Positions 1 to 64,000 of a stretch of 64,000 nt of DNA are shown here, piece after piece. Both the position numbers and the translations under genes were made by a program. Below the pieces are notes generated by a model that did not search any database, had not been told where the DNA came from, and saw nothing but the letters and a program-made list of their open reading frames with translations. The stretch is taken from the NCBI GenBank assembly GCA_025656675.1, contig JAHXHN010000010.1:1-64000 (forward strand), read 5' to 3'. The first letter of the stretch is position 1, and every line of letters starts with the position of its first letter. This DNA is from Candidatus Thiodiazotropha sp. (ex Codakia rugifera). GTDB taxonomy: Bacteria > Pseudomonadota > Gammaproteobacteria > Chromatiales > Chromatiaceae.

Positions 1-45
1 TTCGTAATCAGTAGGTCGGCGGTTCGATTCCGCCCATCGGCTCCA
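1..45 (+). tRNA. tRNA-Thr (anticodon CGT), 3' portion only
   Basis: The window opens inside a tRNA. Bases 1-7 read as an anticodon loop with CGT in the anticodon position, followed by the 3' anticodon stem, a five-base variable loop, a perfect five-pair T stem (GGCGG/CCGCC) around TTCGATT, the 3' acceptor strand CATCGGC, a T discriminator and an encoded CCA. The acceptor strand and loop resemble enterobacterial tRNA-Thr genes. The 5' half lies outside the window, so the identity rests on the loop alone; Glu (TTC) is a less likely reading because the loop then lacks the usual U33 and purine 37. Confidence 0.75.
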
Positions 46-247
46 TGTAATCCAAGTGTCATGACAAATCCCTGGTATGGCATAAGTTCAGGCCAAAACT
101 GGCGCAATACTCATTAAATTCCTCTTTCATATCACCTACCTTGGGATATAGGCGATTATTAGATAATTGTTTAATTTTCTTTATCTTGTGCCGCTACTCT
201 CTGTTGTTGCCTTAAGTCTACGTTTGCCTTTCTTGGAGTAGTTGTTC

Positions 248-1885
248 ATGTTTAGTTTCGTCAATCATCTCAATGTGGGTCATCGTCTTTGGATTAATGT
301 GGGTATGGCGATCATTACCATAGTGACGCTTCTCATCATTGTAATGCTGGAGTTCCGTGATAGTCAGATGTCGCAAAGGCAAATGGAAATGCGTGGACTT
401 ACAGAAACCGCCTATGGCGTCATTGAGCGTTATGGTCAACTTGCTGCAACACAATCTATGACTGAAGAGGATGCTAAAAAACAAGCAGCTGATGCTGTAA
501 AAGCCTTACGCTATGGTGATGTGGGTTATTTCTGGATCAATGACACAAACCCCGTCATGGTCATGCATCCACATAAACCCGCATTAAATGGTAAGCGACT
601 CAATGAAACTAAAGACCCTAACGGAAAGCGTTTATTTGTCAGCTTCGTTAAGGTTGCACAAGCGAATGCTGAGGGAGGTATCGTTGATTATGTCTGGCCG
701 AAGCCGGGTCAAGAAGAGGCTCAGCCTAAAATTTCCTATGTAAAGCTCTACCAACCTTGGGGATGGATCGTCGGGACCGGAGTTTATGTCGATGATATCA
801 ACGCAGCATTTTTACGTCAGACTGCCACGTTGGGGATTATCATTGCTGTGCTATCAGTATTCCTGATAATCGTTGCTGCATTGATAAGCAAATCAATTCT
901 GATTCCTGTACGAAAACTAGAAAAGGCAATTTCTCAAGTCGCAAAAAATGGAGATCTTACCGTACGCGCTAATGTCACCCAGGGTGGCGAATTGGGATCA
1001 ATGGGACGTCATTTTGATGATATGCTGGCTAGACTGCAGAAATTCACAAATGAAGTTGGAAATGCTGTAACAGAGATGACCACTGCATCGACCAAGTTAT
1101 CGACAATCACCGAAAAGACCCAAAGCAGTATTGAAGTTGAACGTACGCAGACAACACAGGTTGCTACGGCGATGACCGAAATGACAGCCACTGTAAAAGA
1201 TATTGCATCAAGTGCTTCCACCTCAGCTGAAGCCACTATTAATGCAGACAACGAGGTGGAACAAGGTACACGTGTTGTCAATGAAGCTACTCAAATGATT
1301 GAGCATCTTGCTGAGGAGGTTCAAAGCGCCAGCGAGGTGATAAGTCATCTTCAGGAAGACTCCTATGCAATCGGTAAGGTCCTGGATGTCATACAGGGGA
1401 TTGCTGAACAAACCAATCTATTGGCATTGAATGCTGCCATCGAAGCGGCACGGGCAGGCGAACAAGGTAGAGGATTTGCAGTTGTGGCTGACGAGGTACG
1501 AAGTCTTGCTCAACGTACTCAAGAGTCGACCAGTGAAATCAAGCAAATCATTGAAAGTTTACAATCACGCTCTCAATCTGCTGTCGAAGTGATGGATGCG
1601 GGGCAAACGCGAGCAAAGACCAGTGTTGAGAGTGCGCTGGAAGCTGTTAAATCACTCACTTCAATTGCAAATTCTGTCGCTGAAGTTAAAGACATGAGCG
1701 CGCATATCGCAACAGCATCAGAGCAGCAGAGCGTTGTCGCAGAGGATATCAATAAAAGCATCATAAAAATTGACGGCATTGCATCCGAGACATTATCCGG
1801 CTCTAAGGAAATCTCGTCAGCAAGTCACTTGTTATCTGATGTGGCCGAAAGATTGCGTCAGGTATCAACCCAATTCAGGGGCTAA
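248..1885 (+). CDS. Methyl-accepting chemotaxis protein with periplasmic single-Cache domain
   Basis: A transmembrane chemoreceptor expected to sense a small ligand in the periplasm and control CheA. Residues about 14-36 form the first membrane helix. A single-Cache (sCache_2-like) sensor follows, with GYFWIND and the [13 protein letters not shown] ending typical of this fold. A second helix lies at about 195-213, then HAMP, then a long helical signalling domain whose hairpin tip ([19 protein letters not shown]) sits near residues 386-410. No C-terminal NWETF-type CheR tether is present. ATG 248 is preferred over TTG 242 because GGAG at 235-238 lies nine bases before the ATG. It stands alone, between a tRNA-Thr end and a degenerate copy of that tRNA's 3' part, which may mark an insertion. 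The specific ligand cannot be read from sequence. Confidence 0.93.
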
Positions 1886-1963
1886 TGTCTTGTCACTGCG
1901 GGTACAATGAGGATTAAAACATTATGTTTCTCAATACCTTGTTATTGGCTATAACTAACATAA

Positions 1964-2009
1964 AATCAGAGTAAGGTGATTGGCGGTTCGATTCCGCCCA
2001 TCACCCCCA
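1964..2009 (+). repeat. Degenerate duplicate of the tRNA-Thr 3' part
   Basis: Bases 1982-2002 are identical over 21 bases to 18-38 in the tRNA-Thr at the window start. Similarity continues on both sides: AATCAG upstream and CCCCAT against CTCCAT at the end. The copy has extra bases before the T stem, and GGTGAT (1975-1980) pairs with ATCACC (2000-2005), so the whole forms an extended T-arm minihelix. No matching 5' tRNA half lies upstream, so this is not a complete tRNA. A tRNA 3'-end duplication is what site-specific integration leaves behind, but no integrase is present between the two copies. The rest of 1886-2183 shows nothing else recognisable. Confidence 0.7.
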
Positions 2010-2183
2010 TCTACTCGCCGTCCAAGAAAAAGATCAGCCCCTATCAGGCATGTAGTACAATGGTCGCCTTGATTGCGACACCTTCTTAAGCTTCGGCCGC
2101 CATGTGCCGCAACAGGATCATATTAATATCGAAATCTGTGGATTCAGGTTACAAATATCTCTCATAGAGTGACAGAATCAGCC

Positions 2184-2519
2184 ATGCGCATTTTCAAAAT
2201 CGTTTTTCTAAACCAAGGAAAAGTCTACGAGATCTTTGCCCGCACGGTACGGCAAGGCGAACTCTATGGTTTTGTCGAGGTAGAAGATCTGATTTTTCAG
2301 GAGACCAGCTCCCTGGTGGTCGACCCATCGGCTGAAAAACTGAAAGAGGAGTTCTCTGGCGTACACAGGACCCGTATCCCTATCCATGCGGTGATACGCA
2401 TTGATGAAGTGGAGAAGCAGGAGCATGGACCGGGAAAGATCATCGAAATTGATTCGGAATCAAACATCACCCCCTTTCCCAACCCTTTTCTCGATCCAAA
2501 GAAGAGACCCGATAAATAG
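2184..2519 (+). CDS. DUF1820 family protein
   Basis: A small soluble protein of about 111 residues that opens with MRIFKIVFLNQGKVYEI and contains ARTVRQGELYGFVEVEDLIF, FSGVHRTRIPIHAVIRIDEV and a proline-rich C terminus. I recognise this as the DUF1820 family, widespread in gammaproteobacteria and without an assigned function. ATG 2184 is chosen over GTG 2169 because family members start at MRI/MY; no convincing ribosome binding site is visible for either. It has no signal peptide or membrane helix. The next gene starts 50 bases downstream and could be co-transcribed, though nothing links the two functionally. Confidence 0.8.
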   Translation: MRIFKIVFLNQGKVYEIFARTVRQGELYGFVEVEDLIFQETSSLVVDPSAEKLKEEFSGVHRTRIPIHAVIRIDEVEKQEHGPGKIIEIDSESNITPFPNPFLDPKKRPDK

Positions 2520-2569
2520 CCTGGAATTGCGAATCCGCATTGAGACCCAGGTTGAGCTATTGAGAATAG

Positions 2570-3172
2570 ATGAGCATGATAACGTTATGCTCAAATACTA
2601 ATCGATACGCCTGGCTCCTGATATTTTCGCTGTGCCTGCATGCATGCTCTAAACAGACGGCTGAAGAAGATGCCGATCTGGCTATCTCCCCGCTCCTTTA
2701 CGCCGCAGAGACTGGCGATCTTCCCGCCATTTCGAGATTGCTTGAGCATAGCGCTCCTATTGATGTAAAGGATGCCTGTTTCTGGACACCGCTCATGAAG
2801 GCCGCATTGAATGGTCACACTGAAGTGGTATCCCGTCTGCTTAAGGCAGGAGCGGATGTGAATCAGACGGACAAGGGAGGCTACTCTTCGTTGATGCTGG
2901 CAGCCTCGAATAATCACTCGGAAATTGTCGAAATACTGATCAAGGCAGGTGCGACTATCAATCAGGTTGAAACTACCAATGGTTGGACCGCACTGATCTG
3001 GGCAGCCAAACTCGGTCACACTGAATCCGTTCAACAGTTACTGAAACATGCGGTAAATCATGACATGACGGATTTTACCGGCAAGCGAGCTCTGGATTGG
3101 GCCAATCAGAACCAGCATCAGGCAATCATCGCCCTGCTCGAAAGCGAGACACAGTCAAAACCACCCAATTAG
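2570..3172 (+). CDS. Ankyrin-repeat lipoprotein
   Basis: A predicted lipoprotein of 200 residues. The N terminus has a short polar stretch, a hydrophobic helix (about residues 13-23) and a lipobox LHAC with Cys26 as the lipidation site. The rest is four ankyrin repeats at about residues 40-190, with the usual GDLPAISRLLEHSA, WTPLMKAALNGHTEVVSRLL and WTALIWAAKLGHTESVQQLL patterns. Ankyrin repeats bind other proteins, so this is probably an envelope-anchored adaptor; the partner is unknown. Position +2 after the cysteine is Lys, which does not signal inner-membrane retention in enterobacteria, so outer-membrane sorting is possible. Start codon is ATG. Confidence 0.85.
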   Translation: MSMITLCSNTNRYAWLLIFSLCLHACSKQTAEEDADLAISPLLYAAETGDLPAISRLLEHSAPIDVKDACFWTPLMKAALNGHTEVVSRLLKAGADVNQTDKGGYSSLMLAASNNHSEIVEILIKAGATINQVETTNGWTALIWAAKLGHTESVQQLLKHAVNHDMTDFTGKRALDWANQNQHQAIIALLESETQSKPPN

Positions 3173-3330
3173 AAGAATATACTAATTAACTGATCTACAT
3201 CATGAGCAGCAAGCTAACACAATTCTATGATACTGAAGAGTATTGGTTAACCGATACAGCAGATTGCAACCAATGCTTATAGTTTCGGTATCAAACTGTC
3301 ATCGAAAGTTTTTTCCGGGAGGGATCTCTC

Positions 3331-3792
3331 ATGCCACACAATATCTCCAATGATCAACATCTGCGTGAAGCAATCAGTCAGCTGGCGCCCGCTCAACAAA
3401 GAGAGCTGGGGGGGCAGTTTGTGGCAAATGTGGGCCACTTGAGCCAGGACCCACGCATTATGCGTGCAATCGAAGCAGCGGCTAATCCGGAGCTATCGTC
3501 CATGGAACTGGAAGATACCTACAAGGCCGTGAAGGCTTTCGCTACACAATCCTATACGGCCTGTGGTCGTGACGCGGACTGGGCTGCTCAAGCGGAACAT
3601 TTTCTCGCAGCGGCAGCAGCGGCTGCCCTGGCGACTGATGACCAGAACAGCGCTAAGGCTGCCTGGAAAGCCGCCATGCAGGCAAGAATGGCGAAGAATT
3701 GTGAAATGATTCTAAATGACGAAGGCGGGATTGCTAACGAGTCGGAAAAACAGTATCAAATGGCTGAGCGTTATCTCGAAAAGGACGCGTGA
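3331..3792 (+). CDS. Hypothetical alanine-rich helical protein
   Basis: A 153-residue soluble protein that I do not recognise. It has a strong ribosome binding site (GGGAGG about eight bases before the ATG), so it is very likely translated. The sequence is mostly helical and alanine-rich (a run of AAAAAAALA near residue 95), with two cysteines (TACGRD and AKNCEM) and no signal peptide. It stands alone, about 160 bases after the ankyrin gene and converging on pilU. No function is proposed. Confidence 0.7.
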   Translation: MPHNISNDQHLREAISQLAPAQQRELGGQFVANVGHLSQDPRIMRAIEAAANPELSSMELEDTYKAVKAFATQSYTACGRDADWAAQAEHFLAAAAAAALATDDQNSAKAAWKAAMQARMAKNCEMILNDEGGIANESEKQYQMAERYLEKDA

Positions 3793-3834
3793 CACCGCTT
3801 ACCCGACTACGGCATTGTATTGCAAAACTGCGCT

Positions 3835-3957
3835 GTAGGGTGTGGCCCGCAACACCATCAACATGATGGATCAATCTGAAAGATAGTCGATTTCTTCGTG
3901 TGCACTCTCGATGGGGAATTCTGAGTGAGTGTTCAGTGCTGCAGCGCCGCACCCTAC
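3835..3957. repeat. Pair of inverted REP-like sequences
   Basis: GTAGGGTGTGGC at 3835-3846 and its inverted partner GCCGCACCCTAC at 3946-3957 bracket about 100 bases in the space between two converging genes. The same core occurs at 31276-31301, 62363-62374 and in a decayed form at 51086-51110, always between converging genes. This is the placement and layout of REP/BIME elements. Confidence 0.65.
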
Positions 3958-3991
3958 ATGATTGTGTAGTCTGTCAGTAAGGAAACTAAAA

Positions 3992-5116
3992 TCACTGCTT
4001 GCCATCCTGCAGTGTAATGCCGTCCAGACCATCGACAAGGGAGTCACCAGTCTGATTGGCACCCAACTTGATCATCAGGCGGACATCATTGGCAGAATCC
4101 GCATAGGCCAAGGCATTTTCATAACTGATGACACCCTCTTCGTAGAGCTGAAAGAGGTGCTGATCAAAGGTAATCATTCCGTGTTCTGTTGAACGCTTCA
4201 TCAACTCTTTTAGTTTGTGGATCTCGCCCTTACGAATCAACTCAGCGGCCAATGGTGTATTCAACATCACCTCTATTGCAGCCCGACGGCCATTGCCATC
4301 GACCTTGGGAATCAACTGTTGGGCAACCACCGCTTTCAGATTGAGGGATAGATCCATGAAGATCTGCTCCCGTGAATCTTCCGGGAAGAAGTGGATGATG
4401 CGGTCCAGGGCCTGGTTGGCGTTATTGGCATGCAGGGTAGATAGACAAAGATGGCCGGTCTCGGCAAATGTAATGGCATGCTCCATTGTCTTGCGAGTGC
4501 GTATCTCACCGATCAGGATTACATCCGGTGCCTGACGAAGGGTGTTTTTTAGTGCAACTTCATAGGATTCCGTATCAATACCGACTTCACGCTGCGTGAT
4601 GATGCAGCTGTTGTGATCATGCATATACTCGATCGGATCCTCGATACTGATGATATGTCCATCACCACGGGTGTTGCGATAGCCGATCATCGCGGCCAAT
4701 GAGGTCGACTTACCGGTACCCGTGGCACCAACAAAGATCACCAAACCACGTTTGGTTGTTGAGAGGTCTTGTAATATCGGTGGTAGGAAAAGCGATTCAA
4801 GCGTGGGGATTCTTGTTTCGATACGGCGCAATACCATGCCGACTGCATCGCGCTGAATAAAGCTACTGACCCTAAAGCGACCTATATTCTTGGCACTGAT
4901 CGCAAAGTTGCACTCCTTGGTCTCATCGAACTCCTTTTGCTGTGCATCGGTCATGACGCTGTAGGCCAACGCTTTGGTCTGTCTGGCCGTTAGTGGCACT
5001 TTATTGACCGGATGTATCTTTCCATCAACCTTGATAGAGGGTTCCCGCCCTGCAGTGATGAAAAGATCAGATGCCTTATTTTTTACCACCATGGACAGGA
5101 GGGTATTCAGTTCCAT
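3992..5116 (-). CDS. pilU: Twitching motility ATPase PilU
   Basis: A PilT-type hexameric ATPase that assists type IV pilus retraction at the cytoplasmic base of the pilus. The N-terminal PAS-like domain begins MELNTLLSMVVKNKASDLF, as in PilU. Walker A is GATGTGKST (about residues 130-138), Walker B is DVILIGE (198-204), and His-box ETGHLCLSTLHANNA follows. At 374 residues it has the normal PilU length. ATG 5116 is chosen over GTG 5137 because GAGG lies eight bases before it and it gives the usual PilU N terminus. It lies 129 bases downstream of pilT on the same strand, the usual order, so the two probably share a transcript. The gene converges on the unknown gene ending at 3792. Confidence 0.95.
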   Translation of the reverse strand: MELNTLLSMVVKNKASDLFITAGREPSIKVDGKIHPVNKVPLTARQTKALAYSVMTDAQQKEFDETKECNFAISAKNIGRFRVSSFIQRDAVGMVLRRIETRIPTLESLFLPPILQDLSTTKRGLVIFVGATGTGKSTSLAAMIGYRNTRGDGHIISIEDPIEYMHDHNSCIITQREVGIDTESYEVALKNTLRQAPDVILIGEIRTRKTMEHAITFAETGHLCLSTLHANNANQALDRIIHFFPEDSREQIFMDLSLNLKAVVAQQLIPKVDGNGRRAAIEVMLNTPLAAELIRKGEIHKLKELMKRSTEHGMITFDQHLFQLYEEGVISYENALAYADSANDVRLMIKLGANQTGDSLVDGLDGITLQDGKQ

Positions 5117-5245
5117 AATTCGATCCTCTTCACTCACATTTCAATGCACTATCTCTACCTAATTTTATACAGCTTTACAAATGGCGCACGAAATCAATAC
5201 AGGGCCAGCATGCGTCGTATCATACACCCCCTTGCAGGATTGAGA

Positions 5246-6280
5246 TTAGAACTGATCCTTGTTCTGTGCCTTTGCCTTGGCGTCCAGTCGACTCACTACA
5301 CCCTTTTTCACCAGCTCCTTCAACGCCTGGTCCATGGTCTGCATTCCTGCTGCCTGACCGGTCTGTATGGCTGAATACATCTGAGCGACCTTATCTTCAC
5401 GTATCAGGTTACGAATGGCAGGCGTGCCAATCATTATTTCCCAACCGGCAATTCGACCACCCCCGATCTTTTTCAGCAGTGTCTGGGCAATAACCGATCG
5501 TAGCGATTCTGAAAGCATCGAGCGCACCATGGACTTCTCTCCAGCGGGGAAGACATCAATAATACGGTCGATCGTCTTTGCCGCCGAACTGGTATGCAAG
5601 GTACCAAATACCAAGTGGCCAGTCTCAGCAGCTGTCAATGCGAGACGAATGGTCTCCAAATCACGCAATTCACCGACCAGAATGATATCCGGATCTTCAC
5701 GCAATGCTGAACGCAATGCCTCGGAGAACCCCAAGGTGTCACGATGGACCTCACGTTGATTGATCAGGCATTTCTTGCTGGCATGGACAAACTCGATCGG
5801 ATCTTCGATGGTCAGAATATGCGAGTAGTCGTTATCATTTTTATAATCCATCATAGCGGCCAGCGTGGTCGATTTACCCGAACCCGTAGGTCCAGTGACC
5901 AAAACCATGCCACGGGGTACGTCGACAATCTCTTTGAAAATAGAGGGACAGCCCAGGTCATCGAGCGTCAATACTTTAGAAGGAATAGTACGAAATACAG
6001 CCGAAGCACCACGGGCCTGATTGAAGGCATTGACACGAAACCGCGCCAGACCGGGTATTTCAAAGGAAAAGTCGTTCTCAAGAAACTCCTCAAAGTCCTT
6101 ACGTTGTTTGTCATTCATGATGTCATACACCAGGGCATGCACCACCTTATGCTCCAGTGCGGGAACATTAATACGCCTGATGTCGCCATCTACGCGAATC
6201 ATCGGCGGTAATCCAGCAGAGAGATGTAAATCTGATGCGTTATGCTTGACACTGAAGGCCAAAAGTTCAGCGATATCCAT
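5246..6280 (-). CDS. pilT: Type IV pilus retraction ATPase PilT
   Basis: The motor that depolymerises type IV pili, giving twitching motility and DNA uptake. The 344-residue protein has the expected length. It starts MDIAELLAFSVKHNASDLHLSAG, has Walker A GPTGSGKST (130-138), the ASP box IEDPIEFVH, Walker B DIILVGELRD, the His box ETGHLVFGTLHTSSA and the AIRNLIRE motif near the C terminus that PilT needs for retraction. All catalytic elements are intact. pilU follows downstream; yggS is transcribed divergently from a 286-base shared upstream region. Confidence 0.97.
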   Translation of the reverse strand: MDIAELLAFSVKHNASDLHLSAGLPPMIRVDGDIRRINVPALEHKVVHALVYDIMNDKQRKDFEEFLENDFSFEIPGLARFRVNAFNQARGASAVFRTIPSKVLTLDDLGCPSIFKEIVDVPRGMVLVTGPTGSGKSTTLAAMMDYKNDNDYSHILTIEDPIEFVHASKKCLINQREVHRDTLGFSEALRSALREDPDIILVGELRDLETIRLALTAAETGHLVFGTLHTSSAAKTIDRIIDVFPAGEKSMVRSMLSESLRSVIAQTLLKKIGGGRIAGWEIMIGTPAIRNLIREDKVAQMYSAIQTGQAAGMQTMDQALKELVKKGVVSRLDAKAKAQNKDQF

Positions 6281-6566
6281 TCATTCCCCCATTTTGAAAG
6301 GCAAAAGGTGATCGACCAGTCGCTCGGCAGACAAGCTCGTACTGTTTCCCGATCCTGACAATACCCGAATCCATGGATTCGTGCTTATTCCTGGGTCATT
6401 ATCTAGCTATCGTCCCAAAAAAGGATAAGTTTAGCTAGTGTAGTGCCTTACACCAGCATGTGATAAAAAAAGTAACTTGAAATAGCGTTAACTTGACCGC
6501 ATCTTGCAACTGACTAGAGTTATCGTCTTAATAATTAGCCGTTACCACATTAAAATCGTATCCAGC

Positions 6567-7274
6567 GTGACTGAACAGAGAAAAAACAGCCTGCGCCAGC
6601 CTTATCATCAGGTGCTGGATCGCATTCGTCGAGCGGAAGCCAATTGCAACAGAGCACCCGGCAGCACACAGCTGTTGGCTGTGAGCAAGACCAGGAGTGC
6701 CGATGAGATAGGTATGCTGGCAGATCTCGGGCAGCGCCTGTTTGGCGAGAGTTATCTCCAGGAAGCTTTGACGAAGATAGCTCGACTGAAGGACAGCGAA
6801 CTGGAGTGGCATTTCATCGGTCGAATCCAGAGTAACAAGACCCGACAGATTGCTGAAAATTTCCAATGGGTTCACAGTGTCGCCAGCCTCAAGCATGCCA
6901 CCCGGCTTAGTGACCAGCGACCACAGTACCTTCCACCACTGAATATCTGTCTACAGGTCAATACCAGTGGTGAAAAGAGCAAGGATGGCCATAATGAACG
7001 TGAACTGGCAGAACTTCTGGATGCCTATACTGCGCTGCCCAATATCCAGGTGAGAGGTTTGATGACGATTCCTGCCCCAATGGAGGATAAATCAGCCCAG
7101 CACTACCCTTTCCAACAGCTACGACGGCTGCGTGATCGATTGTGCAACGAAGATGTTCCATTGAATACCCTATCCATGGGCATGTCCGATGATCTTGAGT
7201 CAGCTATTGAAGAAGGCGCTACATTAGTCAGAATCGGCACCGCAATTTTCGGCCCACGGCAGTATAATCAATAA
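6567..7274 (+). CDS. yggS: YggS/PLPBP family pyridoxal phosphate homeostasis protein
   Basis: A PLP-binding alanine-racemase-fold protein without known catalysis that keeps vitamin B6 and amino acid pools balanced. The PLP lysine lies in LLAVSKTRS, and HFIGRIQSNK, LQVNTSGEKSK, GLMTIPAP and LSMGMSDDLESAIEEGATLVRIGTAIFG (read as successive blocks) are the family signatures. GTG 6567 is taken as start, giving about 235 residues as in the family; the in-frame TTG 6504 would add a hydrophobic stretch not seen in homologues. It heads the yggS-proC-yggT-yggU group, a conserved order next to pilT in pseudomonads. Confidence 0.93.
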   Translation: MTEQRKNSLRQPYHQVLDRIRRAEANCNRAPGSTQLLAVSKTRSADEIGMLADLGQRLFGESYLQEALTKIARLKDSELEWHFIGRIQSNKTRQIAENFQWVHSVASLKHATRLSDQRPQYLPPLNICLQVNTSGEKSKDGHNERELAELLDAYTALPNIQVRGLMTIPAPMEDKSAQHYPFQQLRRLRDRLCNEDVPLNTLSMGMSDDLESAIEEGATLVRIGTAIFGPRQYNQ

Positions 7275-7329
7275 TGATTTTACACGACCCAACCCCTTAA
7301 CATAAAAAAACTCCGGTCTATATAACAGT

Positions 7330-8157
7330 ATGAATAACAGCAATATCACTTTCATAGGCGGTGGCAATATGGCCACCAGTCTGATCAGTGGCTTGATTGC
7401 CGACGGTTATGCTAAGGACAGTATCACTGTCAGTGACCCGGACAACGACAAACTGGCGCAGCTGGCAGCGCGCTGTAGCATTCGCACGGAGTCAGACAAC
7501 AACCTGGCCATTGCCGAAGCTGACGTGGTTGTTTTGGCGGTAAAGCCGCAAGTGCTCGAACAGGTGGCCCGTGGTTTGGCAGAGACCATTCAACGAATCA
7601 AACCATTGGTAATCTCGATCGCAGCGGGGGTAAAAGAGACACCCTTACGGGATTGGCTTGGGGGTGAGGTAGCACTGGTACGCAGCATGCCAAACACACC
7701 TGCCATGATCCAGTCCGGAGCTACTGGTCTGCATGCAGGACCTGGTGTCAGCGAGATCCAGCGAGACCAGGCCGAAAGCATATTACGCGCAGTTGGACTC
7801 ACCCGCTGGGTTGAGAATGAATCTCATATGGACGCAGTGACTGCAATTTCAGGGAGTGGACCAGCCTACTTCTTCCTGGTCATGGAAACCATTGAGGAGT
7901 GTGCTAGAAGTATGGGACTGGATGAAGAGACGGCTCGCTTATTGACACTGCAAACTGCCCTGGGAGCAGCGCGTATGGCCCTGGAAAGTAGTGACTCACC
8001 CGCCATACTCAGACAAAAAGTGACATCCAGAGGAGGCACCACAGAACGTGCCCTGAGTATTCTTGAAGAAGGAAAGCTGCGGGAGCTGTTCAGCAAGGCG
8101 TTGCAGGGTGCTCAAGAGCGCTCACGTGAACTCTCGGATATGTTGGGGCATCAATAG
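7330..8157 (+). CDS. proC: Pyrroline-5-carboxylate reductase
   Basis: Catalyses the last step of proline synthesis, reducing pyrroline-5-carboxylate with NAD(P)H in the cytoplasm. The Rossmann start FIGGGNMATSLISGL (residues about 8-22) binds the cofactor; VVLAVKPQ and RSMPNTPAMIQSGATG are family motifs, and the C-terminal SGSGPAYFF and TSRGGTTERAL form the substrate and dimer region. The 275-residue length is normal. It starts 55 bases after yggS and stops two bases before yggT, so the group is likely one transcript. YggS is thought to influence PLP-dependent amino acid metabolism, which fits the pairing with proC. Confidence 0.97.
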   Translation: MNNSNITFIGGGNMATSLISGLIADGYAKDSITVSDPDNDKLAQLAARCSIRTESDNNLAIAEADVVVLAVKPQVLEQVARGLAETIQRIKPLVISIAAGVKETPLRDWLGGEVALVRSMPNTPAMIQSGATGLHAGPGVSEIQRDQAESILRAVGLTRWVENESHMDAVTAISGSGPAYFFLVMETIEECARSMGLDEETARLLTLQTALGAARMALESSDSPAILRQKVTSRGGTTERALSILEEGKLRELFSKALQGAQERSRELSDMLGHQ

Positions 8158-8159
8158 TC

Positions 8160-8738
8160 ATGGATAGCAATTATCTTACTAATCCTCTCGTATTTCTGGT
8201 TCAAACCCTGTTTGGACTCTATATCCTCGCAGTGCTGCTGCGCTTTATACTGCAGCTGGTGCGGGCAGACTTTTACAATCCCATCTCACAGTTTCTGGTT
8301 AAGGTAACCAATCCACCGCTCAAGATCCTGCGTCGAATCATTCCGGGGCTTGGCGGGATTGATCTCTCATCAATCACTCTCGCCTGGCTCCTCAAGGCGA
8401 TCGAGATTATCCTGATTCTTACGATTTCAGGCAGTGCGGTCAATCTACTGGGCCCAATCGTCTGGGCCTTACCCGAACTGGTGGAACTGGTGATCAATAT
8501 CTATCTTTTCGCCATTCTGATTCAAGTTATTCTGAGCTGGGTGAGCCCAGGTAGCTATAATCCTGCGTCAGCCCTGCTCTATAGCATTACCGGCCCGGTG
8601 ATGAGGCCCGCTCAGAAGCTCCTTCCTCCCACAGGTGGCATCGACCTATCACCCATGCTGGTGATGATCGGTCTGATTTTACTGAAAATGCTCCTGTTGC
8701 CACCGCTACGGGAGCTCACAGGCAGCCCCTTTCTGTGA
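8160..8738 (+). CDS. yggT: YggT family integral membrane protein
   Basis: A small inner-membrane protein made of two tandem YGGT units, each with two membrane helices and a conserved RPxxK-type loop (VTNPPLKILRRIIPGLGGIDL in the first half, given here as a 21-residue region near residues 48-68; GPVMRPAQKLLPPTGGIDLS in the second). Family members are linked to osmotic shock tolerance and membrane organisation, but no biochemical activity is established. The gene follows proC by two bases and overlaps yggU by four, indicating translational coupling within this operon. Confidence 0.93.
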   Translation: MDSNYLTNPLVFLVQTLFGLYILAVLLRFILQLVRADFYNPISQFLVKVTNPPLKILRRIIPGLGGIDLSSITLAWLLKAIEIILILTISGSAVNLLGPIVWALPELVELVINIYLFAILIQVILSWVSPGSYNPASALLYSITGPVMRPAQKLLPPTGGIDLSPMLVMIGLILLKMLLLPPLRELTGSPFL

Positions 8739-9019
8739 GTTGGTTTCGTTGGGAACAAGATGACCTGATCCTGAAACTGCGTATTCAGCCCAAGGCCTCC
8801 AGAGACAGCCTTGTCGGTCCCTATGGGGAGAATGAGTATAAAATCACCCTGACTGCCCCACCGGTCGACGGTAAGGCAAATACCCAGCTTGTAAAGTTCA
8901 TCGCAAAGGCTTTTCGCTTACCCCGCTCCAGCGTTAAGCTGATCTCGGGAGAGGCCTCCCGTAGCAAATGCGTGCGGTTAAAGTCCCCTCAGCATCTGCC
9001 GATACCTCTTGAAGATTGA
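8735..9019 (+). CDS. yggU: DUF167 (YggU) family protein
   Basis: A 94-residue soluble protein of the DUF167 family. The core motifs are LRIQPKASRDSLVGPYG, the TAPPVDGKANTQLVKFIAKAF segment (split here across residues about 41-61) and VKLISGEASRSKCVRL. The fold is known from structures, but the biochemical role is not. The GTG start at 8735 sits in a GTGA overlap with the yggT stop, so translation is coupled to yggT. This is the standard partner order yggT-yggU. Confidence 0.92.
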   Translation: MSWFRWEQDDLILKLRIQPKASRDSLVGPYGENEYKITLTAPPVDGKANTQLVKFIAKAFRLPRSSVKLISGEASRSKCVRLKSPQHLPIPLED

Positions 9020-9127
9020 GACATCCGGATATGGCGCCTGCGCCTCTCCTCGCGTATCATTCCATTTACAGCTGAAATGAACAGATAAGAGTCTGTTCCG
9101 GCTTAAAAAAAAGACTGGGGCTATCGC

Positions 9128-11104
9128 ATGGAAAAAGTAAGATTTCAAGAACAGTTACTGGCCTACGAGCAGTGGAAAAAGGATGTTATCAACACGATAG
9201 AGGAGTATGCCCCCTGGCTTGAGGAGAATGGCATGTCTTCTCAGGACATCCAGCAGCGTATCGAGCATACCTTATCCACCCTGAAGAGCGATAAACTGAC
9301 CATTGCCTTCGTCGCTGAATTTTCCCGCGGCAAGACAGAGCTGATCAATGCCATATTCTTTGCTGATTATGGCCGGCGCCTGCTACCTTCTGATGCAGGT
9401 CGCACCACCATGTGCCCCACCGAGATCTTTTATGATGACGAGCGTGATGAGGCCTATGTACGCCTCCTGCCCATCGAGACACGTCTGCAAGACACCACGC
9501 TCACACAATTACGACACGATACCAAACAATGGGTCCATTACCCACTGGAAGTTGATTCTGTAGAGCAGATGCAGGCTGCTTTGAGGGAAGTCATTGAAAC
9601 AAAATCGGTAACCCTGGATGAGGCAAAACACCTTGGACTCTACAGCCAAGACCTGCATCCTCATCAGTCTCAACCACCGGAGATGATCGAGATCCCTAAA
9701 TGGCGTCATGCCCTGATCAGTTTTCCCCATCACATGCTGCAGAAGGGGCTGACAATTTTAGATACCCCCGGATTGAATGCCCTTGGCACTGAACCGGAAT
9801 TAACCCTGAACATGCTGCCAGCTGCACAAGCAGTTCTGTTCGTACTCGGCGCTGACACGGGTGTAACCCGCAGTGATATGGAGATCTGGCAACACCACAT
9901 CAAGGGATTTCAAAGCAGTCGTCAGCGTGGACTGATGGTTGTACTGAATAAAATTGACACCCTGTGGGATGACCTGCGTGAACATGAGGATATCCATGAT
10001 GCAATCCGGGGCCAACAACGCTCAACTGCCGAAATGCTGGGCATCGAATCCAAGGCTGTGTTCCCGATATCTGCCCAGAAGGGATTGTTGGCGAAGATCA
10101 AGAGTGAGCCCGCACTTCTCGACAGGAGTGGGCTGCTGGATCTGGAAAACTACCTGGGTCAGGATGTACTGAATATCAAACAGCAGATCATTCTCGATAC
10201 GGTCAGTTCAGATGTGGGACAGATGTTGGACAACAGCCGTAGCATGTTGTCGGGTAAGCTCAACGACACCAAATATCAGCTTGAAGAGTTAGAGGAGTTG
10301 AGCGATAAGAGTGACGATGTCATCAACAATCTGATGGAGAAGACCCGTAGCGAACAGGCACAATATCTGCGTGATGTAGAGACCTTCCAGCAGAGCCGCA
10401 AGCAATTGAAACAGCAAGCACAGCAATTATCGGAAACGCTCAGCCTGGATATTCTTGATGACATTATCGATCGCTGTAGAAAGGAGATGACCAACAGCTG
10501 GACGACCAGCGGCATGAAAGGCTCGATGAAAAATCTGTTTGAAGAGACACGTCGAACCATGCTCAAAGTGGTGACCCAGAGTGAACAGACCCGAAAGCTG
10601 ATACGCTCAATCTACCGTAAATTCCAGAATGAACACGGTTTTGCCGTAGTGCAACCAAAAATGTTCTCCATCGTAAAGTATCGTGTGGAACTGGAACTAC
10701 TACATCAAGAAGCAGAAATTTTCCGTAACAGTCCTGTGACAGCAATGATGGAGCAGAATTTTGTCGTAAAACGCTTCTTTTCAGCACTTGTAAAGCGTGC
10801 TCGAGATATCTTCCAACGTGCTGATGAAGAGATCAATGGTTGGCTGCATTCTACCCTGGAACCACTGGTCATGCAGATCAAAGATCACAAAGAGATGATG
10901 GAAAAAAGACTGAACAATCTGCAAAAGATTGGACAGTCTCGCAATACACTGCAGTATCGTATTCTTGAATTACAAGAACAGTACACCGAACTGGCTCGAC
11001 AGTTGACTGCATTACGCAACATGTCCAATAGACTCAGTAACAATCGACCACTCCATAGCAGTCAACGACAGAAACCGACGCTTGTGAAACAGAATGCCTC
11101 TTGA
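9128..11104 (+). CDS. Bacterial dynamin-like GTPase
   Basis: A 658-residue large GTPase of the dynamin superfamily, probably acting on membranes. The P-loop is AEFSRGKT (residues 63-70), which has Ala where the classic first Gly sits, as in this subfamily. GRTTMCPTE is the G2 switch, DTPGLNALG the G3 motif and NKID the G4 motif. The C-terminal half (about 350-650) is almost all helix with several coiled-coil stretches, as in dynamin stalks, but I see no clear membrane-spanning segment. It starts 108 bases after yggU. In Pseudomonas metX and metW occupy this slot before the DUF4426 gene, so the GTPase is an unusual neighbour. Ends 13 bases before a strong terminator. Confidence 0.88.
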   Translation: MEKVRFQEQLLAYEQWKKDVINTIEEYAPWLEENGMSSQDIQQRIEHTLSTLKSDKLTIAFVAEFSRGKTELINAIFFADYGRRLLPSDAGRTTMCPTEIFYDDERDEAYVRLLPIETRLQDTTLTQLRHDTKQWVHYPLEVDSVEQMQAALREVIETKSVTLDEAKHLGLYSQDLHPHQSQPPEMIEIPKWRHALISFPHHMLQKGLTILDTPGLNALGTEPELTLNMLPAAQAVLFVLGADTGVTRSDMEIWQHHIKGFQSSRQRGLMVVLNKIDTLWDDLREHEDIHDAIRGQQRSTAEMLGIESKAVFPISAQKGLLAKIKSEPALLDRSGLLDLENYLGQDVLNIKQQIILDTVSSDVGQMLDNSRSMLSGKLNDTKYQLEELEELSDKSDDVINNLMEKTRSEQAQYLRDVETFQQSRKQLKQQAQQLSETLSLDILDDIIDRCRKEMTNSWTTSGMKGSMKNLFEETRRTMLKVVTQSEQTRKLIRSIYRKFQNEHGFAVVQPKMFSIVKYRVELELLHQEAEIFRNSPVTAMMEQNFVVKRFFSALVKRARDIFQRADEEINGWLHSTLEPLVMQIKDHKEMMEKRLNNLQKIGQSRNTLQYRILELQEQYTELARQLTALRNMSNRLSNNRPLHSSQRQKPTLVKQNAS

Positions 11105-11117
11105 TTGAATCAGTCTC

Positions 11118-11145
11118 GGCATGGATGCCATGCCTGTTTTTTTTT
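11118..11145 (+). terminator. Rho-independent terminator after the dynamin-like gene
   Basis: A perfect seven-pair stem GGCATGG/CCATGCC with a three-base loop is followed at once by TGTTTTTTTTT. It lies 13 bases after the stop codon and probably ends the yggS-to-dynamin transcript. Confidence 0.85.
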
Positions 11146-11490
11146 ACGGCGCTATGATCATGTCGGATACAAAGAATACGATTAATCAAAATCGCTTTGT
11201 TAATCTTTGTGTAAGATTTGTCATATATAATTCCCACCTGACAGATACATGATAGTAATTCGCATTAAATGCATAATTTGTTTGCATGAACATGTATATT
11301 TGACGCACAATGCAATGCGTTAAATTTTTTAATTACTCTAATAATAATCCTAACAATATTTATTAATACAAAGAGTTGCATGATCAGGAAGCCAGCATTT
11401 TGCCATTTCTACTGCCTCTTCACCCTCTGGCTCTGATCGTCTACACTGAGACTACAACAAAGACCGGCCTTACAGACCGGCATCGTAATC
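11146..11490. other. AT-rich non-coding spacer
   Basis: About 345 bases without a supportable gene, visibly richer in A and T than its surroundings. TATAAT at 11226-11231 could be a -10 box, but no good -35 box is correctly spaced. The end carries two copies of AGACCGGC just before the DUF4426 ribosome binding site. It most likely holds the promoter and leader of the DUF4426 gene. Confidence 0.4.
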
Positions 11491-11505
11491 AGGAGGAGTT
11501 TTTTT

Positions 11506-11949
11506 ATGTCTTGTATGAAATATGTTGCTACCTTTTTTACCCTTATGCTATTAGCCCTTCCTGGCTGGGCGGAAAACAGCACTGCCATTCCAGGTTTTAC
11601 AATTCATCATAACGCAATACCCAGCGCTTCACTGGAACCTTCAATTGCCAGACAATATGGGATTCAACGGAGCAAATACCGCGGTATGCTCAATGTCAGT
11701 ATTATTAAATCAGTCGACGGTACTATCGGTGAACCATCAGAAGCGGTGGTAATGGCCAAAGCAAACAACATTCGTGGGCAATTAATAAGTATCCCAATGC
11801 GAAAAATCAAAGAAGGGCCTGCGGTTTATTACATCGGTGAATTTCGTATTGCCGACCAGGAAACACTCAACTTTGAGATACAGGTTCAACCAAGAGGTGA
11901 AACCCGTTTTTATACCGCGAAGCTGAGCCAGGATTTCTTTATCGATTAA
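11506..11949 (+). CDS. DUF4426 family secreted protein
   Basis: A 147-residue exported protein. A signal peptide (about residues 1-23) ends at GWA-EN. The mature part contains the DUF4426 features: FTIHHNAIPSASLEPSIARQ, YGIQRSKYRGMLNVSI, a central KIKEGPAVYYIGEF stretch and a closing FYTAKLSQDFFID. It should be a small periplasmic or surface beta-rich protein of unknown role. The start is backed by an AGGAGGAG ribosome binding site. In pseudomonads this gene follows metW in the same yggS-proC neighbourhood, which supports the family call. A strong hairpin follows 31 bases after the stop. Confidence 0.88.
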   Translation: MSCMKYVATFFTLMLLALPGWAENSTAIPGFTIHHNAIPSASLEPSIARQYGIQRSKYRGMLNVSIIKSVDGTIGEPSEAVVMAKANNIRGQLISIPMRKIKEGPAVYYIGEFRIADQETLNFEIQVQPRGETRFYTAKLSQDFFID

Positions 11950-11980
11950 AGCGTGCTGAAAAGTTTCCTTAAATCTTCAG

Positions 11981-12014
11981 CCTGTACGGGTTGTGTCAAA
12001 ACAGCCCGTACAGG
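11981..12014 (+). terminator. Hairpin terminator after the DUF4426 gene
   Basis: CCTGTACGGG pairs perfectly with CCCGTACAGG around a 14-base loop that can add ACA/TGT pairs. It is followed by AAAAAT rather than a clean T run, so termination efficiency is uncertain; a minus-strand role is also possible. Confidence 0.6.
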
Positions 12015-12333
12015 AAAAATTCCATTCAACTGTTCACATACTTGTGTTCTGATTTCTCAACCGAAACGATAACTTTTGCTTGCGGTGCATGTCGCTGTGA
12101 ACTGAGCAGCAGTACATCCAGGTTACTGATATTCATACCCACTGAGTTGTAGCGTACCTATGGAAGAATTCCGCAACGACATATTCCGGTGATGTTCATT
12201 TTAACTCAGCCAATGCATGACGCATTTGTTTAAACTGCATCACTTGAAAATTCAAATCTGTATAGAGTTGGGAAAAAACGGGTTGGGAGGAAGACTCTGA
12301 AATTGAATAAACAACAGGAATGGACATCGTCCT
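12015..12333. other. Intergenic stretch without an assignable gene
   Basis: About 320 bases between the DUF4426 hairpin and the TauE/SafE stop. One 36-codon frame on the minus strand (12026-12136, ATG start, beginning MNISNLDVLLLSSQ) is open, but it has no convincing ribosome binding site and I do not recognise it. No tRNA or repeat is visible. Confidence 0.35.
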
Positions 12334-13014
12334 TCAGAAAGCCCGCACAATGGTCAGGATACCAAACAGGATTACCATAATTCCTGCAATCCGTCTTACC
12401 CGTATATCCTTTAACCAACGTGCAAGACTACCGGCGACTATCCCCATCGCAAACAGATTCGGCAGGGTTCCGAGACCAAAGGCAAGCATCAGACCTGCCC
12501 CCTTCATTATGCTCCCGGCCGAGACAGTCCACACCAACATACTGTAGACAAGTCCACAGGGAATCCATCCCCACACAAGCCCGAGTACCCAAGCTTGTCC
12601 AGGTGTCTTGACCGGTAATAGTTTTCGCGCGAAGGGCTCGATCATTGTCCAGAGTGAATTACCCAGTCGCTCGATCCTTGCCAATCCTGTCCACCAACCG
12701 CCTAAATAGAGTCCAAGCAAGACCATGAACAGGCCGGCGATCGCCAATAAAATCTGTTGGGCGATATAGATTGGCACCACCTGCGCTAAAAGCAGACCAA
12801 GGCCACCCATGATACCACCGGCCACAACATAACTGGTCACTCGACCCAGGTTATAACCCAACTGATAAGGGAGTGTGTTGCTTAGTCGCTTGCGAACCGG
12901 TTCCGGAAGCCCAAAGGTCAGCGCACCCACAATACCGCCGCACATCCCAACACAGTGTCCGCCACCCAACAGACCCACGACAAATGCAGCCACATAACTG
13001 CCTTGTTCAATCAT
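12334..13014 (-). CDS. TauE/SafE (UreH-type) family membrane exporter
   Basis: An integral membrane protein of about 226 residues with six or so helices. It starts MIEQGSYVAAFVVGLLGGGHCVGMCGGI; the CVGMCGG pair of cysteines and the later VWGWIPCGLVYSML repeat are typical of the short TauE/SafE relatives found near cytochrome oxidase assembly (ccoGHIS) and metal genes. Members are thought to move metal, sulfite or related small ions, but the substrate cannot be read here. ATG 13014 overlaps the stop of the upstream ampG-like gene by eight bases, so the two are translationally coupled. The cysteine pairs make metal handling the more likely role. Confidence 0.8.
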   Translation of the reverse strand: MIEQGSYVAAFVVGLLGGGHCVGMCGGIVGALTFGLPEPVRKRLSNTLPYQLGYNLGRVTSYVVAGGIMGGLGLLLAQVVPIYIAQQILLAIAGLFMVLLGLYLGGWWTGLARIERLGNSLWTMIEPFARKLLPVKTPGQAWVLGLVWGWIPCGLVYSMLVWTVSAGSIMKGAGLMLAFGLGTLPNLFAMGIVAGSLARWLKDIRVRRIAGIMVILFGILTIVRAF

Positions 13015-14398
13015 GGTTGTGATTCCCACTCGAGGGCAGATAACGCATTGCAAGAAGAATCAAGATTAAAACAGGTATGCCCATAGATGCTGTTATAAGA
13101 AAAAAGTTTACATAACCCAAGCCGTCCACCATGACACCGGAAAAGCCACCCACAAATTTGGGCAGTAAGAGCATCACTGAGCTGAACAACGCGTATTGTG
13201 TTGCCGAATAGGATACGTTTGTCAGACTGGAGAGATAGGCTACGAAAGCCGATGTGGCTAGTCCGGCACTGAGATTATCTGCAGAAATCACTAGCGTGAG
13301 CATCACAACACTATGACCGATTCCAGCCAGCCAGGCAAAGAGCAGATTGGTTGAAGCCGCTAACACGCCTCCCAGCAACAGGATACGCATGACTCCCAAC
13401 CGAGTGACCAACATGCCACCAACAATCGCACCTAAAAGGGTCATTATCACGCCAAGGACATTGGCCACGATCGCGACCTCACGCTTACTGAAACCCATAT
13501 CAACATAAAAGACATTGGATATCACACCCAACACTACATCTGAGATCCTATAGGTGGCAATCAACGCCAATATCAACACTGCCTGCCAACTATAACGTTT
13601 AATAAAATCGGCAAACGGACTTACTACTGCACCATAAAACCATTCAGTAAAGGTACGCAGACTGCCTGGTAACCAACCTTGTTGTTCTATAACACGGTCT
13701 ATCACGGCCTCCTGCTCCAACGTTGCGGCATCCGGGTGAACATCGGGTTCATCGATGAGGAAAACAGTTATCACACCGACCAGCATCAGTGATGCCATAA
13801 CCAGATAGGCAAACATCCAGGCTGAGAGGTGGTAACCGGTTTCAGTTGGACTCGCCCACTGGGCCATACCCAAGGCACCGCCACCGCTAACGATCATCGC
13901 AAGTCGATAACCAATCATGTAATTGGCAGCCATTGCCCCTTGCAATCTGACTTCCGCCCGTTCAATTCGGTAGGCATCGATGACGATATCCTGGGTTGCA
14001 GAGGAGACCGCCACCAATAGCGCCAATAAAGCAAATGATTGAAGACTTTGCCGAGGATCTGAGAATGCCAGCCCGCAAAGCCCAACAATTACAGATAATT
14101 GTGCCAGTAGCATCCAGGCACGGCGTCGACCCAGTTTCCGGGTTAGCCAAGGCAATTCCAGCCGATCAACCAAAGGAGCCCAAACCCACTTGAAGGCATA
14201 GGCAAGCGCCACCCAGCTAAGAAAACCAATGGTTGCACGGCTGATACCCGCTTCTCTTAACCAAAATGAAAGCGTACCGAAAACCAATAACAGGGGCAGA
14301 CCTGCAGAAAAACCCAGAAAAAGCATACTGCGCAGTCCTGGCTGCCAATAGACTGCCAGGGCTTTGAACCAGTCGGATGACCTGCTGGTTAAATACAC
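13007..14398 (-). CDS. ampG: AmpG family muropeptide permease (MFS)
   Basis: A 12-14 helix major facilitator protein that imports anhydro-muropeptides for cell wall recycling. Early motifs LFLGFSAGLPLLLVFGTLSFWL and WLREAGISRATIGFLSW (each part of one N-terminal block) and ATQDIVIDAYRIE in the first half are AmpG hallmarks. I take GTG 14398 as start because GAGG lies five bases before it; an upstream TTG at 14452 would add an unmatched leader. The C-terminal NHNHD tail overlaps the next gene's start. AmpG affects beta-lactamase induction where ampD/ampR exist; neither is in this window. Confidence 0.88.
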   Translation of the reverse strand: MYLTSRSSDWFKALAVYWQPGLRSMLFLGFSAGLPLLLVFGTLSFWLREAGISRATIGFLSWVALAYAFKWVWAPLVDRLELPWLTRKLGRRRAWMLLAQLSVIVGLCGLAFSDPRQSLQSFALLALLVAVSSATQDIVIDAYRIERAEVRLQGAMAANYMIGYRLAMIVSGGGALGMAQWASPTETGYHLSAWMFAYLVMASLMLVGVITVFLIDEPDVHPDAATLEQEAVIDRVIEQQGWLPGSLRTFTEWFYGAVVSPFADFIKRYSWQAVLILALIATYRISDVVLGVISNVFYVDMGFSKREVAIVANVLGVIMTLLGAIVGGMLVTRLGVMRILLLGGVLAASTNLLFAWLAGIGHSVVMLTLVISADNLSAGLATSAFVAYLSSLTNVSYSATQYALFSSVMLLLPKFVGGFSGVMVDGLGYVNFFLITASMGIPVLILILLAMRYLPSSGNHNHD

Positions 14399-14661
14399 AT
14401 ACACCTCAAAATGAAAAAATGTCGCCGCATTATAAGCATCTAATGGAGCCAAGTCCTCTATCTATCTTCAACCTAGAACCCGTAGTGGAGCATGGATTTT
14501 CAAAAATTCATGGTGTGTTTCGGGACTCACTCAATGGGTGCGGATAAGAGACACTATTTGATTCGGTATCTCTCACCTTACGCTAGAGATCAGCGGTCAA
14601 CTGCGGCATCTATGTGCTAGACAGGTTACAATGCAGGGATCACTTTACTAGGTATCGGATT

Positions 14662-15303
14662 ATGCAGGATTATCAACGCGAATTTCTCAATTTTTCCCTT
14701 GACGTAGGGGTATTACGTTTCGGTGAATTCACACTAAAATCCGGACGAGTCAGTCCCTATTTCTTTAACGCCGGTCTTTTTAACAGCGGCGCCAGTCTGG
14801 CTCGTCTGGGCCGTTATTACGCCCAGGCTATCGTCGACTCAGGCATCCCTTTCGATGTACTTTACGGTCCTGCCTACAAAGGTATACCCCTGGCAGCTGT
14901 TACAGCTGCTGCACTTTTTGATCATCACGGCATCGATATCCCCTATGCCTTTAATCGTAAAGAGGCTAAAGACCATGGCGAGGGTGGCGTCATCGTCGGT
15001 CATGAACTGGCAGGAAAGATATTGATTATTGATGACGTAATTTCTGCAGGCACCTCAGTGAGGGAATCGGTAGAAATAATCCAGTCACAGGGGGCTATAC
15101 CAGCTGGCGTTGTGATCGCCCTTGACCGTCAGGAGCGGGGACAAGGTGATCGTTCCGCAATCCAGGAGGTAGAGAGCGACTACGGCATGCCTGTGAGCGC
15201 CATAGTACGCCTAGAGCTGCTAATCGAGTATCTGCAGTCGGGTGATGATACAGGTGAATCCCTGCAGCGCATCAAGGCTTACCGGGAAAAGTATGGCGTG
15301 TAA
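14662..15303 (+). CDS. pyrE: Orotate phosphoribosyltransferase
   Basis: Joins orotate to PRPP to make OMP in pyrimidine synthesis. The 213-residue protein starts [16 protein letters not shown] and has [19 protein letters not shown] for substrate binding, the catalytic-loop lysine region [15 protein letters not shown], and the PRPP loop [20 protein letters not shown] 14662 is chosen over an upstream TTG at 14614 because it matches the family N terminus. The gene stands alone between two minus-strand transporter genes. In Pseudomonas pyrE lies near argB and algC, as it does here, although slmA and other genes are placed between. Confidence 0.96.
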
Positions 15304-15342
15304 TACCGGGTCGTCCCCTATCCGCTAGGTCCACTCAGTCGG

Positions 15343-16089
15343 CTAGCCCAATACCAGCTTGCTCCCGACCAACAGGGTAACCACTTCGAATCCACGCTTG
15401 ATCCATTTGTTGCCTTTGGCAATAGAGAGATGTGCCCCAAGATAACCGCCCATTAGAGATCCCAGCAACAATACCGGTATCCATTCCCAATGAATGTCAC
15501 CCAGGATTCCCAGAGTGACAGCACCGCTCCCATTCCAGAATACGCCGACCAACACCAGGGTATGGGCGACTGCACGACGATAATCGAGACCAAACCAACG
15601 TACCAGCCAGAGGGTGACAAACAGGCCGGTACCTGATGTAAGAGAACCGTTCAGTATCCCGATCAGAAACAGCCCTATACCACCCACTAAAAACCCACTA
15701 CCATCTCGATTAATGGGATGATACTCCTGCCCCAGCCTGGGACTCAGATAGGAATAGACACTGAGCCCGAGCGTAAGCACACCCAAGGCTATTTCTGCAT
15801 ATCTATCAGGTACTTGTAATATCAGACTAGCACCAAGCACTACACCGGGTAGTCCTGTTACCAGCATGAAAATTACAAATTGGCGCTCCAATCCTCCTTC
15901 ACGCAAGTGGCGAATGGTGGCCCCCACACCCAGTGCAACAGAGGCAACCTTGTGAGTAGCCAGAGCAATACCAAAAGGCAGGCCAAGGAAGATCAATACC
16001 GGCAGTTGTACCAATCCGGCACCACCGCCTGAGAAAGCGGAAAAGAGGTTCGCCAGGAGAGAAATTATAAAAAGGGTGAACTGTTCCAC
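15343..16089 (-). CDS. TauE/SafE family sulfite/organosulfonate exporter-like protein
   Basis: A 248-residue membrane protein with seven to eight helices. It starts MEQFTLFIISLLANLFSAF and shows SGGGAGLVQLPVLIFLGLP, the GGGxGG-type N-terminal loop of TauE/SafE proteins, and the repeat GSLTSGTGLFVTLWL in the second half. Family members export sulfite, sulfoacetate or other anions in sulfur metabolism, but many are uncharacterised. It converges on pyrE with 39 bases between the stops and is divergent from the DUF4124 gene. Confidence 0.85.
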   Translation of the reverse strand: MEQFTLFIISLLANLFSAFSGGGAGLVQLPVLIFLGLPFGIALATHKVASVALGVGATIRHLREGGLERQFVIFMLVTGLPGVVLGASLILQVPDRYAEIALGVLTLGLSVYSYLSPRLGQEYHPINRDGSGFLVGGIGLFLIGILNGSLTSGTGLFVTLWLVRWFGLDYRRAVAHTLVLVGVFWNGSGAVTLGILGDIHWEWIPVLLLGSLMGGYLGAHLSIAKGNKWIKRGFEVVTLLVGSKLVLG

Positions 16090-16172
16090 AAACCAGCTAT
16101 CTTATGATGTGAGCCACGAAGTATAATTGATCTCTGGTACCATTCGACTTGAAAACAGAGAATTCCACCGGT

Positions 16173-17168
16173 ATGCGTCTGAGAATCATTATTTTAACAA
16201 TCCTCATACTCCAGTATCCATTGTCTAGCCATGCGGGCAAACTCTACAAGTGGGTAGATGACAAGGGTCAAACACATTATACGCAAACCCTTCCACCCAC
16301 AGATACCCACCGGGCCCGCACTCACCTGGATGAGCATGGTATTACTGTCAGACAGGTGGATGCCGCCAAGAGTGCAGAGCAGCTTCAACAAGAAGCAGAA
16401 CAGGAGAGGTTGCGCCAAGAGCAACAGAAACTAATCGATAAACAACAGGCCCAGGACAGGGTTTTGTTACGCACTTTCAGGACAGAGGACGATATCCTGA
16501 TGACCCGTAATGGCCAGATTATGTCCGTAGACACCACCATACGTGTTACACAATCGAATATCAAACGTCTCAAGACAACACTTGAAGCAATGCAGCAGCA
16601 TGCAGCAGAAAGAGAGTTGAGCGGTCGCCCTGTCAGTGCAAAGACGCTACGTGATATCGAGACGAAACGCCAGGCCCTCAGAGATGCCTATCGTTCCATT
16701 ATCGACCGGGAACATGATAAGAACCGGATTCGTCAGGCCTTTGCCAGAGATCAAAAGCGCTTCCGTGAATTGAAAAAACTGACCCAAACCAACGATCCGG
16801 TTTCTGAAGCCAAGGAGTCGTTCAACAATGCCCTGCAGAATGTCTATCATTGCGATGGCAGTTCTGACTGTGAAGGGCCATGGCAACTGGCCAAAAGCTA
16901 CCTTAAAAACAACAGTACCACCCCGATCAAAATGGAAGGTGACGACATCGTTATTACCGGGGAGCCGATCGAGGACAATGATATCAGCATCTCAGTCTCC
17001 CGAATTCTTGATCCGAAGAGAGGCAATACTGTGATTTTTATGGATCTGCAGTGCAAGATAGTGTCTATTCAGGAGAGAATCTGTAATAACCATGCTGATG
17101 TGAAACGGATAAAGCAGGGGTTCAGGGCGGCCCTAGCACAGTATCAACCTCAGTCTTCCCTCCCATAA
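16173..17168 (+). CDS. DUF4124 domain-containing exported protein
   Basis: An exported protein of about 331 residues. The signal peptide (about 1-21) ends SSHA-GK. DUF4124 follows at once: KLYKWVDDKGQTHYTQTLPP. After it comes a long charged helical segment rich in Gln and Glu (about 60-220), probably coiled coil, and a C-terminal region with three cysteines (YHCDGSSDCEGPW and LQCKIVSIQERIC) that could form disulfides. ATG 16173 is used rather than TTG 16149 because it gives a clean signal peptide. DUF4124 is common at the N terminus of periplasmic proteins; function is unknown. It converges on slmA with only 12 bases between. Confidence 0.85.
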   Translation: MRLRIIILTILILQYPLSSHAGKLYKWVDDKGQTHYTQTLPPTDTHRARTHLDEHGITVRQVDAAKSAEQLQQEAEQERLRQEQQKLIDKQQAQDRVLLRTFRTEDDILMTRNGQIMSVDTTIRVTQSNIKRLKTTLEAMQQHAAERELSGRPVSAKTLRDIETKRQALRDAYRSIIDREHDKNRIRQAFARDQKRFRELKKLTQTNDPVSEAKESFNNALQNVYHCDGSSDCEGPWQLAKSYLKNNSTTPIKMEGDDIVITGEPIEDNDISISVSRILDPKRGNTVIFMDLQCKIVSIQERICNNHADVKRIKQGFRAALAQYQPQSSLP

Positions 17169-17180
17169 GTGAGATAGATA

Positions 17181-17794
17181 CTAATTCTCAGGATGAGTCG
17201 GTATCTTATTGGAGAATAAACTCATCGACAGTAGCTGCCATTGTGCATCCCATTGTTGCAATGGAGAGATCTTAAAACGGCTTCGCAGATACTGGTGCAT
17301 CAACCCTTCTGCCAAACTAATCATCAGATTGGCTGAGACGGCGATATCACTTGAATGAGTGATCTCCTGACGCATTTCCGCCTCTCTCAAAATCTGCTTG
17401 AGTTGGGTTTCCACCCGATCAAAAAACTGTCCTACACGTACCAGCAGGCGTTCCGTCTCACCGACCAGTGCATCTCCCAGCAACACACGGGTAATGCCAG
17501 GATTACGTTCAGAAAAGGCCAATAGTAGATAAAGCAGCTGCGCACAACGGGATTCGGCTTTAGTTTGCTCCAAGAGAATCTGATTGACTCGGGCAAAGAC
17601 ACTCTCTTCGGCAAAATCAATTAACCCTTCAAACATCTTCGCCTTACTGGCAAAGTGCCGATAGAGGGCAGCTTCAGACACACCGACCGCCCTTCCAAGC
17701 GATGCCGTGGTAATCCGACTGCCGGGGTTTTGTTCCAACTCCCGGGCCAGTGCTTCGAGAATCAGCTGCCGGCGTGGCGTCTTAACACGATCCA

Positions 17795-17795
<1 letters not shown>
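17181..17795 (-). CDS. slmA: Nucleoid occlusion factor SlmA (TetR family)
   Basis: A DNA-binding protein that stops FtsZ assembling over the nucleoid. The 204-residue sequence has the SlmA helix-turn-helix block ITTASLGRAVGVSEAALYRH (about residues 27-46) followed by FASKAKMFEGLIDFAEE, closely matching the enterobacterial protein, and a TetR-type ligand/dimer domain. Its ATG overlaps the argB stop by one base (TGATG), so translation is coupled. In E. coli slmA is also close to dut and coaBC. The last gene of the long minus-strand block. Confidence 0.93.
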
Positions 17796-18712
<917 letters not shown>

Positions 18713-18745
18713 CTATAGAGGATAAAATAATCTATCAGATTGTTT

Positions 18746-21247
18746 TTAGAACGGTGGTTGGAGAGCCGGGTCAACTTTGGTCAGCATATCACGAAAGATC
18801 GACTGGACTTGCTCCAAACCCGCTTCGCTATCTGCCTCAAAGCGAAATAGAAGCGAAGGTGTCGTGTTTGAAGCACGCACCAATCCCCAACCTTGTTCAA
18901 ATTCTGCCCGAAGTCCATCTATTTTAACCAGACGAGCGCCGGGTATTTCAGGTAATTTATCGATGACACCCATCACTTTCTGAGGTTGACCTTCCTCCAG
19001 TTGCAAAACATACTCCGGAGTGGATAAGCTCTCAGGCAGTTCAGCAAAAACCTCGGCGCTGGTGCGATAGTCTAATGAGAGGATCTCTAATAAACGTGCT
19101 CCGGCATAGATACCGTCATCAAATCCATACCACCGTTCAGAAAACAGGATATGCCCACTGAACTCACCTGCAAGGAGCGCATGGGTCTCTTTCATCTTCG
19201 CTTTTAACATGGAGTGGCCACTCTTCCACATCAGTGGACGACCGCCATTGGAGAGTACGATGTTAGCAAGATGTCGACTGCATTTGACATCATAAATGAT
19301 ATCGCCACCGGGTTCCCTTGCCAGAATATCGATGGCCAGATACATCAATAGGCGGTCCGGCCAGATCAGCTTGCCCGAAGAGTCTACAACACCGAGACGG
19401 TCGCCATCGCCATCAAAGGCCAGCCCCAGTGCAGCCTGGTGATCAATCACGGCCTTTTGCAGGTCACGCATGTTTTTCGGGTCGCCCGGATCGGGATGGT
19501 GATTGGGAAAAGTGCCATCGGCCGTACAGTAGAGTTCGACCACTTCACAGCCTAATTGTCGATAGAGCTCAGGTGCAACTGCAGACGCGGCCCCATTTCC
19601 ACAATCAACTACGATCTTAAGCGGTTGACCGAGACGGACGTCTGATATGACCCGTTCTATATAGTCGTTTTCGATCTCCTGAGAATCAAAAGAGCCTTCT
19701 CCCTGAAGCAGTTGCCCTGCATCGATAAGGCGCCGCAAATCCTGAATATCTTCCTGCGTGGGACTCTCACGACCGACGACCAATTTTAACCCATTATACT
19801 GTGAAGGGTTATGACTACCGGTCACCATCACACCGCACTCAGCATCCAACTCATGTACGGCATAATTGAGTAAGGGGGTCGGTACCATGCCGAGATCGAT
19901 CACATCCCGTCCACTGGCCTGGAGTCCCTGGATCAGCGCACTCTGTAAACTATCGCTGGACATACGAGTGTCTCGGGCCACTACAACTGATTGGTAGCCC
20001 TTCTCATAGACCTCACTGCCGATACCTTGCCCAAGCAGCGTTACAATTTCTTCCGTTATGGTATCTCCCACAACACCGCGAATATCATAGGCACGAAAGA
20101 TCGATGAGGGTATATCAACCATCTCATCCACTACGATAGATGCTCCCTCATCCTGAACGACCATATCGCTAATCTCCATACCTGAAATATCAGATGCAGA
20201 GCGCTTGGCCTTGACCTTTTCAGCTTGGTTGGATCGATATTCCCTTACTTGGTGTTCCAAAACATCCAGCGTAGGTTGCAAATCACTCAATTGTGCTGGC
20301 TGGGGTTTGGGAGGACGACCAACCACCAGCGATTCCATCAGTGAAAGAATGTTGTGTTGATCACGTTTGAGGGCGTTCGTCATTCGTTGTGATAGTCGAA
20401 ATAGCAACAGTGCAGTGAATAGAAAGAACAACACCCCCGGTACAATAAGCATCAGGCTATCGATTAAATCAGCCTGAATGCCTGTACCCCCCCAGTAAGC
20501 AATCTGCCAGATAGAACCTTCAAGAGGTATCACGCCATCGGGTCGATTGCCAGCTACAATTTTTGCCCCCTTGCCTGCCAACGCGAACGGTTCCTTACCG
20601 GCGAAGACTTGTTGCAGTTCAACACGCCCGGCATAATCCTCAATACCATCCAGTAATTTCAACAGTGTGTCGGTCGGATATGCAGCATGTAGTACCCCAC
20701 TAACACCTACACCATTGACGGAAGGTATGCTGCTTGCAATCGCGATATGCTGATGGGCCGTACCGAATTGATGCATCTCTGCAGGTAGTACTGTTTCGCT
20801 CTCTTCAGCTTGTCGCAGCAACTGCAGTGAGGCATAACCCATATGGGGTTTTGCATCAGTGTCCGGCTGCTCAAAACCCTTGCGCAGTAATCGTATCCGC
20901 ATCACATCAGGAACAAGTCGTGTAAGCCGAGCCTGCTCGACCTGTAAATCCTGTGCATCCTCTTGATCAATCAGCTCTGCCAAAGCAGGTTGATGGGCAA
21001 GCCCCTGAATCAGCTCCATACGCTGCTTTAAAACTGTCGTAATGGATACTGCCAGTGCCTGTGATATAGCCTTTGTCTGCTTTTTTTGTTGTGCTTGAGT
21101 GGTAAGCTGATTTTGATAAAAGAGATACGACCAAACTGCAGCTGTTAAAACCAACAGTCCTATCACACCGATCGTCCAGTAACCACGGATACTACGACCA
21201 CTACCCTGCTGGATTTTCTGTTCACCAGTTTTTTTCGTGAATCCCAT
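18746..21247 (-). CDS. algC: Phosphomannomutase/phosphoglucomutase AlgC with membrane-anchored N-terminal domain
   Basis: Interconverts mannose/glucose 6- and 1-phosphates for LPS and exopolysaccharide precursors. The C-terminal 455 residues (from about 378, SSIFRAYDIRGVVGD) are a full alpha-D-phosphohexomutase, with the phosphoserine loop VMVTGSHNPSQYNG, the metal loop AFDGDGDRLGVVD and GEFSGHILFSERW. The first 375 residues add a membrane helix (about 25-46), an extracytoplasmic domain, a second helix (about 266-288) and a charged linker, giving an 833-residue protein. Long AlgC forms of this kind are also found in Pseudomonas. The order coaBC-dut-algC-argB is conserved there. Confidence 0.92.
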   Translation of the reverse strand: MGFTKKTGEQKIQQGSGRSIRGYWTIGVIGLLVLTAAVWSYLFYQNQLTTQAQQKKQTKAISQALAVSITTVLKQRMELIQGLAHQPALAELIDQEDAQDLQVEQARLTRLVPDVMRIRLLRKGFEQPDTDAKPHMGYASLQLLRQAEESETVLPAEMHQFGTAHQHIAIASSIPSVNGVGVSGVLHAAYPTDTLLKLLDGIEDYAGRVELQQVFAGKEPFALAGKGAKIVAGNRPDGVIPLEGSIWQIAYWGGTGIQADLIDSLMLIVPGVLFFLFTALLLFRLSQRMTNALKRDQHNILSLMESLVVGRPPKPQPAQLSDLQPTLDVLEHQVREYRSNQAEKVKAKRSASDISGMEISDMVVQDEGASIVVDEMVDIPSSIFRAYDIRGVVGDTITEEIVTLLGQGIGSEVYEKGYQSVVVARDTRMSSDSLQSALIQGLQASGRDVIDLGMVPTPLLNYAVHELDAECGVMVTGSHNPSQYNGLKLVVGRESPTQEDIQDLRRLIDAGQLLQGEGSFDSQEIENDYIERVISDVRLGQPLKIVVDCGNGAASAVAPELYRQLGCEVVELYCTADGTFPNHHPDPGDPKNMRDLQKAVIDHQAALGLAFDGDGDRLGVVDSSGKLIWPDRLLMYLAIDILAREPGGDIIYDVKCSRHLANIVLSNGGRPLMWKSGHSMLKAKMKETHALLAGEFSGHILFSERWYGFDDGIYAGARLLEILSLDYRTSAEVFAELPESLSTPEYVLQLEEGQPQKVMGVIDKLPEIPGARLVKIDGLRAEFEQGWGLVRASNTTPSLLFRFEADSEAGLEQVQSIFRDMLTKVDPALQPPF

Positions 21248-21288
21248 AGTTATCCCTGGTTAATTTTTCAGCAATCTTAATATTATTT

Positions 21289-21744
21289 TCAATGTCGACC
21301 AGAGTGACCAAAACTCCCACTGCCACGATGGCTCAGGTCAAATTCATCGACGATCTTAAAATCAGCTTGGACAACAGGCACCAAAACCAACTGTGCGATT
21401 CGCTCACCAATTTCGACACGAAATATGGATTCACCCCGGTTCCAACATGAGACAAACAACTCACCCTGATAGTCCGAATCGATCAGGCCCACTAAATTAC
21501 CGAGCACAATACCATGTTTATGGCCAAGCCCGGAACGGGGCAGGATCATCGCAGCCAAGCCTGGGTTTTCAATATGTATTGCCATACCGGTCGGTATCAG
21601 CTCTGTCTGACCGGGCTTCAGGTCAATGGATTCCTTGAGCATAGCCCGCAAATCGAGCCCTGCCGATCCCTGGGTTGCATAAGAAGGAAGAGGAAAGGCA
21701 TCTCCGAGGCGCCGATCAATTATTTTTACTTCAAGTTCTTGCAT
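21289..21744 (-). CDS. dut: dUTP diphosphatase
   Basis: Hydrolyses dUTP to dUMP, keeping uracil out of DNA and feeding dTMP synthesis. The 151-residue trimeric enzyme shows all five motifs: [45 protein letters not shown] and the C-terminal [10 protein letters not shown] that closes over the substrate. ATG 21744 is used because it gives the usual start ([14 protein letters not shown]); an in-frame TTG lies 15 bases upstream. The gene overlaps the end of coaBC by 14 bases. Confidence 0.95.
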
Positions 21745-22933
21745 GATATCGCTCTGCAATCCTCCCGGCGAGTTGTTGTGCTAATTGAGCTTTGGTCATC
21801 ATCGGCAGTACTTCTCTGCCATCTTGCCATAATAGAATGAGTGCATTGCTATCAGATTCAAACCCACCCTCATCCATACCAACCCGGTTGGCTGCGATCA
21901 TATCCAATCCCTTAGTCCTGCGTTTTTCCTCGGCGTAGTGCTCCACTTGTTCCGTCTCAGCAGCAAAGCCTACAGTAAACGGCGGCTTATCCCTAGCTGC
22001 CACTTCTGCGAGTATATCGGGATTCCTCACAAGTTCCAGAGTCAGTATCTCGTTATTTTTCTTGATTTTCTCGCCAGTGTAATTTCGCGGACGATAATCA
22101 GCTACAGCTGCAACACCGATAAAGATATCGCTGTTTTCCACATGCTCCAGCACCGCTGAGCGCATTTCATCAGCCGTTTCTACCCTGCTACACAGGATCC
22201 CGATAGGTGCGGAGAGGGATACCGGACCGCTGATGAGTGTTACAGCGGCCCCTAAACCATGTAATGACTCAGCAAGTGCGAATCCCATTTTGCCTGAGCT
22301 ACGATTGCCCACGAAACGAACCGGATCAATCGGCTCTCTGGTGGACCCGGCGGTCATCAGAATATTGACGCCCTCCAATTCTCCCGGGCAAAAAAATGTC
22401 TCTACCTGCTGAAGCAACATCTCAGGCTCAATCATACGGCCTGGTCCGGTTTCACCACAGGCCTGTACCCCCTCATCCGGTCCCCAACAATAGTAACCTC
22501 GTTGAGTCAGTCTCCGCAGATTATCCTGTGTCGCCTGATTGAACCACATCTGTTGATTCATGGCCGGCGCCAAAGCAATTGGAGAGGCCGTTGCTAAACA
22601 TATCGTTGTCAGCAAATCATTGGCATGTCCTGAAGCAGCACGGGCCATAAAATCAGCAGTCGCTGGTGCAACCAACACCAAATCAGCCCAGCGTGCGAGT
22701 GAGATATGATCCATTGCCGCTTCCTGGGCGGAATCCAGCAACTCAGTGTAGACCGCATGGCCTGAAAGGGCTTGAAATGTCAGTGGCGTCACAAAAGCCT
22801 GAGCAGCCTGTGTCATAACCACCCGTACATCAGCCCCAGCGTTTTGCAGTGCACGCAGCAAAACCGCGCTTTTGTAGGCGGCTATTCCGCCGGTGATCCC
22901 TAATAGGATCTTTTTGTCTGTCAGTGATGGCAT
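21731..22933 (-). CDS. coaBC: Bifunctional phosphopantothenoylcysteine decarboxylase/synthetase CoaBC
   Basis: Carries out two steps of coenzyme A synthesis. The N-terminal CoaC flavoprotein half has [18 protein letters not shown] and the active-site region with His in [10 protein letters not shown], then PAMNQQMW. The C-terminal CoaB half has [21 protein letters not shown] split over residues about 198-218 and the KIKK loop after YTGE. The 400-residue length is standard. dut overlaps its 3' end, a conserved pairing. radA lies 58 bases upstream on the same strand. Confidence 0.96.
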
Positions 22934-22991
22934 TGGCTGTGTGAGCTACAGGGGTAGTAATGAGTAAGGGTAACCCATGCATCTGAAAATG

Positions 22992-24365
22992 TTAATAAAT
23001 CTCAAGCACATCCGATAAATTATCCACTCCGGTCACTTGAATACCCTCGATGCGCTGCTTTGGCAGGTTCCCCTTGGGTACAATGGCTCGCTTGAAACCA
23101 TGTTTAGCCGCTTCACGCAGGCGTTCCTGGCCATTGGGTACCGGTCTGATCTCACCTGTCAGTCCAACTTCTCCAAATACCACCAAACCATGATCAAGGG
23201 GGCGGTCACGAAAACTTGAGAGGGCTGCCATCAATACGGCCAGGTCGGAAGCTGTTTCAGTGATACGGACACCACCTACCACATTGACATAGACATCCTG
23301 ATCAAACATGCCGATACCACCATGGCGATGAAGTACGGCCAACAGCATAGAGAGACGATTCTGCTCTAAACCGAGGGTTACACGACGGGGATTGGCCAGC
23401 GGGCTCTCATCAACCAAGGCCTGCACTTCCACCAATAAAGGACGGGTACCTTCTCGAGTGACAAGAATAATGCTCCCTGGGACTGTTTCTGCCTGGCGGG
23501 ACAGAAAGATGGCTGAAGGATTACTGACCTCTTTCAGGCCCTTGTCGGTCATAGCGAAGACACCCAGCTCATTGACTGCACCGAAGCGGTTCTTGATGGT
23601 ACGAATGAGTCGGAATTGGCTGCCGGCTTCGCCTTCGAAATAGAGCACGCAATCAACCATATGCTCCAATACCCGTGGACCAGCCAGACTACCCTCTTTG
23701 GTGACATGTCCGACCAGAAACACAGCCGTTCCGCTACGCTTTGCGAAATGCACCAGTTGTGCCGTCGCTTCACGTACTTGCGAAACAGAACCCGGGGCTG
23801 ACTGTAACAGCTCGGTGTACATAGTCTGTATCGAGTCTACAACCATCACATTTGGGCGTTCCCGTTCTGCGATAGCGATAATCCGTTCAACACAGGTTTC
23901 CGGCAACAGCTGCAGCTTCTCAGCAGGCAGCCCCAGGCGCGTTGCCCGTAACGATATCTGCCGGGGAGACTCCTCTCCGGAAACATAGAGCGTAGCCAGC
24001 TTCATAGAGAGGCGTGCGAGAGTCTGAATCAATAAGGTCGACTTGCCTATACCAGGATCGCCGCCGATCAACACCACTGAACCCTCAACAAGCCCGCCAC
24101 CCAATACCCTGTCTAGTTCCGGACTACCGGTGGGTGAACGCGCCTCCTGCTCGCTCTCTACTTCAGTCAATGCCAGGACCTGGGGAATGGTCTCTCCTGT
24201 ATACCCGGCAAATCGACTTGTCCCAGCATTGGACGATATCAGGTCTTCCTCGAGGGCATTCCAGGCGTGGCATTCAGAGCATTGTCCGGCCCATTTGGGA
24301 AAACTGGCACCACAGGCACGACAGACATAGTGCGATTTGGCCTGTTTCTTATTGCCTTGAGCCAT
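22992..24365 (-). CDS. radA: DNA repair protein RadA
   Basis: A RecA-like ATPase that helps process recombination intermediates. The 457-residue sequence has an N-terminal zinc finger (CRACGASFPKWAGQCSECHAW, two CxxC pairs at about residues 15-33), Walker A GGDPGIGKST, the RadA-specific KNRFG motif and a C-terminal Lon-protease-like domain (DLAVLMAALSSFRDRPL) lacking protease function. The gene's ATG overlaps the alr stop by one base (TAATG), so the two are coupled. Confidence 0.97.
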   Translation of the reverse strand: MAQGNKKQAKSHYVCRACGASFPKWAGQCSECHAWNALEEDLISSNAGTSRFAGYTGETIPQVLALTEVESEQEARSPTGSPELDRVLGGGLVEGSVVLIGGDPGIGKSTLLIQTLARLSMKLATLYVSGEESPRQISLRATRLGLPAEKLQLLPETCVERIIAIAERERPNVMVVDSIQTMYTELLQSAPGSVSQVREATAQLVHFAKRSGTAVFLVGHVTKEGSLAGPRVLEHMVDCVLYFEGEAGSQFRLIRTIKNRFGAVNELGVFAMTDKGLKEVSNPSAIFLSRQAETVPGSIILVTREGTRPLLVEVQALVDESPLANPRRVTLGLEQNRLSMLLAVLHRHGGIGMFDQDVYVNVVGGVRITETASDLAVLMAALSSFRDRPLDHGLVVFGEVGLTGEIRPVPNGQERLREAAKHGFKRAIVPKGNLPKQRIEGIQVTGVDNLSDVLEIY

Positions 24366-25459
24366 TATCCCTCCCCGTCTTCATTCTGATCGACAAATGC
24401 TACTCGCTGCTTAACCCCGCATAGCAACTCATAGGCAATGGTTCCGGCCCGCTCGGCAATCTCTTCAACCGGCAAACCCTCACCCCATAACACAACATCA
24501 TCTCCCACCTGTACTGTGGGTAAAATGCGTGCATCGACACAGATCATATCCATCGATACGCGACCTATCAGCGGTAATCGCTGTCCACCCACCAAGACCG
24601 GAGTACCGGTAGGGGCATGGCGGGGATAACCATCACCATATCCTATTGCAATCACTGCCACCGTCATCGCTTCCGGACAGGTGTAGGTCCCGCCATAGCC
24701 CACTTTTTCACCATTACGACAATGCCTCACAGCGATAACGCGACTATGCAAAGTCATTACCGGAACTAATCCCTGGTCACTGGCATGGGTGTCGGAAAAC
24801 GGTGAAACCCCATACAGCATAATGCCTGGGCGCACCCAATCAGAAAGAGAGGCAGGCCATCCTAACAGACCTGCGGAGTTAGCAATGGAACAGCGACTGA
24901 AACCAGTATGTTCAATACGCTCAAACAGTTCACATTGCACTTGAGTTGCTGGATCATTGAGATCATCAGCATTCGCCAGATGGGTCATCAAGTTGAGTTG
25001 GGCAACAGCGGGACATTTTTTCAGCGACGCTGCAGTACTGTGGATAGCGTCATGATGGAATCCCAACCTGCACATACCGGTATCGACCTTGAGCCAGATC
25101 GTCATTGGCTGTTTAGACGATTCCATCTCCTGTAACAGGCGCAGCTGTTGTGCATCATGCAGGGCAAGCTCTAATCCGGCATCGGAGGCAGTGTGCAGGT
25201 CAGCCTGGGTGTAACAACCGCCCATCACAAGAATCGGGTGCGTAATTCCCGCCTCTCGCAAGCGCATCGCCTCATCGAGCCGGGCAACCGCAAAACCGTC
25301 TGCCTCATTAAGAGTACGGGCCACACGCAACATACCGTGTCCATACCCATCAGCCTTAATGACAGCCCATATCTTGCGGCCTTGCGCTGCCTTTCGGGCA
25401 CACTTCAGATTGTGGCGAAGTGCAGCATGGTCGATCCTGGCCTGCGGGGCATACCCCAT
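24365..25459 (-). CDS. alr: Alanine racemase
   Basis: A PLP enzyme that makes D-alanine for peptidoglycan. The PLP lysine lies in WAVIKADGYGHG near residue 33. Other motifs are LKVDTGMCRLGF and, near the C terminus, the catalytic tyrosine region GYGGTYTC and GRVSMDMICVD. The length of 364 residues is normal. Its ATG lies in TGATG with the dnaB stop, and radA follows in the same way, so dnaB-alr-radA are tightly coupled. dnaB-alr is the usual gammaproteobacterial order. Confidence 0.96.
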   Translation of the reverse strand: MGYAPQARIDHAALRHNLKCARKAAQGRKIWAVIKADGYGHGMLRVARTLNEADGFAVARLDEAMRLREAGITHPILVMGGCYTQADLHTASDAGLELALHDAQQLRLLQEMESSKQPMTIWLKVDTGMCRLGFHHDAIHSTAASLKKCPAVAQLNLMTHLANADDLNDPATQVQCELFERIEHTGFSRCSIANSAGLLGWPASLSDWVRPGIMLYGVSPFSDTHASDQGLVPVMTLHSRVIAVRHCRNGEKVGYGGTYTCPEAMTVAVIAIGYGDGYPRHAPTGTPVLVGGQRLPLIGRVSMDMICVDARILPTVQVGDDVVLWGEGLPVEEIAERAGTIAYELLCGVKQRVAFVDQNEDGEG

Positions 25460-26865
25460 CAATAGCCCTCATCACCATAGATGTTGTCGGTGTAATTCTC
25501 GAACTTCGTATACTTACCCAAAAAGGTCAGACGCGTCGTGCCGATGGGTCCGTTACGCTGTTTTCCGATAATGATCTCTGCGATGCCCTTTTCAGGACTG
25601 TCTTCGTTGTAGACCTCGTCGCGATAGATGAACACGATCAGATCCGCATCCTGCTCGATGGCGCCTGACTCGCGCAGATCCGACATGATGGGGCGTTTAT
25701 TGGTGCGTGATTCCAGACTTCGATTAAGCTGGGACAGGGCAATGACCGGCACATCCAGCTCCTTTGCCAAGGCCTTCAGAGAACGGGAGATCGCCGATAT
25801 CTCATTGGTACGGTTATCCCCCTCTCCCGGGGCCTGCATCAACTGTAAATAGTCGATAACAATCAATCCAAGGTCGTTGTGCTCACGCTTGAGACGACGG
25901 GCGCGTGCCCGCACTTCCGTTGGTGAGAGTGCCGGTGTGTCATCGATGAAGAGTCGGGTCTCCGCCAGCATACTGACGGCAGATGAGAGCCTGGGCCACT
26001 CATCATCCTCAAGTTTACCGGTACGCACGCGGAGCTGATCAATGCGGCCCAGGGAGGACATCATACGCATCGCCAATGAGTCTCCGGGCATTTCCATACT
26101 GAATACAGCTACCGGCTTGCCGCCCTGAATGGCCACATTCTCTGCAATGTTCATCGCAAAGGTGGTCTTACCCATTGATGGACGTCCGGCAACAATCACC
26201 AGATCTGCATGCTGTAGACCTGAAGTCATTTGATCAAAATCGGTGAAGCCGGTACTGACACCGGTGATGGGTTCGTCCTGTTGAAACAGGGTCTCAATAC
26301 GGTCGACCGCCTGGGTTAACAACGACTTGATGGGAGCAAATCCACCCTTGCCCTTGCTGGTCTGCTCAGCAATCTCGAAGACCTGTCTCTCAGCCACATC
26401 AAGCAGCTCTTTTGCCTTTCTTCCTTGAGGATGAAAGGCGTTATCGCAAATATCTGTGCCGACAGAGATCAGCTGGCGCATCACTGAGTACTCACGCACT
26501 ATCCCCGCATAGGATTTAATATTTGCAGCGCTTGGAGTCTCCTCAGCCAGCTTCACTAGATAGGGTAATCCACCACCATCCTCAAGTGTTTCTTTGCGTT
26601 CCAGGTGCTCTGCCAGGGTCACTACATCAAATGGTTGATTTTCATCTGCCTGGGCGGCGACTGCGTTGAAAATCAAACGGTGCTCCTTGCGGTAGAAATC
26701 CCCCTCCACGACTAAATCGGCAATCTTGTCCCAGCTGCTATTATCCAGCATCAGCCCACCCAATACCGACTGCTCAGCCTGTATTGAATGCGGCGGTACC
26801 TTGATTGCCTTGGTTTCCAAGTCCGGGTAGGCGGGAATCTCTTCAGGATAGGCGGTTTCTGACAT
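25459..26865 (-). CDS. dnaB: Replicative DNA helicase DnaB
   Basis: The hexameric helicase at the replication fork. The 468-residue protein has the N-terminal primase-binding domain beginning around PPHSIQAEQSVLGGLML, a linker, and a RecA-like motor with Walker A AGRPSMGKTTFAMN, Walker B LIVIDYLQLM, SRSLKALAKELDVPVIALSQ and the arginine finger region. No intein is present. ATG 26865 follows an in-frame TTG by one codon and is preferred. A 321-base upstream spacer with a long hairpin separates it from rplI, so it probably has its own promoter. Confidence 0.97.
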   Translation of the reverse strand: MSETAYPEEIPAYPDLETKAIKVPPHSIQAEQSVLGGLMLDNSSWDKIADLVVEGDFYRKEHRLIFNAVAAQADENQPFDVVTLAEHLERKETLEDGGGLPYLVKLAEETPSAANIKSYAGIVREYSVMRQLISVGTDICDNAFHPQGRKAKELLDVAERQVFEIAEQTSKGKGGFAPIKSLLTQAVDRIETLFQQDEPITGVSTGFTDFDQMTSGLQHADLVIVAGRPSMGKTTFAMNIAENVAIQGGKPVAVFSMEMPGDSLAMRMMSSLGRIDQLRVRTGKLEDDEWPRLSSAVSMLAETRLFIDDTPALSPTEVRARARRLKREHNDLGLIVIDYLQLMQAPGEGDNRTNEISAISRSLKALAKELDVPVIALSQLNRSLESRTNKRPIMSDLRESGAIEQDADLIVFIYRDEVYNEDSPEKGIAEIIIGKQRNGPIGTTRLTFLGKYTKFENYTDNIYGDEGY

Positions 26866-27004
26866 CAAACGTAGTCTGCGAATGAGGTAAATCGGAATTG
26901 CCGGAGTGATCCGCTAGCATACGGTATTGAGGGAGGTGAGAAAAGAAGTAGAGTGAAGGAGTTTGTACTGTCACATCATCGAAACGACTGCAAACATTGG
27001 CTGC

Positions 27005-27020
27005 AAATGAACGCCAATCA
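27005..27020 (+). repeat. Dispersed 16-base motif, copy 1
   Basis: AAATGAACGCCAATCA occurs here and again, identically, at 54648-54663, both in intergenic DNA. Its role is unknown; two copies cannot show whether it is a remnant of a larger repeat family. Confidence 0.4.
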
Positions 27021-27105
27021 CTGCTAATAGCCGCAAATAAAAACTTTTGGTCTATTAGAGATAATCAGTTGAAACCAAGGCTGCTCTATGACAGGCACAC
27101 CCAGT

Positions 27106-27143
27106 CTCCTTTTAGAGCCTGAATGATCAGGCGCCAAAAGGAG
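27106..27143 (-). terminator. Long hairpin between rplI and dnaB
   Basis: CTCCTTTTAGAGCCTGA (27106-27122) pairs with 27127-27143 at 15 of 17 positions around a four-base loop. It lies 44 bases after the rplI stop and ahead of dnaB on the same strand. It lacks a T run, so it is either a terminator or attenuator of the ribosomal operon or an RNA-processing hairpin. The remainder of 26869-27186 shows nothing else apart from the 16-base repeat. Confidence 0.55.
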
Positions 27144-27186
27144 AGATGTGTTTCCAGATAGAAACTATTGAGCAGCGAACTGCTTT

Positions 27187-27636
27187 CTAAGCTTCCGGTA
27201 CGATGGTCAGCTTAACGCTGACATCAACATCTGCATGCAGATGCAGGTCTACATCATACTCACCGGCGACCCGGAAAGGTCCATTGGGCAACATTACCTC
27301 TTTCTTGGCTAATTCCACACCTTTTGCAGAAACAGCCTTCGAGATATCTGCAGTACCCACAGAGCCAAACAGACGACCCTCATCACCCGCTTTACAGGTT
27401 ATCGAGATAGTCATTCCATCCAATTTGGTTTTACGAGACTCGGCCGCTTTCAGCTTCTCAGCAGCCTCTTTCTCCAGCTCAGCGCGTCGCGCTTCGAAAG
27501 CTTTCAGATTCTCTTCAGTAGCCGGAACAGCTCTGCCGGAAGGGATCAGAAAGTTACGGCCAAAACCGCTCTTTACGTTTACCTTTTCACCCAGATCACC
27601 CAGGTTATCCACTTTCTGCAATAGAATAATTTCCAT
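27187..27636 (-). CDS. rplI: 50S ribosomal protein L9
   Basis: A 149-residue ribosomal protein, exactly the usual length, that binds 23S rRNA near the L1 stalk and helps keep the reading frame. The N-terminal domain reads [19 protein letters not shown] and [13 protein letters not shown]; a long exposed helix ([20 protein letters not shown]) leads to the C-terminal domain ([16 protein letters not shown]). ATG 27636 is the start, preferred over one eight codons upstream. It is the last gene of rpsF-rpsR-DUF2232-rplI. Confidence 0.97.
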
Positions 27637-27713
27637 TGTAACCACCTTTATATAGGTCAAATCGTTCGTTTGCAGTTCTAATCCTTCAATGGGAGTAGAT
27701 CTGCAACACCCTC

Positions 27714-28625
27714 TTACCCACTCTGCATATTTTTAAAGCGGGCTCGAAAATTTATCCAAACATCCATCAGACCGATGCTGGTCAACAGCATTACCATCTG
27801 TGGCATGAACACAATCAGCAATAAATAGGTCAACACCAACCAGAGCTGTGCGGATTTCATTCCCTTGAAAACGCCATGTGCCACTGCAAGTCCTTGCAGA
27901 AAAAGCACTCCCAAAACAACCGCACCCAAGCAGTTAAGGGCGGCAGGGGCAATCTCATCCGGCATCAGCATAAGCAACATAGCTGAGGCACCTATCAAAC
28001 CCACCACCCAATGCACCCGCAATTGATGGTATTCAATGGCAAACCCACCAGGGTTATATAGCGTTGCCTGCCACCAGCGAGCCAGATAAAGGCTGCAAAC
28101 CAATTGCAGTAGAAACACTACTGCTACTGCACCGCACATCACCGTCGACAACTGCTCAATCACTTGTAGACTCTGAGCCTGATCAAACAGACCAGCGTCA
28201 ACAAAGCGCTGTCCCATCGGTTGCAGGTACCCCCGCCAGAACTCTGCCGGTTGTCCCAAGCTGATGTACTGCACCACCACAGCCAATAGGCCAAATCCAA
28301 TACCTACCTGAGTCGTCAAGGACAGTGAGCGTGTATTTCGCAACACGATACTGAGCAATCCGACCGGTATCCAAAGCACAAGCAAGAGACCCAGTGCAGG
28401 CAGGGGATTATTAAAAATCACCCCCATCAACAGGGCCGCAGCCAGGGTTGATAGCAGTAGTGTTTTACTCCCAGCCTTGATTCCCTGACGCAGGAAAACC
28501 AATCCCACACAGGCGCTACCGAGGATACCGACGAATGGAAAAATCAGAGACAACATAGTCAGGACCGTGGTTGCCATCGCTGATTGAGATGGACCACGCA
28601 TCACAAACGATGCCAATGCCTTCAT
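27714..28625 (-). CDS. DUF2232 (YybS-like) membrane protein
   Basis: A 303-residue protein with about eight to nine membrane helices spread over its length and short loops. The N-terminal part (MALASFV-like start, then [17 protein letters not shown]) and the position between rpsR and rplI match the DUF2232 membrane proteins found at this locus in pseudomonads and other gammaproteobacteria. Similar proteins include YybS of Bacillus, also near rplI and dnaB-linked genes. The substrate or role is unknown; the resemblance to the S component of ECF transporters in this clan is only suggestive. Confidence 0.78.
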
Positions 28626-28655
28626 TCTCCGCTACCCGGCAGGTGAAAACCCCTC

Positions 28656-28880
28656 TTAATGCTGATCTGTGTAAGGCAACAACGCCAGGTAACGGGCACG
28701 CTTGATAGCGGTTGCCAGCTGACGTTGATACTTTGCCTTAGTGCCCGTGATGCGACTAGGGACAATCTTGCCGCTTTCACTGACGTAGGCCTTGAGAAGA
28801 TTTAAATCCTTGTAATCGATCTCAGTGATACCTTCCGCGGTAAAGCGGCAGTATTTCTTACGACGAAAAAAACGTGCCAT
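28656..28880 (-). CDS. rpsR: 30S ribosomal protein S18
   Basis: A 74-residue small-subunit protein that binds 16S rRNA as a pair with S6. The sequence starts [17 protein letters not shown], has [19 protein letters not shown] and ends with the rRNA-binding [20 protein letters not shown] block. The single cysteine in KKYC is the S18 N-terminal one. It lies 27 bases after rpsF, the universal order. Confidence 0.98.
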
Positions 28881-28907
28881 ATCTAACTCCTATCTCAATC
28901 CAATCGA

Positions 28908-29369
28908 TTAATCTTCGTCAGACGACGATTTGGCTTCATCTGCCATTTCGACAGCATTGACCTCTTCGCCTACTGTATCCGTACCCTCATCGACAGTATC
29001 ACTCTCGTTACTGTAGCTGCGTGAGGATGAGTTATCTCTCTCTTCCTCTTCCTGAGACTTGGCCAGTTGTGAGACCTCAGAGATAGACTCGTCACGACGG
29101 ATAATCAGATTGCGAATCACAGCATCATTAAAACGGAAAGCGCTCTCCAGTTCGGACAGTGCCTCGCTATCGCATTCGATGTTCATCAGCACATAGTGTG
29201 CCTTGTGGATTTTATTGATGGGATAGGCCAGCTGGCGACGTCCCCAATCTTCCAAGCGGTGTATAGCTCCGCTTTTGGCTTCGATACCCGAGCGGTAACG
29301 CTCGATCATAGCTGGTACCTGTTCACTCTGATCCGGATGGACCAGGAACACGACTTCATAGTGCCTCAT
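28908..29369 (-). CDS. rpsF: 30S ribosomal protein S6 with long acidic C-terminal tail
   Basis: Binds S18 and the 16S platform. The 153-residue protein starts [19 protein letters not shown] and has the [20 protein letters not shown] core; ATG 29369 has GGAG upstream. The body ends at about residue 100; the remaining 50 residues are a Ser/Asp/Glu-rich tail ([15 protein letters not shown] and onward to SSDED). In E. coli the S6 tail is shorter and is lengthened with glutamates by RimK; here the acidity is gene-encoded. It heads the ribosomal operon. Confidence 0.96.
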
Positions 29370-29667
29370 TGTCTCTCCTTTCGGGTTAGGCAGCCTTCTG
29401 CACAGGCAGTAAGGCAAGGAGTGATGCCCGGCCCGCTCGCATGGCAACCACTATTTTGCGGAAACCAGCGGGCTGTCGGGCACCGGGAAGCGGCGGATTC
29501 TACCTATTTGCCAGAGAATCCGCAACTTATGTGCCTAAAACGGTTTGATGATCTGATTCATAACCGGCATTTCAATGAAATACCACACCTTCGATATGAG
29601 TTGATGAGGATTTTCTTTCTTTATCTGAGCATGCGGGGGTCATAATACTGATATTACTAATAAATAC
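29370..29667. promoter_or_regulatory. Shared upstream region of rpsF and the beta-helix gene
   Basis: A 298-base divergent spacer that must hold the rpsF promoter and leader. S6:S18 leader control is known in many bacteria; this leader is GC-rich near the gene and can fold (for example GGGCATC with GATGCCC around 29420-29440), but I could not confirm the conserved binding motif by eye. The half nearer 29667 is AT-rich like the beta-helix gene. Confidence 0.35.
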
Positions 29668-31263
29668 ATGGCCTTATATAGCGCAATCGTATTAGTCCTA
29701 TATAACCCTTACCTATTTCGTTACTATAAATGGCAGTTCACTGCTGTATGCCATGGAAATCGACACAGGATGTTAAGGCCAATCATCATAAAACATCGAA
29801 TATCTTCCAAGCTTTTATCATCAAAGCTTTCAACATCAAAGCTTGTGTTGGCTCAGCCAGAATGGGCATTATTTGAACGCATGGAATATGCGGATAGACT
29901 TTATAATCACCCAACCCCCATTAATTATACCAATCAGCAAAAGCAATTTGGGAAACGCAGACAAACCATCATTGTAATAGCTGAGAACGACTTTACTGAA
30001 AACACCCTTGTTAGTGCAAATAAGTCACTGAAAAACAATGGAGGTGAAATACATTTACCTGCGGGAGAGCTGATTTTAGAAAACTCCTTAAATATAACTC
30101 AAGGGATTTGTTTGAAAGGAATTGATGGACGAACCGAGTTGGTTTTTAAAGATTGTGAATACGGGATAAGCATTCAAGGTACTGCTGGAAATAAATTAGA
30201 CCAAGTGGAAATCCATAATATTAGGCTTTACCACCAAGGCGACAATAGATTCTGTGCCGCACTATTCGCCAGTCATACCCGGGCACTGCAATTAGAAAAC
30301 GTTGATATTATTTCACCGAGGGCCGTAGGCATATTATTAGCGGATCAAGTCTATCAAACGAAGATCATTAATTGCCGAGTGCATTACGCCGGACTCGTTG
30401 GGTTTATGTTTATTCGTGATGTTAACGAAACCCTAATGACAAACTGTACTGCAGAATACTGCCAACAAAGTGGTATTTTTTTAACCGATTTAAAACTGCC
30501 TGATGATATTGACCCCTTGGACTTTTCTGGCCAGCTGGAATATACACATCACACTATTGGTAATTTTGCACCTTTTGCCGTTGATGATCCTTCACCCTAT
30601 CGTACAGATATAATTGACTGCGTATTCAGCCACAATAGAAAAATGGGCATTACCACTGATGGCGTTGCCTATCTAAGAGTCATTAATTGTGTTATTGCAC
30701 ATAATGACTGTGAAGGAATCACCATTGATAATGGTGCATGGGGCTGCAGTATTCAAAACTGTCATATTTTCAACAATGGCTGGAGAGGAATACAGCATGC
30801 AGCTGAGCTAGGCGCTGACTATGTGAGTGAAATGGGCTTGATGGATGATGGCAGTTCCAAAGCTAAATTACCTGGGGTCAGTTTGGATAATGCAGCCTAT
30901 ACAAGGGTGGAGAGCAATCACATCGAGTGCAATTGGGGCGATGGTATTAAACTAGTGCGAGCTGCCTACGAGTCGAGCATTTCCGGTAATTTAATTGAAA
31001 ACAATAATCGCGGGGTGAATGACAGGTTCCATTACTTTGGAATATTAGTCGGTGTTGCCAAGCGTCAGCATTGCAATCAATATGACTTCGCCAGTTGTAA
31101 TAACTATATTGGTAAAAATACGATTCTAGGCGAGCATTTTTCCGGTATTCACTTAATGAAGCATGTTACTGGAAATATCGTCGAAAAAAACAACATTAGT
31201 GGTGCCAGCTGTCAATCGATAGAGATTCATGCACTATTCGGGAATATGTTGGTAGATACTTAG
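29668..31263 (+). CDS. Right-handed parallel beta-helix repeat protein
   Basis: A protein of up to 531 residues made of repeated short strands with Asn-rich turns (DIIDCVFSHNRKMGITTDGV, VINCVIAHNDCEGITIDNGA, CSIQNCHIFNNGWRGIQH), the pattern of pectate-lyase-like beta-helices. This fold is used for polysaccharide lyases, hydrolases, C5-epimerases and adhesins; no catalytic set identifies which. No signal peptide is clear. The start is uncertain: ATG 29668 leads through a three-copy 15-base repeat (29803-29847, encoding S-K-L units), and the recognisable fold begins near 29980, so ATG 29881 is also possible. It is distinctly AT-rich, on the opposite strand to its neighbours, and splits a conserved ribosomal/RNA-processing region, so recent acquisition is likely. 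Confidence 0.8.
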   Translation: MALYSAIVLVLYNPYLFRYYKWQFTAVCHGNRHRMLRPIIIKHRISSKLLSSKLSTSKLVLAQPEWALFERMEYADRLYNHPTPINYTNQQKQFGKRRQTIIVIAENDFTENTLVSANKSLKNNGGEIHLPAGELILENSLNITQGICLKGIDGRTELVFKDCEYGISIQGTAGNKLDQVEIHNIRLYHQGDNRFCAALFASHTRALQLENVDIISPRAVGILLADQVYQTKIINCRVHYAGLVGFMFIRDVNETLMTNCTAEYCQQSGIFLTDLKLPDDIDPLDFSGQLEYTHHTIGNFAPFAVDDPSPYRTDIIDCVFSHNRKMGITTDGVAYLRVINCVIAHNDCEGITIDNGAWGCSIQNCHIFNNGWRGIQHAAELGADYVSEMGLMDDGSSKAKLPGVSLDNAAYTRVESNHIECNWGDGIKLVRAAYESSISGNLIENNNRGVNDRFHYFGILVGVAKRQHCNQYDFASCNNYIGKNTILGEHFSGIHLMKHVTGNIVEKNNISGASCQSIEIHALFGNMLVDT

Positions 31264-31275
31264 ATGATTGTTGAT

Positions 31276-31301
31276 GTAGGGTGCAGCCTGCTGCACCCTA
31301 C
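31276..31301. repeat. Perfect REP-like palindrome
   Basis: GTAGGGTGCAG pairs perfectly over 11 bases with CTGCACCCTAC around a CCTG loop. It lies 12 bases after the beta-helix stop and before the stop of the converging barrel gene. It shares the GTAGGGTG core with 3835, 3946 and 62363 and may also act as a bidirectional terminator. Confidence 0.7.
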
Positions 31302-31339
31302 CTGATTACTGGCTAGAAGCACTCAATAACAGCATCAAA

Positions 31340-32089
31340 TCAGAAATCGGCTTCAAGACCAAGAAATGCACCATTAAAATCCCAGTCGGTGTAGATCCCG
31401 TCCAGATCGTCAAGCTCCAGGGAGAGTCGCCGATAGCCACCTTTGAGTTTGATATCGACCGCCAGACTCTCAACAAGGTTAAAAGCAATCCCAGCCTGGT
31501 AATCTTGCAGGGTATGGTCCCCAACGCTCAACAGATTGAGATCGCCGTAGAGTGAAAGCCGGGTAGTGGGAAGACCAAACTGCACGGCGCCATAGAGCAT
31601 GGGTACATAACCATCGAAGCTCTCTTTCGCACTGATCCCACTGCTCTCAACCTCAATCTCACCATCGATGTATTTGACATTCAATCCCAGATCCAGGGAG
31701 ACCGTGTCGTTATCAAATATCTCGTAGTAGAAAATAAAATCGGTATTCTGGGCATCGAAATCCACATTTACATTGACTCCCGATAAGAAATCGACACCTG
31801 AATAGCTAAAGTTCTCTGAGAGCCGTTCATCACCTGATGAAGACAGATCATGGGTCCTGATTTTGAAATTGGGAACCAGCGGTAGTGGGTGTTCAAAAGC
31901 CAGTGAGAGGACTGCAGTACGTTCTGTATCGAGATCGAAAGACTGTAAATCACTGTTATCCGCGAAGGAACCGGATGAGTCCATATTCCAGAAATCCACA
32001 TCCGCTGTCAGACCAAGCACCGTATCGGCATGAACTGGCAGAGTGAGCATGGCAGTTAGCAGAGTCAAGTGGGAAAATCTTCTGATCAC
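31340..32089 (-). CDS. TIGR04219 family outer-membrane beta-barrel protein
   Basis: A 249-residue exported protein. The signal peptide ends at VHA-DT after about 21 residues. The mature part alternates hydrophobic and polar residues as a barrel does, starts VLGLTADVDFWNMDSSGSF and ends with an aromatic residue (LGLEADF), the usual outer-membrane signal. These features match the TIGR04219 family; function is unknown. GTG 32089 is preceded by AGGAG at good spacing. It stops 67 bases before the rlmB start on the same strand. Confidence 0.83.
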   Translation of the reverse strand: MIRRFSHLTLLTAMLTLPVHADTVLGLTADVDFWNMDSSGSFADNSDLQSFDLDTERTAVLSLAFEHPLPLVPNFKIRTHDLSSSGDERLSENFSYSGVDFLSGVNVNVDFDAQNTDFIFYYEIFDNDTVSLDLGLNVKYIDGEIEVESSGISAKESFDGYVPMLYGAVQFGLPTTRLSLYGDLNLLSVGDHTLQDYQAGIAFNLVESLAVDIKLKGGYRRLSLELDDLDGIYTDWDFNGAFLGLEADF

Positions 32090-32155
32090 AACAATCTCCT
32101 AAAAATGAACGGGCTTCCAATTTCACCCAAACAAGACAGCCTGTTTGGGCTGATT

Positions 32156-32911
32156 TCAAACGTTACCACGCTGCCGAACTGCTTCATAGAGAGAGATACC
32201 GCCAGCCACTGAAACGTTGAGGCTCTCCACACTCCCCGCCATCGGCAGCTTGACCAGTAGATCGCACTGTTCCCTGGTCAGTCTGCGTAACCCCTTCCCT
32301 TCCCCCCCCATGACGATTGCCAAAGGGCCGCTCAAGTCGGCTTCATAGAGAGTTTGCGTTGCCTCTCCTGCCGTACCGATCAACCAGATTCCTTCTGATT
32401 TGAGCCACTTCAGGGTCCTGGCCAGGTTGGTGACCTGAACAAAAGGCACCGTCTCAGCTGCACCACTCGCTACCTTCCTGACTGTTGGAGTGAGACCGAC
32501 TGAACGATCTCTGGGTGCGATAATTGCATTCACACCGGCAGCATCTGCAGTACGCAAACATGCCCCCAGGTTGTGTGGATCCTGAACACCATCCAGTATC
32601 AGCAGAAATGGCGCCAATTCCAGCTTTTTCAGCAAGGCTTTGAGGAAGGGCTCATCCTGGGTCTGTTGTTGTCTGAGCCCGAGTGCCACACCCTGATGAT
32701 TCGTCTTCTGGGCAAGTTCATCCAATACTCCCCCTTTCACCTGTCGGCACTTGATACCCACCCTATGGGCAAGATCGAGCACTTCCTTGATACGGTCATC
32801 CTGTCGTTTGGCATCGACCAGCAATTCAGTGACCGCAGTCCCCTGATTAAGCGCTGATTTTACGGCATGCAGGCCCAGCACCCATGACGCTTCGTCAGTG
32901 TATCTCGTCAT
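32156..32911 (-). CDS. rlmB: 23S rRNA 2'-O-methyltransferase RlmB
   Basis: A SPOUT-family enzyme that methylates the 2'-O of G2251 in the ribosomal P loop using SAM. The N-terminal substrate domain contains WVLGLHAVKSALNQG. The knotted C-terminal domain has LILDGVQDPHNLGACLRTAD, IVMGGEGKGLRRLTREQCD and the motif 3 region PMAGSVESLNVSVAGGISLY. About 251 residues, normal. Its ATG lies in TGATG with the rnr stop, so translation is coupled to rnr, the conserved pairing. Confidence 0.96.
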   Translation of the reverse strand: MTRYTDEASWVLGLHAVKSALNQGTAVTELLVDAKRQDDRIKEVLDLAHRVGIKCRQVKGGVLDELAQKTNHQGVALGLRQQQTQDEPFLKALLKKLELAPFLLILDGVQDPHNLGACLRTADAAGVNAIIAPRDRSVGLTPTVRKVASGAAETVPFVQVTNLARTLKWLKSEGIWLIGTAGEATQTLYEADLSGPLAIVMGGEGKGLRRLTREQCDLLVKLPMAGSVESLNVSVAGGISLYEAVRQRGNV

Positions 32912-35235
32912 CAAGCCTTCTTCGGACTAGGGCGGGGCTTTTTGCCACGCCTTTTTTTTCGTGATGGCGTTTTATCAGCCACAGGTTTTGAGCTTCTGTT
33001 GCCTTTTTTGCTGCTGCGATTTCTTTTCTTATTGACCGTCGTCCCACCACCTGCAGTCTTGGCGGGTACAAAATCGATCTTACGATCATCCAGGTTGACC
33101 TTTGCCACAATAATGGTCAATGGATCACCCAATCTCAATACCTTGCCTGTACGTTCGCCTGTCAAGCGATGTCCCACTGGATCGTAGTGATAGTAGTCAT
33201 TATCCAGTGCGGTGATGTGCACCAGACCATCTACATAGATCTCGTCCAATTCAACAAATACGCCAAACGAGTTGACACTGGTGATGATACCGTTGAAGGT
33301 CTCACCTACCTTATCCTGCATATATTCACACTTCAGCCAATCGAGGGCGTCCCGGGTCGCTTCATCGGCCTTTCGCTCAGTACTGGAACAGTGCTCACCC
33401 AACCCTTGCAACTCCGACTTGGTATAGTCGAAATCATCCGCACTTCCCTGGGTGATGGCATGTTTTATGGCACGATGAACGACCAGGTCGGGATAGCGGC
33501 GAATGGGAGATGTGAAGTGGGTATAGGCCTGATAGGAAAGTCCAAAATGCCCCACATTATCTGAACTGTAGAGTGCCTGGGAAAGGGAACGCAACAGCAC
33601 TGTCTGGATCAGGTGACGATCCGGTCTCTCCTTGATCTGTTTAAGCAATACTGAATAGTCACCTGCGGTAGGCTTCTTTCCTCCTGGCAAACTTAAACCC
33701 AACTCACCGAGAAATCCTCTCAGATCGGTCAGCTTTTCTTCTGCTGGGCCTTCGTGAATACGGTACAGTGCAGGTTGCTTTTTACGTAATAAAAAGCGTG
33801 CCGCTGCCACATTGGCTGCCAGCATACACTCCTCAATAAGACGATGCGCGTCGTTGCGTACCACGGGTACGATACGTTCAACACGTTTCAGATCATTGAA
33901 CTCGATACGTGTCTCGGTTGTGTCGAAATCTATAGCGCCACGCTCGACCCGTTGTGCATGCAGTACCTGGTAGAGTTGATAGAGATCATGCAGATGAGGT
34001 AGTAGCTCAGCATTTTTTTTACACAGGGCGGGATCGCCCTCAAGCATGTCGGCAACATCATTGTAGATTAACCGGGCATGGGAACGCATCACTGCTGGAA
34101 AGAATTTGGAGCGTGTCACCTTCCCGCTTCTATCGATATAGAGTTCGCAAGTCACGCAGAGTCGATCAACCTCGGGATTGATGGAGCAGAGTCCATTGGA
34201 CAGAACCTCCGGTAGCATCGGTACAACGCGATCCGGGAAATAGACCGAATTACCCCGGGTCCGTGCTTCCTTATCCAGCGCACTCCCCGGCTCTACATAG
34301 TGTGAAACATCAGCAATACTCACCAACAGACGCCAGCCTTTGGGCTTGGGTTCACAGTAGACAGCATCATCGAAATCTCTGGCATCAGCACCATCGATCG
34401 TTACCAGCGGTAAGTGTCGTAAATCGACACGATCCTTTTTATCAGCATTGGCCACTTCAGGTTTCAGCCCTCTGATCTGTTGCTCCACCTCGTGCGGCCA
34501 TTCAACTGGAATGCTATGGGTGCGAATGGCGATATCGGTCTCCATGCCGGGTCCCATATGATCGCCCAATACTTCAGTGATACGTCCGATGGGTGGTGTG
34601 CGCTTAGTCGGTTGATCGAGAATCTCCGCCACCACCATCTGGCCCTGTTTTGCATGTCCTATCTCACTGCTAGGAATAATGACATCCTTACTCAATCGCT
34701 TGGAGTCCGGCACCACAAATCCGACTCCGGTCTCCATATAAAGACGCCCTGCCACAGTACGGGTGTTGCGCTCCAACACCTCCACAACAGCTCCTTCAAG
34801 ACGATTACGCCGATCCACGCCGGTTACCCGTACCACGGCCCTGTCATCATGAAAAACTGAGCGCATCTCTTTGAATGAGAGATAGAGATCATCGCCACTA
34901 TCGTCCGGTCTGAGAAAACCAAACCCATCCGCATGTCCAATCACCCGACCAACAATCAGGTCACGTTTATTGACCAGACAGTAGTTATCATTGCGGTTAC
35001 AAACCAGCTGCCCATCCCTTTCCATAGCACGAAGGCGACGACGCAGCGCTTCCAGCTGTTCCTCAGATGAGAGATCCAGACGCTTGGCCAATGCCTGCAT
35101 ATCCATCGGCACCCCCTCACTCTCAAGGGTTTCCATGATGTACTCACGACTGGGGATAGGATTCTGGTATTTACGCGCCTCACGGGCTTGATGCGGATCC
35201 TTACCAGTGGACCGTCTGCTCTTATTTTTTGCCAC
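32911..35235 (-). CDS. rnr: Ribonuclease R
   Basis: A processive 3'-5' exoribonuclease that degrades structured RNA. The 774-residue protein has the N-terminal winged helix (IPSREYIMETLESEGVPMD), cold-shock domains, the RNB catalytic domain with TIDGADARDFDDAVYCE (metal-binding aspartates) and SPIRRYPDLVVHRAI, then an S1 domain (GEVF-type GETFNGIITSVNSFGVFVE, split over about residues 646-665) and a Lys/Arg-rich C tail. GTG is the start. It precedes rlmB and is divergent from the Kef-type gene. Confidence 0.97.
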   Translation of the reverse strand: MAKNKSRRSTGKDPHQAREARKYQNPIPSREYIMETLESEGVPMDMQALAKRLDLSSEEQLEALRRRLRAMERDGQLVCNRNDNYCLVNKRDLIVGRVIGHADGFGFLRPDDSGDDLYLSFKEMRSVFHDDRAVVRVTGVDRRNRLEGAVVEVLERNTRTVAGRLYMETGVGFVVPDSKRLSKDVIIPSSEIGHAKQGQMVVAEILDQPTKRTPPIGRITEVLGDHMGPGMETDIAIRTHSIPVEWPHEVEQQIRGLKPEVANADKKDRVDLRHLPLVTIDGADARDFDDAVYCEPKPKGWRLLVSIADVSHYVEPGSALDKEARTRGNSVYFPDRVVPMLPEVLSNGLCSINPEVDRLCVTCELYIDRSGKVTRSKFFPAVMRSHARLIYNDVADMLEGDPALCKKNAELLPHLHDLYQLYQVLHAQRVERGAIDFDTTETRIEFNDLKRVERIVPVVRNDAHRLIEECMLAANVAAARFLLRKKQPALYRIHEGPAEEKLTDLRGFLGELGLSLPGGKKPTAGDYSVLLKQIKERPDRHLIQTVLLRSLSQALYSSDNVGHFGLSYQAYTHFTSPIRRYPDLVVHRAIKHAITQGSADDFDYTKSELQGLGEHCSSTERKADEATRDALDWLKCEYMQDKVGETFNGIITSVNSFGVFVELDEIYVDGLVHITALDNDYYHYDPVGHRLTGERTGKVLRLGDPLTIIVAKVNLDDRKIDFVPAKTAGGGTTVNKKRNRSSKKGNRSSKPVADKTPSRKKRRGKKPRPSPKKA

Positions 35236-35389
35236 GATTTGTCTGATTTAATTGCTGTGAAAAGGCGATTTTAACATTTTAATGATTAATACCCTATGAC
35301 TTGTTCAAGGCTTCCTCACACCCCTTGATTAGATTTAGAAATAAAATACCATCAGACTGAATGAACATTTTTTCCAAATCCATTTCTTG

Positions 35390-37372
35390 ATGAATATTCA
35401 CACACTACAGATCATACTTATGCTACTCGCAGTTGCTGTATTGACAGTAACCCTGTTTAGACGCCTGCACCTACCTCCCATCCTTGGTTACTTGATTGTG
35501 GGCATCCTGGTCGGGCCATTTGGCAGTGGGTTGATTGCATCCAATGAGGAAACCCGGTTTCTGGCCGAATTTGGGGTCGTTTTTCTGCTCTTTGCCATCG
35601 GTTTGGAATTTTCGTTGCCGCAAATGATGGCCATGAAGGGTGCGGTTTTTGGCTTGGGTGGCAGTCAGGTACTGCTCACTGGACTTATTGCAGGACTCAT
35701 AGCCTGGCTACTCGGTCTAGAGCCAGCAGCAGCAATCATAGTCGGTGCGATCCTGGCACTCTCATCTACCGCCATTGTCATAAAGCAACTCTCAGAACAG
35801 GTAGAATTGAATACGGAGCATGGTCGACTCGGGGTCAGCATGCTGCTGTTTCAGGATCTTGCAGTGATTCCCCTGCTGGTGGTCATCCCCATCCTTGTCA
35901 GCGATGTCGAACAGGGGTTATTACTACCCTTGTCCTGGGCGGTCATCAAGGCCACTGCTGTGTTTGCACTCATCATGGCAATTGGTCACTGGGTATTGCG
36001 GCCCCTGTTCCATGAAATTGCCCGTGCCCGCTCTGCGGAGCTTTTTACCTTGACCGTGTTACTGGTTTCACTGGCTGCCGCCTGGTTAACCCATGAAGCC
36101 GGGCTATCACTGGCGCTGGGGGCCTTTCTGGCAGGTATGATGCTGGGCGAAACGGAGTATCGTCACCAGATTGAAGCTGATATCCGTCCCTTTCAGGATG
36201 TCCTGCTTGGCCTCTTCTTCGTCACGGTCGGGATGCGTGTCGATCTGATATCACTGTTGCCATTGCTTCATTGGGTAATTCTTTTATCTATGGTCCTGAT
36301 TCTCATTAAGGCAACAGTAATCCTGCTAATTGTTCGTATTGCGAAGCGCCCTCTATCTGCCGCTTTTCGTTCCGGACTTCTACTTGCGCAGGGTGGTGAA
36401 TTTGGTTTTGTGTTGTTGGATCTCTCACTGCAGTCATCGTTGCTGCCGATTAAAACCGGGCAGATTCTGTTTGCTGCCATCATTATCAGTATGGCCGTCT
36501 CACCCTTCTTAATCCGTTACAGCGGTAAATTGACAGAGACTTTCTGCAACCTACGTCCTGCCGAAGATGACCATACCAAAATCCAGGATCTCGAACATGA
36601 GGCAGAGGGTCTGGAACAGCACGTCATCCTATGTGGATATGGCCGTATCGGCCAAAATCTGGGACGGCTGTTGGAACATGAAGGATTCCCCTATGTTGCA
36701 CTCGATCTTGATCCAACCGTTGTACGTGAAGCCCATGAGGCGGGTGAACCGGTCCATTTCGGTGATGCTTCCCGCAATGAGATCCTCGATGCAGCCGGTA
36801 TCGGTCGTGCAGGCGTGGTGGTTTTAACCTTTGAAGATTACCCGACAGCGATGCAGATTCTACATCACTTACAACATATCGCACCGGGGTTACCGGTGCT
36901 GGTGCGCACCAAAGATGACACCCACCTTGAAGAGTTGGAGGCAGCTGGGGCAACAGAGGTCATGCCGGAAGCCGTAGAAGCCAGCCTGATGATGGGTGGT
37001 CAACTCCTGTTACTGCTGAAAGTACCCGGTTCCCGTATTCTCAAGATCATGCGAGAGATTCGCGAAAATCATTACAAACTACTGCGGGATTTCTACCATG
37101 GCCAGGAAGCCATTGATCTGGAGCATGATGAAGCCTTTCAGGAACGTCTGCATACCGTCACGCTACCAGAGCGGGCGTTTGCCGTAGGCCATACCATCGA
37201 AGATCTGCATCTGTGGGATTGGGATGTCAGTGTTACTGCCGTGCGTCGTGGCGGTATTAGAGGTGAAGCACCTGAGCCTGAAACACGTCTGCAGGCAGGT
37301 GATGTATTGGTTTTGGCTGGCACTGCTCATCACTTAGAGCATGCAGAGGGACTTTTATATTACGGTCTATAG
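35390..37372 (+). CDS. CPA2-family K+/H+ antiporter (Kef/YbaL type)
   Basis: A 660-residue inner-membrane cation/proton antiporter. Residues 1-375 form 12-13 helices of the Na+/H+ exchanger fold; LRRLHLPPILGYL-type start, LFAIGLEFSL and the ALSSTAIVIKQL motif are typical. An RCK/TrkA-N domain follows (HVILCGYGRIGQNLGRLLE, nucleotide-binding) and then a TrkA-C domain (about 590-660). This layout fits KefB/KefC/YbaL potassium efflux systems. There is no neighbouring kefF/kefG ancillary gene. ATG 35390 is preferred over the TTG just before it. Converges on lysS. Confidence 0.92.
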   Translation: MNIHTLQIILMLLAVAVLTVTLFRRLHLPPILGYLIVGILVGPFGSGLIASNEETRFLAEFGVVFLLFAIGLEFSLPQMMAMKGAVFGLGGSQVLLTGLIAGLIAWLLGLEPAAAIIVGAILALSSTAIVIKQLSEQVELNTEHGRLGVSMLLFQDLAVIPLLVVIPILVSDVEQGLLLPLSWAVIKATAVFALIMAIGHWVLRPLFHEIARARSAELFTLTVLLVSLAAAWLTHEAGLSLALGAFLAGMMLGETEYRHQIEADIRPFQDVLLGLFFVTVGMRVDLISLLPLLHWVILLSMVLILIKATVILLIVRIAKRPLSAAFRSGLLLAQGGEFGFVLLDLSLQSSLLPIKTGQILFAAIIISMAVSPFLIRYSGKLTETFCNLRPAEDDHTKIQDLEHEAEGLEQHVILCGYGRIGQNLGRLLEHEGFPYVALDLDPTVVREAHEAGEPVHFGDASRNEILDAAGIGRAGVVVLTFEDYPTAMQILHHLQHIAPGLPVLVRTKDDTHLEELEAAGATEVMPEAVEASLMMGGQLLLLLKVPGSRILKIMREIRENHYKLLRDFYHGQEAIDLEHDEAFQERLHTVTLPERAFAVGHTIEDLHLWDWDVSVTAVRRGGIRGEAPEPETRLQAGDVLVLAGTAHHLEHAEGLLYYGL

Positions 37373-37380
37373 TCTGCTAT

Positions 37381-37440
37381 GCCATCAAAATGAAATTGAT
37401 GGCGTACTCGTGCAGTGTCCTATCAGGACACTGCACGAGT
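37381..37440. terminator. Two adjacent hairpins between converging genes
   Basis: GCCATCAA/TTGATGGC (37381-37403) is followed two bases later by a perfect 16-pair stem with a three-base ATC loop (37406-37440, core CTCGTGCAGTGTCC). They fill the space between the Kef-type gene stop and the lysS stop. Neither has a T run, so bidirectional termination or transcript protection is inferred from position. Confidence 0.6.
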
Positions 37441-37445
37441 GTTCG

Positions 37446-38939
37446 TCACTCAGGTCGCATGTGAGGAAACAGCAGTACATCGCGAATCGAGGGTGAGTCG
37501 GTCAACAGCATAACCAGACGGTCTATACCAATCCCCTCCCCCGCAGTGGGCGGCATACCATGTTCCAGCGCACGTACATAGTCATCGTCATAGTGCATCG
37601 CTTCATCATCACCAGCCTCTTTCTCTTCCACCTGTTTGCGGAACCGTTCTGCCTGGTCCTCTGCATCGTTCAGTTCGGAAAAGCCGTTTGCGATTTCCCG
37701 TCCTCCAACAAAAAACTCAAACCGATCAGTCACGAATGGGTTGTCATCATTACGTCGTGCCAAGGGAGAAACTTCAGTGGGATAGGCGGTAATAAATGTT
37801 GGATCCATCAAACGATGCTCCACTGTTTTTTCAAAAATCTCGATCTGAACCTTGCCCAGACCATACGAGTCTTTCAAGGGAATCTCCAACCGATCGGCAA
37901 TTGCCCTGGCCTGTGCCGTATCACTTAATTGAGCCTCAGTGATGTCAGGATTGAAGTGAATGATCGATTCCGTCACAGTCATACGTTGAAAAGGGCTGCC
38001 GAAATCGTAGTGTTCTCCCTGGTATGACACCTGGGTGGTCCCCAATACATCCTGACAGAGATTGCGCAACATCTCTTCGGTGAGATCCATGAGGTCGTTG
38101 AAGTCGGCGTAGGCCTCATAGAACTCTAACATAGTGAACTCGGGATTATGCCGCGTTGAAAGCCCTTCATTACGGAAATTGCGATTGATCTCATAGACCC
38201 TTTCAAAACCACCGACTACAAGACGCTTGAGGTAGAGCTCTGGTGCAATTCGTAAAAACATATCCATGTCCAGGGCGTTGTGGCGGGTTGCAAAAGGGCG
38301 TGCTGTCGCTCCCCCCGGGATCACCTGCATCATCGGTGTTTCCACTTCCATGAAATCACGCTGATCCAGAAAGCTACGGATATACTGGACAATACGGGTA
38401 CGTAGACGGAATGTCTGTCGCGAATCGTCATTCATGATCAAATCAACATAGCGCTGACGATAGCGAATTTCCTGATCGGAAAGACCATGAAATTTTTCCG
38501 GTAGTGGTCGTAATGCCTTGGTCAAAAGGCGCACACTATCAACTTTGACCGAAAGTTCACCTGTCCTGGTCTTGAACAACACACCCTCAGCACCAATGAT
38601 GTCACCGATATCCCATTTCTTGAATTGGGTGTTATAGACACCTTCATCGAGCACATCACGCTGTACAAAGAGCTGCATTCGGCCAGACATATCCTGAAGA
38701 TGGGCGAAGCTTGCTTTTCCCATCACACGTCGGCTCATCATGCGGCCTGCCAGGTTGACCCGTAGACCCAGCTCCTCCAAGGCTTCGCCTGACTTCTCCC
38801 CATACTCTGCATGCAGCTCTCCAGCCATGCTGTTTCGTCGGAAATCATTCGGGAAGGCATTGCCATTCTCACGCATCTGCTGCAGCTTCTCTCGACGCTG
38901 AGCAACGAGCTTGTTTTCATCCTGGGTCTGGTCATTCAT
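37446..38939 (-). CDS. lysS: Lysyl-tRNA synthetase (class II)
   Basis: Charges tRNA-Lys. The 497-residue protein has the N-terminal OB-fold anticodon domain ([18 protein letters not shown]), then the class II core: motif 1 around [12 protein letters not shown], motif 2 [20 protein letters not shown], and motif 3 [20 protein letters not shown]. Length and motifs are normal. It lies downstream of prfB, the common gammaproteobacterial pair, but here 280 bases separate them and the gap holds a dispersed repeat. Confidence 0.97.
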
Positions 38940-39120
38940 GGTTTTTTCAACTCATTAAAATACTGATAACAAAGTGTGTTACTAACTCGCCAGCGTCCAA
39001 CGGATAACCACAACACGCTTTTTGATGAAGTCCAAAATCCAGTAAGTCATTGCTTCCCTGGACCCCCGATTACATTGGGATGGCGGTTTTCCTCAATACG
39101 TATTTCTGTAGCAATTATCC

Positions 39121-39144
39121 TAGTGCCTGTTAACACTAATCCAC
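39121..39144 (+). repeat. Dispersed repeat, TGCCTGTTAACACTAATCC copy
   Basis: TGCCTGTTAACACTAATCCA lies between prfB and lysS. Closely related sequence occurs at 51037-51060 (GGCCTGTTAAAACTAATCCA) and its first half at 49695-49710. All copies are intergenic. No coding region is attached. Confidence 0.5.
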
Positions 39145-39219
39145 CGTTGAAATGGGATTTGTGGGAAATCCCGGCATGCCCGGCAATCAGCGATCAACAG
39201 TGAAATCCATGATTATCGA

Positions 39220-40318
39220 TCACAAACCACTCTTGAGACTCGCCTCAATAAACATATCAAGCCCGCCATCGAGGACCGCCTGGGTATTACCCGTCTCTAC
39301 ACCTGTACGCAGGTCTTTGATCCGGGAAGCATCAAGGACATAGCTGCGGATCTGGCTGCCCCAACCAATGTCGGATTTGCTCTCTTCCAACTCCTGTTGG
39401 GTGGCATTCCGCTTCTGTACCTCGAATTCATACAGCTTGGCCTTCAGTTGCTTCATGGCCGTGGCCTTGTTCTTGTGTTGAGAACGGTCGTTTTGACACT
39501 GCACCACGATACCCGTCGGATTATGAGTGATACGTACTGCCGATTCAGTACGGTTGACGTGTTGTCCTCCCGCACCACTGGCGCGATAAACGTCAATGCG
39601 TAGATCTGCAGGATTGATATCGACTTCTATGGAGTCGTCGATCTCCGGTGAGACAAAGACAGCAGCAAATGAGGTATGGCGTCGATTTCCTGAATCGAAG
39701 GGCGATTTGCGTACCAACCGGTGAACACCTATCTCAGTGCGCAGCCAACCAAAGGCATACTCACCCTCGTATCTTATTGTCGCACTCTTGATACCCGCCA
39801 CTTCACCTGCCGAAACTTCGATCAGCTCTGTTTTAAAACCTCGATGCTCTCCCCATCGCAAGTACATACGCAGCAACATTTCCGCCCAATCCTGGGCTTC
39901 TGTACCACCGGAACCTGCCTGAATATCAACAAAAGCGTTACAAGGATCAGTCTCACCGGAAAACATACGTCGGAACTCCAGGTCAGAAACCAGCTTTTCA
40001 AAACCGGAAAGTTCATCCTCAATAGAAGCCACAGCGGCTTCCTCGCCCTCCTCTACAGCCATATCCAGCAGTTCAGCGGCGTCTGCCAAGCCATTGATAA
40101 GTGCATCAAGGGTAACAACAATCCCTTCAAGAGCGGATCGCTCCCGGCCAAGCGTTTGGGCGCGCACCTGATCATTCCAGACAGTTGGATCCTCCAGCTC
40201 TCGAAGGACTTCTGTCAGACGCTCCTGTTTGCCTTCATAGTCAAAGATACCCCCTGAGGGAGGCGACACGTCCCTTCAGGTCTGCGATCTTATGAGAAAT
40301 CGGATTTATATCTTGCAT
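39220..40318 (-). CDS. prfB: Peptide chain release factor 2 (programmed +1 frameshift)
   Basis: Recognises UGA and UAA and frees the finished protein. The first 25 codons begin at ATG 40318 ([16 protein letters not shown]) and end at an in-frame TGA at 40241-40243; a +1 shift at CTT-T-GAC then joins the long frame to 39220. The main part has the SPF anticodon-like site within its central domain region and the catalytic GGQ in [18 protein letters not shown]. Total about 365 residues, the normal RF2 length. UGA-dependent shifting gives self-regulation by RF2 level. lysS follows downstream. Confidence 0.97.
40240..40255 (-). promoter_or_regulatory. prfB programmed +1 frameshift site
   Basis: On the coding strand AGGGGG precedes TAT CTT TGA C. 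The purine-rich element acts as an internal Shine-Dalgarno sequence, CTT is the slippery codon and TGA the slow stop, exactly the conserved RF2 arrangement. Base 40243 is skipped in the shifted reading. Confidence 0.95.
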
Positions 40319-40556
40319 TGCAACACCGGCTTGCGGAAAAAGCGGGGATTCTACACCACCTGCCAGGCAGCAGAAACCTTTAACCTGTCAGATAGGTCAA
40401 ATACCTACATTTACGCAGGTAGTTTACAGAATAGAGAATGTATCGCCTCGAATGGATTCTATTGTTGACTAAAGTAGTCGTGATTTAGCTTTTCCACACG
40501 ATTTTAAAGGAAAAGCCTTATTTCTGGTGTAGTGCCCTACAAAAACACTAATCCAG

Positions 40557-41471
40557 TCAGCGGTGAGATGAGGAGAGCTTTCGCTGTCTGCTTCCTTTGG
40601 GGCTGGGGCGTTTACCCCTGTTTGATAATTTCGATTTGACCTGCTCTCTGAGGTGAGTCCACTTTTCGGCGAGTCCACCACCCTCTTGAGGCCTGTTCGA
40701 AGACACCTCTTGCTGATCAGGCTGATCAGTCTGCTTTAGCCACATATTGAACGAGTCGAGGATCTCCTTATCCCATGAGACAGGGGGCTTAACCACTCGG
40801 CTCTCTCGGTAGAGCCGTTCCAAGGTCCGCCTCTTCGGGCAGCCAGACTCTTCCATCGCCTCTCTGAGCTCTTTTTCCGCTTCCTTTATCGTATTTTCAA
40901 CAACCTTCTTTTTAACATCGAATGCCCGGGCTATAGCTGCCTCGCTGATACCGATCTCATGTTTAAAGAGGAAATAGCGCTTCATCTCGTCAGTCAGATG
41001 TTTGAAGTGCTCGATAAGCACCATCCCCCAATTACCGTCCTGTTCAATATCCCGAGGCAGATAGCTGCCCTGAGATTGATTGCTCTGGGTGGTTCCCAAT
41101 GAGGGTACAGGCCTTCCAAGGTATTGATAAAAGGAGAGTTTAAGATCCTTTGGCGTCTTGCTACTCAGACCTGCAACCACCAAGTGCCGCCATGCTGAAT
41201 AGTAGGCTGCTTTACCATACTCGCCTGTACCATACTGTCTGGCAATAAAACGATAGACACGGCCTCGATATCGCTCGTAAAAAGAGGCAAAGCCCTCTTT
41301 ATCATGCTGTAAAATCTTTCCGAGTACGGCATCGGTGTCAAATCTTCTTGAACTCACGTCAGCATTAGCTCCGAGGAGAAACCCTCCTCTCAGGTAGGTT
41401 GCTGGAAAATGCAGAATCCTTTGCCTTGCAAACATGCGGAGCGTCCTTTTCCTTATGGGTCTGTAAAGCAT
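40557..41471 (-). CDS. Sigma-70-like (ECF-type) protein with basic C-terminal extension
   Basis: A protein of up to 304 residues. A region resembling sigma factor region 2 is FASFYERYRGRVYRFIARQY (about residues 62-81), and a region 4-like helix-turn-helix is around LTDEMKRYFLFKHEIGISEA and AIARAFDVKKKVVENTIKEA (about 163-200). The usual DxxQE-type acidic run of region 2 is missing, so it may not be an active sigma factor. The last 60 residues are Lys/Arg/Ser-rich. The start is uncertain: ATG 41471 gives a 38-residue leader, while GTG 41357 has GGAG upstream and starts next to the conserved part. It is divergent from the GT2 gene over a 262-base spacer. No anti-sigma gene is adjacent. Confidence 0.6.
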   Translation of the reverse strand: MLYRPIRKRTLRMFARQRILHFPATYLRGGFLLGANADVSSRRFDTDAVLGKILQHDKEGFASFYERYRGRVYRFIARQYGTGEYGKAAYYSAWRHLVVAGLSSKTPKDLKLSFYQYLGRPVPSLGTTQSNQSQGSYLPRDIEQDGNWGMVLIEHFKHLTDEMKRYFLFKHEIGISEAAIARAFDVKKKVVENTIKEAEKELREAMEESGCPKRRTLERLYRESRVVKPPVSWDKEILDSFNMWLKQTDQPDQQEVSSNRPQEGGGLAEKWTHLREQVKSKLSNRGKRPSPKGSRQRKLSSSHR

Positions 41472-41733
41472 AGTACCGCTGGCAATTATAAATCATATGT
41501 GGTTTTTTTTCTGGATTTTGCTAAATGGCTCAAATATTTTTACAAAAAAGTCCAATCAGTAGCCACCGATTGTGTGATGCAGTACAGCACTTGCCTTTAA
41601 AGTCACGAGAGTTGATATAAACACACTTTAGTAGTGCAACCCGTAATAAGGGCTAACCCTGTGTCTGACATAAGCCATGTTCAACTGTTTTTACAGCCTG
41701 GACTGACACTGGCCCGACGTTTACTCTTGGCCT

Positions 41734-42558
41734 ATGTTGGTTTCAGTAGTCATCCCATCCTATAACCGCGCACATACCCTGCCGCGAGCCCTCGACTCCG
41801 TGTTAACCCAAAGTTATACGCCACTGGAGGTTATTGTCGTGGATGACGGTTCGAGTGATGAGACGCCAGTATTAATGAACAATCAATACAGACAATGTCG
41901 TTATATTCATCAGCCAAACCTAGGTGTCAGCAGCGCACGTAATTTGGGAATAGAAAAATCCCAGGGTGAATGGATAGCCTTTCTCGATTCTGACGATTGC
42001 TGGAAACCGGATAAACTTCAGCGACAGGCTGAGGCCTTGGGGAAATCACCTGGATGCCGCCTTTGTCATACTGAAGAGATATGGATTCGCAATGGTGTAC
42101 GAGTCAACCAGATGCATAAACACACCAAGAGTGGTGGGCACATTTTTCAGTGCTGTCTCCCCCTTTGTGTCATTTCTCCATCATCGGTTGTCCTGCATCG
42201 ATCCCTATTTGATGAATATGGTTTATTTGATACTGAATTACCGGCCTGTGAGGATTACGATCTATGGCTTCGTATTTGTGCTCAGGAGGCGGTCCTGTTT
42301 GTCGATGAACCATTGATTGAAAAGTATGGCGGCCATGACGATCAACTCTCACACCGCCATTGGGGCATGGACAGATTTCGTGTTTATGCCTTACAAAAAT
42401 TACTCGACAATCAATGCCTCGAAGATGGAGACCGACTCGCCACCATCAAGACATTGGTTAAAAAATGCGCCATCCTCGCCCAGGGCGCCGAAAAGCGTGG
42501 CTACTTTGAACGTGCGGCATACTATCGTGGCATAGAACAACGTTACCTGGCCGAATGA
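41734..42558 (+). CDS. Glycosyltransferase family 2
   Basis: A 274-residue cytoplasmic GT-A enzyme that transfers a sugar from a nucleotide-sugar donor. It starts MLVSVVIPSYNRAHTLPRAL, has VIVVDDGSSDETPVL for the nucleotide and WIAFLDSDDCWKPDKL, which holds the metal-binding DxD, with the likely catalytic acid in ACEDYDLWLR. No membrane helix is present. Acceptor and pathway are unknown; no other surface polysaccharide genes are adjacent. Overlaps the next gene by four bases (ATGA). Confidence 0.92.
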   Translation: MLVSVVIPSYNRAHTLPRALDSVLTQSYTPLEVIVVDDGSSDETPVLMNNQYRQCRYIHQPNLGVSSARNLGIEKSQGEWIAFLDSDDCWKPDKLQRQAEALGKSPGCRLCHTEEIWIRNGVRVNQMHKHTKSGGHIFQCCLPLCVISPSSVVLHRSLFDEYGLFDTELPACEDYDLWLRICAQEAVLFVDEPLIEKYGGHDDQLSHRHWGMDRFRVYALQKLLDNQCLEDGDRLATIKTLVKKCAILAQGAEKRGYFERAAYYRGIEQRYLAE

Positions 42559-43169
42559 ACTATCAGATTCAGGATACCAATCACATCAACCTGACAGTTG
42601 CACTGCCAGCAGAAGCAAAACCACTGCTCAAGGCGTTTGGATTGATACGATGGCAGCCCGTAGAGAGCATGCCCATCTATACCGGTAATGGCATACATTT
42701 GTGTGTTACCGGACCTGGAACATCTGCAGCTACGCTTGGCGTACAGTTACTGAACTCGATGACACCTGCTGGCGTTCGTACTCTATGGCTGAATAGCGGA
42801 ATATGTGGCCATGGTTCCCTTCCAGTGGGAGAGCCGCTACTGGTAGAGCGCGTGATCGATCAAGAGAGGGATAGGAGCTGGTCGCTTCATTCTCGCTTAC
42901 CGATTGCGGCAGTCACCGGTCCACTTACCTGCGTCCTGACGCCTGAGTCTGAATATCAGCAGGATATGGCCTATGATATGGAGTCTGCCGGATTTATTGA
43001 TACAGTAAGCGCCATTGGCGGGACCGAGTCGATCACAATTCTAAAAATCGTCTCAGACAATCCTGACCAACCCGCTCGCGGGATCAGCGCCAAGCGAGTA
43101 TGTGACCTATTCGAAAAACAAATCAGTTTGATTCGGGAGCTGGTTGACCAGCTGCAACATCATACATAA
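42555..43169 (+). CDS. Nucleoside phosphorylase-like (PNP/UDP family) protein
   Basis: A 204-residue member of the PNP/UDP phosphorylase fold, which cleaves N-glycosidic bonds of nucleosides. VTGPGTSAATLGVQLL, LWLNSGICGHGSLPVGEP and the late AYDMESAGFID motif, where Glu and Asp usually contact the nucleoside, are present, and KIVSDNPDQPA follows. It is shorter than classic MTA/SAH nucleosidases (about 230), and close to the futalosine hydrolase/hopanoid-phosphorylase-like branches, so the substrate is open. Four-base overlap with the GT2 gene indicates coupled translation. Confidence 0.8.
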   Translation: MNYQIQDTNHINLTVALPAEAKPLLKAFGLIRWQPVESMPIYTGNGIHLCVTGPGTSAATLGVQLLNSMTPAGVRTLWLNSGICGHGSLPVGEPLLVERVIDQERDRSWSLHSRLPIAAVTGPLTCVLTPESEYQQDMAYDMESAGFIDTVSAIGGTESITILKIVSDNPDQPARGISAKRVCDLFEKQISLIRELVDQLQHHT

Positions 43170-43262
43170 CTCACTGCCTATCATGATATTCGCCTTCAAT
43201 CTCCTTCTGCCAATGATATCTGATTTATTCGGTATACCTCTCATAGGGGGGATAACAGGTTA

Positions 43263-43988
43263 ATGGAACAAGATAAAAGGAATTCACCGCGTAAGCTGCT
43301 TGTGACAGGAGCCAGTCAGGGCATTGGCGCAGCTATCACCCGCCATTTATTGAGTGAAGGCCATCAAGTCATCGCTATAGGTAGAGATTTCACCCATTGG
43401 TCCGATCAGGCAGATCTGGAAAAGATAATCTTGGACTTATCAGATATTGACAGCTTGCCACATCATATTGGTGAAATCGCACGTGTTCATCCGGAACTGG
43501 ATGGGGTGATTCTAAATGCAGGATCGGGACGGTTTGGTTCCCTTGAAGAGTTCTCATATCAGCAGATCAGTGAACTGGTTGATATCAATCTGATACAACA
43601 TCTTTTCATTGCCCGTGCTTTGGTACCACGGCTCAAGAAGCTTGGTAGAGGGGATCTGGTCATTATAGGCTCAGAAGCTGCACTGACCGGAGGTCGCAGA
43701 GGTGCCATCTACTCAGCCTGTAAATTTGCCTTAAGAGGTTTTGCCCAATCACTGCGTGCAGAGTGCAGCAGTAGCGGCGTGAGGGTCTGCCTCATCAACC
43801 CGGGTATGGTGGATACAGGTTTTTTTGACAATCTTGACTTCATGCCAGGTGAGTTACCGGAGCATGCACTACGTCCTGGAGACATTGCTGAGACAGTCAA
43901 CCTCGTTTTGCAGGCCCCCCCGGGGACAGTGTTTGATGAGATCAATCTCAACCCGTTGAAAAAGGTCATTCAAACTAAAAAAACATGA
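43263..43988 (+). CDS. Short-chain dehydrogenase/reductase
   Basis: A 241-residue NAD(P)H oxidoreductase of the SDR family. The cofactor motif is TGASQGIGAAI (residues about 15-25), VILNAGSGRFG replaces the usual NNAG, and the catalytic set is Ser in GSEAALTG with YSACKFALRGF holding Tyr and Lys. Substrate cannot be inferred. Starts 93 bases after the phosphorylase-like gene and overlaps trmO by four bases. Confidence 0.92.
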   Translation: MEQDKRNSPRKLLVTGASQGIGAAITRHLLSEGHQVIAIGRDFTHWSDQADLEKIILDLSDIDSLPHHIGEIARVHPELDGVILNAGSGRFGSLEEFSYQQISELVDINLIQHLFIARALVPRLKKLGRGDLVIIGSEAALTGGRRGAIYSACKFALRGFAQSLRAECSSSGVRVCLINPGMVDTGFFDNLDFMPGELPEHALRPGDIAETVNLVLQAPPGTVFDEINLNPLKKVIQTKKT

Positions 43989-44695
43989 ATTTTGAATTTC
44001 AAACGATTGGCCTCATTCACTCCTGCTTCAAGGAGAAATTCGGCATCCCCAGACAATCCCGGTTAATACCTGAAGCAGAAGCCCGCCTGGAGATCCTGTC
44101 TCCCTTCAACCGGGCCGAAGCATTTCGTGAATTGAGGGACTACTCCCATCTCTGGATTACATTCGTCTTTCACGCCTCAACCAGAAGGGAGTGGAAACCT
44201 ACAGTGCGCCCGCCCCGTCTCGGAGGAAATCAACGGGTTGGTGTATTTGCTTCACGTAGTCCGTTCCGTCCCAATCCCATCGGCCTCTCCGTAGTCAATT
44301 TGCTTGATCTGGAGCTTTCCAACAGCAGCGTAAACCTGCACATTGGCGGAATCGACCTGCTCGACGGCACGCCAGTGCTTGATATCAAACCCTATATTCC
44401 TTACGTAGACGCTGTTCCTGACGCCCGTAGCGGTTTTGCACCTTCGCCACCAGCCAGAGAGATAGACCTGATCTTCTCCGCTGAGGCAGAATCGGTTCTG
44501 CAGCAACTCTCTGAGCATCAATCGGCTCATCTCATGCAATTGATCAAGCGTATCTTGCAGAATGACCCACGTCCCGCCTATCTGAATGATAATAAAAGAA
44601 ACCGATTTGGAATGCGGCTTTACGATTTCAACATCCGATGGGAGGTGAGTGGAAAATCTTTCCTTATCACTCACCTGGAGACAGTTACAGATTAA
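43985..44695 (+). CDS. trmO: tRNA N6-methyltransferase TrmO
   Basis: Methylates the N6-threonylcarbamoyl group of t6A37 in tRNA-Thr with SAM. The 236-residue protein starts MNFEFQTIGLIHSCFKEKFG, and has IPRQSRLIPEAEARLEI, the signature RPPRLGGNQRVGVFASRSPF segment (about residues 75-94) and RPNPIGLSVVNLLDLE, all TrmO (YaeB/TsaA) motifs. The N-terminal domain is a beta-barrel with bound SAM; the C-terminal part binds the tRNA. It overlaps the SDR gene by an ATGA. Confidence 0.96.
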   Translation: MNFEFQTIGLIHSCFKEKFGIPRQSRLIPEAEARLEILSPFNRAEAFRELRDYSHLWITFVFHASTRREWKPTVRPPRLGGNQRVGVFASRSPFRPNPIGLSVVNLLDLELSNSSVNLHIGGIDLLDGTPVLDIKPYIPYVDAVPDARSGFAPSPPAREIDLIFSAEAESVLQQLSEHQSAHLMQLIKRILQNDPRPAYLNDNKRNRFGMRLYDFNIRWEVSGKSFLITHLETVTD

Positions 44696-44959
44696 CTATC
44701 TGAAGGATGAGAATGTGGCTGTCGTTACATATTCTCTCTACATTAACCCTTTAAAATCAATTATTTCGAGTAATCTGTAAAATTAGATAATTTATTACTG
44801 TTTTCCTCAATGAGAGCTTTCGGTTAGCTTAACAAACCGTTATCATTCTCCTGATCAGACAAGCATTTACGCTCATAAGCAAAGGTCACACATCGAATTG
44901 CGGTCCTATTGTCATTGAGTAGGTATAATATTCCTGAAACGCAACATATCCGGACCCCG

Positions 44960-47416
44960 ATGAGCAACGACAAATCTGTCACAACAACAACAAAACCGGA
45001 CTTGGTACACTCCTTTCTTCACCAAGTACCTGGCAGGGTCTCAGCCATACTGGAAAATTGGCATCAGCTTGTGCATAGCGACTGGGATGGTGCCTTACTG
45101 GACACGCTGGTTGAACGTATCTCAACATTGGCCGAATCGGGCAGTAAATTCGGTGTACCCCAAATTACCCAGAGTGGCAAATCACTCATCAGCCACCTCA
45201 GTGACTACCATGGTACCGGGCTGAAGCCACAACATGATGATGTGGTCGCCCTGGACGGTTTGGTGCATGCTTTTAAGGATGCAGCCATTCAGGCCTGTAA
45301 CCAACAAGCCGAGATACTGGCAAGTAAAGCCCCGGCAGCAATGCCTGATGGCCCTGACTTCAGCGGGGAGAACAAGGTTTTCATACTCGGCATTGACGAG
45401 GCCCTGGCAGCCAATTTGACAAGGCACCTTCAAGTCCATCACTTCGATGTGGTGTTTCTTAACGATACTGAAGAGATTATTCACCATTACACAATCAATC
45501 AGGATGAACCTTGCTACCTGATCAGCCACATTGACAGACTCCCTAAGCTCTTCCCTGAATCAAAATCAGGCGGTCTGTGGAATAAAAGCAATGGACTACC
45601 TGGACTTCCGGTAGCCTTCATCGCTGACTCCGCAGACCTCAAAACACGTCTCTCTGCGATGCGTGTTGATGCCAGCGCGTATTGGGCAAAACCGATTGAT
45701 CCCTACATGGTGGCAAAGCGCATTCATGAGCTCTCTTCATCCGATTCACATGCGGCTTATCGTGTATTAATCGTGGAGGATGATCCTGCACAGGCAGACT
45801 TTGCCGATGCCATCCTCAGTAAGTCCAATTTTAATTGTCGCAGTGTGACCGATCCGATGCTGGTCATGGATGAACTGCAGGAGTTTAAACCCGATTTAAT
45901 TCTCATGGATCTCTACATGCCTGGCGCAAGCGGCACTGAGCTTACAACTGTCATTCGCGAAGACAATCAGTTTGTCGATATTCCCATCGTATTTTTATCC
46001 GGCGAACAGGACCTTGACAAACAGTTGAGTGCCCTCAGCTTCGGTGGTGAGGATTTTCTCTCCAAACCTATTGCTCCCAAGCACCTGATTTCGACTGTCA
46101 CCAACCGTATTCGTCGTGCCCGCCAACTCAGCCACCGCCTGCATGGACATACTCGCGGTGAAAAAGAGACCGGCCTTCATTCTCGTAATTATCTACTTGA
46201 ACGCCTGGATGCCCTTCTGCTGGCTGACTCGCCTATTGATGAAATCACCGGTGTATTCTTTTTGCAAATAGACAATCCAGAGGAGCTGATCGCATCAGTC
46301 GGCATTGGTGGTCTTGACGCTGTACTTGCTGTGATCGCCACTCACCTCAAAGCGCATCTTCAGAGCCAGGATATTCTGACTCGGTTTGGCGACAACAGCC
46401 TAAGCCTGCTTGCACTACGCCCCACACAGGATGATCTGAAAACCTTTGGTGAAGAGCTGTGTCGGTCAATATCACAACAGATTATTGAAGTCGACAACAC
46501 CACGGTTGGTGTCACACTCAGTATCGGCATCTACCCCGTAGAAAATGGCAATCAGGATTCACGTTCAATTATCTCCCATGCACAGATTGCCAGTCGAGAA
46601 GCTCAAGAGTCAGGTGGCAACCAAGTCAAGCTTGTTGAACCTGAAAAACAGGTACAGAAGGAAGGTAATGAGAACATCGATATGGGGTCATTGATACAAA
46701 AGGCCCTCGATGAGAACTACTTCGATATCTTCTTCCAACCTGTGGTGGCACTTCAGGGCTCAACCCAGGCTCACTACCAAACCCTGTTGCGTCTTCAGGA
46801 ACCGGATGGCACCCTTCACAGGGCCGCTGACTTCATCCCCACTGCGGAAGAGCTGGGAATGATCAGTAAAGTTGACCAATGGACTACCCGGCGAGCCATC
46901 AATGTTATCAACGAACATAAAGTACAAGGCAACCAACTCCATCTGTTTGTCTCACAATCAACCGACCTTCTGGAAAACATGGAGCGGCTTACCTGGCTAC
47001 GTGAAAAACACCGTAGTGGCCATATTAGTAAAGAGACGCTGACCTTCGAATTCAATATCGCTGAAGTAGCAAAAAATCTAAAATCCGCCAAGATATGCTT
47101 CGATATTTTAAGCAAGATTGGGATCACCTGTCTGCTGACCCGTGTTACCAACACGCCAGAAACCGAACGCATAATCAGACACCTGCCCATAAGCTTTGTA
47201 AAGCTTGACTACAGCTTACTCCAGGATCCTGCGGAGGGCCTCAAACATCTTATCGAACTCGCACACCAAATTGACATCAAAGTAATTGCCCCACAGGTAG
47301 AAGACCCACGCAGTATTGCTGTCCTGTGGAGTAGTGGTGCCGATTATGTACAGGGCAATTTCGTACAACGACCGGAAAATAACCTGATCTATGATTTTAA
47401 CGAATCCGTGCTCTGA
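44960..47416 (+). CDS. Receiver-GGDEF-EAL protein with degenerate catalytic motifs (FimX-like)
   Basis: An 818-residue cytoplasmic signalling protein. The N terminus (1-110) is helical, possibly Hpt-like. A first receiver-like domain (about 125-255) lacks the phospho-Asp site. The second receiver (about 266-385) is intact: DD in VLIVEDDPAQ, phospho-acceptor Asp317 in LILMDLYMPG, Lys369 in LSKP. The GGDEF domain has RFGDNSLSLL (about 472) in place of GGDEF, and the EAL domain has YQTLLRL (about 606) in place of ExLLR with E as metal ligand; the late QG of VQGNF remains. Both enzymes should be inactive. This is the design of FimX, a c-di-GMP receptor controlling type IV pili; pilT and pilU are in this window. 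ATG 44960 is preferred over TTG 44909. Function by FimX analogy is inference. Confidence 0.85.
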   Translation: MSNDKSVTTTTKPDLVHSFLHQVPGRVSAILENWHQLVHSDWDGALLDTLVERISTLAESGSKFGVPQITQSGKSLISHLSDYHGTGLKPQHDDVVALDGLVHAFKDAAIQACNQQAEILASKAPAAMPDGPDFSGENKVFILGIDEALAANLTRHLQVHHFDVVFLNDTEEIIHHYTINQDEPCYLISHIDRLPKLFPESKSGGLWNKSNGLPGLPVAFIADSADLKTRLSAMRVDASAYWAKPIDPYMVAKRIHELSSSDSHAAYRVLIVEDDPAQADFADAILSKSNFNCRSVTDPMLVMDELQEFKPDLILMDLYMPGASGTELTTVIREDNQFVDIPIVFLSGEQDLDKQLSALSFGGEDFLSKPIAPKHLISTVTNRIRRARQLSHRLHGHTRGEKETGLHSRNYLLERLDALLLADSPIDEITGVFFLQIDNPEELIASVGIGGLDAVLAVIATHLKAHLQSQDILTRFGDNSLSLLALRPTQDDLKTFGEELCRSISQQIIEVDNTTVGVTLSIGIYPVENGNQDSRSIISHAQIASREAQESGGNQVKLVEPEKQVQKEGNENIDMGSLIQKALDENYFDIFFQPVVALQGSTQAHYQTLLRLQEPDGTLHRAADFIPTAEELGMISKVDQWTTRRAINVINEHKVQGNQLHLFVSQSTDLLENMERLTWLREKHRSGHISKETLTFEFNIAEVAKNLKSAKICFDILSKIGITCLLTRVTNTPETERIIRHLPISFVKLDYSLLQDPAEGLKHLIELAHQIDIKVIAPQVEDPRSIAVLWSSGADYVQGNFVQRPENNLIYDFNESVL

Positions 47417-47491
47417 GCCATTCACTGCTTCCGGCGTCATCGCTACACCAGTGTGAAATGTTGCTGTAAGAAACCACGGAGTCATACCGCC

Positions 47492-47872
47492 ATGCATTTG
47501 ATCTTACGCAAGACTGTTTCACTCCTGTTTCTGTTGCTTTTAAGCAATACACTATGGGCCGAACCTAGGACCTATCCGCGACCTGTCGAGCCTCTCTACC
47601 AGGAGGGTGATGAAAAACTCAGCTGTCGCCAACTGGAACAACAGCTGTCACAATTTGAGAGCCAGTCCTACAGTGATAAACCGGGTTTTTACGAAGATCC
47701 CTATACAGGTGCCTCTATCTGGATTGGTGCACTCTGGGTACCCGGGGCACTCACCTACCTGGGCTATTCCGGTATTGCCGAGTACCATGAAAATGACCGC
47801 ATACATCATGCCCAAAGTCGTATCGATGCCCTGCGACGGATGAAGGCCAATCTCCGTTGTCATGAGTACTGA
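47492..47872 (+). CDS. Hypothetical exported protein
   Basis: A protein of about 126 residues with a signal peptide (MHLILRKTVSLLFLLLLSN, cleaved near LWA-EP). The mature part has a proline-rich start, a cysteine near residue 45 and one near the end (LRCHEY), and a hydrophobic helix (IWIGALWVPGALTYLGYSG) that could anchor it. I do not recognise a family. ATG 47492 is preferred over a start 13 codons upstream because it opens a normal signal peptide. It overlaps the ABC transporter start by 11 bases, which suggests a coupled role. Confidence 0.65.
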   Translation: MHLILRKTVSLLFLLLLSNTLWAEPRTYPRPVEPLYQEGDEKLSCRQLEQQLSQFESQSYSDKPGFYEDPYTGASIWIGALWVPGALTYLGYSGIAEYHENDRIHHAQSRIDALRRMKANLRCHEY

Positions 47873-49697
47873 TGCTGCATACCCGATACCGAAATCTGAT
47901 TTACGTGAGGGTGATTATCGCTGGAGTGAATTGATCCAGATGGTGCTACTGCACCGTCGTGAGCTTATTGCCGCTAACATCATTGCTCTCCTTGGCGCCC
48001 TTGCTGCTGTGCCGGTTCCTCTGCTGATTCCGTTACTGGTTGATGAAGTACTACTCCATCAACCCGGTAAAGCGATAGCGACCATGAATGCGCTATTCCC
48101 CGAACATTGGCATGGACCGGTTCTCTATATCCTGGCCATACTGGTCCTTACCCTTTGCCTGCGCTTCCTGGCTCTGGTATTTGGTGTGTTACAAACATGG
48201 CAGTTCACGATAATAGCCAAGGATGTCATCTTTCATATTCGACGGGATCTGCTGCACCGATTGGAGCGCATCTCGATGTCGTCATACGAGACCATGGGCA
48301 GTGGCACTGTTGCATCCCATCTTGTCACTGATCTGGAAGCGGTGGACAGTTTCGTCAGTGTGACTACCAGCAAGTTTCTGGTAGCGGCTCTGAGTATCAT
48401 CGGTACCGCTATTGTGCTGCTCTGGATCAACTGGGCACTCGCCCTTTTCATCCTTTTCCTCAATCCCCTGGTGATCTATTTCACAACCATCTTCGGACAC
48501 AAGGTCAAACAGCTCAAGAAACAGGAAAACTCCGCCTTTCAGGCCTTCCAGGAATCACTGGAAGAGACCCTCGATGCCATTCAACAGATTCGTGCCAGTA
48601 ACCGAGAACGTCACTATATTCGTCGTATCATAGATAAAGCAGACCATATACGTCATCACTCTGCTGCATTTACCTGGAAAAGCGATGCCGCCAACCGTCT
48701 CTCTTTCATGATATTTCTGTTTGGCTTTGACATCTTTCGTACAGTCAGTATGTTCATGGTGCTCTGGTCAGACTTGACCATCGGTGAAATGCTTGGTGTC
48801 TATGCCTATCTCTGGTTCATGATGGGCCCAGTGCAAGAAGTGTTGAATATCCAATATGCCTACAATAGCGCTCAAGCGGCACTGGGACGTATCAATGATA
48901 TGCTCCAGGTCGATCTTGAGCCGGTCTATCCCCATCATCAAAATCCATTCGAGGGTAAATCTACTGTTGGTCTTCGTCTGGAAAATCTCGAATTTACCTA
49001 CGGTGATGGTCCCCCAGTACTTAATAGGGTCAACCTGGATATCAAAGCCGGTGAAAAGGTTGCATTTGTCGGTGCCAGCGGCGGCGGAAAAACCACACTT
49101 GTACAAATCATTCTAGGCCTCTACCCGGTCAAGGGCGGGAGAGTGCTATTTGATGGCGTGGCAGTAGAGGAGATCGGCATGGATGTGGTGCGCGACCACG
49201 TGGCCACGGTCTTGCAACACCCTGCTCTACTCAATGACAGTGTAAGGATCAACCTCACACTGGGACGTGAAATCGCTGACGAAAAACTGTGGCAAGCATT
49301 GGAGGTTGCCCAACTTAAGCAGACCATTCAAGGCCTGGAACAGGGACTGGATACACTGATAGGGCGCTTTGGTGTCAGACTTTCAGGTGGACAACGTCAA
49401 CGCCTGGCCATTGCCCGAATGGTACTGACCAATCCTCGCGTGGTCATTCTTGACGAAGCCACTTCTGCTCTCGACACCGCTACCGAAGGTGATCTCCATG
49501 CGGCACTGCAACGCTTTCTCATCGGACGCACTACCATCATTATTGCCCACCGACTGAGCGCTGTGAAACAAGCTGACCGGGTATTGGTATTTGAAGATGG
49601 CAGGGTTGTCGAAGAGGGGCGTCATGAGGAATTATTGGAAAATAACGGTCTCTATACCAGTCTCTATGGACGACAGGAGCAGACTAGCAGCAGCTAG
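47862..49697 (+). CDS. ABC exporter (fused permease and ATPase)
   Basis: A 611-residue half-transporter expected to work as a homodimer in the inner membrane. Residues about 25-320 carry six helices of the ABC_membrane type (MVLLHRRELIAANIIALLG first). The ATPase domain has Walker A VGASGGGKTTLVQ, the signature LSGGQRQRLAI, Walker B VVILDEATSALD and the switch His in IIAHRLS. The class resembles MsbA/LapB-type lipid or peptide exporters; substrate cannot be assigned. The 11-base overlap with a small exported protein is its only context. The LpxR-like gene follows 174 bases later. Confidence 0.92.
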   Translation: MSTDAAYPIPKSDLREGDYRWSELIQMVLLHRRELIAANIIALLGALAAVPVPLLIPLLVDEVLLHQPGKAIATMNALFPEHWHGPVLYILAILVLTLCLRFLALVFGVLQTWQFTIIAKDVIFHIRRDLLHRLERISMSSYETMGSGTVASHLVTDLEAVDSFVSVTTSKFLVAALSIIGTAIVLLWINWALALFILFLNPLVIYFTTIFGHKVKQLKKQENSAFQAFQESLEETLDAIQQIRASNRERHYIRRIIDKADHIRHHSAAFTWKSDAANRLSFMIFLFGFDIFRTVSMFMVLWSDLTIGEMLGVYAYLWFMMGPVQEVLNIQYAYNSAQAALGRINDMLQVDLEPVYPHHQNPFEGKSTVGLRLENLEFTYGDGPPVLNRVNLDIKAGEKVAFVGASGGGKTTLVQIILGLYPVKGGRVLFDGVAVEEIGMDVVRDHVATVLQHPALLNDSVRINLTLGREIADEKLWQALEVAQLKQTIQGLEQGLDTLIGRFGVRLSGGQRQRLAIARMVLTNPRVVILDEATSALDTATEGDLHAALQRFLIGRTTIIIAHRLSAVKQADRVLVFEDGRVVEEGRHEELLENNGLYTSLYGRQEQTSSS

Positions 49698-49710
49698 GGC
49701 CTGTTAACAG
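49695..49710 (+). repeat. Dispersed repeat, partial copy
   Basis: TAGGGCCTGTTAACAG overlaps the ABC transporter stop codon. It matches the first half of the repeats at 39121-39144 and 51037-51060. Confidence 0.4.
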
Positions 49711-49894
49711 ATCCGCACCGGTTGATTTCATACGCTACGAAATCGACTATTCTTCTGTTCTATTAAGATATGCATGTGGTGAGGTAGAGCCCTATTTTAC
49801 TGCTCAATAATCAGTAGTTGCTCATTGGATATTTGAAACTTATTGATTGTCTGTAACGTATCCGTGATGAATGGTTTTAAAAAAAGGGACACCA

Positions 49895-51040
49895 ATGGTT
49901 ACAATGGAGACATCACTCCCTGCTCATATTCCATATCGATTTCGAGGTACGCAGCGATTGCTGCTCACACTCATATTGTTGAGCTATTTGGCATCAACTA
50001 CAGCTGTTGCACAAGAGCAGACTGCAGTCAGTGGCCGGGAAGGTTTTGAAACAGAGGAGTTATTTGATACTGGCTGGCAATTCTATTTCGATAACGATAT
50101 TTCATTTAATGACGAGAAGGATCGCAACTATACTGGAGGACTTGCACTTACCCTCTCGGGTAAACGCGCTGCAACGTATTGGTTTTCCATTGATGGCTGG
50201 CTTAACGGGCTCGACAGACTGAGTGGATTTGAATCACTGCAAAAGGGTAATGCCGGTATCGATCGTCATGCTCTGGAATTCGGACTGACAATCTTCACCC
50301 CTGACGATATCGCTGAGCAAGAAGCTATTTCTGATGACCATCCCTATGCCAATATGCTGTTCATGGCCAACAGCCAGACAACAGTCTATCCGGATAGGGG
50401 ATTAATCTTTCAATCGACACTCCTACTCGGTCTGCTCGGCACTGCTGTGGGTGAACAAGTTCAAAAAGCCATTCACAATCTAACCGATTCAGATGAACCA
50501 CAAGGTTGGAAAAACCAGATATCTGAAGGTGGTGAGCTGACCGCTAAATATACCCTTTCTACACAGAAGATCCTGTTGAGTCATCAGGGAAACATCTCCT
50601 ATGATATTCGTGGCGGTGTTGAGGCCGGTATCGGTTACTCCACTGACCTCAACAGCTCGATCAGTTTTCGTCTAGGTAAACTCAATACCCCCTGGTGGAG
50701 TTTCACACCCCATCAGTCAGAATACATCAGTCTCGGACAGACATTTGGCGATAATGCCCAACAGGGAGCAAACCCTGCAGAGCTCTTTGTCTGGGGTGGA
50801 TTGAATCTGAAGTATCGACTCTACAATGTCATTTTACAGGGCCAATTCCGGGACAGTGCTGTCACATACGATCATGATGATCTGGAACCACTGATACTCG
50901 ATGGCTGGTTGGGTATTACCAAGACATTCAGGAATGGTTTCGGCGTCAGTTTCGTGATGCGTAAACAGAACAATGAGATCAAGGGATCGGGTAGGAATGA
51001 CCCTTTCTGGAGTGGCTTGATTATCAGCCGGACCTATTAG
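49895..51040 (+). CDS. LpxR-type lipid A deacylase (DUF2219)
   Basis: An outer-membrane protein that should remove the 3' acyl chains of lipid A. The sequence has a signal peptide ending around AVA-QE and the LpxR/DUF2219 features FYFDNDISFNDEKDRNYTGG (active-site Asn-Asp-DR region near residue 65), DDHPYANMLFMANSQT, and LGLLGTAVGEQVQ, and ends on an aromatic residue (LIISRTY) as barrels do. About 381 residues. ATG 49895 has AAGGGA seven bases upstream and gives the signal peptide; ATG 49871 is the alternative. Stands alone between the ABC gene and the repeat region at 51037-51110. Confidence 0.85.
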   Translation: MVTMETSLPAHIPYRFRGTQRLLLTLILLSYLASTTAVAQEQTAVSGREGFETEELFDTGWQFYFDNDISFNDEKDRNYTGGLALTLSGKRAATYWFSIDGWLNGLDRLSGFESLQKGNAGIDRHALEFGLTIFTPDDIAEQEAISDDHPYANMLFMANSQTTVYPDRGLIFQSTLLLGLLGTAVGEQVQKAIHNLTDSDEPQGWKNQISEGGELTAKYTLSTQKILLSHQGNISYDIRGGVEAGIGYSTDLNSSISFRLGKLNTPWWSFTPHQSEYISLGQTFGDNAQQGANPAELFVWGGLNLKYRLYNVILQGQFRDSAVTYDHDDLEPLILDGWLGITKTFRNGFGVSFVMRKQNNEIKGSGRNDPFWSGLIISRTY

Positions 51041-51060
51041 GGCCTGTTAAAACTAATCCA
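51037..51060 (+). repeat. Dispersed repeat, GGCCTGTTAAAACTAATCC copy
   Basis: It overlaps the LpxR-like stop codon and matches 39121-39144 over most of its length. A decayed REP-like palindrome follows 25 bases later. Confidence 0.5.
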
Positions 51061-51085
51061 ACGTCAAACAAAGCTGGAAACCAAC

Positions 51086-51110
51086 GTGGGTGCGACAGGC
51101 CGCATTCTAC
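51086..51110. repeat. Decayed REP-like palindrome
   Basis: GTGGGTGCGAC and GCCGCATTCTAC form an imperfect palindrome around AG. It resembles the GTAGGGTGCGGC repeats elsewhere and, like them, lies between converging genes (LpxR-like and thpR). Confidence 0.45.
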
Positions 51111-51161
51111 CTCGAAAACCTTCAAAAAAACTCCGGTGTGAGGTCTATGCAAAAGGTACTT

Positions 51162-51701
51162 TTAGCCAGTATTACTGTCGTCCTCCAAAGCCCAACGCCG
51201 CAACACTTGATACCGTGCAGCGGACGAACCCGAGTTGGTTGAAGATGCCAGTACAAATTCCCTGGCCTGCCAGAAAATGGATGCCCCTAATCGAGCAGGC
51301 GTAGCATGACGTGCTTTTCTATAGAGCGTGACATGAGGTTTATAGGCTCGTTGTTCAGGTTCGAATCCGCAACCAAGCAACCCATCGTTTAGATCCTCTA
51401 CCAGTCGCTCCAGTTGTACCGGCGTATGATCGGGTGCGGCCCAAAAGATCTTCGGTCTGGGCCAGATACCGGTATGATCGAAGGTCAACTCAAAGGGGGC
51501 AACCTGAATGTCATCAGCTACTTTTTCAATACACTGGAATTGAGAGGCAGTAACCTGACCAAGAAAAACCAAGGTCATGTGAAGATCATCAGGATTATGA
51601 CGACGCCCTTCCCCCGGTGCCGATGCTTGTGCCAAAGCACTTAACTCATCACGCACCCTGATGCTGGGCCAGAGCGCAAAGAAGAGGCGTTGATTAACCA
51701 T
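51162..51701 (-). CDS. thpR: RNA 2',3'-cyclic phosphodiesterase ThpR
   Basis: A 2H-family enzyme that opens 2',3'-cyclic phosphates on RNA. The two catalytic motifs are LHMTLVF and HVTLYRK, spaced as in the family, and the N terminus MVNQRLFFALWPS is typical. About 179 residues. ATG 51701 lies eight bases inside the end of pncC, so the two are coupled, a pairing common in gammaproteobacteria. It is the last gene of the long minus-strand run that includes the GAK-type genes. Confidence 0.93.
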   Translation of the reverse strand: MVNQRLFFALWPSIRVRDELSALAQASAPGEGRRHNPDDLHMTLVFLGQVTASQFQCIEKVADDIQVAPFELTFDHTGIWPRPKIFWAAPDHTPVQLERLVEDLNDGLLGCGFEPEQRAYKPHVTLYRKARHATPARLGASIFWQAREFVLASSTNSGSSAARYQVLRRWALEDDSNTG

Positions 51702-52197
51702 TACCCAATAGTTGCACAAGTTGCTTCAAGGCATGCACAACAGCTTGCCAACGAACCTGTTGACGGTCACCGTCAAACCACTCCTCGCCAGTGAACAGCA
51801 CTTTTCCCTTGATCTGCCAGGCAAAACAGACTGTTCCCACAGGCTTTTCTGCACTGCCGCCTCCCGGACCTGCAATACCACTGATCGCTACCGCCACTTC
51901 AGCCCCGCTGTTACGCAACGCCCCTTCGGTCATTTCACAGACGATCTCCTTGCTCACAGCGCCATGCTGCTGCAATGTGTCAGAAGTAACACCCAGCATT
52001 GCCTGTTTAGCCTGGTTGCTATAAGTCACAAACCCCCTGTCGAACCATTCACTGCTCCCTGGCAGATCGGTTAAAATCTTTGCCAGCCAACCACCGGTAC
52101 AGGATTCAGCAACAACCAGCCGATACCCCTGATAACGCAGGTGATCTGCACATTGGCCGGTCAGTGCATGAATGGCATCGACTGCCGTCTCATCCAT
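51694..52197 (-). CDS. pncC: Nicotinamide-nucleotide amidohydrolase PncC (CinA C-terminal domain)
   Basis: Converts NMN to nicotinate mononucleotide, recycling pyridine nucleotides. The 167-residue protein is the stand-alone CinA C domain: RLVVAESCTGGWLAKILTD, SSEWFDRGFVTYSNQAK, and VAVAISGIAGPGGGSAEKPV with GTVCFAW are its signature blocks. It starts directly after the amphi-Trp gene stop (no gap), and overlaps thpR by eight bases. In many gammaproteobacteria pncC precedes recA, but here it is joined to the GAK-type cluster. Confidence 0.95.
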   Translation of the reverse strand: MDETAVDAIHALTGQCADHLRYQGYRLVVAESCTGGWLAKILTDLPGSSEWFDRGFVTYSNQAKQAMLGVTSDTLQQHGAVSKEIVCEMTEGALRNSGAEVAVAISGIAGPGGGSAEKPVGTVCFAWQIKGKVLFTGEEWFDGDRQQVRWQAVVHALKQLVQLLGNG

Positions 52198-52473
52198 CTA
52201 CTTCAATTTTACTCTTAGGGTTTTACTTTTTTTCGGTCGCTCCTCTTCAACCTGCCAGGCAATGCGCAAATTGATACGATGCCGCTCCGCATCCTGTGCT
52301 GCCGTCACCTTCAACTGCAACAGGCCATCCGGTTGCATGACCATCTCGTCGTCTTCATCGCTTAAGGTAAGTTTGCCTTTGGCGATACCTTGGGAAATCG
52401 ACTTCAATAGCGCCTGGATAGACGCTCTATCCTGTAGCGATTCGTGACGAAAATTTTTCTTGCCCTGTCTCAT
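52198..52473 (-). CDS. Amphi-Trp domain protein (GAK-system component)
   Basis: A 91-residue soluble protein consisting of a single amphi-Trp domain: FRHESLQDRASIQALLKSIS, GIAKGKLTLSDEDDEMV and LRIAWQVEE with the family Trp. A basic tail (RPKKSKTLRVKLK) follows. I know this domain as one of three named for the GAK system (ATP-grasp, amphi-Trp, kinase); its biochemical role is not established, and similar domains also occur alone in haloarchaea. ATG 52473 is used, 13 bases after the phosphoesterase stop. The HprK-related and ATP-grasp genes lie 3.4-5.6 kb upstream on the same strand. Confidence 0.85.
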   Translation of the reverse strand: MRQGKKNFRHESLQDRASIQALLKSISQGIAKGKLTLSDEDDEMVMQPDGLLQLKVTAAQDAERHRINLRIAWQVEEERPKKSKTLRVKLK

Positions 52474-52486
52474 GAGTTTTAACCTG

Positions 52487-53809
52487 TCAGACAAATGATT
52501 TTTGATCAAACACCTTGATATGTGGATAGTCGGTACTGACGCCCATTACCAACCGCTTCGGATGGAAGATGGTGACTGCAGCACCCTCCCCTGTCAGCCC
52601 CTCTTTTTTACGGGTATGACGATCTATCGTGGCATCGCATTCAAAGTGGATCATACCTTTGCGAAGCATGATGCGTTGCCCGTGATAACGATTTGCATGC
52701 CCGTGAACAATGGCATGGATATCCGCATCACGCATCTGCTCCACACCTTTGCGGGTCAGCGGCATATCCACATCCCGATACTTTGTACGAATCAGATTGG
52801 CAAGTGGACCGTAGTAGAACTCGAAGATTTCATCATCGATATGCTCCTTGAACTCCTTGTTGATATATTTAATGCCTTTGCGGTTGATAAGCTTAGCCAT
52901 CCTGTCATCGATGCCTGCATGGACAAACAGAAAAGAGCCCTGCCGATAAGCCAGTTGCATATTTTTAAAGAACCAGCTGAACTCACCACCGGGTTTAAGG
53001 AACAACTGCTGCCATTTCATGACGGCTGCATAGACCTGCCGTATGGTCAATCCAGCTTTCTCACAATCAACTTCAAAATCGTCGATCTTCTCCCTCAAAC
53101 GTTTCAATTCACGGGCCATCCGCTTGTCCGGCATAACCCAACTGGCCATTTTGGGAAACTCCTTAAACCAGCGTTTGGGAGGATAGAGAATACGCCGGCA
53201 ACTACGTGTCGGCGGTATACCCTTCAGGGCCGACTTACCTTGAAGATATTCATCGACAATCTCACGCAACATGGGAATGACTTTACTACCCATACGGATA
53301 AAGAAATGGTCATGACGTGGATCAGGATCCATACCCACCGAGGCAATACCCAGTTTGATGCGGATATCGTGATTACCCGCAAGGATTGAAATTTTTGCCC
53401 CCTGCTCTTTCAATCGATGCACAACCCGCAACAAGCGTAGATTACTGGGCCCTTTATCGAAACAGTCACCACCGATAACGAAGTGGGCCTGGCGACCGCT
53501 TGATGTCAGTTTTAGATCCCGATCTTTTTTTCCAGTTTTCTTCACCCCACCAGATGCCACCAGGGAGGCGATAAATGCATCGGCATCGGCATGGGGATCA
53601 GAAAAGAAAAAGAGCTCCTTTTTTGGCCAGCGCCATTTTTCCTGTTTCACGACCTCATTCAACAGCTGCTCTGTTGAATCGCGCTGCCCCCTCTCCTTAA
53701 CTACAGAACGTTGTTTGCCCAACAGCCATAACTCACTGGTTGTCGGCAGCTCTGCATCAATCCATTTCAGACCCTGATAGACCGGTAAATACTTTTGGTG
53801 AAACTTCAT
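52487..53809 (-). CDS. PPP-like calcineurin metallophosphoesterase
   Basis: A 440-residue phosphoesterase with all metal motifs in order: SDPHADADAF (DxH), GGDCFDKG (GDxxDxG), LAGNHDIRIKLG (GNHD), then FVHAGID and AIVHGHANRY. The spacing and the HAG/HGH pair look like PPP-type protein or nucleotide phosphatases. A roughly 130-residue insert between GNHD and HAG is basic and helical. Substrate is unknown; next to kinases it may reverse phosphorylation. ATG 53809 is preferred over TTG 53836, which overlaps the upstream gene. It sits 16 bases after the histidine phosphatase stop and 13 bases before the amphi-Trp gene. Confidence 0.85.
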   Translation of the reverse strand: MKFHQKYLPVYQGLKWIDAELPTTSELWLLGKQRSVVKERGQRDSTEQLLNEVVKQEKWRWPKKELFFFSDPHADADAFIASLVASGGVKKTGKKDRDLKLTSSGRQAHFVIGGDCFDKGPSNLRLLRVVHRLKEQGAKISILAGNHDIRIKLGIASVGMDPDPRHDHFFIRMGSKVIPMLREIVDEYLQGKSALKGIPPTRSCRRILYPPKRWFKEFPKMASWVMPDKRMARELKRLREKIDDFEVDCEKAGLTIRQVYAAVMKWQQLFLKPGGEFSWFFKNMQLAYRQGSFLFVHAGIDDRMAKLINRKGIKYINKEFKEHIDDEIFEFYYGPLANLIRTKYRDVDMPLTRKGVEQMRDADIHAIVHGHANRYHGQRIMLRKGMIHFECDATIDRHTRKKEGLTGEGAAVTIFHPKRLVMGVSTDYPHIKVFDQKSFV

Positions 53810-53825
53810 ATTATGAGTGACAGAT

Positions 53826-54575
53826 TTAGTCGACAAAAGCCTCTCCTTTTGAGCGGACTTTCCATTCTCCAGTCAGGTGGCGCCATGAACCTGAATAGCG
53901 TCGCTCAAGAAACACGGGGCGGCAATGATACATGCTCAGGGCCGCTATCTGATGAAATTCCAACACCCCGAGATGATGGGCTGCATGACGAAAGGCGGCA
54001 CCATGGCCGACGAAGAGTTTGACGGTATCCACCTCGACTTGATGTGCAAGTTCGGCAAGACGACTGTCAAGATGACTGGCCACCCGCTCGCCTGCATCCA
54101 TCAACGACTCTGCACCCTGTAGCGGCAGTCGATAGTGGCTATCTGACTTCCAGCCTGGCGGGGGTTGCGAAAAACGGGGATCCTCCTGCAATACCGCTTC
54201 AATCTGCCGGACTGTCAGGTTGCCTGCAGAACCCACGCTGCGCTCAGCCAATGCATCGAATGATTCGATTATTAAAGGGGTTGAGGCGCCGATTTGTAAC
54301 CCCTTACGAATCACTTCGGCAGTTTGCCAGCCACGTAAAAGCTGTGAGCTGTCAATCACTGGATGGAGTGCCCATTTGAACATCCCCAGGATACCCTGGA
54401 TCAGCGTCACTGATCTTTCCGCCTGCTCAGCCCCTTCGGGGTTCAGTGGAAAGGGCTGCAGGGCGCTTGGCGTATCGGGTAACTGATGATAATCCCCATG
54501 ACGCAACAAGGCGGCTATCACCTTAGCCACAGATCCTCCCCAGGTGGCGTCGGTGATACGAGGCCATTTGGTCAT
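53826..54575 (-). CDS. Histidine phosphatase family protein
   Basis: A 249-residue member of the phosphoglycerate mutase-like branch. The phospho-accepting His lies in ALLRHGDYHQ (RHG at residues 25-27), and the second catalytic His in LFVGHGAAFRHAAHHLG. Between them are an acidic/helical cap and TPLIIESFDALAERSVG, where Glu may be the proton donor. Family members hydrolyse phospho-sugars, nucleotides or phospho-proteins; the substrate is unknown. It begins the lower part of the GAK-type cluster, 198 bases after the SixA-Nudix gene, so a separate promoter is possible. Confidence 0.82.
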   Translation of the reverse strand: MTKWPRITDATWGGSVAKVIAALLRHGDYHQLPDTPSALQPFPLNPEGAEQAERSVTLIQGILGMFKWALHPVIDSSQLLRGWQTAEVIRKGLQIGASTPLIIESFDALAERSVGSAGNLTVRQIEAVLQEDPRFSQPPPGWKSDSHYRLPLQGAESLMDAGERVASHLDSRLAELAHQVEVDTVKLFVGHGAAFRHAAHHLGVLEFHQIAALSMYHCRPVFLERRYSGSWRHLTGEWKVRSKGEAFVD

Positions 54576-54647
54576 TCATCATGGTTTGCTTGGTCCACAC
54601 TCATTATGATGGCTCAGTTTGGATTATTATCACTAATATTTGGTCGT

Positions 54648-54663
54648 AAATGAACGCCAATCA
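54648..54663 (+). repeat. Dispersed 16-base motif, copy 2
   Basis: AAATGAACGCCAATCA, identical to 27005-27020, in the 198-base gap between the histidine phosphatase and SixA-Nudix genes. Confidence 0.4.
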
Positions 54664-54773
54664 GCACAAATTCATACAATGACACAAAACAGGGAAGCGC
54701 TTCACAGGTATGCCTACAGGTTCCTAAACACATATGCCATTACCGTGATTGACATCAATTCATGACCTGAACA

Positions 54774-55739
54774 CTATCCTTCCAACTGTTTCGCCAGGGC
54801 TTGAATCATCGGTTTCAACTCCGGCTGTCTTACACGTTTCATCGCCTGCTTCGGTGAGAGCCATTCCCGACCCCGATGTCGCTCCTCCCACTCATCCTCG
54901 GAAAGCTCCCGGCTCACCCGCATGGGATAAACCTGTACCGTACACTCGGCACCCCACTTCTCATAGGTGTAGCTCCCTATTGGTTTGTCTGAGACATCCC
55001 CCTCAACACCGGCTTCCTCAAGGGCCTCCTTTGCAGCCGATGCCTGCAAGGTCAATGAGGGTTCGCTGATGCCTTTCGGTAACACCCAATGTTTTCGTTT
55101 GCTTGACATGACCACCAATATTTCGGGCTTACCCTCTTGCATCCGATAGGGCACCACGGAAGACTGATTGTAGTAATAGGCCGGTCGATCACGTTGCTCT
55201 GTACCATTTTGATCGGGAAACGGAAATTTCTTTTCCAGGCTGCTGGCACGTGTAATAGAGAGCAGATGACCATCACCTACCTGCAATGTACGCCAGTCAT
55301 CGGGCATCTCGATTCTGGCCAAAGTGGCTGTGGGTATCAGCTTACCGTCATTGGGTAAGGGAATGCGTTCGCCCTCCAGGAATTCAGTCAATGCCTCCAG
55401 ACCCGGATTGTGGCCGACCAACAGCACTCTAGCACTATCAGCGGGAGCTTCTGCGAGCACCTGCAGCAAATCCTCCACCCGTGCTGCATAGATACGCCGG
55501 TCCTCCTTGATGGCATGGGCATCGCCTCCCATCGCCTTGAGCGCCTTCTCCGCAGTCACAATGGCCCGTTCAGCCGGTGAGCTGATGACCGTATCAGGTT
55601 GCAATTGTTGCTGCAGCAACCACACACCCATTCGCTGTGCACCACGCTTGCCACGGTCCTTCAATGGTCTTTGGAAATCCTCTACTTGTTCATTCCAGTC
55701 CGACTTCCCATGTCTGAGCAACATTAGTTCACGTGCCAT
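54774..55739 (-). CDS. SixA-type histidine phosphatase fused to a Nudix hydrolase
   Basis: A 321-residue two-domain enzyme. Residues 1-160 are SixA-like: MLLRHGKSDW (R9-H10-G11), SSPAERAIVTAEKAL, and VLLVGHNPGLEALTEFL with the second His near 110. Residues about 190-321 are Nudix: WVLPKGISEPSL and AAKEALEEAGVEG, with the REUxEExGU part intact (K-E-A-L-E-E-A-G-V) but Leu where the first box Glu is expected. That spacing resembles DIPP-type Nudix enzymes acting on diadenosine or inositol polyphosphates. SixA enzymes dephosphorylate phospho-histidine. ATG 55739 follows GGAG. It is 87 bases downstream of the HprK-like gene; substrate is inferred, not shown. Confidence 0.85.
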   Translation of the reverse strand: MARELMLLRHGKSDWNEQVEDFQRPLKDRGKRGAQRMGVWLLQQQLQPDTVISSPAERAIVTAEKALKAMGGDAHAIKEDRRIYAARVEDLLQVLAEAPADSARVLLVGHNPGLEALTEFLEGERIPLPNDGKLIPTATLARIEMPDDWRTLQVGDGHLLSITRASSLEKKFPFPDQNGTEQRDRPAYYYNQSSVVPYRMQEGKPEILVVMSSKRKHWVLPKGISEPSLTLQASAAKEALEEAGVEGDVSDKPIGSYTYEKWGAECTVQVYPMRVSRELSEDEWEERHRGREWLSPKQAMKRVRQPELKPMIQALAKQLEG

Positions 55740-55826
55740 TATCTCTCCACCTCCAAATTCATCTAACTGTCCCGTTTCTTTTTCACATTGGGTTATACCA
55801 TCTGTCGCTTTCACACAGACGCCAAG

Positions 55827-56945
55827 TTATTTACACCATTGTTTCAGGCACAACGCGGTCAGCTCGGTAAAATCCATACGCCCAGTTACCTCATAGACGC
55901 TAACACTCTTTAGTAGCTGTTGGTAGGCCGCCTCCTGCAATGGATCATCATCCTGCAGAAAAACCCCCAATTTGTCCTGGTAGAAAGGACCGGGAGATTT
56001 CATCACTGCGGTCAGCAATTCGTTACGCTGGGTAATATCGACTTTGGTCATGTTGACCGGGGAGCTATCCCTTTTACTCCAGTTCAATATCACCAGGCCT
56101 GACAAGGGCACAGCTGTCGATGTATCGATACGATCACGACCATAGAATTGTTGTACATCGACATCGAATTTCTCTTCCAGGTCCCATAACTCCTGCTTTG
56201 GCAGTTGCAGCAGCTGATCTCTCCTCTCTTCATCGATCAACGACGAGAGGCGGGGATTGTTCACCACCGTACCCGGGTTGATACGTGGTAGCTTGGGTAT
56301 GCCGACCGCTTCCACTTTCACCCCTTCACGACGTAGAAAAAGCCGATCATTGGTCAGATAACGACTCTGCGGGTGTTCCATCAAGTGGAGCATCAAAGTC
56401 GACTTACCTCCACCGGAAAACCCGGCCACGGCAATCGCATGTCCATTCAATATCAATCCGGCCGCATGGCAGATCAACCAATCCCTCTGTTGTAACCAGT
56501 TCATCACCTGAGAGTTGATGAAATTAATCAATTGGTTGTCATATTCCACACAGGGACCGACAGCAACCCGCCACTGTTCACTTTGCAGAAACAGCATCCC
56601 GGTACGCACCTTCAACACCAGACGCCCATCTGCCAATTCCAGATAGGCATCCTTGCGGCCACTTTTTCCCGGTTCACGGCGCCAGTCTATGAACGGCAGA
56701 TCGGTATCGAGGATATCGCGTTCAATGGCTGTGACTTCGATGGTGGAGACAGCCGGCTTTTTGGATAAATGGTTAAAGTACTTACCAAGACGATCCAGCA
56801 ACAGCTGACTGTTGGAGTGTATCACCAGACCACAATCGCCAATCGTGAGATGCAGTGGTTTCTCGCAAAGCTCCACACCTTTCATCATCAGCGCGGCAGC
56901 AGCCTTTGCATCGGTAGTCGCTTCCCATTCGGTATTTTCATTCAT
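55827..56945 (-). CDS. HprK-related kinase (GAK-system kinase B)
   Basis: A 372-residue protein with the HPr-kinase fold in its C-terminal half. The capping His lies in LICHAAGLILNGHAIAVAG (His160), the P-loop is GFSGGGKST (175-183), TNDRLFLRR gives the Asp200 expected for the kinase, and GIPKLPRINPGTVV is the segment that follows in HprK. The N-terminal 155 residues are not HPr-kinase-like. No HPr gene is near, so the target is not phosphotransfer-system HPr. This fits the family I know as HprK-related kinase B of GAK systems. It overlaps the ATP-grasp gene by four bases. Confidence 0.88.
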   Translation of the reverse strand: MNENTEWEATTDAKAAAALMMKGVELCEKPLHLTIGDCGLVIHSNSQLLLDRLGKYFNHLSKKPAVSTIEVTAIERDILDTDLPFIDWRREPGKSGRKDAYLELADGRLVLKVRTGMLFLQSEQWRVAVGPCVEYDNQLINFINSQVMNWLQQRDWLICHAAGLILNGHAIAVAGFSGGGKSTLMLHLMEHPQSRYLTNDRLFLRREGVKVEAVGIPKLPRINPGTVVNNPRLSSLIDEERRDQLLQLPKQELWDLEEKFDVDVQQFYGRDRIDTSTAVPLSGLVILNWSKRDSSPVNMTKVDITQRNELLTAVMKSPGPFYQDKLGVFLQDDDPLQEAAYQQLLKSVSVYEVTGRMDFTELTALCLKQWCK

Positions 56946-57832
56946 GCTGCAAGTTCCTTCAGGATGTAGGAGATATAGCGTGTAGGGACATCGATACCTA
57001 TGCCCTTTTGTGCTCCACGAAAGCCACCAAATGCAGAGACCTCGAAGACGATGGGGCCCTGCTCCGTCTCAGCCACATCAACGGTGGTGAAATCGAGGCC
57101 GAAGATCGCCTGGGCCTTAGTGGCCAACTCGACCAGCTCATCATCTGCATCATACCCCTCGTAGTGCCCACCGCTTAAAATGGTAGTATTCCAGGCCCCC
57201 GACTTACCCACCCGTGCATAGCTGCCGAGATACTCGCCATCGAGAAAAACCATCCCCAGATCCTTGCCGGGGAGATGCAGTTTCTTCTGTATATACATCA
57301 CCGGATTTGTGGCTCGAAAGGCCTCAATCTGTTGTTGCACCGCCTGCTGATCTTGATCGGCATCGATCAATGTCATCCCCCGCGCCTTGGTTGAATAGAG
57401 TGGCTTAAAGACAGCTGAGCCAAACTCGTTGACGGCATCGGCTGCAAGTGGAAGGCTCTCGGTAACCCGTGTCGGGGGCATGGGGATTCCGGCATTGTAG
57501 AGTGACATGGTGCAACTGAGACGATCGATGAGACGTATGATCCGTTCCACCCGACTGAAAACCCGTACCCCGGCAAGCTCCAGTTGTCGCAACATCTCCA
57601 GCCTGTCCAGGGCATGGGGACTGTATATCTCGCTGATCTTCTTGACCACCAGTGCGTCGAGTTGGGTCAGATCCCAATCATGATAAAGGAGCCTGCCTGT
57701 ATCGAGTTCGGCAGTGACATCCGCCATATCGATGACCAGACGAAAGCCGGTCGCTTCATCCACTGCGTCGGCCAGGGCCTCGGTGGACCATTTCCCGGGG
57801 ATACCTACGACCCCGATTTTTGGTTTAGCCAA
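56942..57832 (-). CDS. RimK-like ATP-grasp ligase (GAK-system ATP-grasp enzyme)
   Basis: A 296-residue ATP-grasp protein. The N-terminal Rossmann-like part starts KPKIGVVGIPGKWST. The ATP domain has VFKPLYSTKARGM (Lys143), YIQKKLHLPGKDLGMVFLDG (hinge, about 180-199), FTTVDVAE (Asp252) and VFEVSAFGGFRG (Glu264). Ser266 stands where RimK-type ligases usually have the metal-binding Asn. The enzyme should ligate an amino acid or phosphorylate a carboxylate or phosphate; the partner is unknown. Overlaps with the kinase gene (four bases) and with the PhoU-APH gene (eight bases) make these three a translation unit. Confidence 0.87.
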   Translation of the reverse strand: MAKPKIGVVGIPGKWSTEALADAVDEATGFRLVIDMADVTAELDTGRLLYHDWDLTQLDALVVKKISEIYSPHALDRLEMLRQLELAGVRVFSRVERIIRLIDRLSCTMSLYNAGIPMPPTRVTESLPLAADAVNEFGSAVFKPLYSTKARGMTLIDADQDQQAVQQQIEAFRATNPVMYIQKKLHLPGKDLGMVFLDGEYLGSYARVGKSGAWNTTILSGGHYEGYDADDELVELATKAQAIFGLDFTTVDVAETEQGPIVFEVSAFGGFRGAQKGIGIDVPTRYISYILKELAA

Positions 57833-59462
57833 TGAATATCTCCTTGATAGGCACCTGAAAACGGCGCTTTGGTTTGGATTCGATTTCGAGCAGTCTCTCC
57901 ATCAGGTAAGTCGCACGAAAGAACATTCTCCGCGACAGGGATTTATCGAGAATAAACCGGGTCGAGGTGGCAAAGGACCGTACCAGCCCCATTGCCAGAC
58001 GGATTTCGAAGGTTTCATCGCCGGTCTTACGGGCGAAAGCCCTGGCGAAGCGATAGAAGGCTCGGCAGAGTTCCATGATCCGCTGCCGAACCCGGGGATC
58101 GAAGACCTGAAGTCGGTAGTTGGATACCATGAAAACACTGACATCCTGCAGATAGTCCATGTAGCGGGAGCGGTGCAGATCGATAAAGTTAATGCGCTTC
58201 TCATCCGGGTCGAAAATGATGTTATCGACATTAAAGTCGCCATGGATATAGACTGAGAATGGCACTTTAATATCTGATTCAAACTCTTGCATCCTCTCGA
58301 GTAGTTGATCGAAAGACGGCAACCGGGTCGAGCCGATTTGAGAAGAGGGCTGCCTGAACTCGGGATGTATCGCGTAAACATCCTCCATCCGTTTCGCAAG
58401 TTGTTTCATATAACCGGCGGAAACAGGTTTTTTGGTACGTGTCTCCAACCAGACACGGGTCAGGGTTTTGGTCAAATGATTGAGTCCGTTCTGTAGCAGC
58501 TTGTCCGATCCATCCAGCAATATCTGTTCAATGGTCTGGCCGGCGAGATGTTCGATCAACAGGGCGGCGGAGTCACCCTGCTTCTGGTAGGCCAGTATTT
58601 TGGGCGCCAGACCCGGAAAGATATCGTGCCAGTCATTGACCCGCTGCTTCTCCTCCTTGAGTTTGCGTTTGCGTCCATCCTTGAAGATACCGTCGTAGCC
58701 ACTCCCCCGCCTGCCGGTCGTGACGGCATTGATGGCACTGCCTGACTTGGTCTCAGCGATGGCCTCCACCTGAACCTTACCCACATCATTGACCGCCTTC
58801 AGCTCTGTGATCGAGGCAGCAAAGGCATGGTATCGATCGGTGTTGAAGTGCTGCCCCATCGAGACAGATATGATCGCCTCGCTGATACGTAACAGTGCAT
58901 TCCCCATCTGTTCGATCTTGTGCGCCAACATGATCAGGGTAATCCGGTCCGATGGCCGTTTCTCCTTTTTCAACAAGCGGGAGTAGCGCTTCAACTGTTT
59001 TTGATAGGCATTGTCCAGACGTTGTTCCACCTTGCCGATCTTCAGTGCTTGCCGCGTATCCTTTGCGGTCAGGGCAGGCTCGATCATCTCCAGTGCATTG
59101 CTCACCTGATCGATCATATGCAGATAGTCTTTAACCTTCAGAATCGCCCTGTTCCGCAAGTGTACACTCTGCATCACCGCTTCCCGGCTGAGCTCAGCCA
59201 CCCGTTCAAGATGGGTGGCGATCCCCTCGACTGCACGCAACAGCTGGTGATCTGAATCCTGCTGGTTGCTTGACGCCATCTGCCTGAGACAGTGATTGTG
59301 GATACTCAGCTTCAGGTTTTCCACATAACCCTGACGATCCTGCAAACGTGAAGGGATACTGGCGGATGGCAAAGTAAGATACTCTTTCAGCAAGGCCAGA
59401 TGAGAACCTGTTTCTGCCAGAAGGAACTGGAGATTATCGCGGATGCTTTTTGCTAGGGGCAT
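57825..59462 (-). CDS. PhoU-like domain fused to an APH-type kinase
   Basis: A 545-residue two-part protein. The first 240 residues are two helical bundles with PhoU-like spacing (NLQFLLAETGSHLALLKEYL and LITLIMLAHKIEQMGNALLR-type helices). The rest is an aminoglycoside-phosphotransferase-fold kinase: SVYIHGDFNVDNIIFD is the catalytic HGDxxxxN loop and INFIDLHRSRYMDY holds the metal-binding Asp. The nucleotide-binding part is not as clear. Such kinases phosphorylate small molecules or proteins, so resistance is unlikely here. PhoU domains usually read phosphate supply. ATG 59462 is used, one base after the Nudix stop. Overlaps the ATP-grasp gene by eight bases. Confidence 0.82.
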   Translation of the reverse strand: MPLAKSIRDNLQFLLAETGSHLALLKEYLTLPSASIPSRLQDRQGYVENLKLSIHNHCLRQMASSNQQDSDHQLLRAVEGIATHLERVAELSREAVMQSVHLRNRAILKVKDYLHMIDQVSNALEMIEPALTAKDTRQALKIGKVEQRLDNAYQKQLKRYSRLLKKEKRPSDRITLIMLAHKIEQMGNALLRISEAIISVSMGQHFNTDRYHAFAASITELKAVNDVGKVQVEAIAETKSGSAINAVTTGRRGSGYDGIFKDGRKRKLKEEKQRVNDWHDIFPGLAPKILAYQKQGDSAALLIEHLAGQTIEQILLDGSDKLLQNGLNHLTKTLTRVWLETRTKKPVSAGYMKQLAKRMEDVYAIHPEFRQPSSQIGSTRLPSFDQLLERMQEFESDIKVPFSVYIHGDFNVDNIIFDPDEKRINFIDLHRSRYMDYLQDVSVFMVSNYRLQVFDPRVRQRIMELCRAFYRFARAFARKTGDETFEIRLAMGLVRSFATSTRFILDKSLSRRMFFRATYLMERLLEIESKPKRRFQVPIKEIFIG

Positions 59463-59463
59463 A

Positions 59464-59952
59464 TCAGTCAATCACTCCCAAATAGGTTGGTGTATTAACT
59501 GTGGAGAGGTTTTGCACATGCGATGCAATACCTTTGGGGAAGAGTTCCACATTGGGGATATCGGAAAGTGGCAACCAGACCACATCGATCTGGTGTTTGT
59601 CTGGATGGTGTCCGGAAACGGGACGATAGGTTGCAGGGAGTGAACAGGCAAAGAGAAACTCAATCAAATGCCTGACCGAGGGGTAAGCTGTGTCACGTTG
59701 TTTATAGAAGTCCGCCACACAGAGCAGTGAATCGATCTCCACCCGGGCACCGATCTCCTCCTCACATTCGCGAATCAATGCCTGAGCCAGACTCTCTTCA
59801 ACATCCTGTCCACCGCCTGGCAGGGTATACCAGGTACCCCGACTCTCCGACCACTTCTTCTGCATCAATACTGCTTCGTCCCGTACGATCACGGCGCGCA
59901 CAGCGTTTCGAATGACAGGTTCCAGCCCTTCTGGTGGCGGTCGGTCGTTCAT
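59464..59952 (-). CDS. Nudix hydrolase
   Basis: A 162-residue Nudix enzyme with the complete box GGGQDVEESLAQALIREC followed by EEEIG (residues about 46-67). It cleaves an X-diphosphate bond in a nucleotide or related substrate. WYTLPGGGQ before the box and the C-terminal VVWLPLSDIPNV are typical of ADP-ribose/NTP-type members, but the substrate is not identified. It sits one base ahead of the PhoU-APH gene and 64 bases after dgkA, so it may start the cluster transcript or read on from dgkA. Confidence 0.9.
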   Translation of the reverse strand: MNDRPPPEGLEPVIRNAVRAVIVRDEAVLMQKKWSESRGTWYTLPGGGQDVEESLAQALIRECEEEIGARVEIDSLLCVADFYKQRDTAYPSVRHLIEFLFACSLPATYRPVSGHHPDKHQIDVVWLPLSDIPNVELFPKGIASHVQNLSTVNTPTYLGVID

Positions 59953-60016
59953 AGGACGGTCAGGATAGATTACCTATGTTGCAGATTGATGATTTTTATT
60001 ACCTGAATTCTTTGGT

Positions 60017-60403
60017 TCAAGTTTCAGTCCATAGTCTAGTTGATAATACTAATACCCAACACATGACAACGAGTATGAGCGAGATCAATACGGCGGCCGA
60101 TCCCTGGTCTTTCGCCCTCCCTGAGAGCTGATGTTTTTCTGTACCGACACGATCAACCACACTCTCGATAGCACTGTTGATCATCTCCACAATCAGCACG
60201 ATCAACAGCGGCCCCACCAGCAACGCCCTCTCCACGCCTGTATCACCCAACCAGAGCCCTAAGGGCGCAAGCAGAATACACAGCATTACCTCCTGCCTGA
60301 ACGCCTGCTCATGCCTGAAAGTTGCCTGCAGTCCTTTCATCGACCAGCCCAGCGCATTCACCAAGCGCCTTAACCCCACATTATCCTTATTTTGCATCGC
60401 CAT
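60017..60403 (-). CDS. dgkA: Diacylglycerol kinase
   Basis: A small 128-residue trimeric membrane kinase that phosphorylates diacylglycerol for reuse in phospholipid synthesis. It starts with the amphipathic RLVNALGWSMKGLQATFRHE helix, then PLGLWLGDTGVERALLVGP, the catalytic segment VEMINSAIESVVDRVGTEKH and AKDQGSAAVLISLILVVMCW, all as in DgkA. Divergent from the LpxH-like gene over 127 bases. It fits the lipid-related genes that follow rather than the GAK set. Confidence 0.96.
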   Translation of the reverse strand: MAMQNKDNVGLRRLVNALGWSMKGLQATFRHEQAFRQEVMLCILLAPLGLWLGDTGVERALLVGPLLIVLIVEMINSAIESVVDRVGTEKHQLSGRAKDQGSAAVLISLILVVMCWVLVLSTRLWTET

Positions 60404-60530
60404 CGTGCCGGCCCTTCTATCAGCTTAGACGCAAAAAATCGACTGCGTCATGAATAAATCATAATCCTCTCATGAAACTGCAATAGACAGCCACTAAGGT
60501 GCGTATTCATTGAAGTAAGCGGTAAATTCA

Positions 60531-61346
60531 ATGACGCCACTGAGATATAAGAGCCTGTTCATATCCGACACCCACCTCGGCCTGCGTGCAGCCCGTACTG
60601 AATACCTCCTCGACTTCCTCAAACATACCGAAAGCGACAACCTCTACCTGGTTGGGGACATACTGGACATCTGGAAAATGCGTTCCGGCTGGTATTGGCC
60701 ATCGATCAACAACGAAATCATCCATCGGGTCATCGACAAGGCCAAACGCGGTACCCGGGTGGTCTATGTGCCTGGCAATCATGATGAACTGCTGCGTGAC
60801 TATCTCGACCTCCATTTTTCCGCTATCGACATCCAAAGAGAGATCGTCCATCAGACCGCTGACAACCGCCGCTTCTTGGTATTGCATGGGGATGAGTTCG
60901 ACGGTGTGGTCATGAGCAATAAGTGGCTTGCTCATCTGGGTAGCGGCGCCTATGACATGCTGCTATGGCTCAATCGCTGGTTCAACCTCGCACGGCGACG
61001 CTTGGGATTCGGTTACTGGTCCCTCTCCGCCTACCTCAAGCAGCAAGTCAAAAAGGCCGTGCAGTATATCGGTAATTTTGAGCAGGCGGTCATCCATACA
61101 GCGCGCGAAAGAGGACTGGATGGTGTGATCTGCGGCCATATCCACCATGCCGTGATCAATGATCTGGAGGGCTTGACCTACGCCAACTGCGGTGACTGGG
61201 TGGAGAGCTGCACGGCACTGGCCGAGGAGCCGGACGGCACATTGAAACTGATCCACTGGATCGATCAGTCCATGCAACTACTCGATGGAAAAGAACAACA
61301 CTATGCGGATAGCGATAGTGACGGACGCGTGGTTCCCACAAGTTAA
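60531..61346 (+). CDS. LpxH-like UDP-diacylglucosamine pyrophosphatase family protein
   Basis: A 271-residue calcineurin-type metallophosphoesterase. Motifs in order: FISDTHLG, LVGDILDIW, VPGNHDELLRDY, LVLHGDEFDG and CGHIHHAV. This is the LpxH/LpxH2-like set; the family hydrolyses UDP-2,3-diacylglucosamine or related lipid pyrophosphates. True LpxH has distinct active-site residues that I cannot fully check, and a second lpxH could lie elsewhere. The C-terminal extension (after about residue 235) is Asp-rich. The following GT4 gene starts inside its 3' end (about 44 bases of overlap), so the two work together, possibly on a glycolipid. Confidence 0.88.
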   Translation: MTPLRYKSLFISDTHLGLRAARTEYLLDFLKHTESDNLYLVGDILDIWKMRSGWYWPSINNEIIHRVIDKAKRGTRVVYVPGNHDELLRDYLDLHFSAIDIQREIVHQTADNRRFLVLHGDEFDGVVMSNKWLAHLGSGAYDMLLWLNRWFNLARRRLGFGYWSLSAYLKQQVKKAVQYIGNFEQAVIHTARERGLDGVICGHIHHAVINDLEGLTYANCGDWVESCTALAEEPDGTLKLIHWIDQSMQLLDGKEQHYADSDSDGRVVPTS

Positions 61347-62343
61347 CGGCGTCGTTCGCACACTCAACAAAACCATCAAACTATTGGAACTGTGGGGGCA
61401 TGAAGTATGCTGTATCAATCCAGGCATGTTTCCCACACTGCCGATGCCAACCTACCCCGACATCCCCCTGGCACTCTTTCCCTATCGCAGGTTGAAACAC
61501 TTGCTGCGTGAGTTCCAACCTGATGCCATTCATCTCTCCACCGAAGGCCCCATCGGTTGGGCCGGACGCCGTTACTGTTTACGACATGACCGGCCTTACA
61601 CCACGACCTACCACACCCGCTTTCCGGAATATCTACGCCTCCGCGCCCCCATTCCCCTCGCCCTTTCCTACGCGTTTGTCAGAACATTCCATAACAAAGC
61701 GGCATTGACCATGGTGGCCACAAGCTCCATGAAGACCGCATTGCAAGCACACGGCTTTAAAAATCTGGCCTACTGGTCCCGGGGGGTCGATATCGAGTGC
61801 TTTGTACCCTTGGAACATTCGGTGATGGATCTGCCCCACCCTATCGCCCTCTACCTGGGCCGGGTGGCCGTAGAAAAAAATATCACCGATTTTCTGAACT
61901 TGAAGATGCCGGGTTCCAAGGTCGTGATCGGTGATGGACCGGCATTGGAGACACTCAAGAATAACTATCCCGAAGCCCACTTTCTGGGCTACCGGGAAAA
62001 TGGTGAACTCGCCCGCCACCTCGCCTCCGCCGACGTCATGGTCTTCCCCAGCAAAACCGATACCTTCGGCCTGGTCATGCTCGAAGCCATGGCCTGCGGC
62101 GTACCGGTCGCCACCTATCCCGTAGAAGGCCCCCTCGACGTGATCAAAAACGGTATCAACGGCTGGATGGATGAAGACCTGCAGACGGCGGTCAACAACG
62201 CACTCAAAGTCGATCGGGTCACCTGCAGAAGATTCGCAGAAGGCTACTCCTGGGAGGCCTGCACATCGCAGTTTCTTTCACTCATCCAACCCAACCGGAT
62301 AAACCAGGCCAGCGAGCCCGACCCCGTAGAAAAGACAGGGTGA
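61303..62343 (+). CDS. Glycosyltransferase family 4
   Basis: A 346-residue GT-B enzyme. It starts MRIAIVTDAWFPQVNGVVRT and has YTTTYHTRFPEYLRLR, RGVDIECFVP, and the donor-binding Glu in PSKTDTFGLVMLEAMACG. The pattern resembles mannosyl- or glycolipid-transferases (PimB/MgtA/SqdX-like). Acceptor is unknown; pairing with an LpxH-like enzyme and dgkA suggests a lipid acceptor. ATG 61303 gives the canonical start; an in-frame ATG at 61285 would enlarge the 44-base overlap to 62. Ends 20 bases before a REP-like sequence and a transposase remnant. Confidence 0.92.
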   Translation: MRIAIVTDAWFPQVNGVVRTLNKTIKLLELWGHEVCCINPGMFPTLPMPTYPDIPLALFPYRRLKHLLREFQPDAIHLSTEGPIGWAGRRYCLRHDRPYTTTYHTRFPEYLRLRAPIPLALSYAFVRTFHNKAALTMVATSSMKTALQAHGFKNLAYWSRGVDIECFVPLEHSVMDLPHPIALYLGRVAVEKNITDFLNLKMPGSKVVIGDGPALETLKNNYPEAHFLGYRENGELARHLASADVMVFPSKTDTFGLVMLEAMACGVPVATYPVEGPLDVIKNGINGWMDEDLQTAVNNALKVDRVTCRRFAEGYSWEACTSQFLSLIQPNRINQASEPDPVEKTG

Positions 62344-62362
62344 GTATAAACGGTGTGGCAGG

Positions 62363-62374
62363 GCCGCACCCTAC
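62363..62374 (-). repeat. REP-like half-site overlapping the transposase stop
   Basis: GCCGCACCCTAC here is the same core as the REP-like sites at 3946 and 31276. Its TAG doubles as the stop codon of the transposase remnant, and GGTGTGGCAGGG on its left can pair with it imperfectly. Confidence 0.6.
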
Positions 62375-62706
62375 AAAATGTCATATCGATGAAATGTGGA
62401 CCATTGCCAATCCACCACACGCTCAACCAACCCATGCTTCATCGGATTGAAACGGATGTAATCGAGATGTTGCGTGAAATCCAACTCATCCCGAATCGCA
62501 TGCTCCCAATAGCGATGCGGCCATACACCCACCTCATCTCGCTGAAACCGAGAAAACTCGAGCAATCCCCCCCTTTCCCCAGCCGCAAGAAAACGTTTCG
62601 AAAACAACTCCTTCAACATATTCCAATGCAATGAAAAATCCTCATCGCCCTCAGGCAATGTCCAGATAACGTGCAGATGATCAGGTAACAGACAAAACCC
62701 ATGAAT
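62371..62706 (-). pseudogene. REP-associated tyrosine transposase (RAYT), 5'-truncated
   Basis: About 112 codons match the C-terminal two thirds of RAYT/Y1 transposases: the metal-binding HLH in LLPDHLHVIWTLPEG, then RYWEHAIRDELDFTQHLDY with the likely catalytic Tyr in HLDYIRFNP, and KHGLVERVVDWQWSTFHRY. The reading frame stays open upstream to 62775, but the codons before 62706 do not look like the family, and the usual N-terminal block is absent, so the gene is truncated or fused to unrelated DNA. RAYTs move REP palindromes; the GTAGGGTG-core repeats in this window are plausible substrates. No clear start codon is available except an internal TTG. Confidence 0.75.
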
Positions 62707-62827
62707 GGTATGCAGGATCTCTGAATACCTGTAGGTATGTGAATGGTTCGTAATGGGGTTGTCGTGAGCGGAACATTACCGGGGCCACGGTAAGCCGCAG
62801 CCCCTTTTCGTTTAGCCTCCTGGCTTG

Positions 62828-63355
62828 TTAGCTTTTTCCTCCAAGCCGGGCAACTACCGCATCGATGCTCTTGTTCAGTTTGTCTATGGATTTCTCCATG
62901 GTGGCGGCAACCACGGGTTCCATCATGGACGTCATCATCTCGAAGTTCATGCGGGAGATCACTACGGTACCGTCACTCTTGCCGTACACGGAGACACCGC
63001 AGGGCATCATTGCGGATACATATCGGGTCTCATCCTTGGCGAGAAGGGGTACGGCATTCTTGCCGCTGGTCAGTTTGAAGATCACCAGGCCGCCCGGTAC
63101 ATCGACGCCTTTTTTTGCCAGTCGTTTGCCGAGATCGATCTCTGCGATCAGCTTCCAGCCATCATCTTTCAGCTGTTGGCGCAGGGTGTCCAGTGTGGCG
63201 GTATAGTCGCTGTTCAGCGTGCGTTCCACAACCATTGCGCGGGGATTGGGCTGTTTGTCTTTTATGGGGGTGTCGGCTGACTCTGCCAGGACGGTGGTTC
63301 CAAGCAGCATGAGCAGGCCGGCTATCAGATATTGGTGAAGCTTACGGTGTGGCAA
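62828..63355 (-). CDS. DUF302 domain-containing exported protein
   Basis: A protein of about 175 residues. A signal peptide (LIAGLLMLLGTTVLA, then ESAD) precedes a DUF302 domain (about 50-150): YTATLDTLRQQLKDDGWKLI, LGKRLAKKGVDVPGGLVIFK and YVSAMMPCGVSVYGKSDG. DUF302 proteins bind no known ligand; in sulfur bacteria they are often near thiosulfate or electron-transfer genes. TTG 63355 is used because GGAG lies at good spacing and it leaves an intact signal peptide; an upstream ATG would add a 26-residue leader. Stands alone. Confidence 0.85.
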   Translation of the reverse strand: MPHRKLHQYLIAGLLMLLGTTVLAESADTPIKDKQPNPRAMVVERTLNSDYTATLDTLRQQLKDDGWKLIAEIDLGKRLAKKGVDVPGGLVIFKLTSGKNAVPLLAKDETRYVSAMMPCGVSVYGKSDGTVVISRMNFEMMTSMMEPVVAATMEKSIDKLNKSIDAVVARLGGKS

Positions 63356-63540
63356 GATGGTTTCTCCTGATGAGGTGACAAAGGCGGAGAAGTATCCTAT
63401 AGCCCGATACAATTCATCATTGACGATCTTCAATAGGGCCTATGTGAAGTGGCTCTACCCGACAAAAGGGACAACGGCTGCAAGGATTATGGAACAGGAT
63501 TGTGTGGGATGAGGATCGCTGATTCGCAACCGAACCTGTG

Positions 63541-63573
63541 CTGAGATCTCCCGCGATCATCGCGGGAGCTCAG
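63541..63573. terminator. GC-rich hairpin between GyrI-like gene and DUF302 gene
   Basis: CTGAG and TCCCGCGAT pair with ATCGCGGGA and CTCAG around a single-base loop and a small internal bulge. It lies 37 bases beyond the stop of the minus-strand gene and probably ends it, although no T run is present. Confidence 0.55.
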
Positions 63574-63609
63574 CGGATAGGTTCATGCCGCCATACATAG
63601 GCGCTGCAA

Positions 63610-64000
63610 CTAGCTTTTGTAGACCAGGCAGTTGATACGTGTCAGCAGTTCATTGGGCGGCGTATCCTTGGGATCGTTCAGGTACTCTTCAAAGGGCGGA
63701 AAATCGGCCGCTTCGTAACCGCTTTGCGGCAGCCAATGGCCGAAGAGCCAGTCGTAAGGCTTTTCCAGTTCGGCATAGGGGCCTTTGAAGGTCAGGCTGG
63801 CGCAGGTCCCGCCCGGTACTTCGCTCACTTGAAGCATTTCTTCGCCTACCGGTATCTCAGTCTCACCGGAGAGGGAGATAGCGGCAAATGAACGCAATTG
63901 CTCCGCCTCCACGCTCTTGGGGTCGTCGTAGTAAAGACCGAAGGAGCGGGTTGTCTCATTTAACAGCTGGTGGCTCGCCGCATAGACGGCAAGCTTTTCA
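63610..64000 (-). CDS. GyrI-like/AraC effector-binding domain protein, 5' end outside window
   Basis: The frame is open from 64000 to a TAG at 63610-63612. The residues seen (130) are a GyrI-like domain: SFGLYYDDPKSV, GTCASLTFKGPYAELEKPYD, WLFGHWLPQSGYEAADFPPF and ELLTRINCLVY at the end, with conserved Glu and Trp of the ligand pocket. The upstream residues (EKLAVYAASHQLLNE) match the linker that joins this domain to an AraC helix-turn-helix in many regulators. Whether the DNA-binding part exists lies outside the window. Such proteins bind hydrophobic or cationic compounds, or inhibit gyrase when stand-alone. Confidence 0.8.
   Translation of the reverse strand, partial: EKLAVYAASHQLLNETTRSFGLYYDDPKSVEAEQLRSFAAISLSGETEIPVGEEMLQVSEVPGGTCASLTFKGPYAELEKPYDWLFGHWLPQSGYEAADFPPFEEYLNDPKDTPPNELLTRINCLVYKS

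Follow-up and report, generated by a model that had tools for sequence, protein, structure and literature searches.

The GAK genes of the window (the whole stretch of 64,000 nucleotides that was analysed, from a clam-symbiont bacterium of the genus Candidatus Thiodiazotropha) and the phosphate enzymes around them form one unit, with a core of six genes and optional SixA-Nudix, Nudix and CofD-like genes. Families TIGR04354 to TIGR04358 are grouped together in what we take to be the GAK system (GAK appears only in the NCBIfam names of TIGR04356 and TIGR04357), and the operon is a typical member of this catalogued but unexplained system, of whose function we found no description in the open literature searched. 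We favour a reversible phosphoryl-transfer cycle as its role. Our proposal, which is tentative, is that the single operon serves such a cycle, linked to phosphate or polyphosphate status, with a putative substrate and chemistry. It is based on the conserved gene order, the intact active-site motifs, a predicted kinase fold and the polyphosphate setting of the operon in some relatives.

The GAK trio and the further phosphate enzymes are all encoded on the minus strand at 52198..59952, and most of the genes have overlapping ends (Table 1). The sequence-only reading had named a GAK trio and five accompanying enzymes, and profile searches bore out both: all three trio proteins match their GAK families above the NCBIfam cut-offs, and the Pfam domains of the PhoU-APH, SixA-Nudix, histidine phosphatase, phosphoesterase and upstream Nudix proteins score above theirs.

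Table 1. Genes of the operon, in order of decreasing position.
Product	Class	Position	Strand	Profile matches
Nudix hydrolase (nudN), first operon gene	optional	59464..59952	-	PF00293, 60.8 bits (above Pfam cut-off)
PhoU-like helical domain and APH-type kinase fusion (phoU-aph)	core	57825..59471	-	PF01895, 41.0 bits (Pfam cut-off 23.5); PF01636, 40.9 bits
GAK ATP-grasp enzyme (grasp), RimK/MptN-like	core	56942..57832	-	TIGR04356, 430.6 bits (cut-off 300)
HprK-related kinase B (hprB), predicted PEPCK/HprK-like fold	core	55827..56945	-	TIGR04355, 337.4 bits (cut-off 200)
SixA histidine phosphatase and diphosphoinositol-phosphohydrolase-like Nudix fusion	optional	54774..55739	-	PF00300 and PF00293 on the same protein (both above Pfam cut-offs)
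Histidine phosphatase (hphos)	core	53826..54575	-	PF00300, 46.4 bits
PPP/ApaH-like metallophosphatase (ppp)	core	52487..53836	-	PF00149, 27.7 bits
Amphi-Trp protein	core	52198..52473	-	TIGR04354, 65.9 bits (cut-off 31)

The coupling of the genes, also claimed from the sequence, is visible in overlaps of 8 bases (nudN/phoU-aph), 8 bases (phoU-aph/grasp), 4 bases (grasp/hprB) and 11 bases (hphos/ppp), and in a joint of zero bases between the amphi-Trp gene and pncC; a gap of 198 bases separates SixA-Nudix from the histidine phosphatase. Two starts were corrected. Because homologues mostly start at M13 of the listed amphi-Trp reading frame (listed start 52509) and at M26 of the listed SixA-Nudix frame (listed start 55814), the likely starts are 52473 and 55739. 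The latter agrees with a Shine-Dalgarno sequence (GGAGG) just upstream, and with the former the listed 23-base overlap between amphi-Trp and ppp disappears. No structured RNA reached the gathering score in the window, and predictions of promoters and terminators were no better than those for shuffled sequence.

To describe conservation we used 101 distinct listed loci in 33 groups, about 20 of the loci being from the window's genus or family. The 80 loci from one homologue search are the best-scoring 80 of 497, so the conservation figures lean towards Gammaproteobacteria. Loci with short flanks were left out, which kept 68 of the 101 for the downstream genes, 94 for phoU-aph and 64 for gene order. 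The order phoU-aph, grasp, hprB, (SixA-Nudix), hphos, ppp, amphi-Trp recurs in 57 of the 64 distinct listed loci with enough flank, and the gene set is thus beyond chance. phoU-aph adjoins grasp in 93 of 94 listed loci, amphi-Trp was found in 65 of 68, and a member of the nudN sequence cluster in 43 of 95, some of which are short. The neighbourhood comparison that had been named as a check therefore shows that the genes do co-occur. The earlier picture, a GAK trio with added enzymes, was right about the co-occurrence, but several of the extras belong to the six-gene core itself. The amphi-Trp, kinase B and ATP-grasp scores and a CofD-like gene in the genome are what one expects of a GAK system; in contrast, the NCBI-style annotation of one locus (L173) gives the PhoU-APH, histidine phosphatase and metallophosphatase proteins generic names, yet they recur about as constantly as the trio does.

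The distribution of the operon could be read as that of an anti-phage defence island. HprK-related kinase B is patchy (14 of 398 genomes of the phylum sample), plasmid-borne copies of the operon exist, an AAA_21 and RloB-like pair interrupts one operon, and PADLOC profiles match nudN (PDC-S07, 38.8 bits) and PhoU-APH (PDC-M45A, 21.6 bits). These matches, however, are limited to the Nudix protein and part of PhoU-APH, the other six proteins having none at E 0.001. Moreover, in the window's genus the operon has a single fixed site, with dgkA/lpxH on one side and pncC/thpR on the other wherever the stretch extends, and we regard a defence role as very improbable. Downstream pncC and thpR are confined to this genus and its close kin (fewer than three of the 33 groups).

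The ATP-grasp enzyme carries the motif FEVSAFGG[FY] in all 101 sequences. It is of the same family as the RimK/MptN/LysX ligases and has a similar general lay-out: the best non-GAK match is MptN (147.1 bits, cut-off 350), and a PDB sequence search matched the RimK structure at E 2.4e-19. Unlike these ligases, it scores below the MptN cut-off and also below that of RimK (TIGR00768, 104.8 bits against 143.4), and it lacks the RSN and EVN residues of RimK (EVN is replaced by EVS, and FRSN by WNTT), so that its substrate probably differs from theirs.

The CofD-like and XXXCH partners of GAK systems had been reported as not seen. This holds for the window as regards the CofD-like protein, but one is encoded on a different contig of the same genome (G000:C5:270249-271352; 540.2 bits against a TIGR04357 cut-off of 340); XXXCH (TIGR04358) had no match in the window's genome or in any control genome. 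Coenzyme F420 offers an analogy for the pairing of a CofD-like transferase with an ATP-grasp amino-acid ligase. By this analogy the operon might make a phospho-cofactor, with the kinases and Nudix enzymes making or cleaning nucleotide-activated intermediates. The MptN match is consistent with this, as are the CofD-like genes near the operon in 33 of the 101 distinct listed loci (32 of these genes lie on the opposite strand) and their co-occurrence with the HprK-related kinase (Fisher P 1.5e-7, 398 genomes). At E 1e-60, however, the CofD-like gene is absent from 9 of the 14 genomes in the phylum sample that have the kinase and from four kinase-bearing genomes of the window's genus, and an operon with several hydrolases and no scaffold-building enzyme would be odd for biosynthesis. 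We consider a cofactor pathway unlikely.

For the two kinases of the favoured cycle, the APH motif HGDFNxDN was found in 97 of 98 sequences (the remaining row is gapped), and the PhoU part of the same protein is divergent (30.2 bits against the 130.25 cut-off of the full-length PhoU equivalog TIGR02135). HprK-related kinase B is predicted to have a PEPCK/HprK-like fold with a P-loop. Foldseek searches with its AlphaFold model (pLDDT 91.8) matched PEPCK (E 8.3e-8, probability 1.00, TM by query 0.47) and HprK 3tqf (E 2.1e-6, TM by target 0.64). Unlike HPr kinase/phosphorylase and PEP carboxykinase, with which it shares the predicted fold and P-loop, kinase B has its own conserved motifs, NDR and KxPRxNPG, and its sequence matches HprK neither in Pfam (E 0.1) nor in the PDB (E 1).

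The same kinase could instead be part of a protein-modification switch. Its target would be amphi-Trp or some other protein, to which the RimK-like enzyme would attach amino acids, and the phosphatases would undo the modification. There are precedents: the target of HprK is a serine in a small protein, and that of RimK is ribosomal protein S6. The constancy of amphi-Trp also fits, and its S24 is invariant in one 56-sequence alignment. However, L084 and L085 have Ala in place of S24 and still keep the two kinases and the ATP-grasp enzyme, and L118 and L135 have phoU-aph and grasp with no amphi-Trp in the stretch examined. The replaced RimK residues of the ATP-grasp enzyme also weigh against a switch, which we find rather unlikely. 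As a candidate HPr look-alike, amphi-Trp was rejected: its AlphaFold model (pLDDT 80.8, one helix and four strands) matched no known fold, HPr-like or otherwise (best E 0.6).

The hydrolases largely keep their active-site motifs. The histidine phosphatase has RH[GA] in 84 of 85 sequences (the remaining row is gapped), and its match is absent from L085. Among 80 metallophosphatase sequences GNHD is found in 80, DxH and GGDxxDKG in 79 each, and HAG in 75 (one has HVG and four are gapped). The SixA part of the fusion scores 50.5 bits against a TIGR00249 cut-off of 74.5, with RHG present in the window protein. The nearest structures to its Nudix half are of the DIPP type (DIPP2, E 8.6e-13); KEALEEAG is present in the Nudix box, but the Glu that comes first in the canonical motif is replaced, which counts against the favoured cycle. 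Compensation for SixA histidine loss by the second phosphatase was considered and rejected, because among 74 readable SixA domains the second phosphatase accompanies all 6 that lack the histidine but also 62 of the 68 that keep it.

In the phosphoryl-transfer cycle that we favour, the PhoU-APH kinase and the HprK-related kinase would phosphorylate a small metabolite or carrier, and the ATP-grasp enzyme would link the product, via an acyl-phosphate, to a nucleophile such as an amine. Four hydrolases, the SixA-Nudix protein, histidine phosphatase, metallophosphatase and extra Nudix enzyme, would strip phosphate or pyrophosphate and so reset the cycle. Where present, the CofD-like protein would take a phospho group from a donor linked to a nucleotide and transfer it. 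Amphi-Trp may serve as a small adaptor or as a carrier. Through its PhoU-like domain the PhoU-APH kinase would respond to phosphate supply, and polyphosphate storage might be the target of the output.

In some gammaproteobacteria the operon lies amid polyphosphate and phosphate genes (CHAD, ParA, Na/Pi cotransporter, PPK1). One 21-kb stretch (L114) holds ParA, CHAD, a CofD-like gene, the operon, another histidine phosphatase, a Na/Pi cotransporter with PhoU, and PPK1. In L082 ppp and amphi-Trp are separated by CHAD and ParA, which run on the same strand, and PPK1 is about 9-10 kb from the operon in L105, L124 and L143. The neighbour-domain search covered 93 of 289 candidate reading frames, hand-picked after the CHAD cluster was seen, from one locus per group in 32 of the 33 groups. 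Five of 33 groups have CHAD close to the operon, where an assumed density would predict about 0.09; over the same groups the Na/Pi cotransporter is near three and PPK1 near one only, and in most no CHAD, ParA or PPK1-type neighbour was found. CHAD binds polyphosphate, according to part of the text of PMC6537752, and folD-ppk-parA-CHAD is described as a conserved gene group of Acidithiobacillus in an excerpt of PMC10892726. The recurrence of CHAD, ParA and PPK1 beside some GAK operons resembles that cluster, but the excerpt names no GAK genes and most groups have no such neighbour.

A far-reaching version, which we hold to be improbable, makes GAK a bacterial counterpart of eukaryotic inositol-pyrophosphate control: a soluble pyrophosphorylated messenger (inositol or other) would be made and destroyed, the PhoU-like domain would sense or gate, and polyphosphate storage would be set through CHAD/ParA and PPK1. 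The kinase domain of Asp1/PPIP5K is an ATP-grasp domain; unlike it, the GAK enzyme matches amino-acid ligases, and a PDB sequence search with it at E 1e-6 found no inositol kinase. The likeness to Asp1/PPIP5K and Aps1 control, as part of PMC11323792 describes it, is in the arrangement of a kinase, a histidine phosphatase and a DIPP-type Nudix enzyme around one phosphate-responsive cycle; the same part reports that a DIPP-type enzyme cleaves both polyphosphate and inositol pyrophosphates, a finding that also speaks for the main proposal.

The real extent of GAK, six core and three optional genes, and the polyphosphate tie of some copies turn orphan enzymes into a testable pathway. If the proposal is true, many marine bacteria would have in GAK a means of phosphate control, and substrates would be assigned to the HprK-related kinase, the PhoU-APH fusion and the odd ATP-grasp enzyme.

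The sequence-only reading had suggested a reversible cycle that reads phosphate through PhoU. Indirect support comes from some relatives, in which genes for polyphosphate and phosphate transport surround the operon or lie within it; the divergent PhoU part and three further results speak against it. CHAD is not enriched with the kinase at genome level (8/14 against 194/398, P 0.59), and no PPK2 was found near the operon at the 101 distinct listed loci, where each query recovered its own locus. In favour of a polyphosphate link, PPK1, four PPK2 matches and a CHAD-ParA pair were found in the window's genome; against it, all are on contigs other than the operon's. The third result is from a Pho-box search that covered 1000 bases upstream of phoU-aph at 87 loci: it showed no clear excess, with a mean best score of 9.9 of 14 against 9.5 for shuffled sequence. 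L084 and L085 score 13 and 12 of 14.

Scans against NCBIfam and Pfam bore out the family assignments of the sequence-only reading. The GAK ATP-grasp enzyme, HprK-related kinase B (HprB) and the amphi-Trp protein all score above their curated cut-offs. PhoU and APH domains lie on one fusion protein, and the protein listed next after it, SixA-Nudix, combines histidine phosphatase and Nudix domains. The operon further encodes a separate histidine phosphatase and a metallophosphatase, with a Nudix protein upstream. Junctions overlap by 8, 8, 4 and 11 bases, the pncC joint is zero-base, and the histidine phosphatase is preceded by a 198-base gap. These three families, together with CofD-like and XXXCH partners, form what we take to be the "GAK system", a name for the grouping; among the family records met here, the word GAK occurs only in the database names of TIGR04356 and TIGR04357.

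Coordinates of the features discussed (L, fetched DNA stretches; G000, the genome of the window, with its contigs C1 and C3)
Feature	Sequence	Position	Remark
Region holding the operon	window	51162-59952	ten genes, all on the minus strand
SixA-Nudix start	window	55739	probable
amphi-Trp start	window	52473	probable
PPK1 match	G000:C3	773530-774069	away from operon
PPK2 matches	G000:C1		four places, away from operon
CHAD gene overlapping ParA gene	L175 (window's genome)	7484-9780	away from operon
Reverse-strand gene and another gene between metallophosphatase and hprB	L122	12946-14826	hprB and SixA-Nudix behind
Reverse-strand gene and another gene between metallophosphatase and hprB	L143	13237-15033	hprB and SixA-Nudix behind
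AAA_21 ATPase and RloB-like protein within GAK operon	L082	11105-12793	between metallophosphatase and CHAD

We searched 37 fetched loci for the window's genes, built profiles and ran them on 101 distinct ATP-grasp loci, of which about 20 belong to the window's genus or family. Counting only loci with sufficient flank, the PhoU-APH fusion is present in 93 of 94 and HprB in 67 of 68, followed by amphi-Trp (65/68), the metallophosphatase (64/68), the histidine phosphatase (63/68) and SixA-Nudix (53/68). The order PhoU-APH, ATP-grasp, HprB, (SixA-Nudix), histidine phosphatase, metallophosphatase, amphi-Trp is kept in 57 of the 64 loci with both flanks. Clustering at 75% ATP-grasp identity gave 33 groups. 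With no correction made for short contigs, 32 groups contain PhoU-APH and as many contain HprB; 26 have the histidine phosphatase, 24 the metallophosphatase, 22 SixA-Nudix, 22 amphi-Trp, 13 the first Nudix gene and 8 a CofD-like gene. Among the exceptions, L150 and L151 keep SixA-Nudix and amphi-Trp with no histidine phosphatase or metallophosphatase nearby, and L118 and L135 have PhoU-APH and the ATP-grasp gene alone nearby. Downstream pncC and thpR are confined to the window's genus and close kin. The extra genes in L143 match Exo_endo_phos and NUDIX, and their L122 counterparts fall in the same two clusters. The inserted pair in L082 is possibly a defence pair.

The set comprises a pair of kinases, a ligase-type ATP-grasp enzyme and at most four phosphohydrolase proteins, which have stayed together and retained their catalytic motifs. 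In alignments, these motifs are conserved almost everywhere in the APH kinase, in the P-loop kinase and in both phosphatases. The simplest reading of this set is a make-and-break cycle, in which the kinases and the ligase would make, and the phosphohydrolases would break, a compound. No paper on the GAK system was found among the matches listed in the open-access literature.

The predicted HprB model (pLDDT 91.8) matched PEPCK and HprK structures with a Foldseek probability of 1.00; TM scores were modest, at about 0.47 for PEPCK (by query) and 0.64 for HprK (by target). Sequence searches of Pfam and PDB found neither, the sole exception being a weak PEPCK model match (13.7 bits). The ATP-grasp protein is closest to the MptN and RimK ligases; where RimK has FRSN and EVN, it has WNTT and EVS, which argues for a substrate that would differ from that of RimK. 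Amphi-Trp is predicted to form a helix and four strands (pLDDT 80.8), and its model had no fold match in the structure search; that amphi-Trp or another protein is what the operon modifies seems rather unlikely to us. Diphosphoinositol polyphosphate phosphohydrolases are the closest match for the Nudix half of SixA-Nudix (DIPP2, E 8.6e-13), and PMC11323792 describes a fission-yeast enzyme of this kind that cleaves polyphosphate and inositol pyrophosphates. The SixA histidine is absent in 6 of 74 readable sequences. In L077, L080, L082, L083 and L088 a Gln stands in place of this catalytic residue and the Nudix half is kept, so some lineages may have a SixA half that is a pseudo-enzyme.

We tentatively favor a make-and-break cycle tied to phosphate or polyphosphate status, the theme with the best support. 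Among 93 hand-picked neighboring proteins, taken from a single locus per group in 32 groups, the most frequent Pfam domain was CHAD (5); ParA-type ATPases (3) tied with several families. PMC6537752 describes CHAD as binding polyphosphate, and section 3.3 of PMC10892726 describes folD, ppk, parA and CHAD as conserved together in Acidithiobacillus. Of the 33 groups, 5 have CHAD genes in their fetched stretches, against about 0.09 expected (P 4.5e-8, for an assumed density of 0.6 per 4 Mb; P 9.4e-6 if tripled). A Na/Pi cotransporter is near the operon in 3/33 groups and PPK1 in 1/33. L114 reads ParA, CHAD, two CNNM/CBS proteins, CofD-like, GAK operon, another histidine phosphatase, Na/Pi cotransporter with PhoU, and PPK1, portions of which recur in L105, L111, L124, L122 and L143. 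In L082, CHAD and ParA lie between metallophosphatase and amphi-Trp, downstream of the inserted pair. The CHAD-ParA pair of the window's genome matches the pair that adjoins GAK operons in some relatives. Against this link, CHAD is not enriched with the kinase at genome level (8 of 14 kinase-positive genomes vs 194 of 398 overall, P 0.59), PPK2 is near none of the 101 loci, and most of the 33 groups have no such neighbor within the fetched stretch. Nor does a Pho box stand out in the 1000 bases before phoU-aph in 87 loci.

The CofD-like gene of the window's genome (540 bits, cut-off 340) is on a different contig, where no phosphate enzyme was recognized by eye among its neighbors. In relatives, 33 of the 101 distinct loci have such a gene near the operon, and in 32 of them it lies on the opposite strand. 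It also co-occurs with the kinase: five of six CofD-positive genomes in a 398-genome sample carry both (P 1.5e-7), and 19 of 56 relatives carry the two genes together, with 4 having only the kinase, 2 only CofD and 31 neither (P 3.5e-9), kinship inflating both P values. Cofactor biosynthesis as the role of the system strikes us as improbable.

The nearest named record to the window's ATP-grasp among the matches listed is a MAG of Candidatus Thiodiazotropha, sulfur-oxidising symbionts of lucinid clams (ATP-grasp 98% identical). hprB exceeds its cut-off in 21 of the 22 genus genomes examined (own genome counted), in 2 of 13 other genomes of the family and in 14 of 398 phylum-sample genomes (two more fall below it, truncated by contig ends), so the system is patchy. 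Five plasmid records carry the ATP-grasp gene, all from Rhodobacterales, and the two inspected share the same six-gene core. In a quick ATP-grasp tree with 22 firm branches out of 67, one planctomycete intermingles with Alpha- and Gammaproteobacteria, themselves mixed, which hints at gene transfer. One contig labelled as a Halobacteria archaeon (L112) carries a GAK operon whose ATP-grasp clusters with gammaproteobacterial ones; this contig is perhaps wrongly binned.
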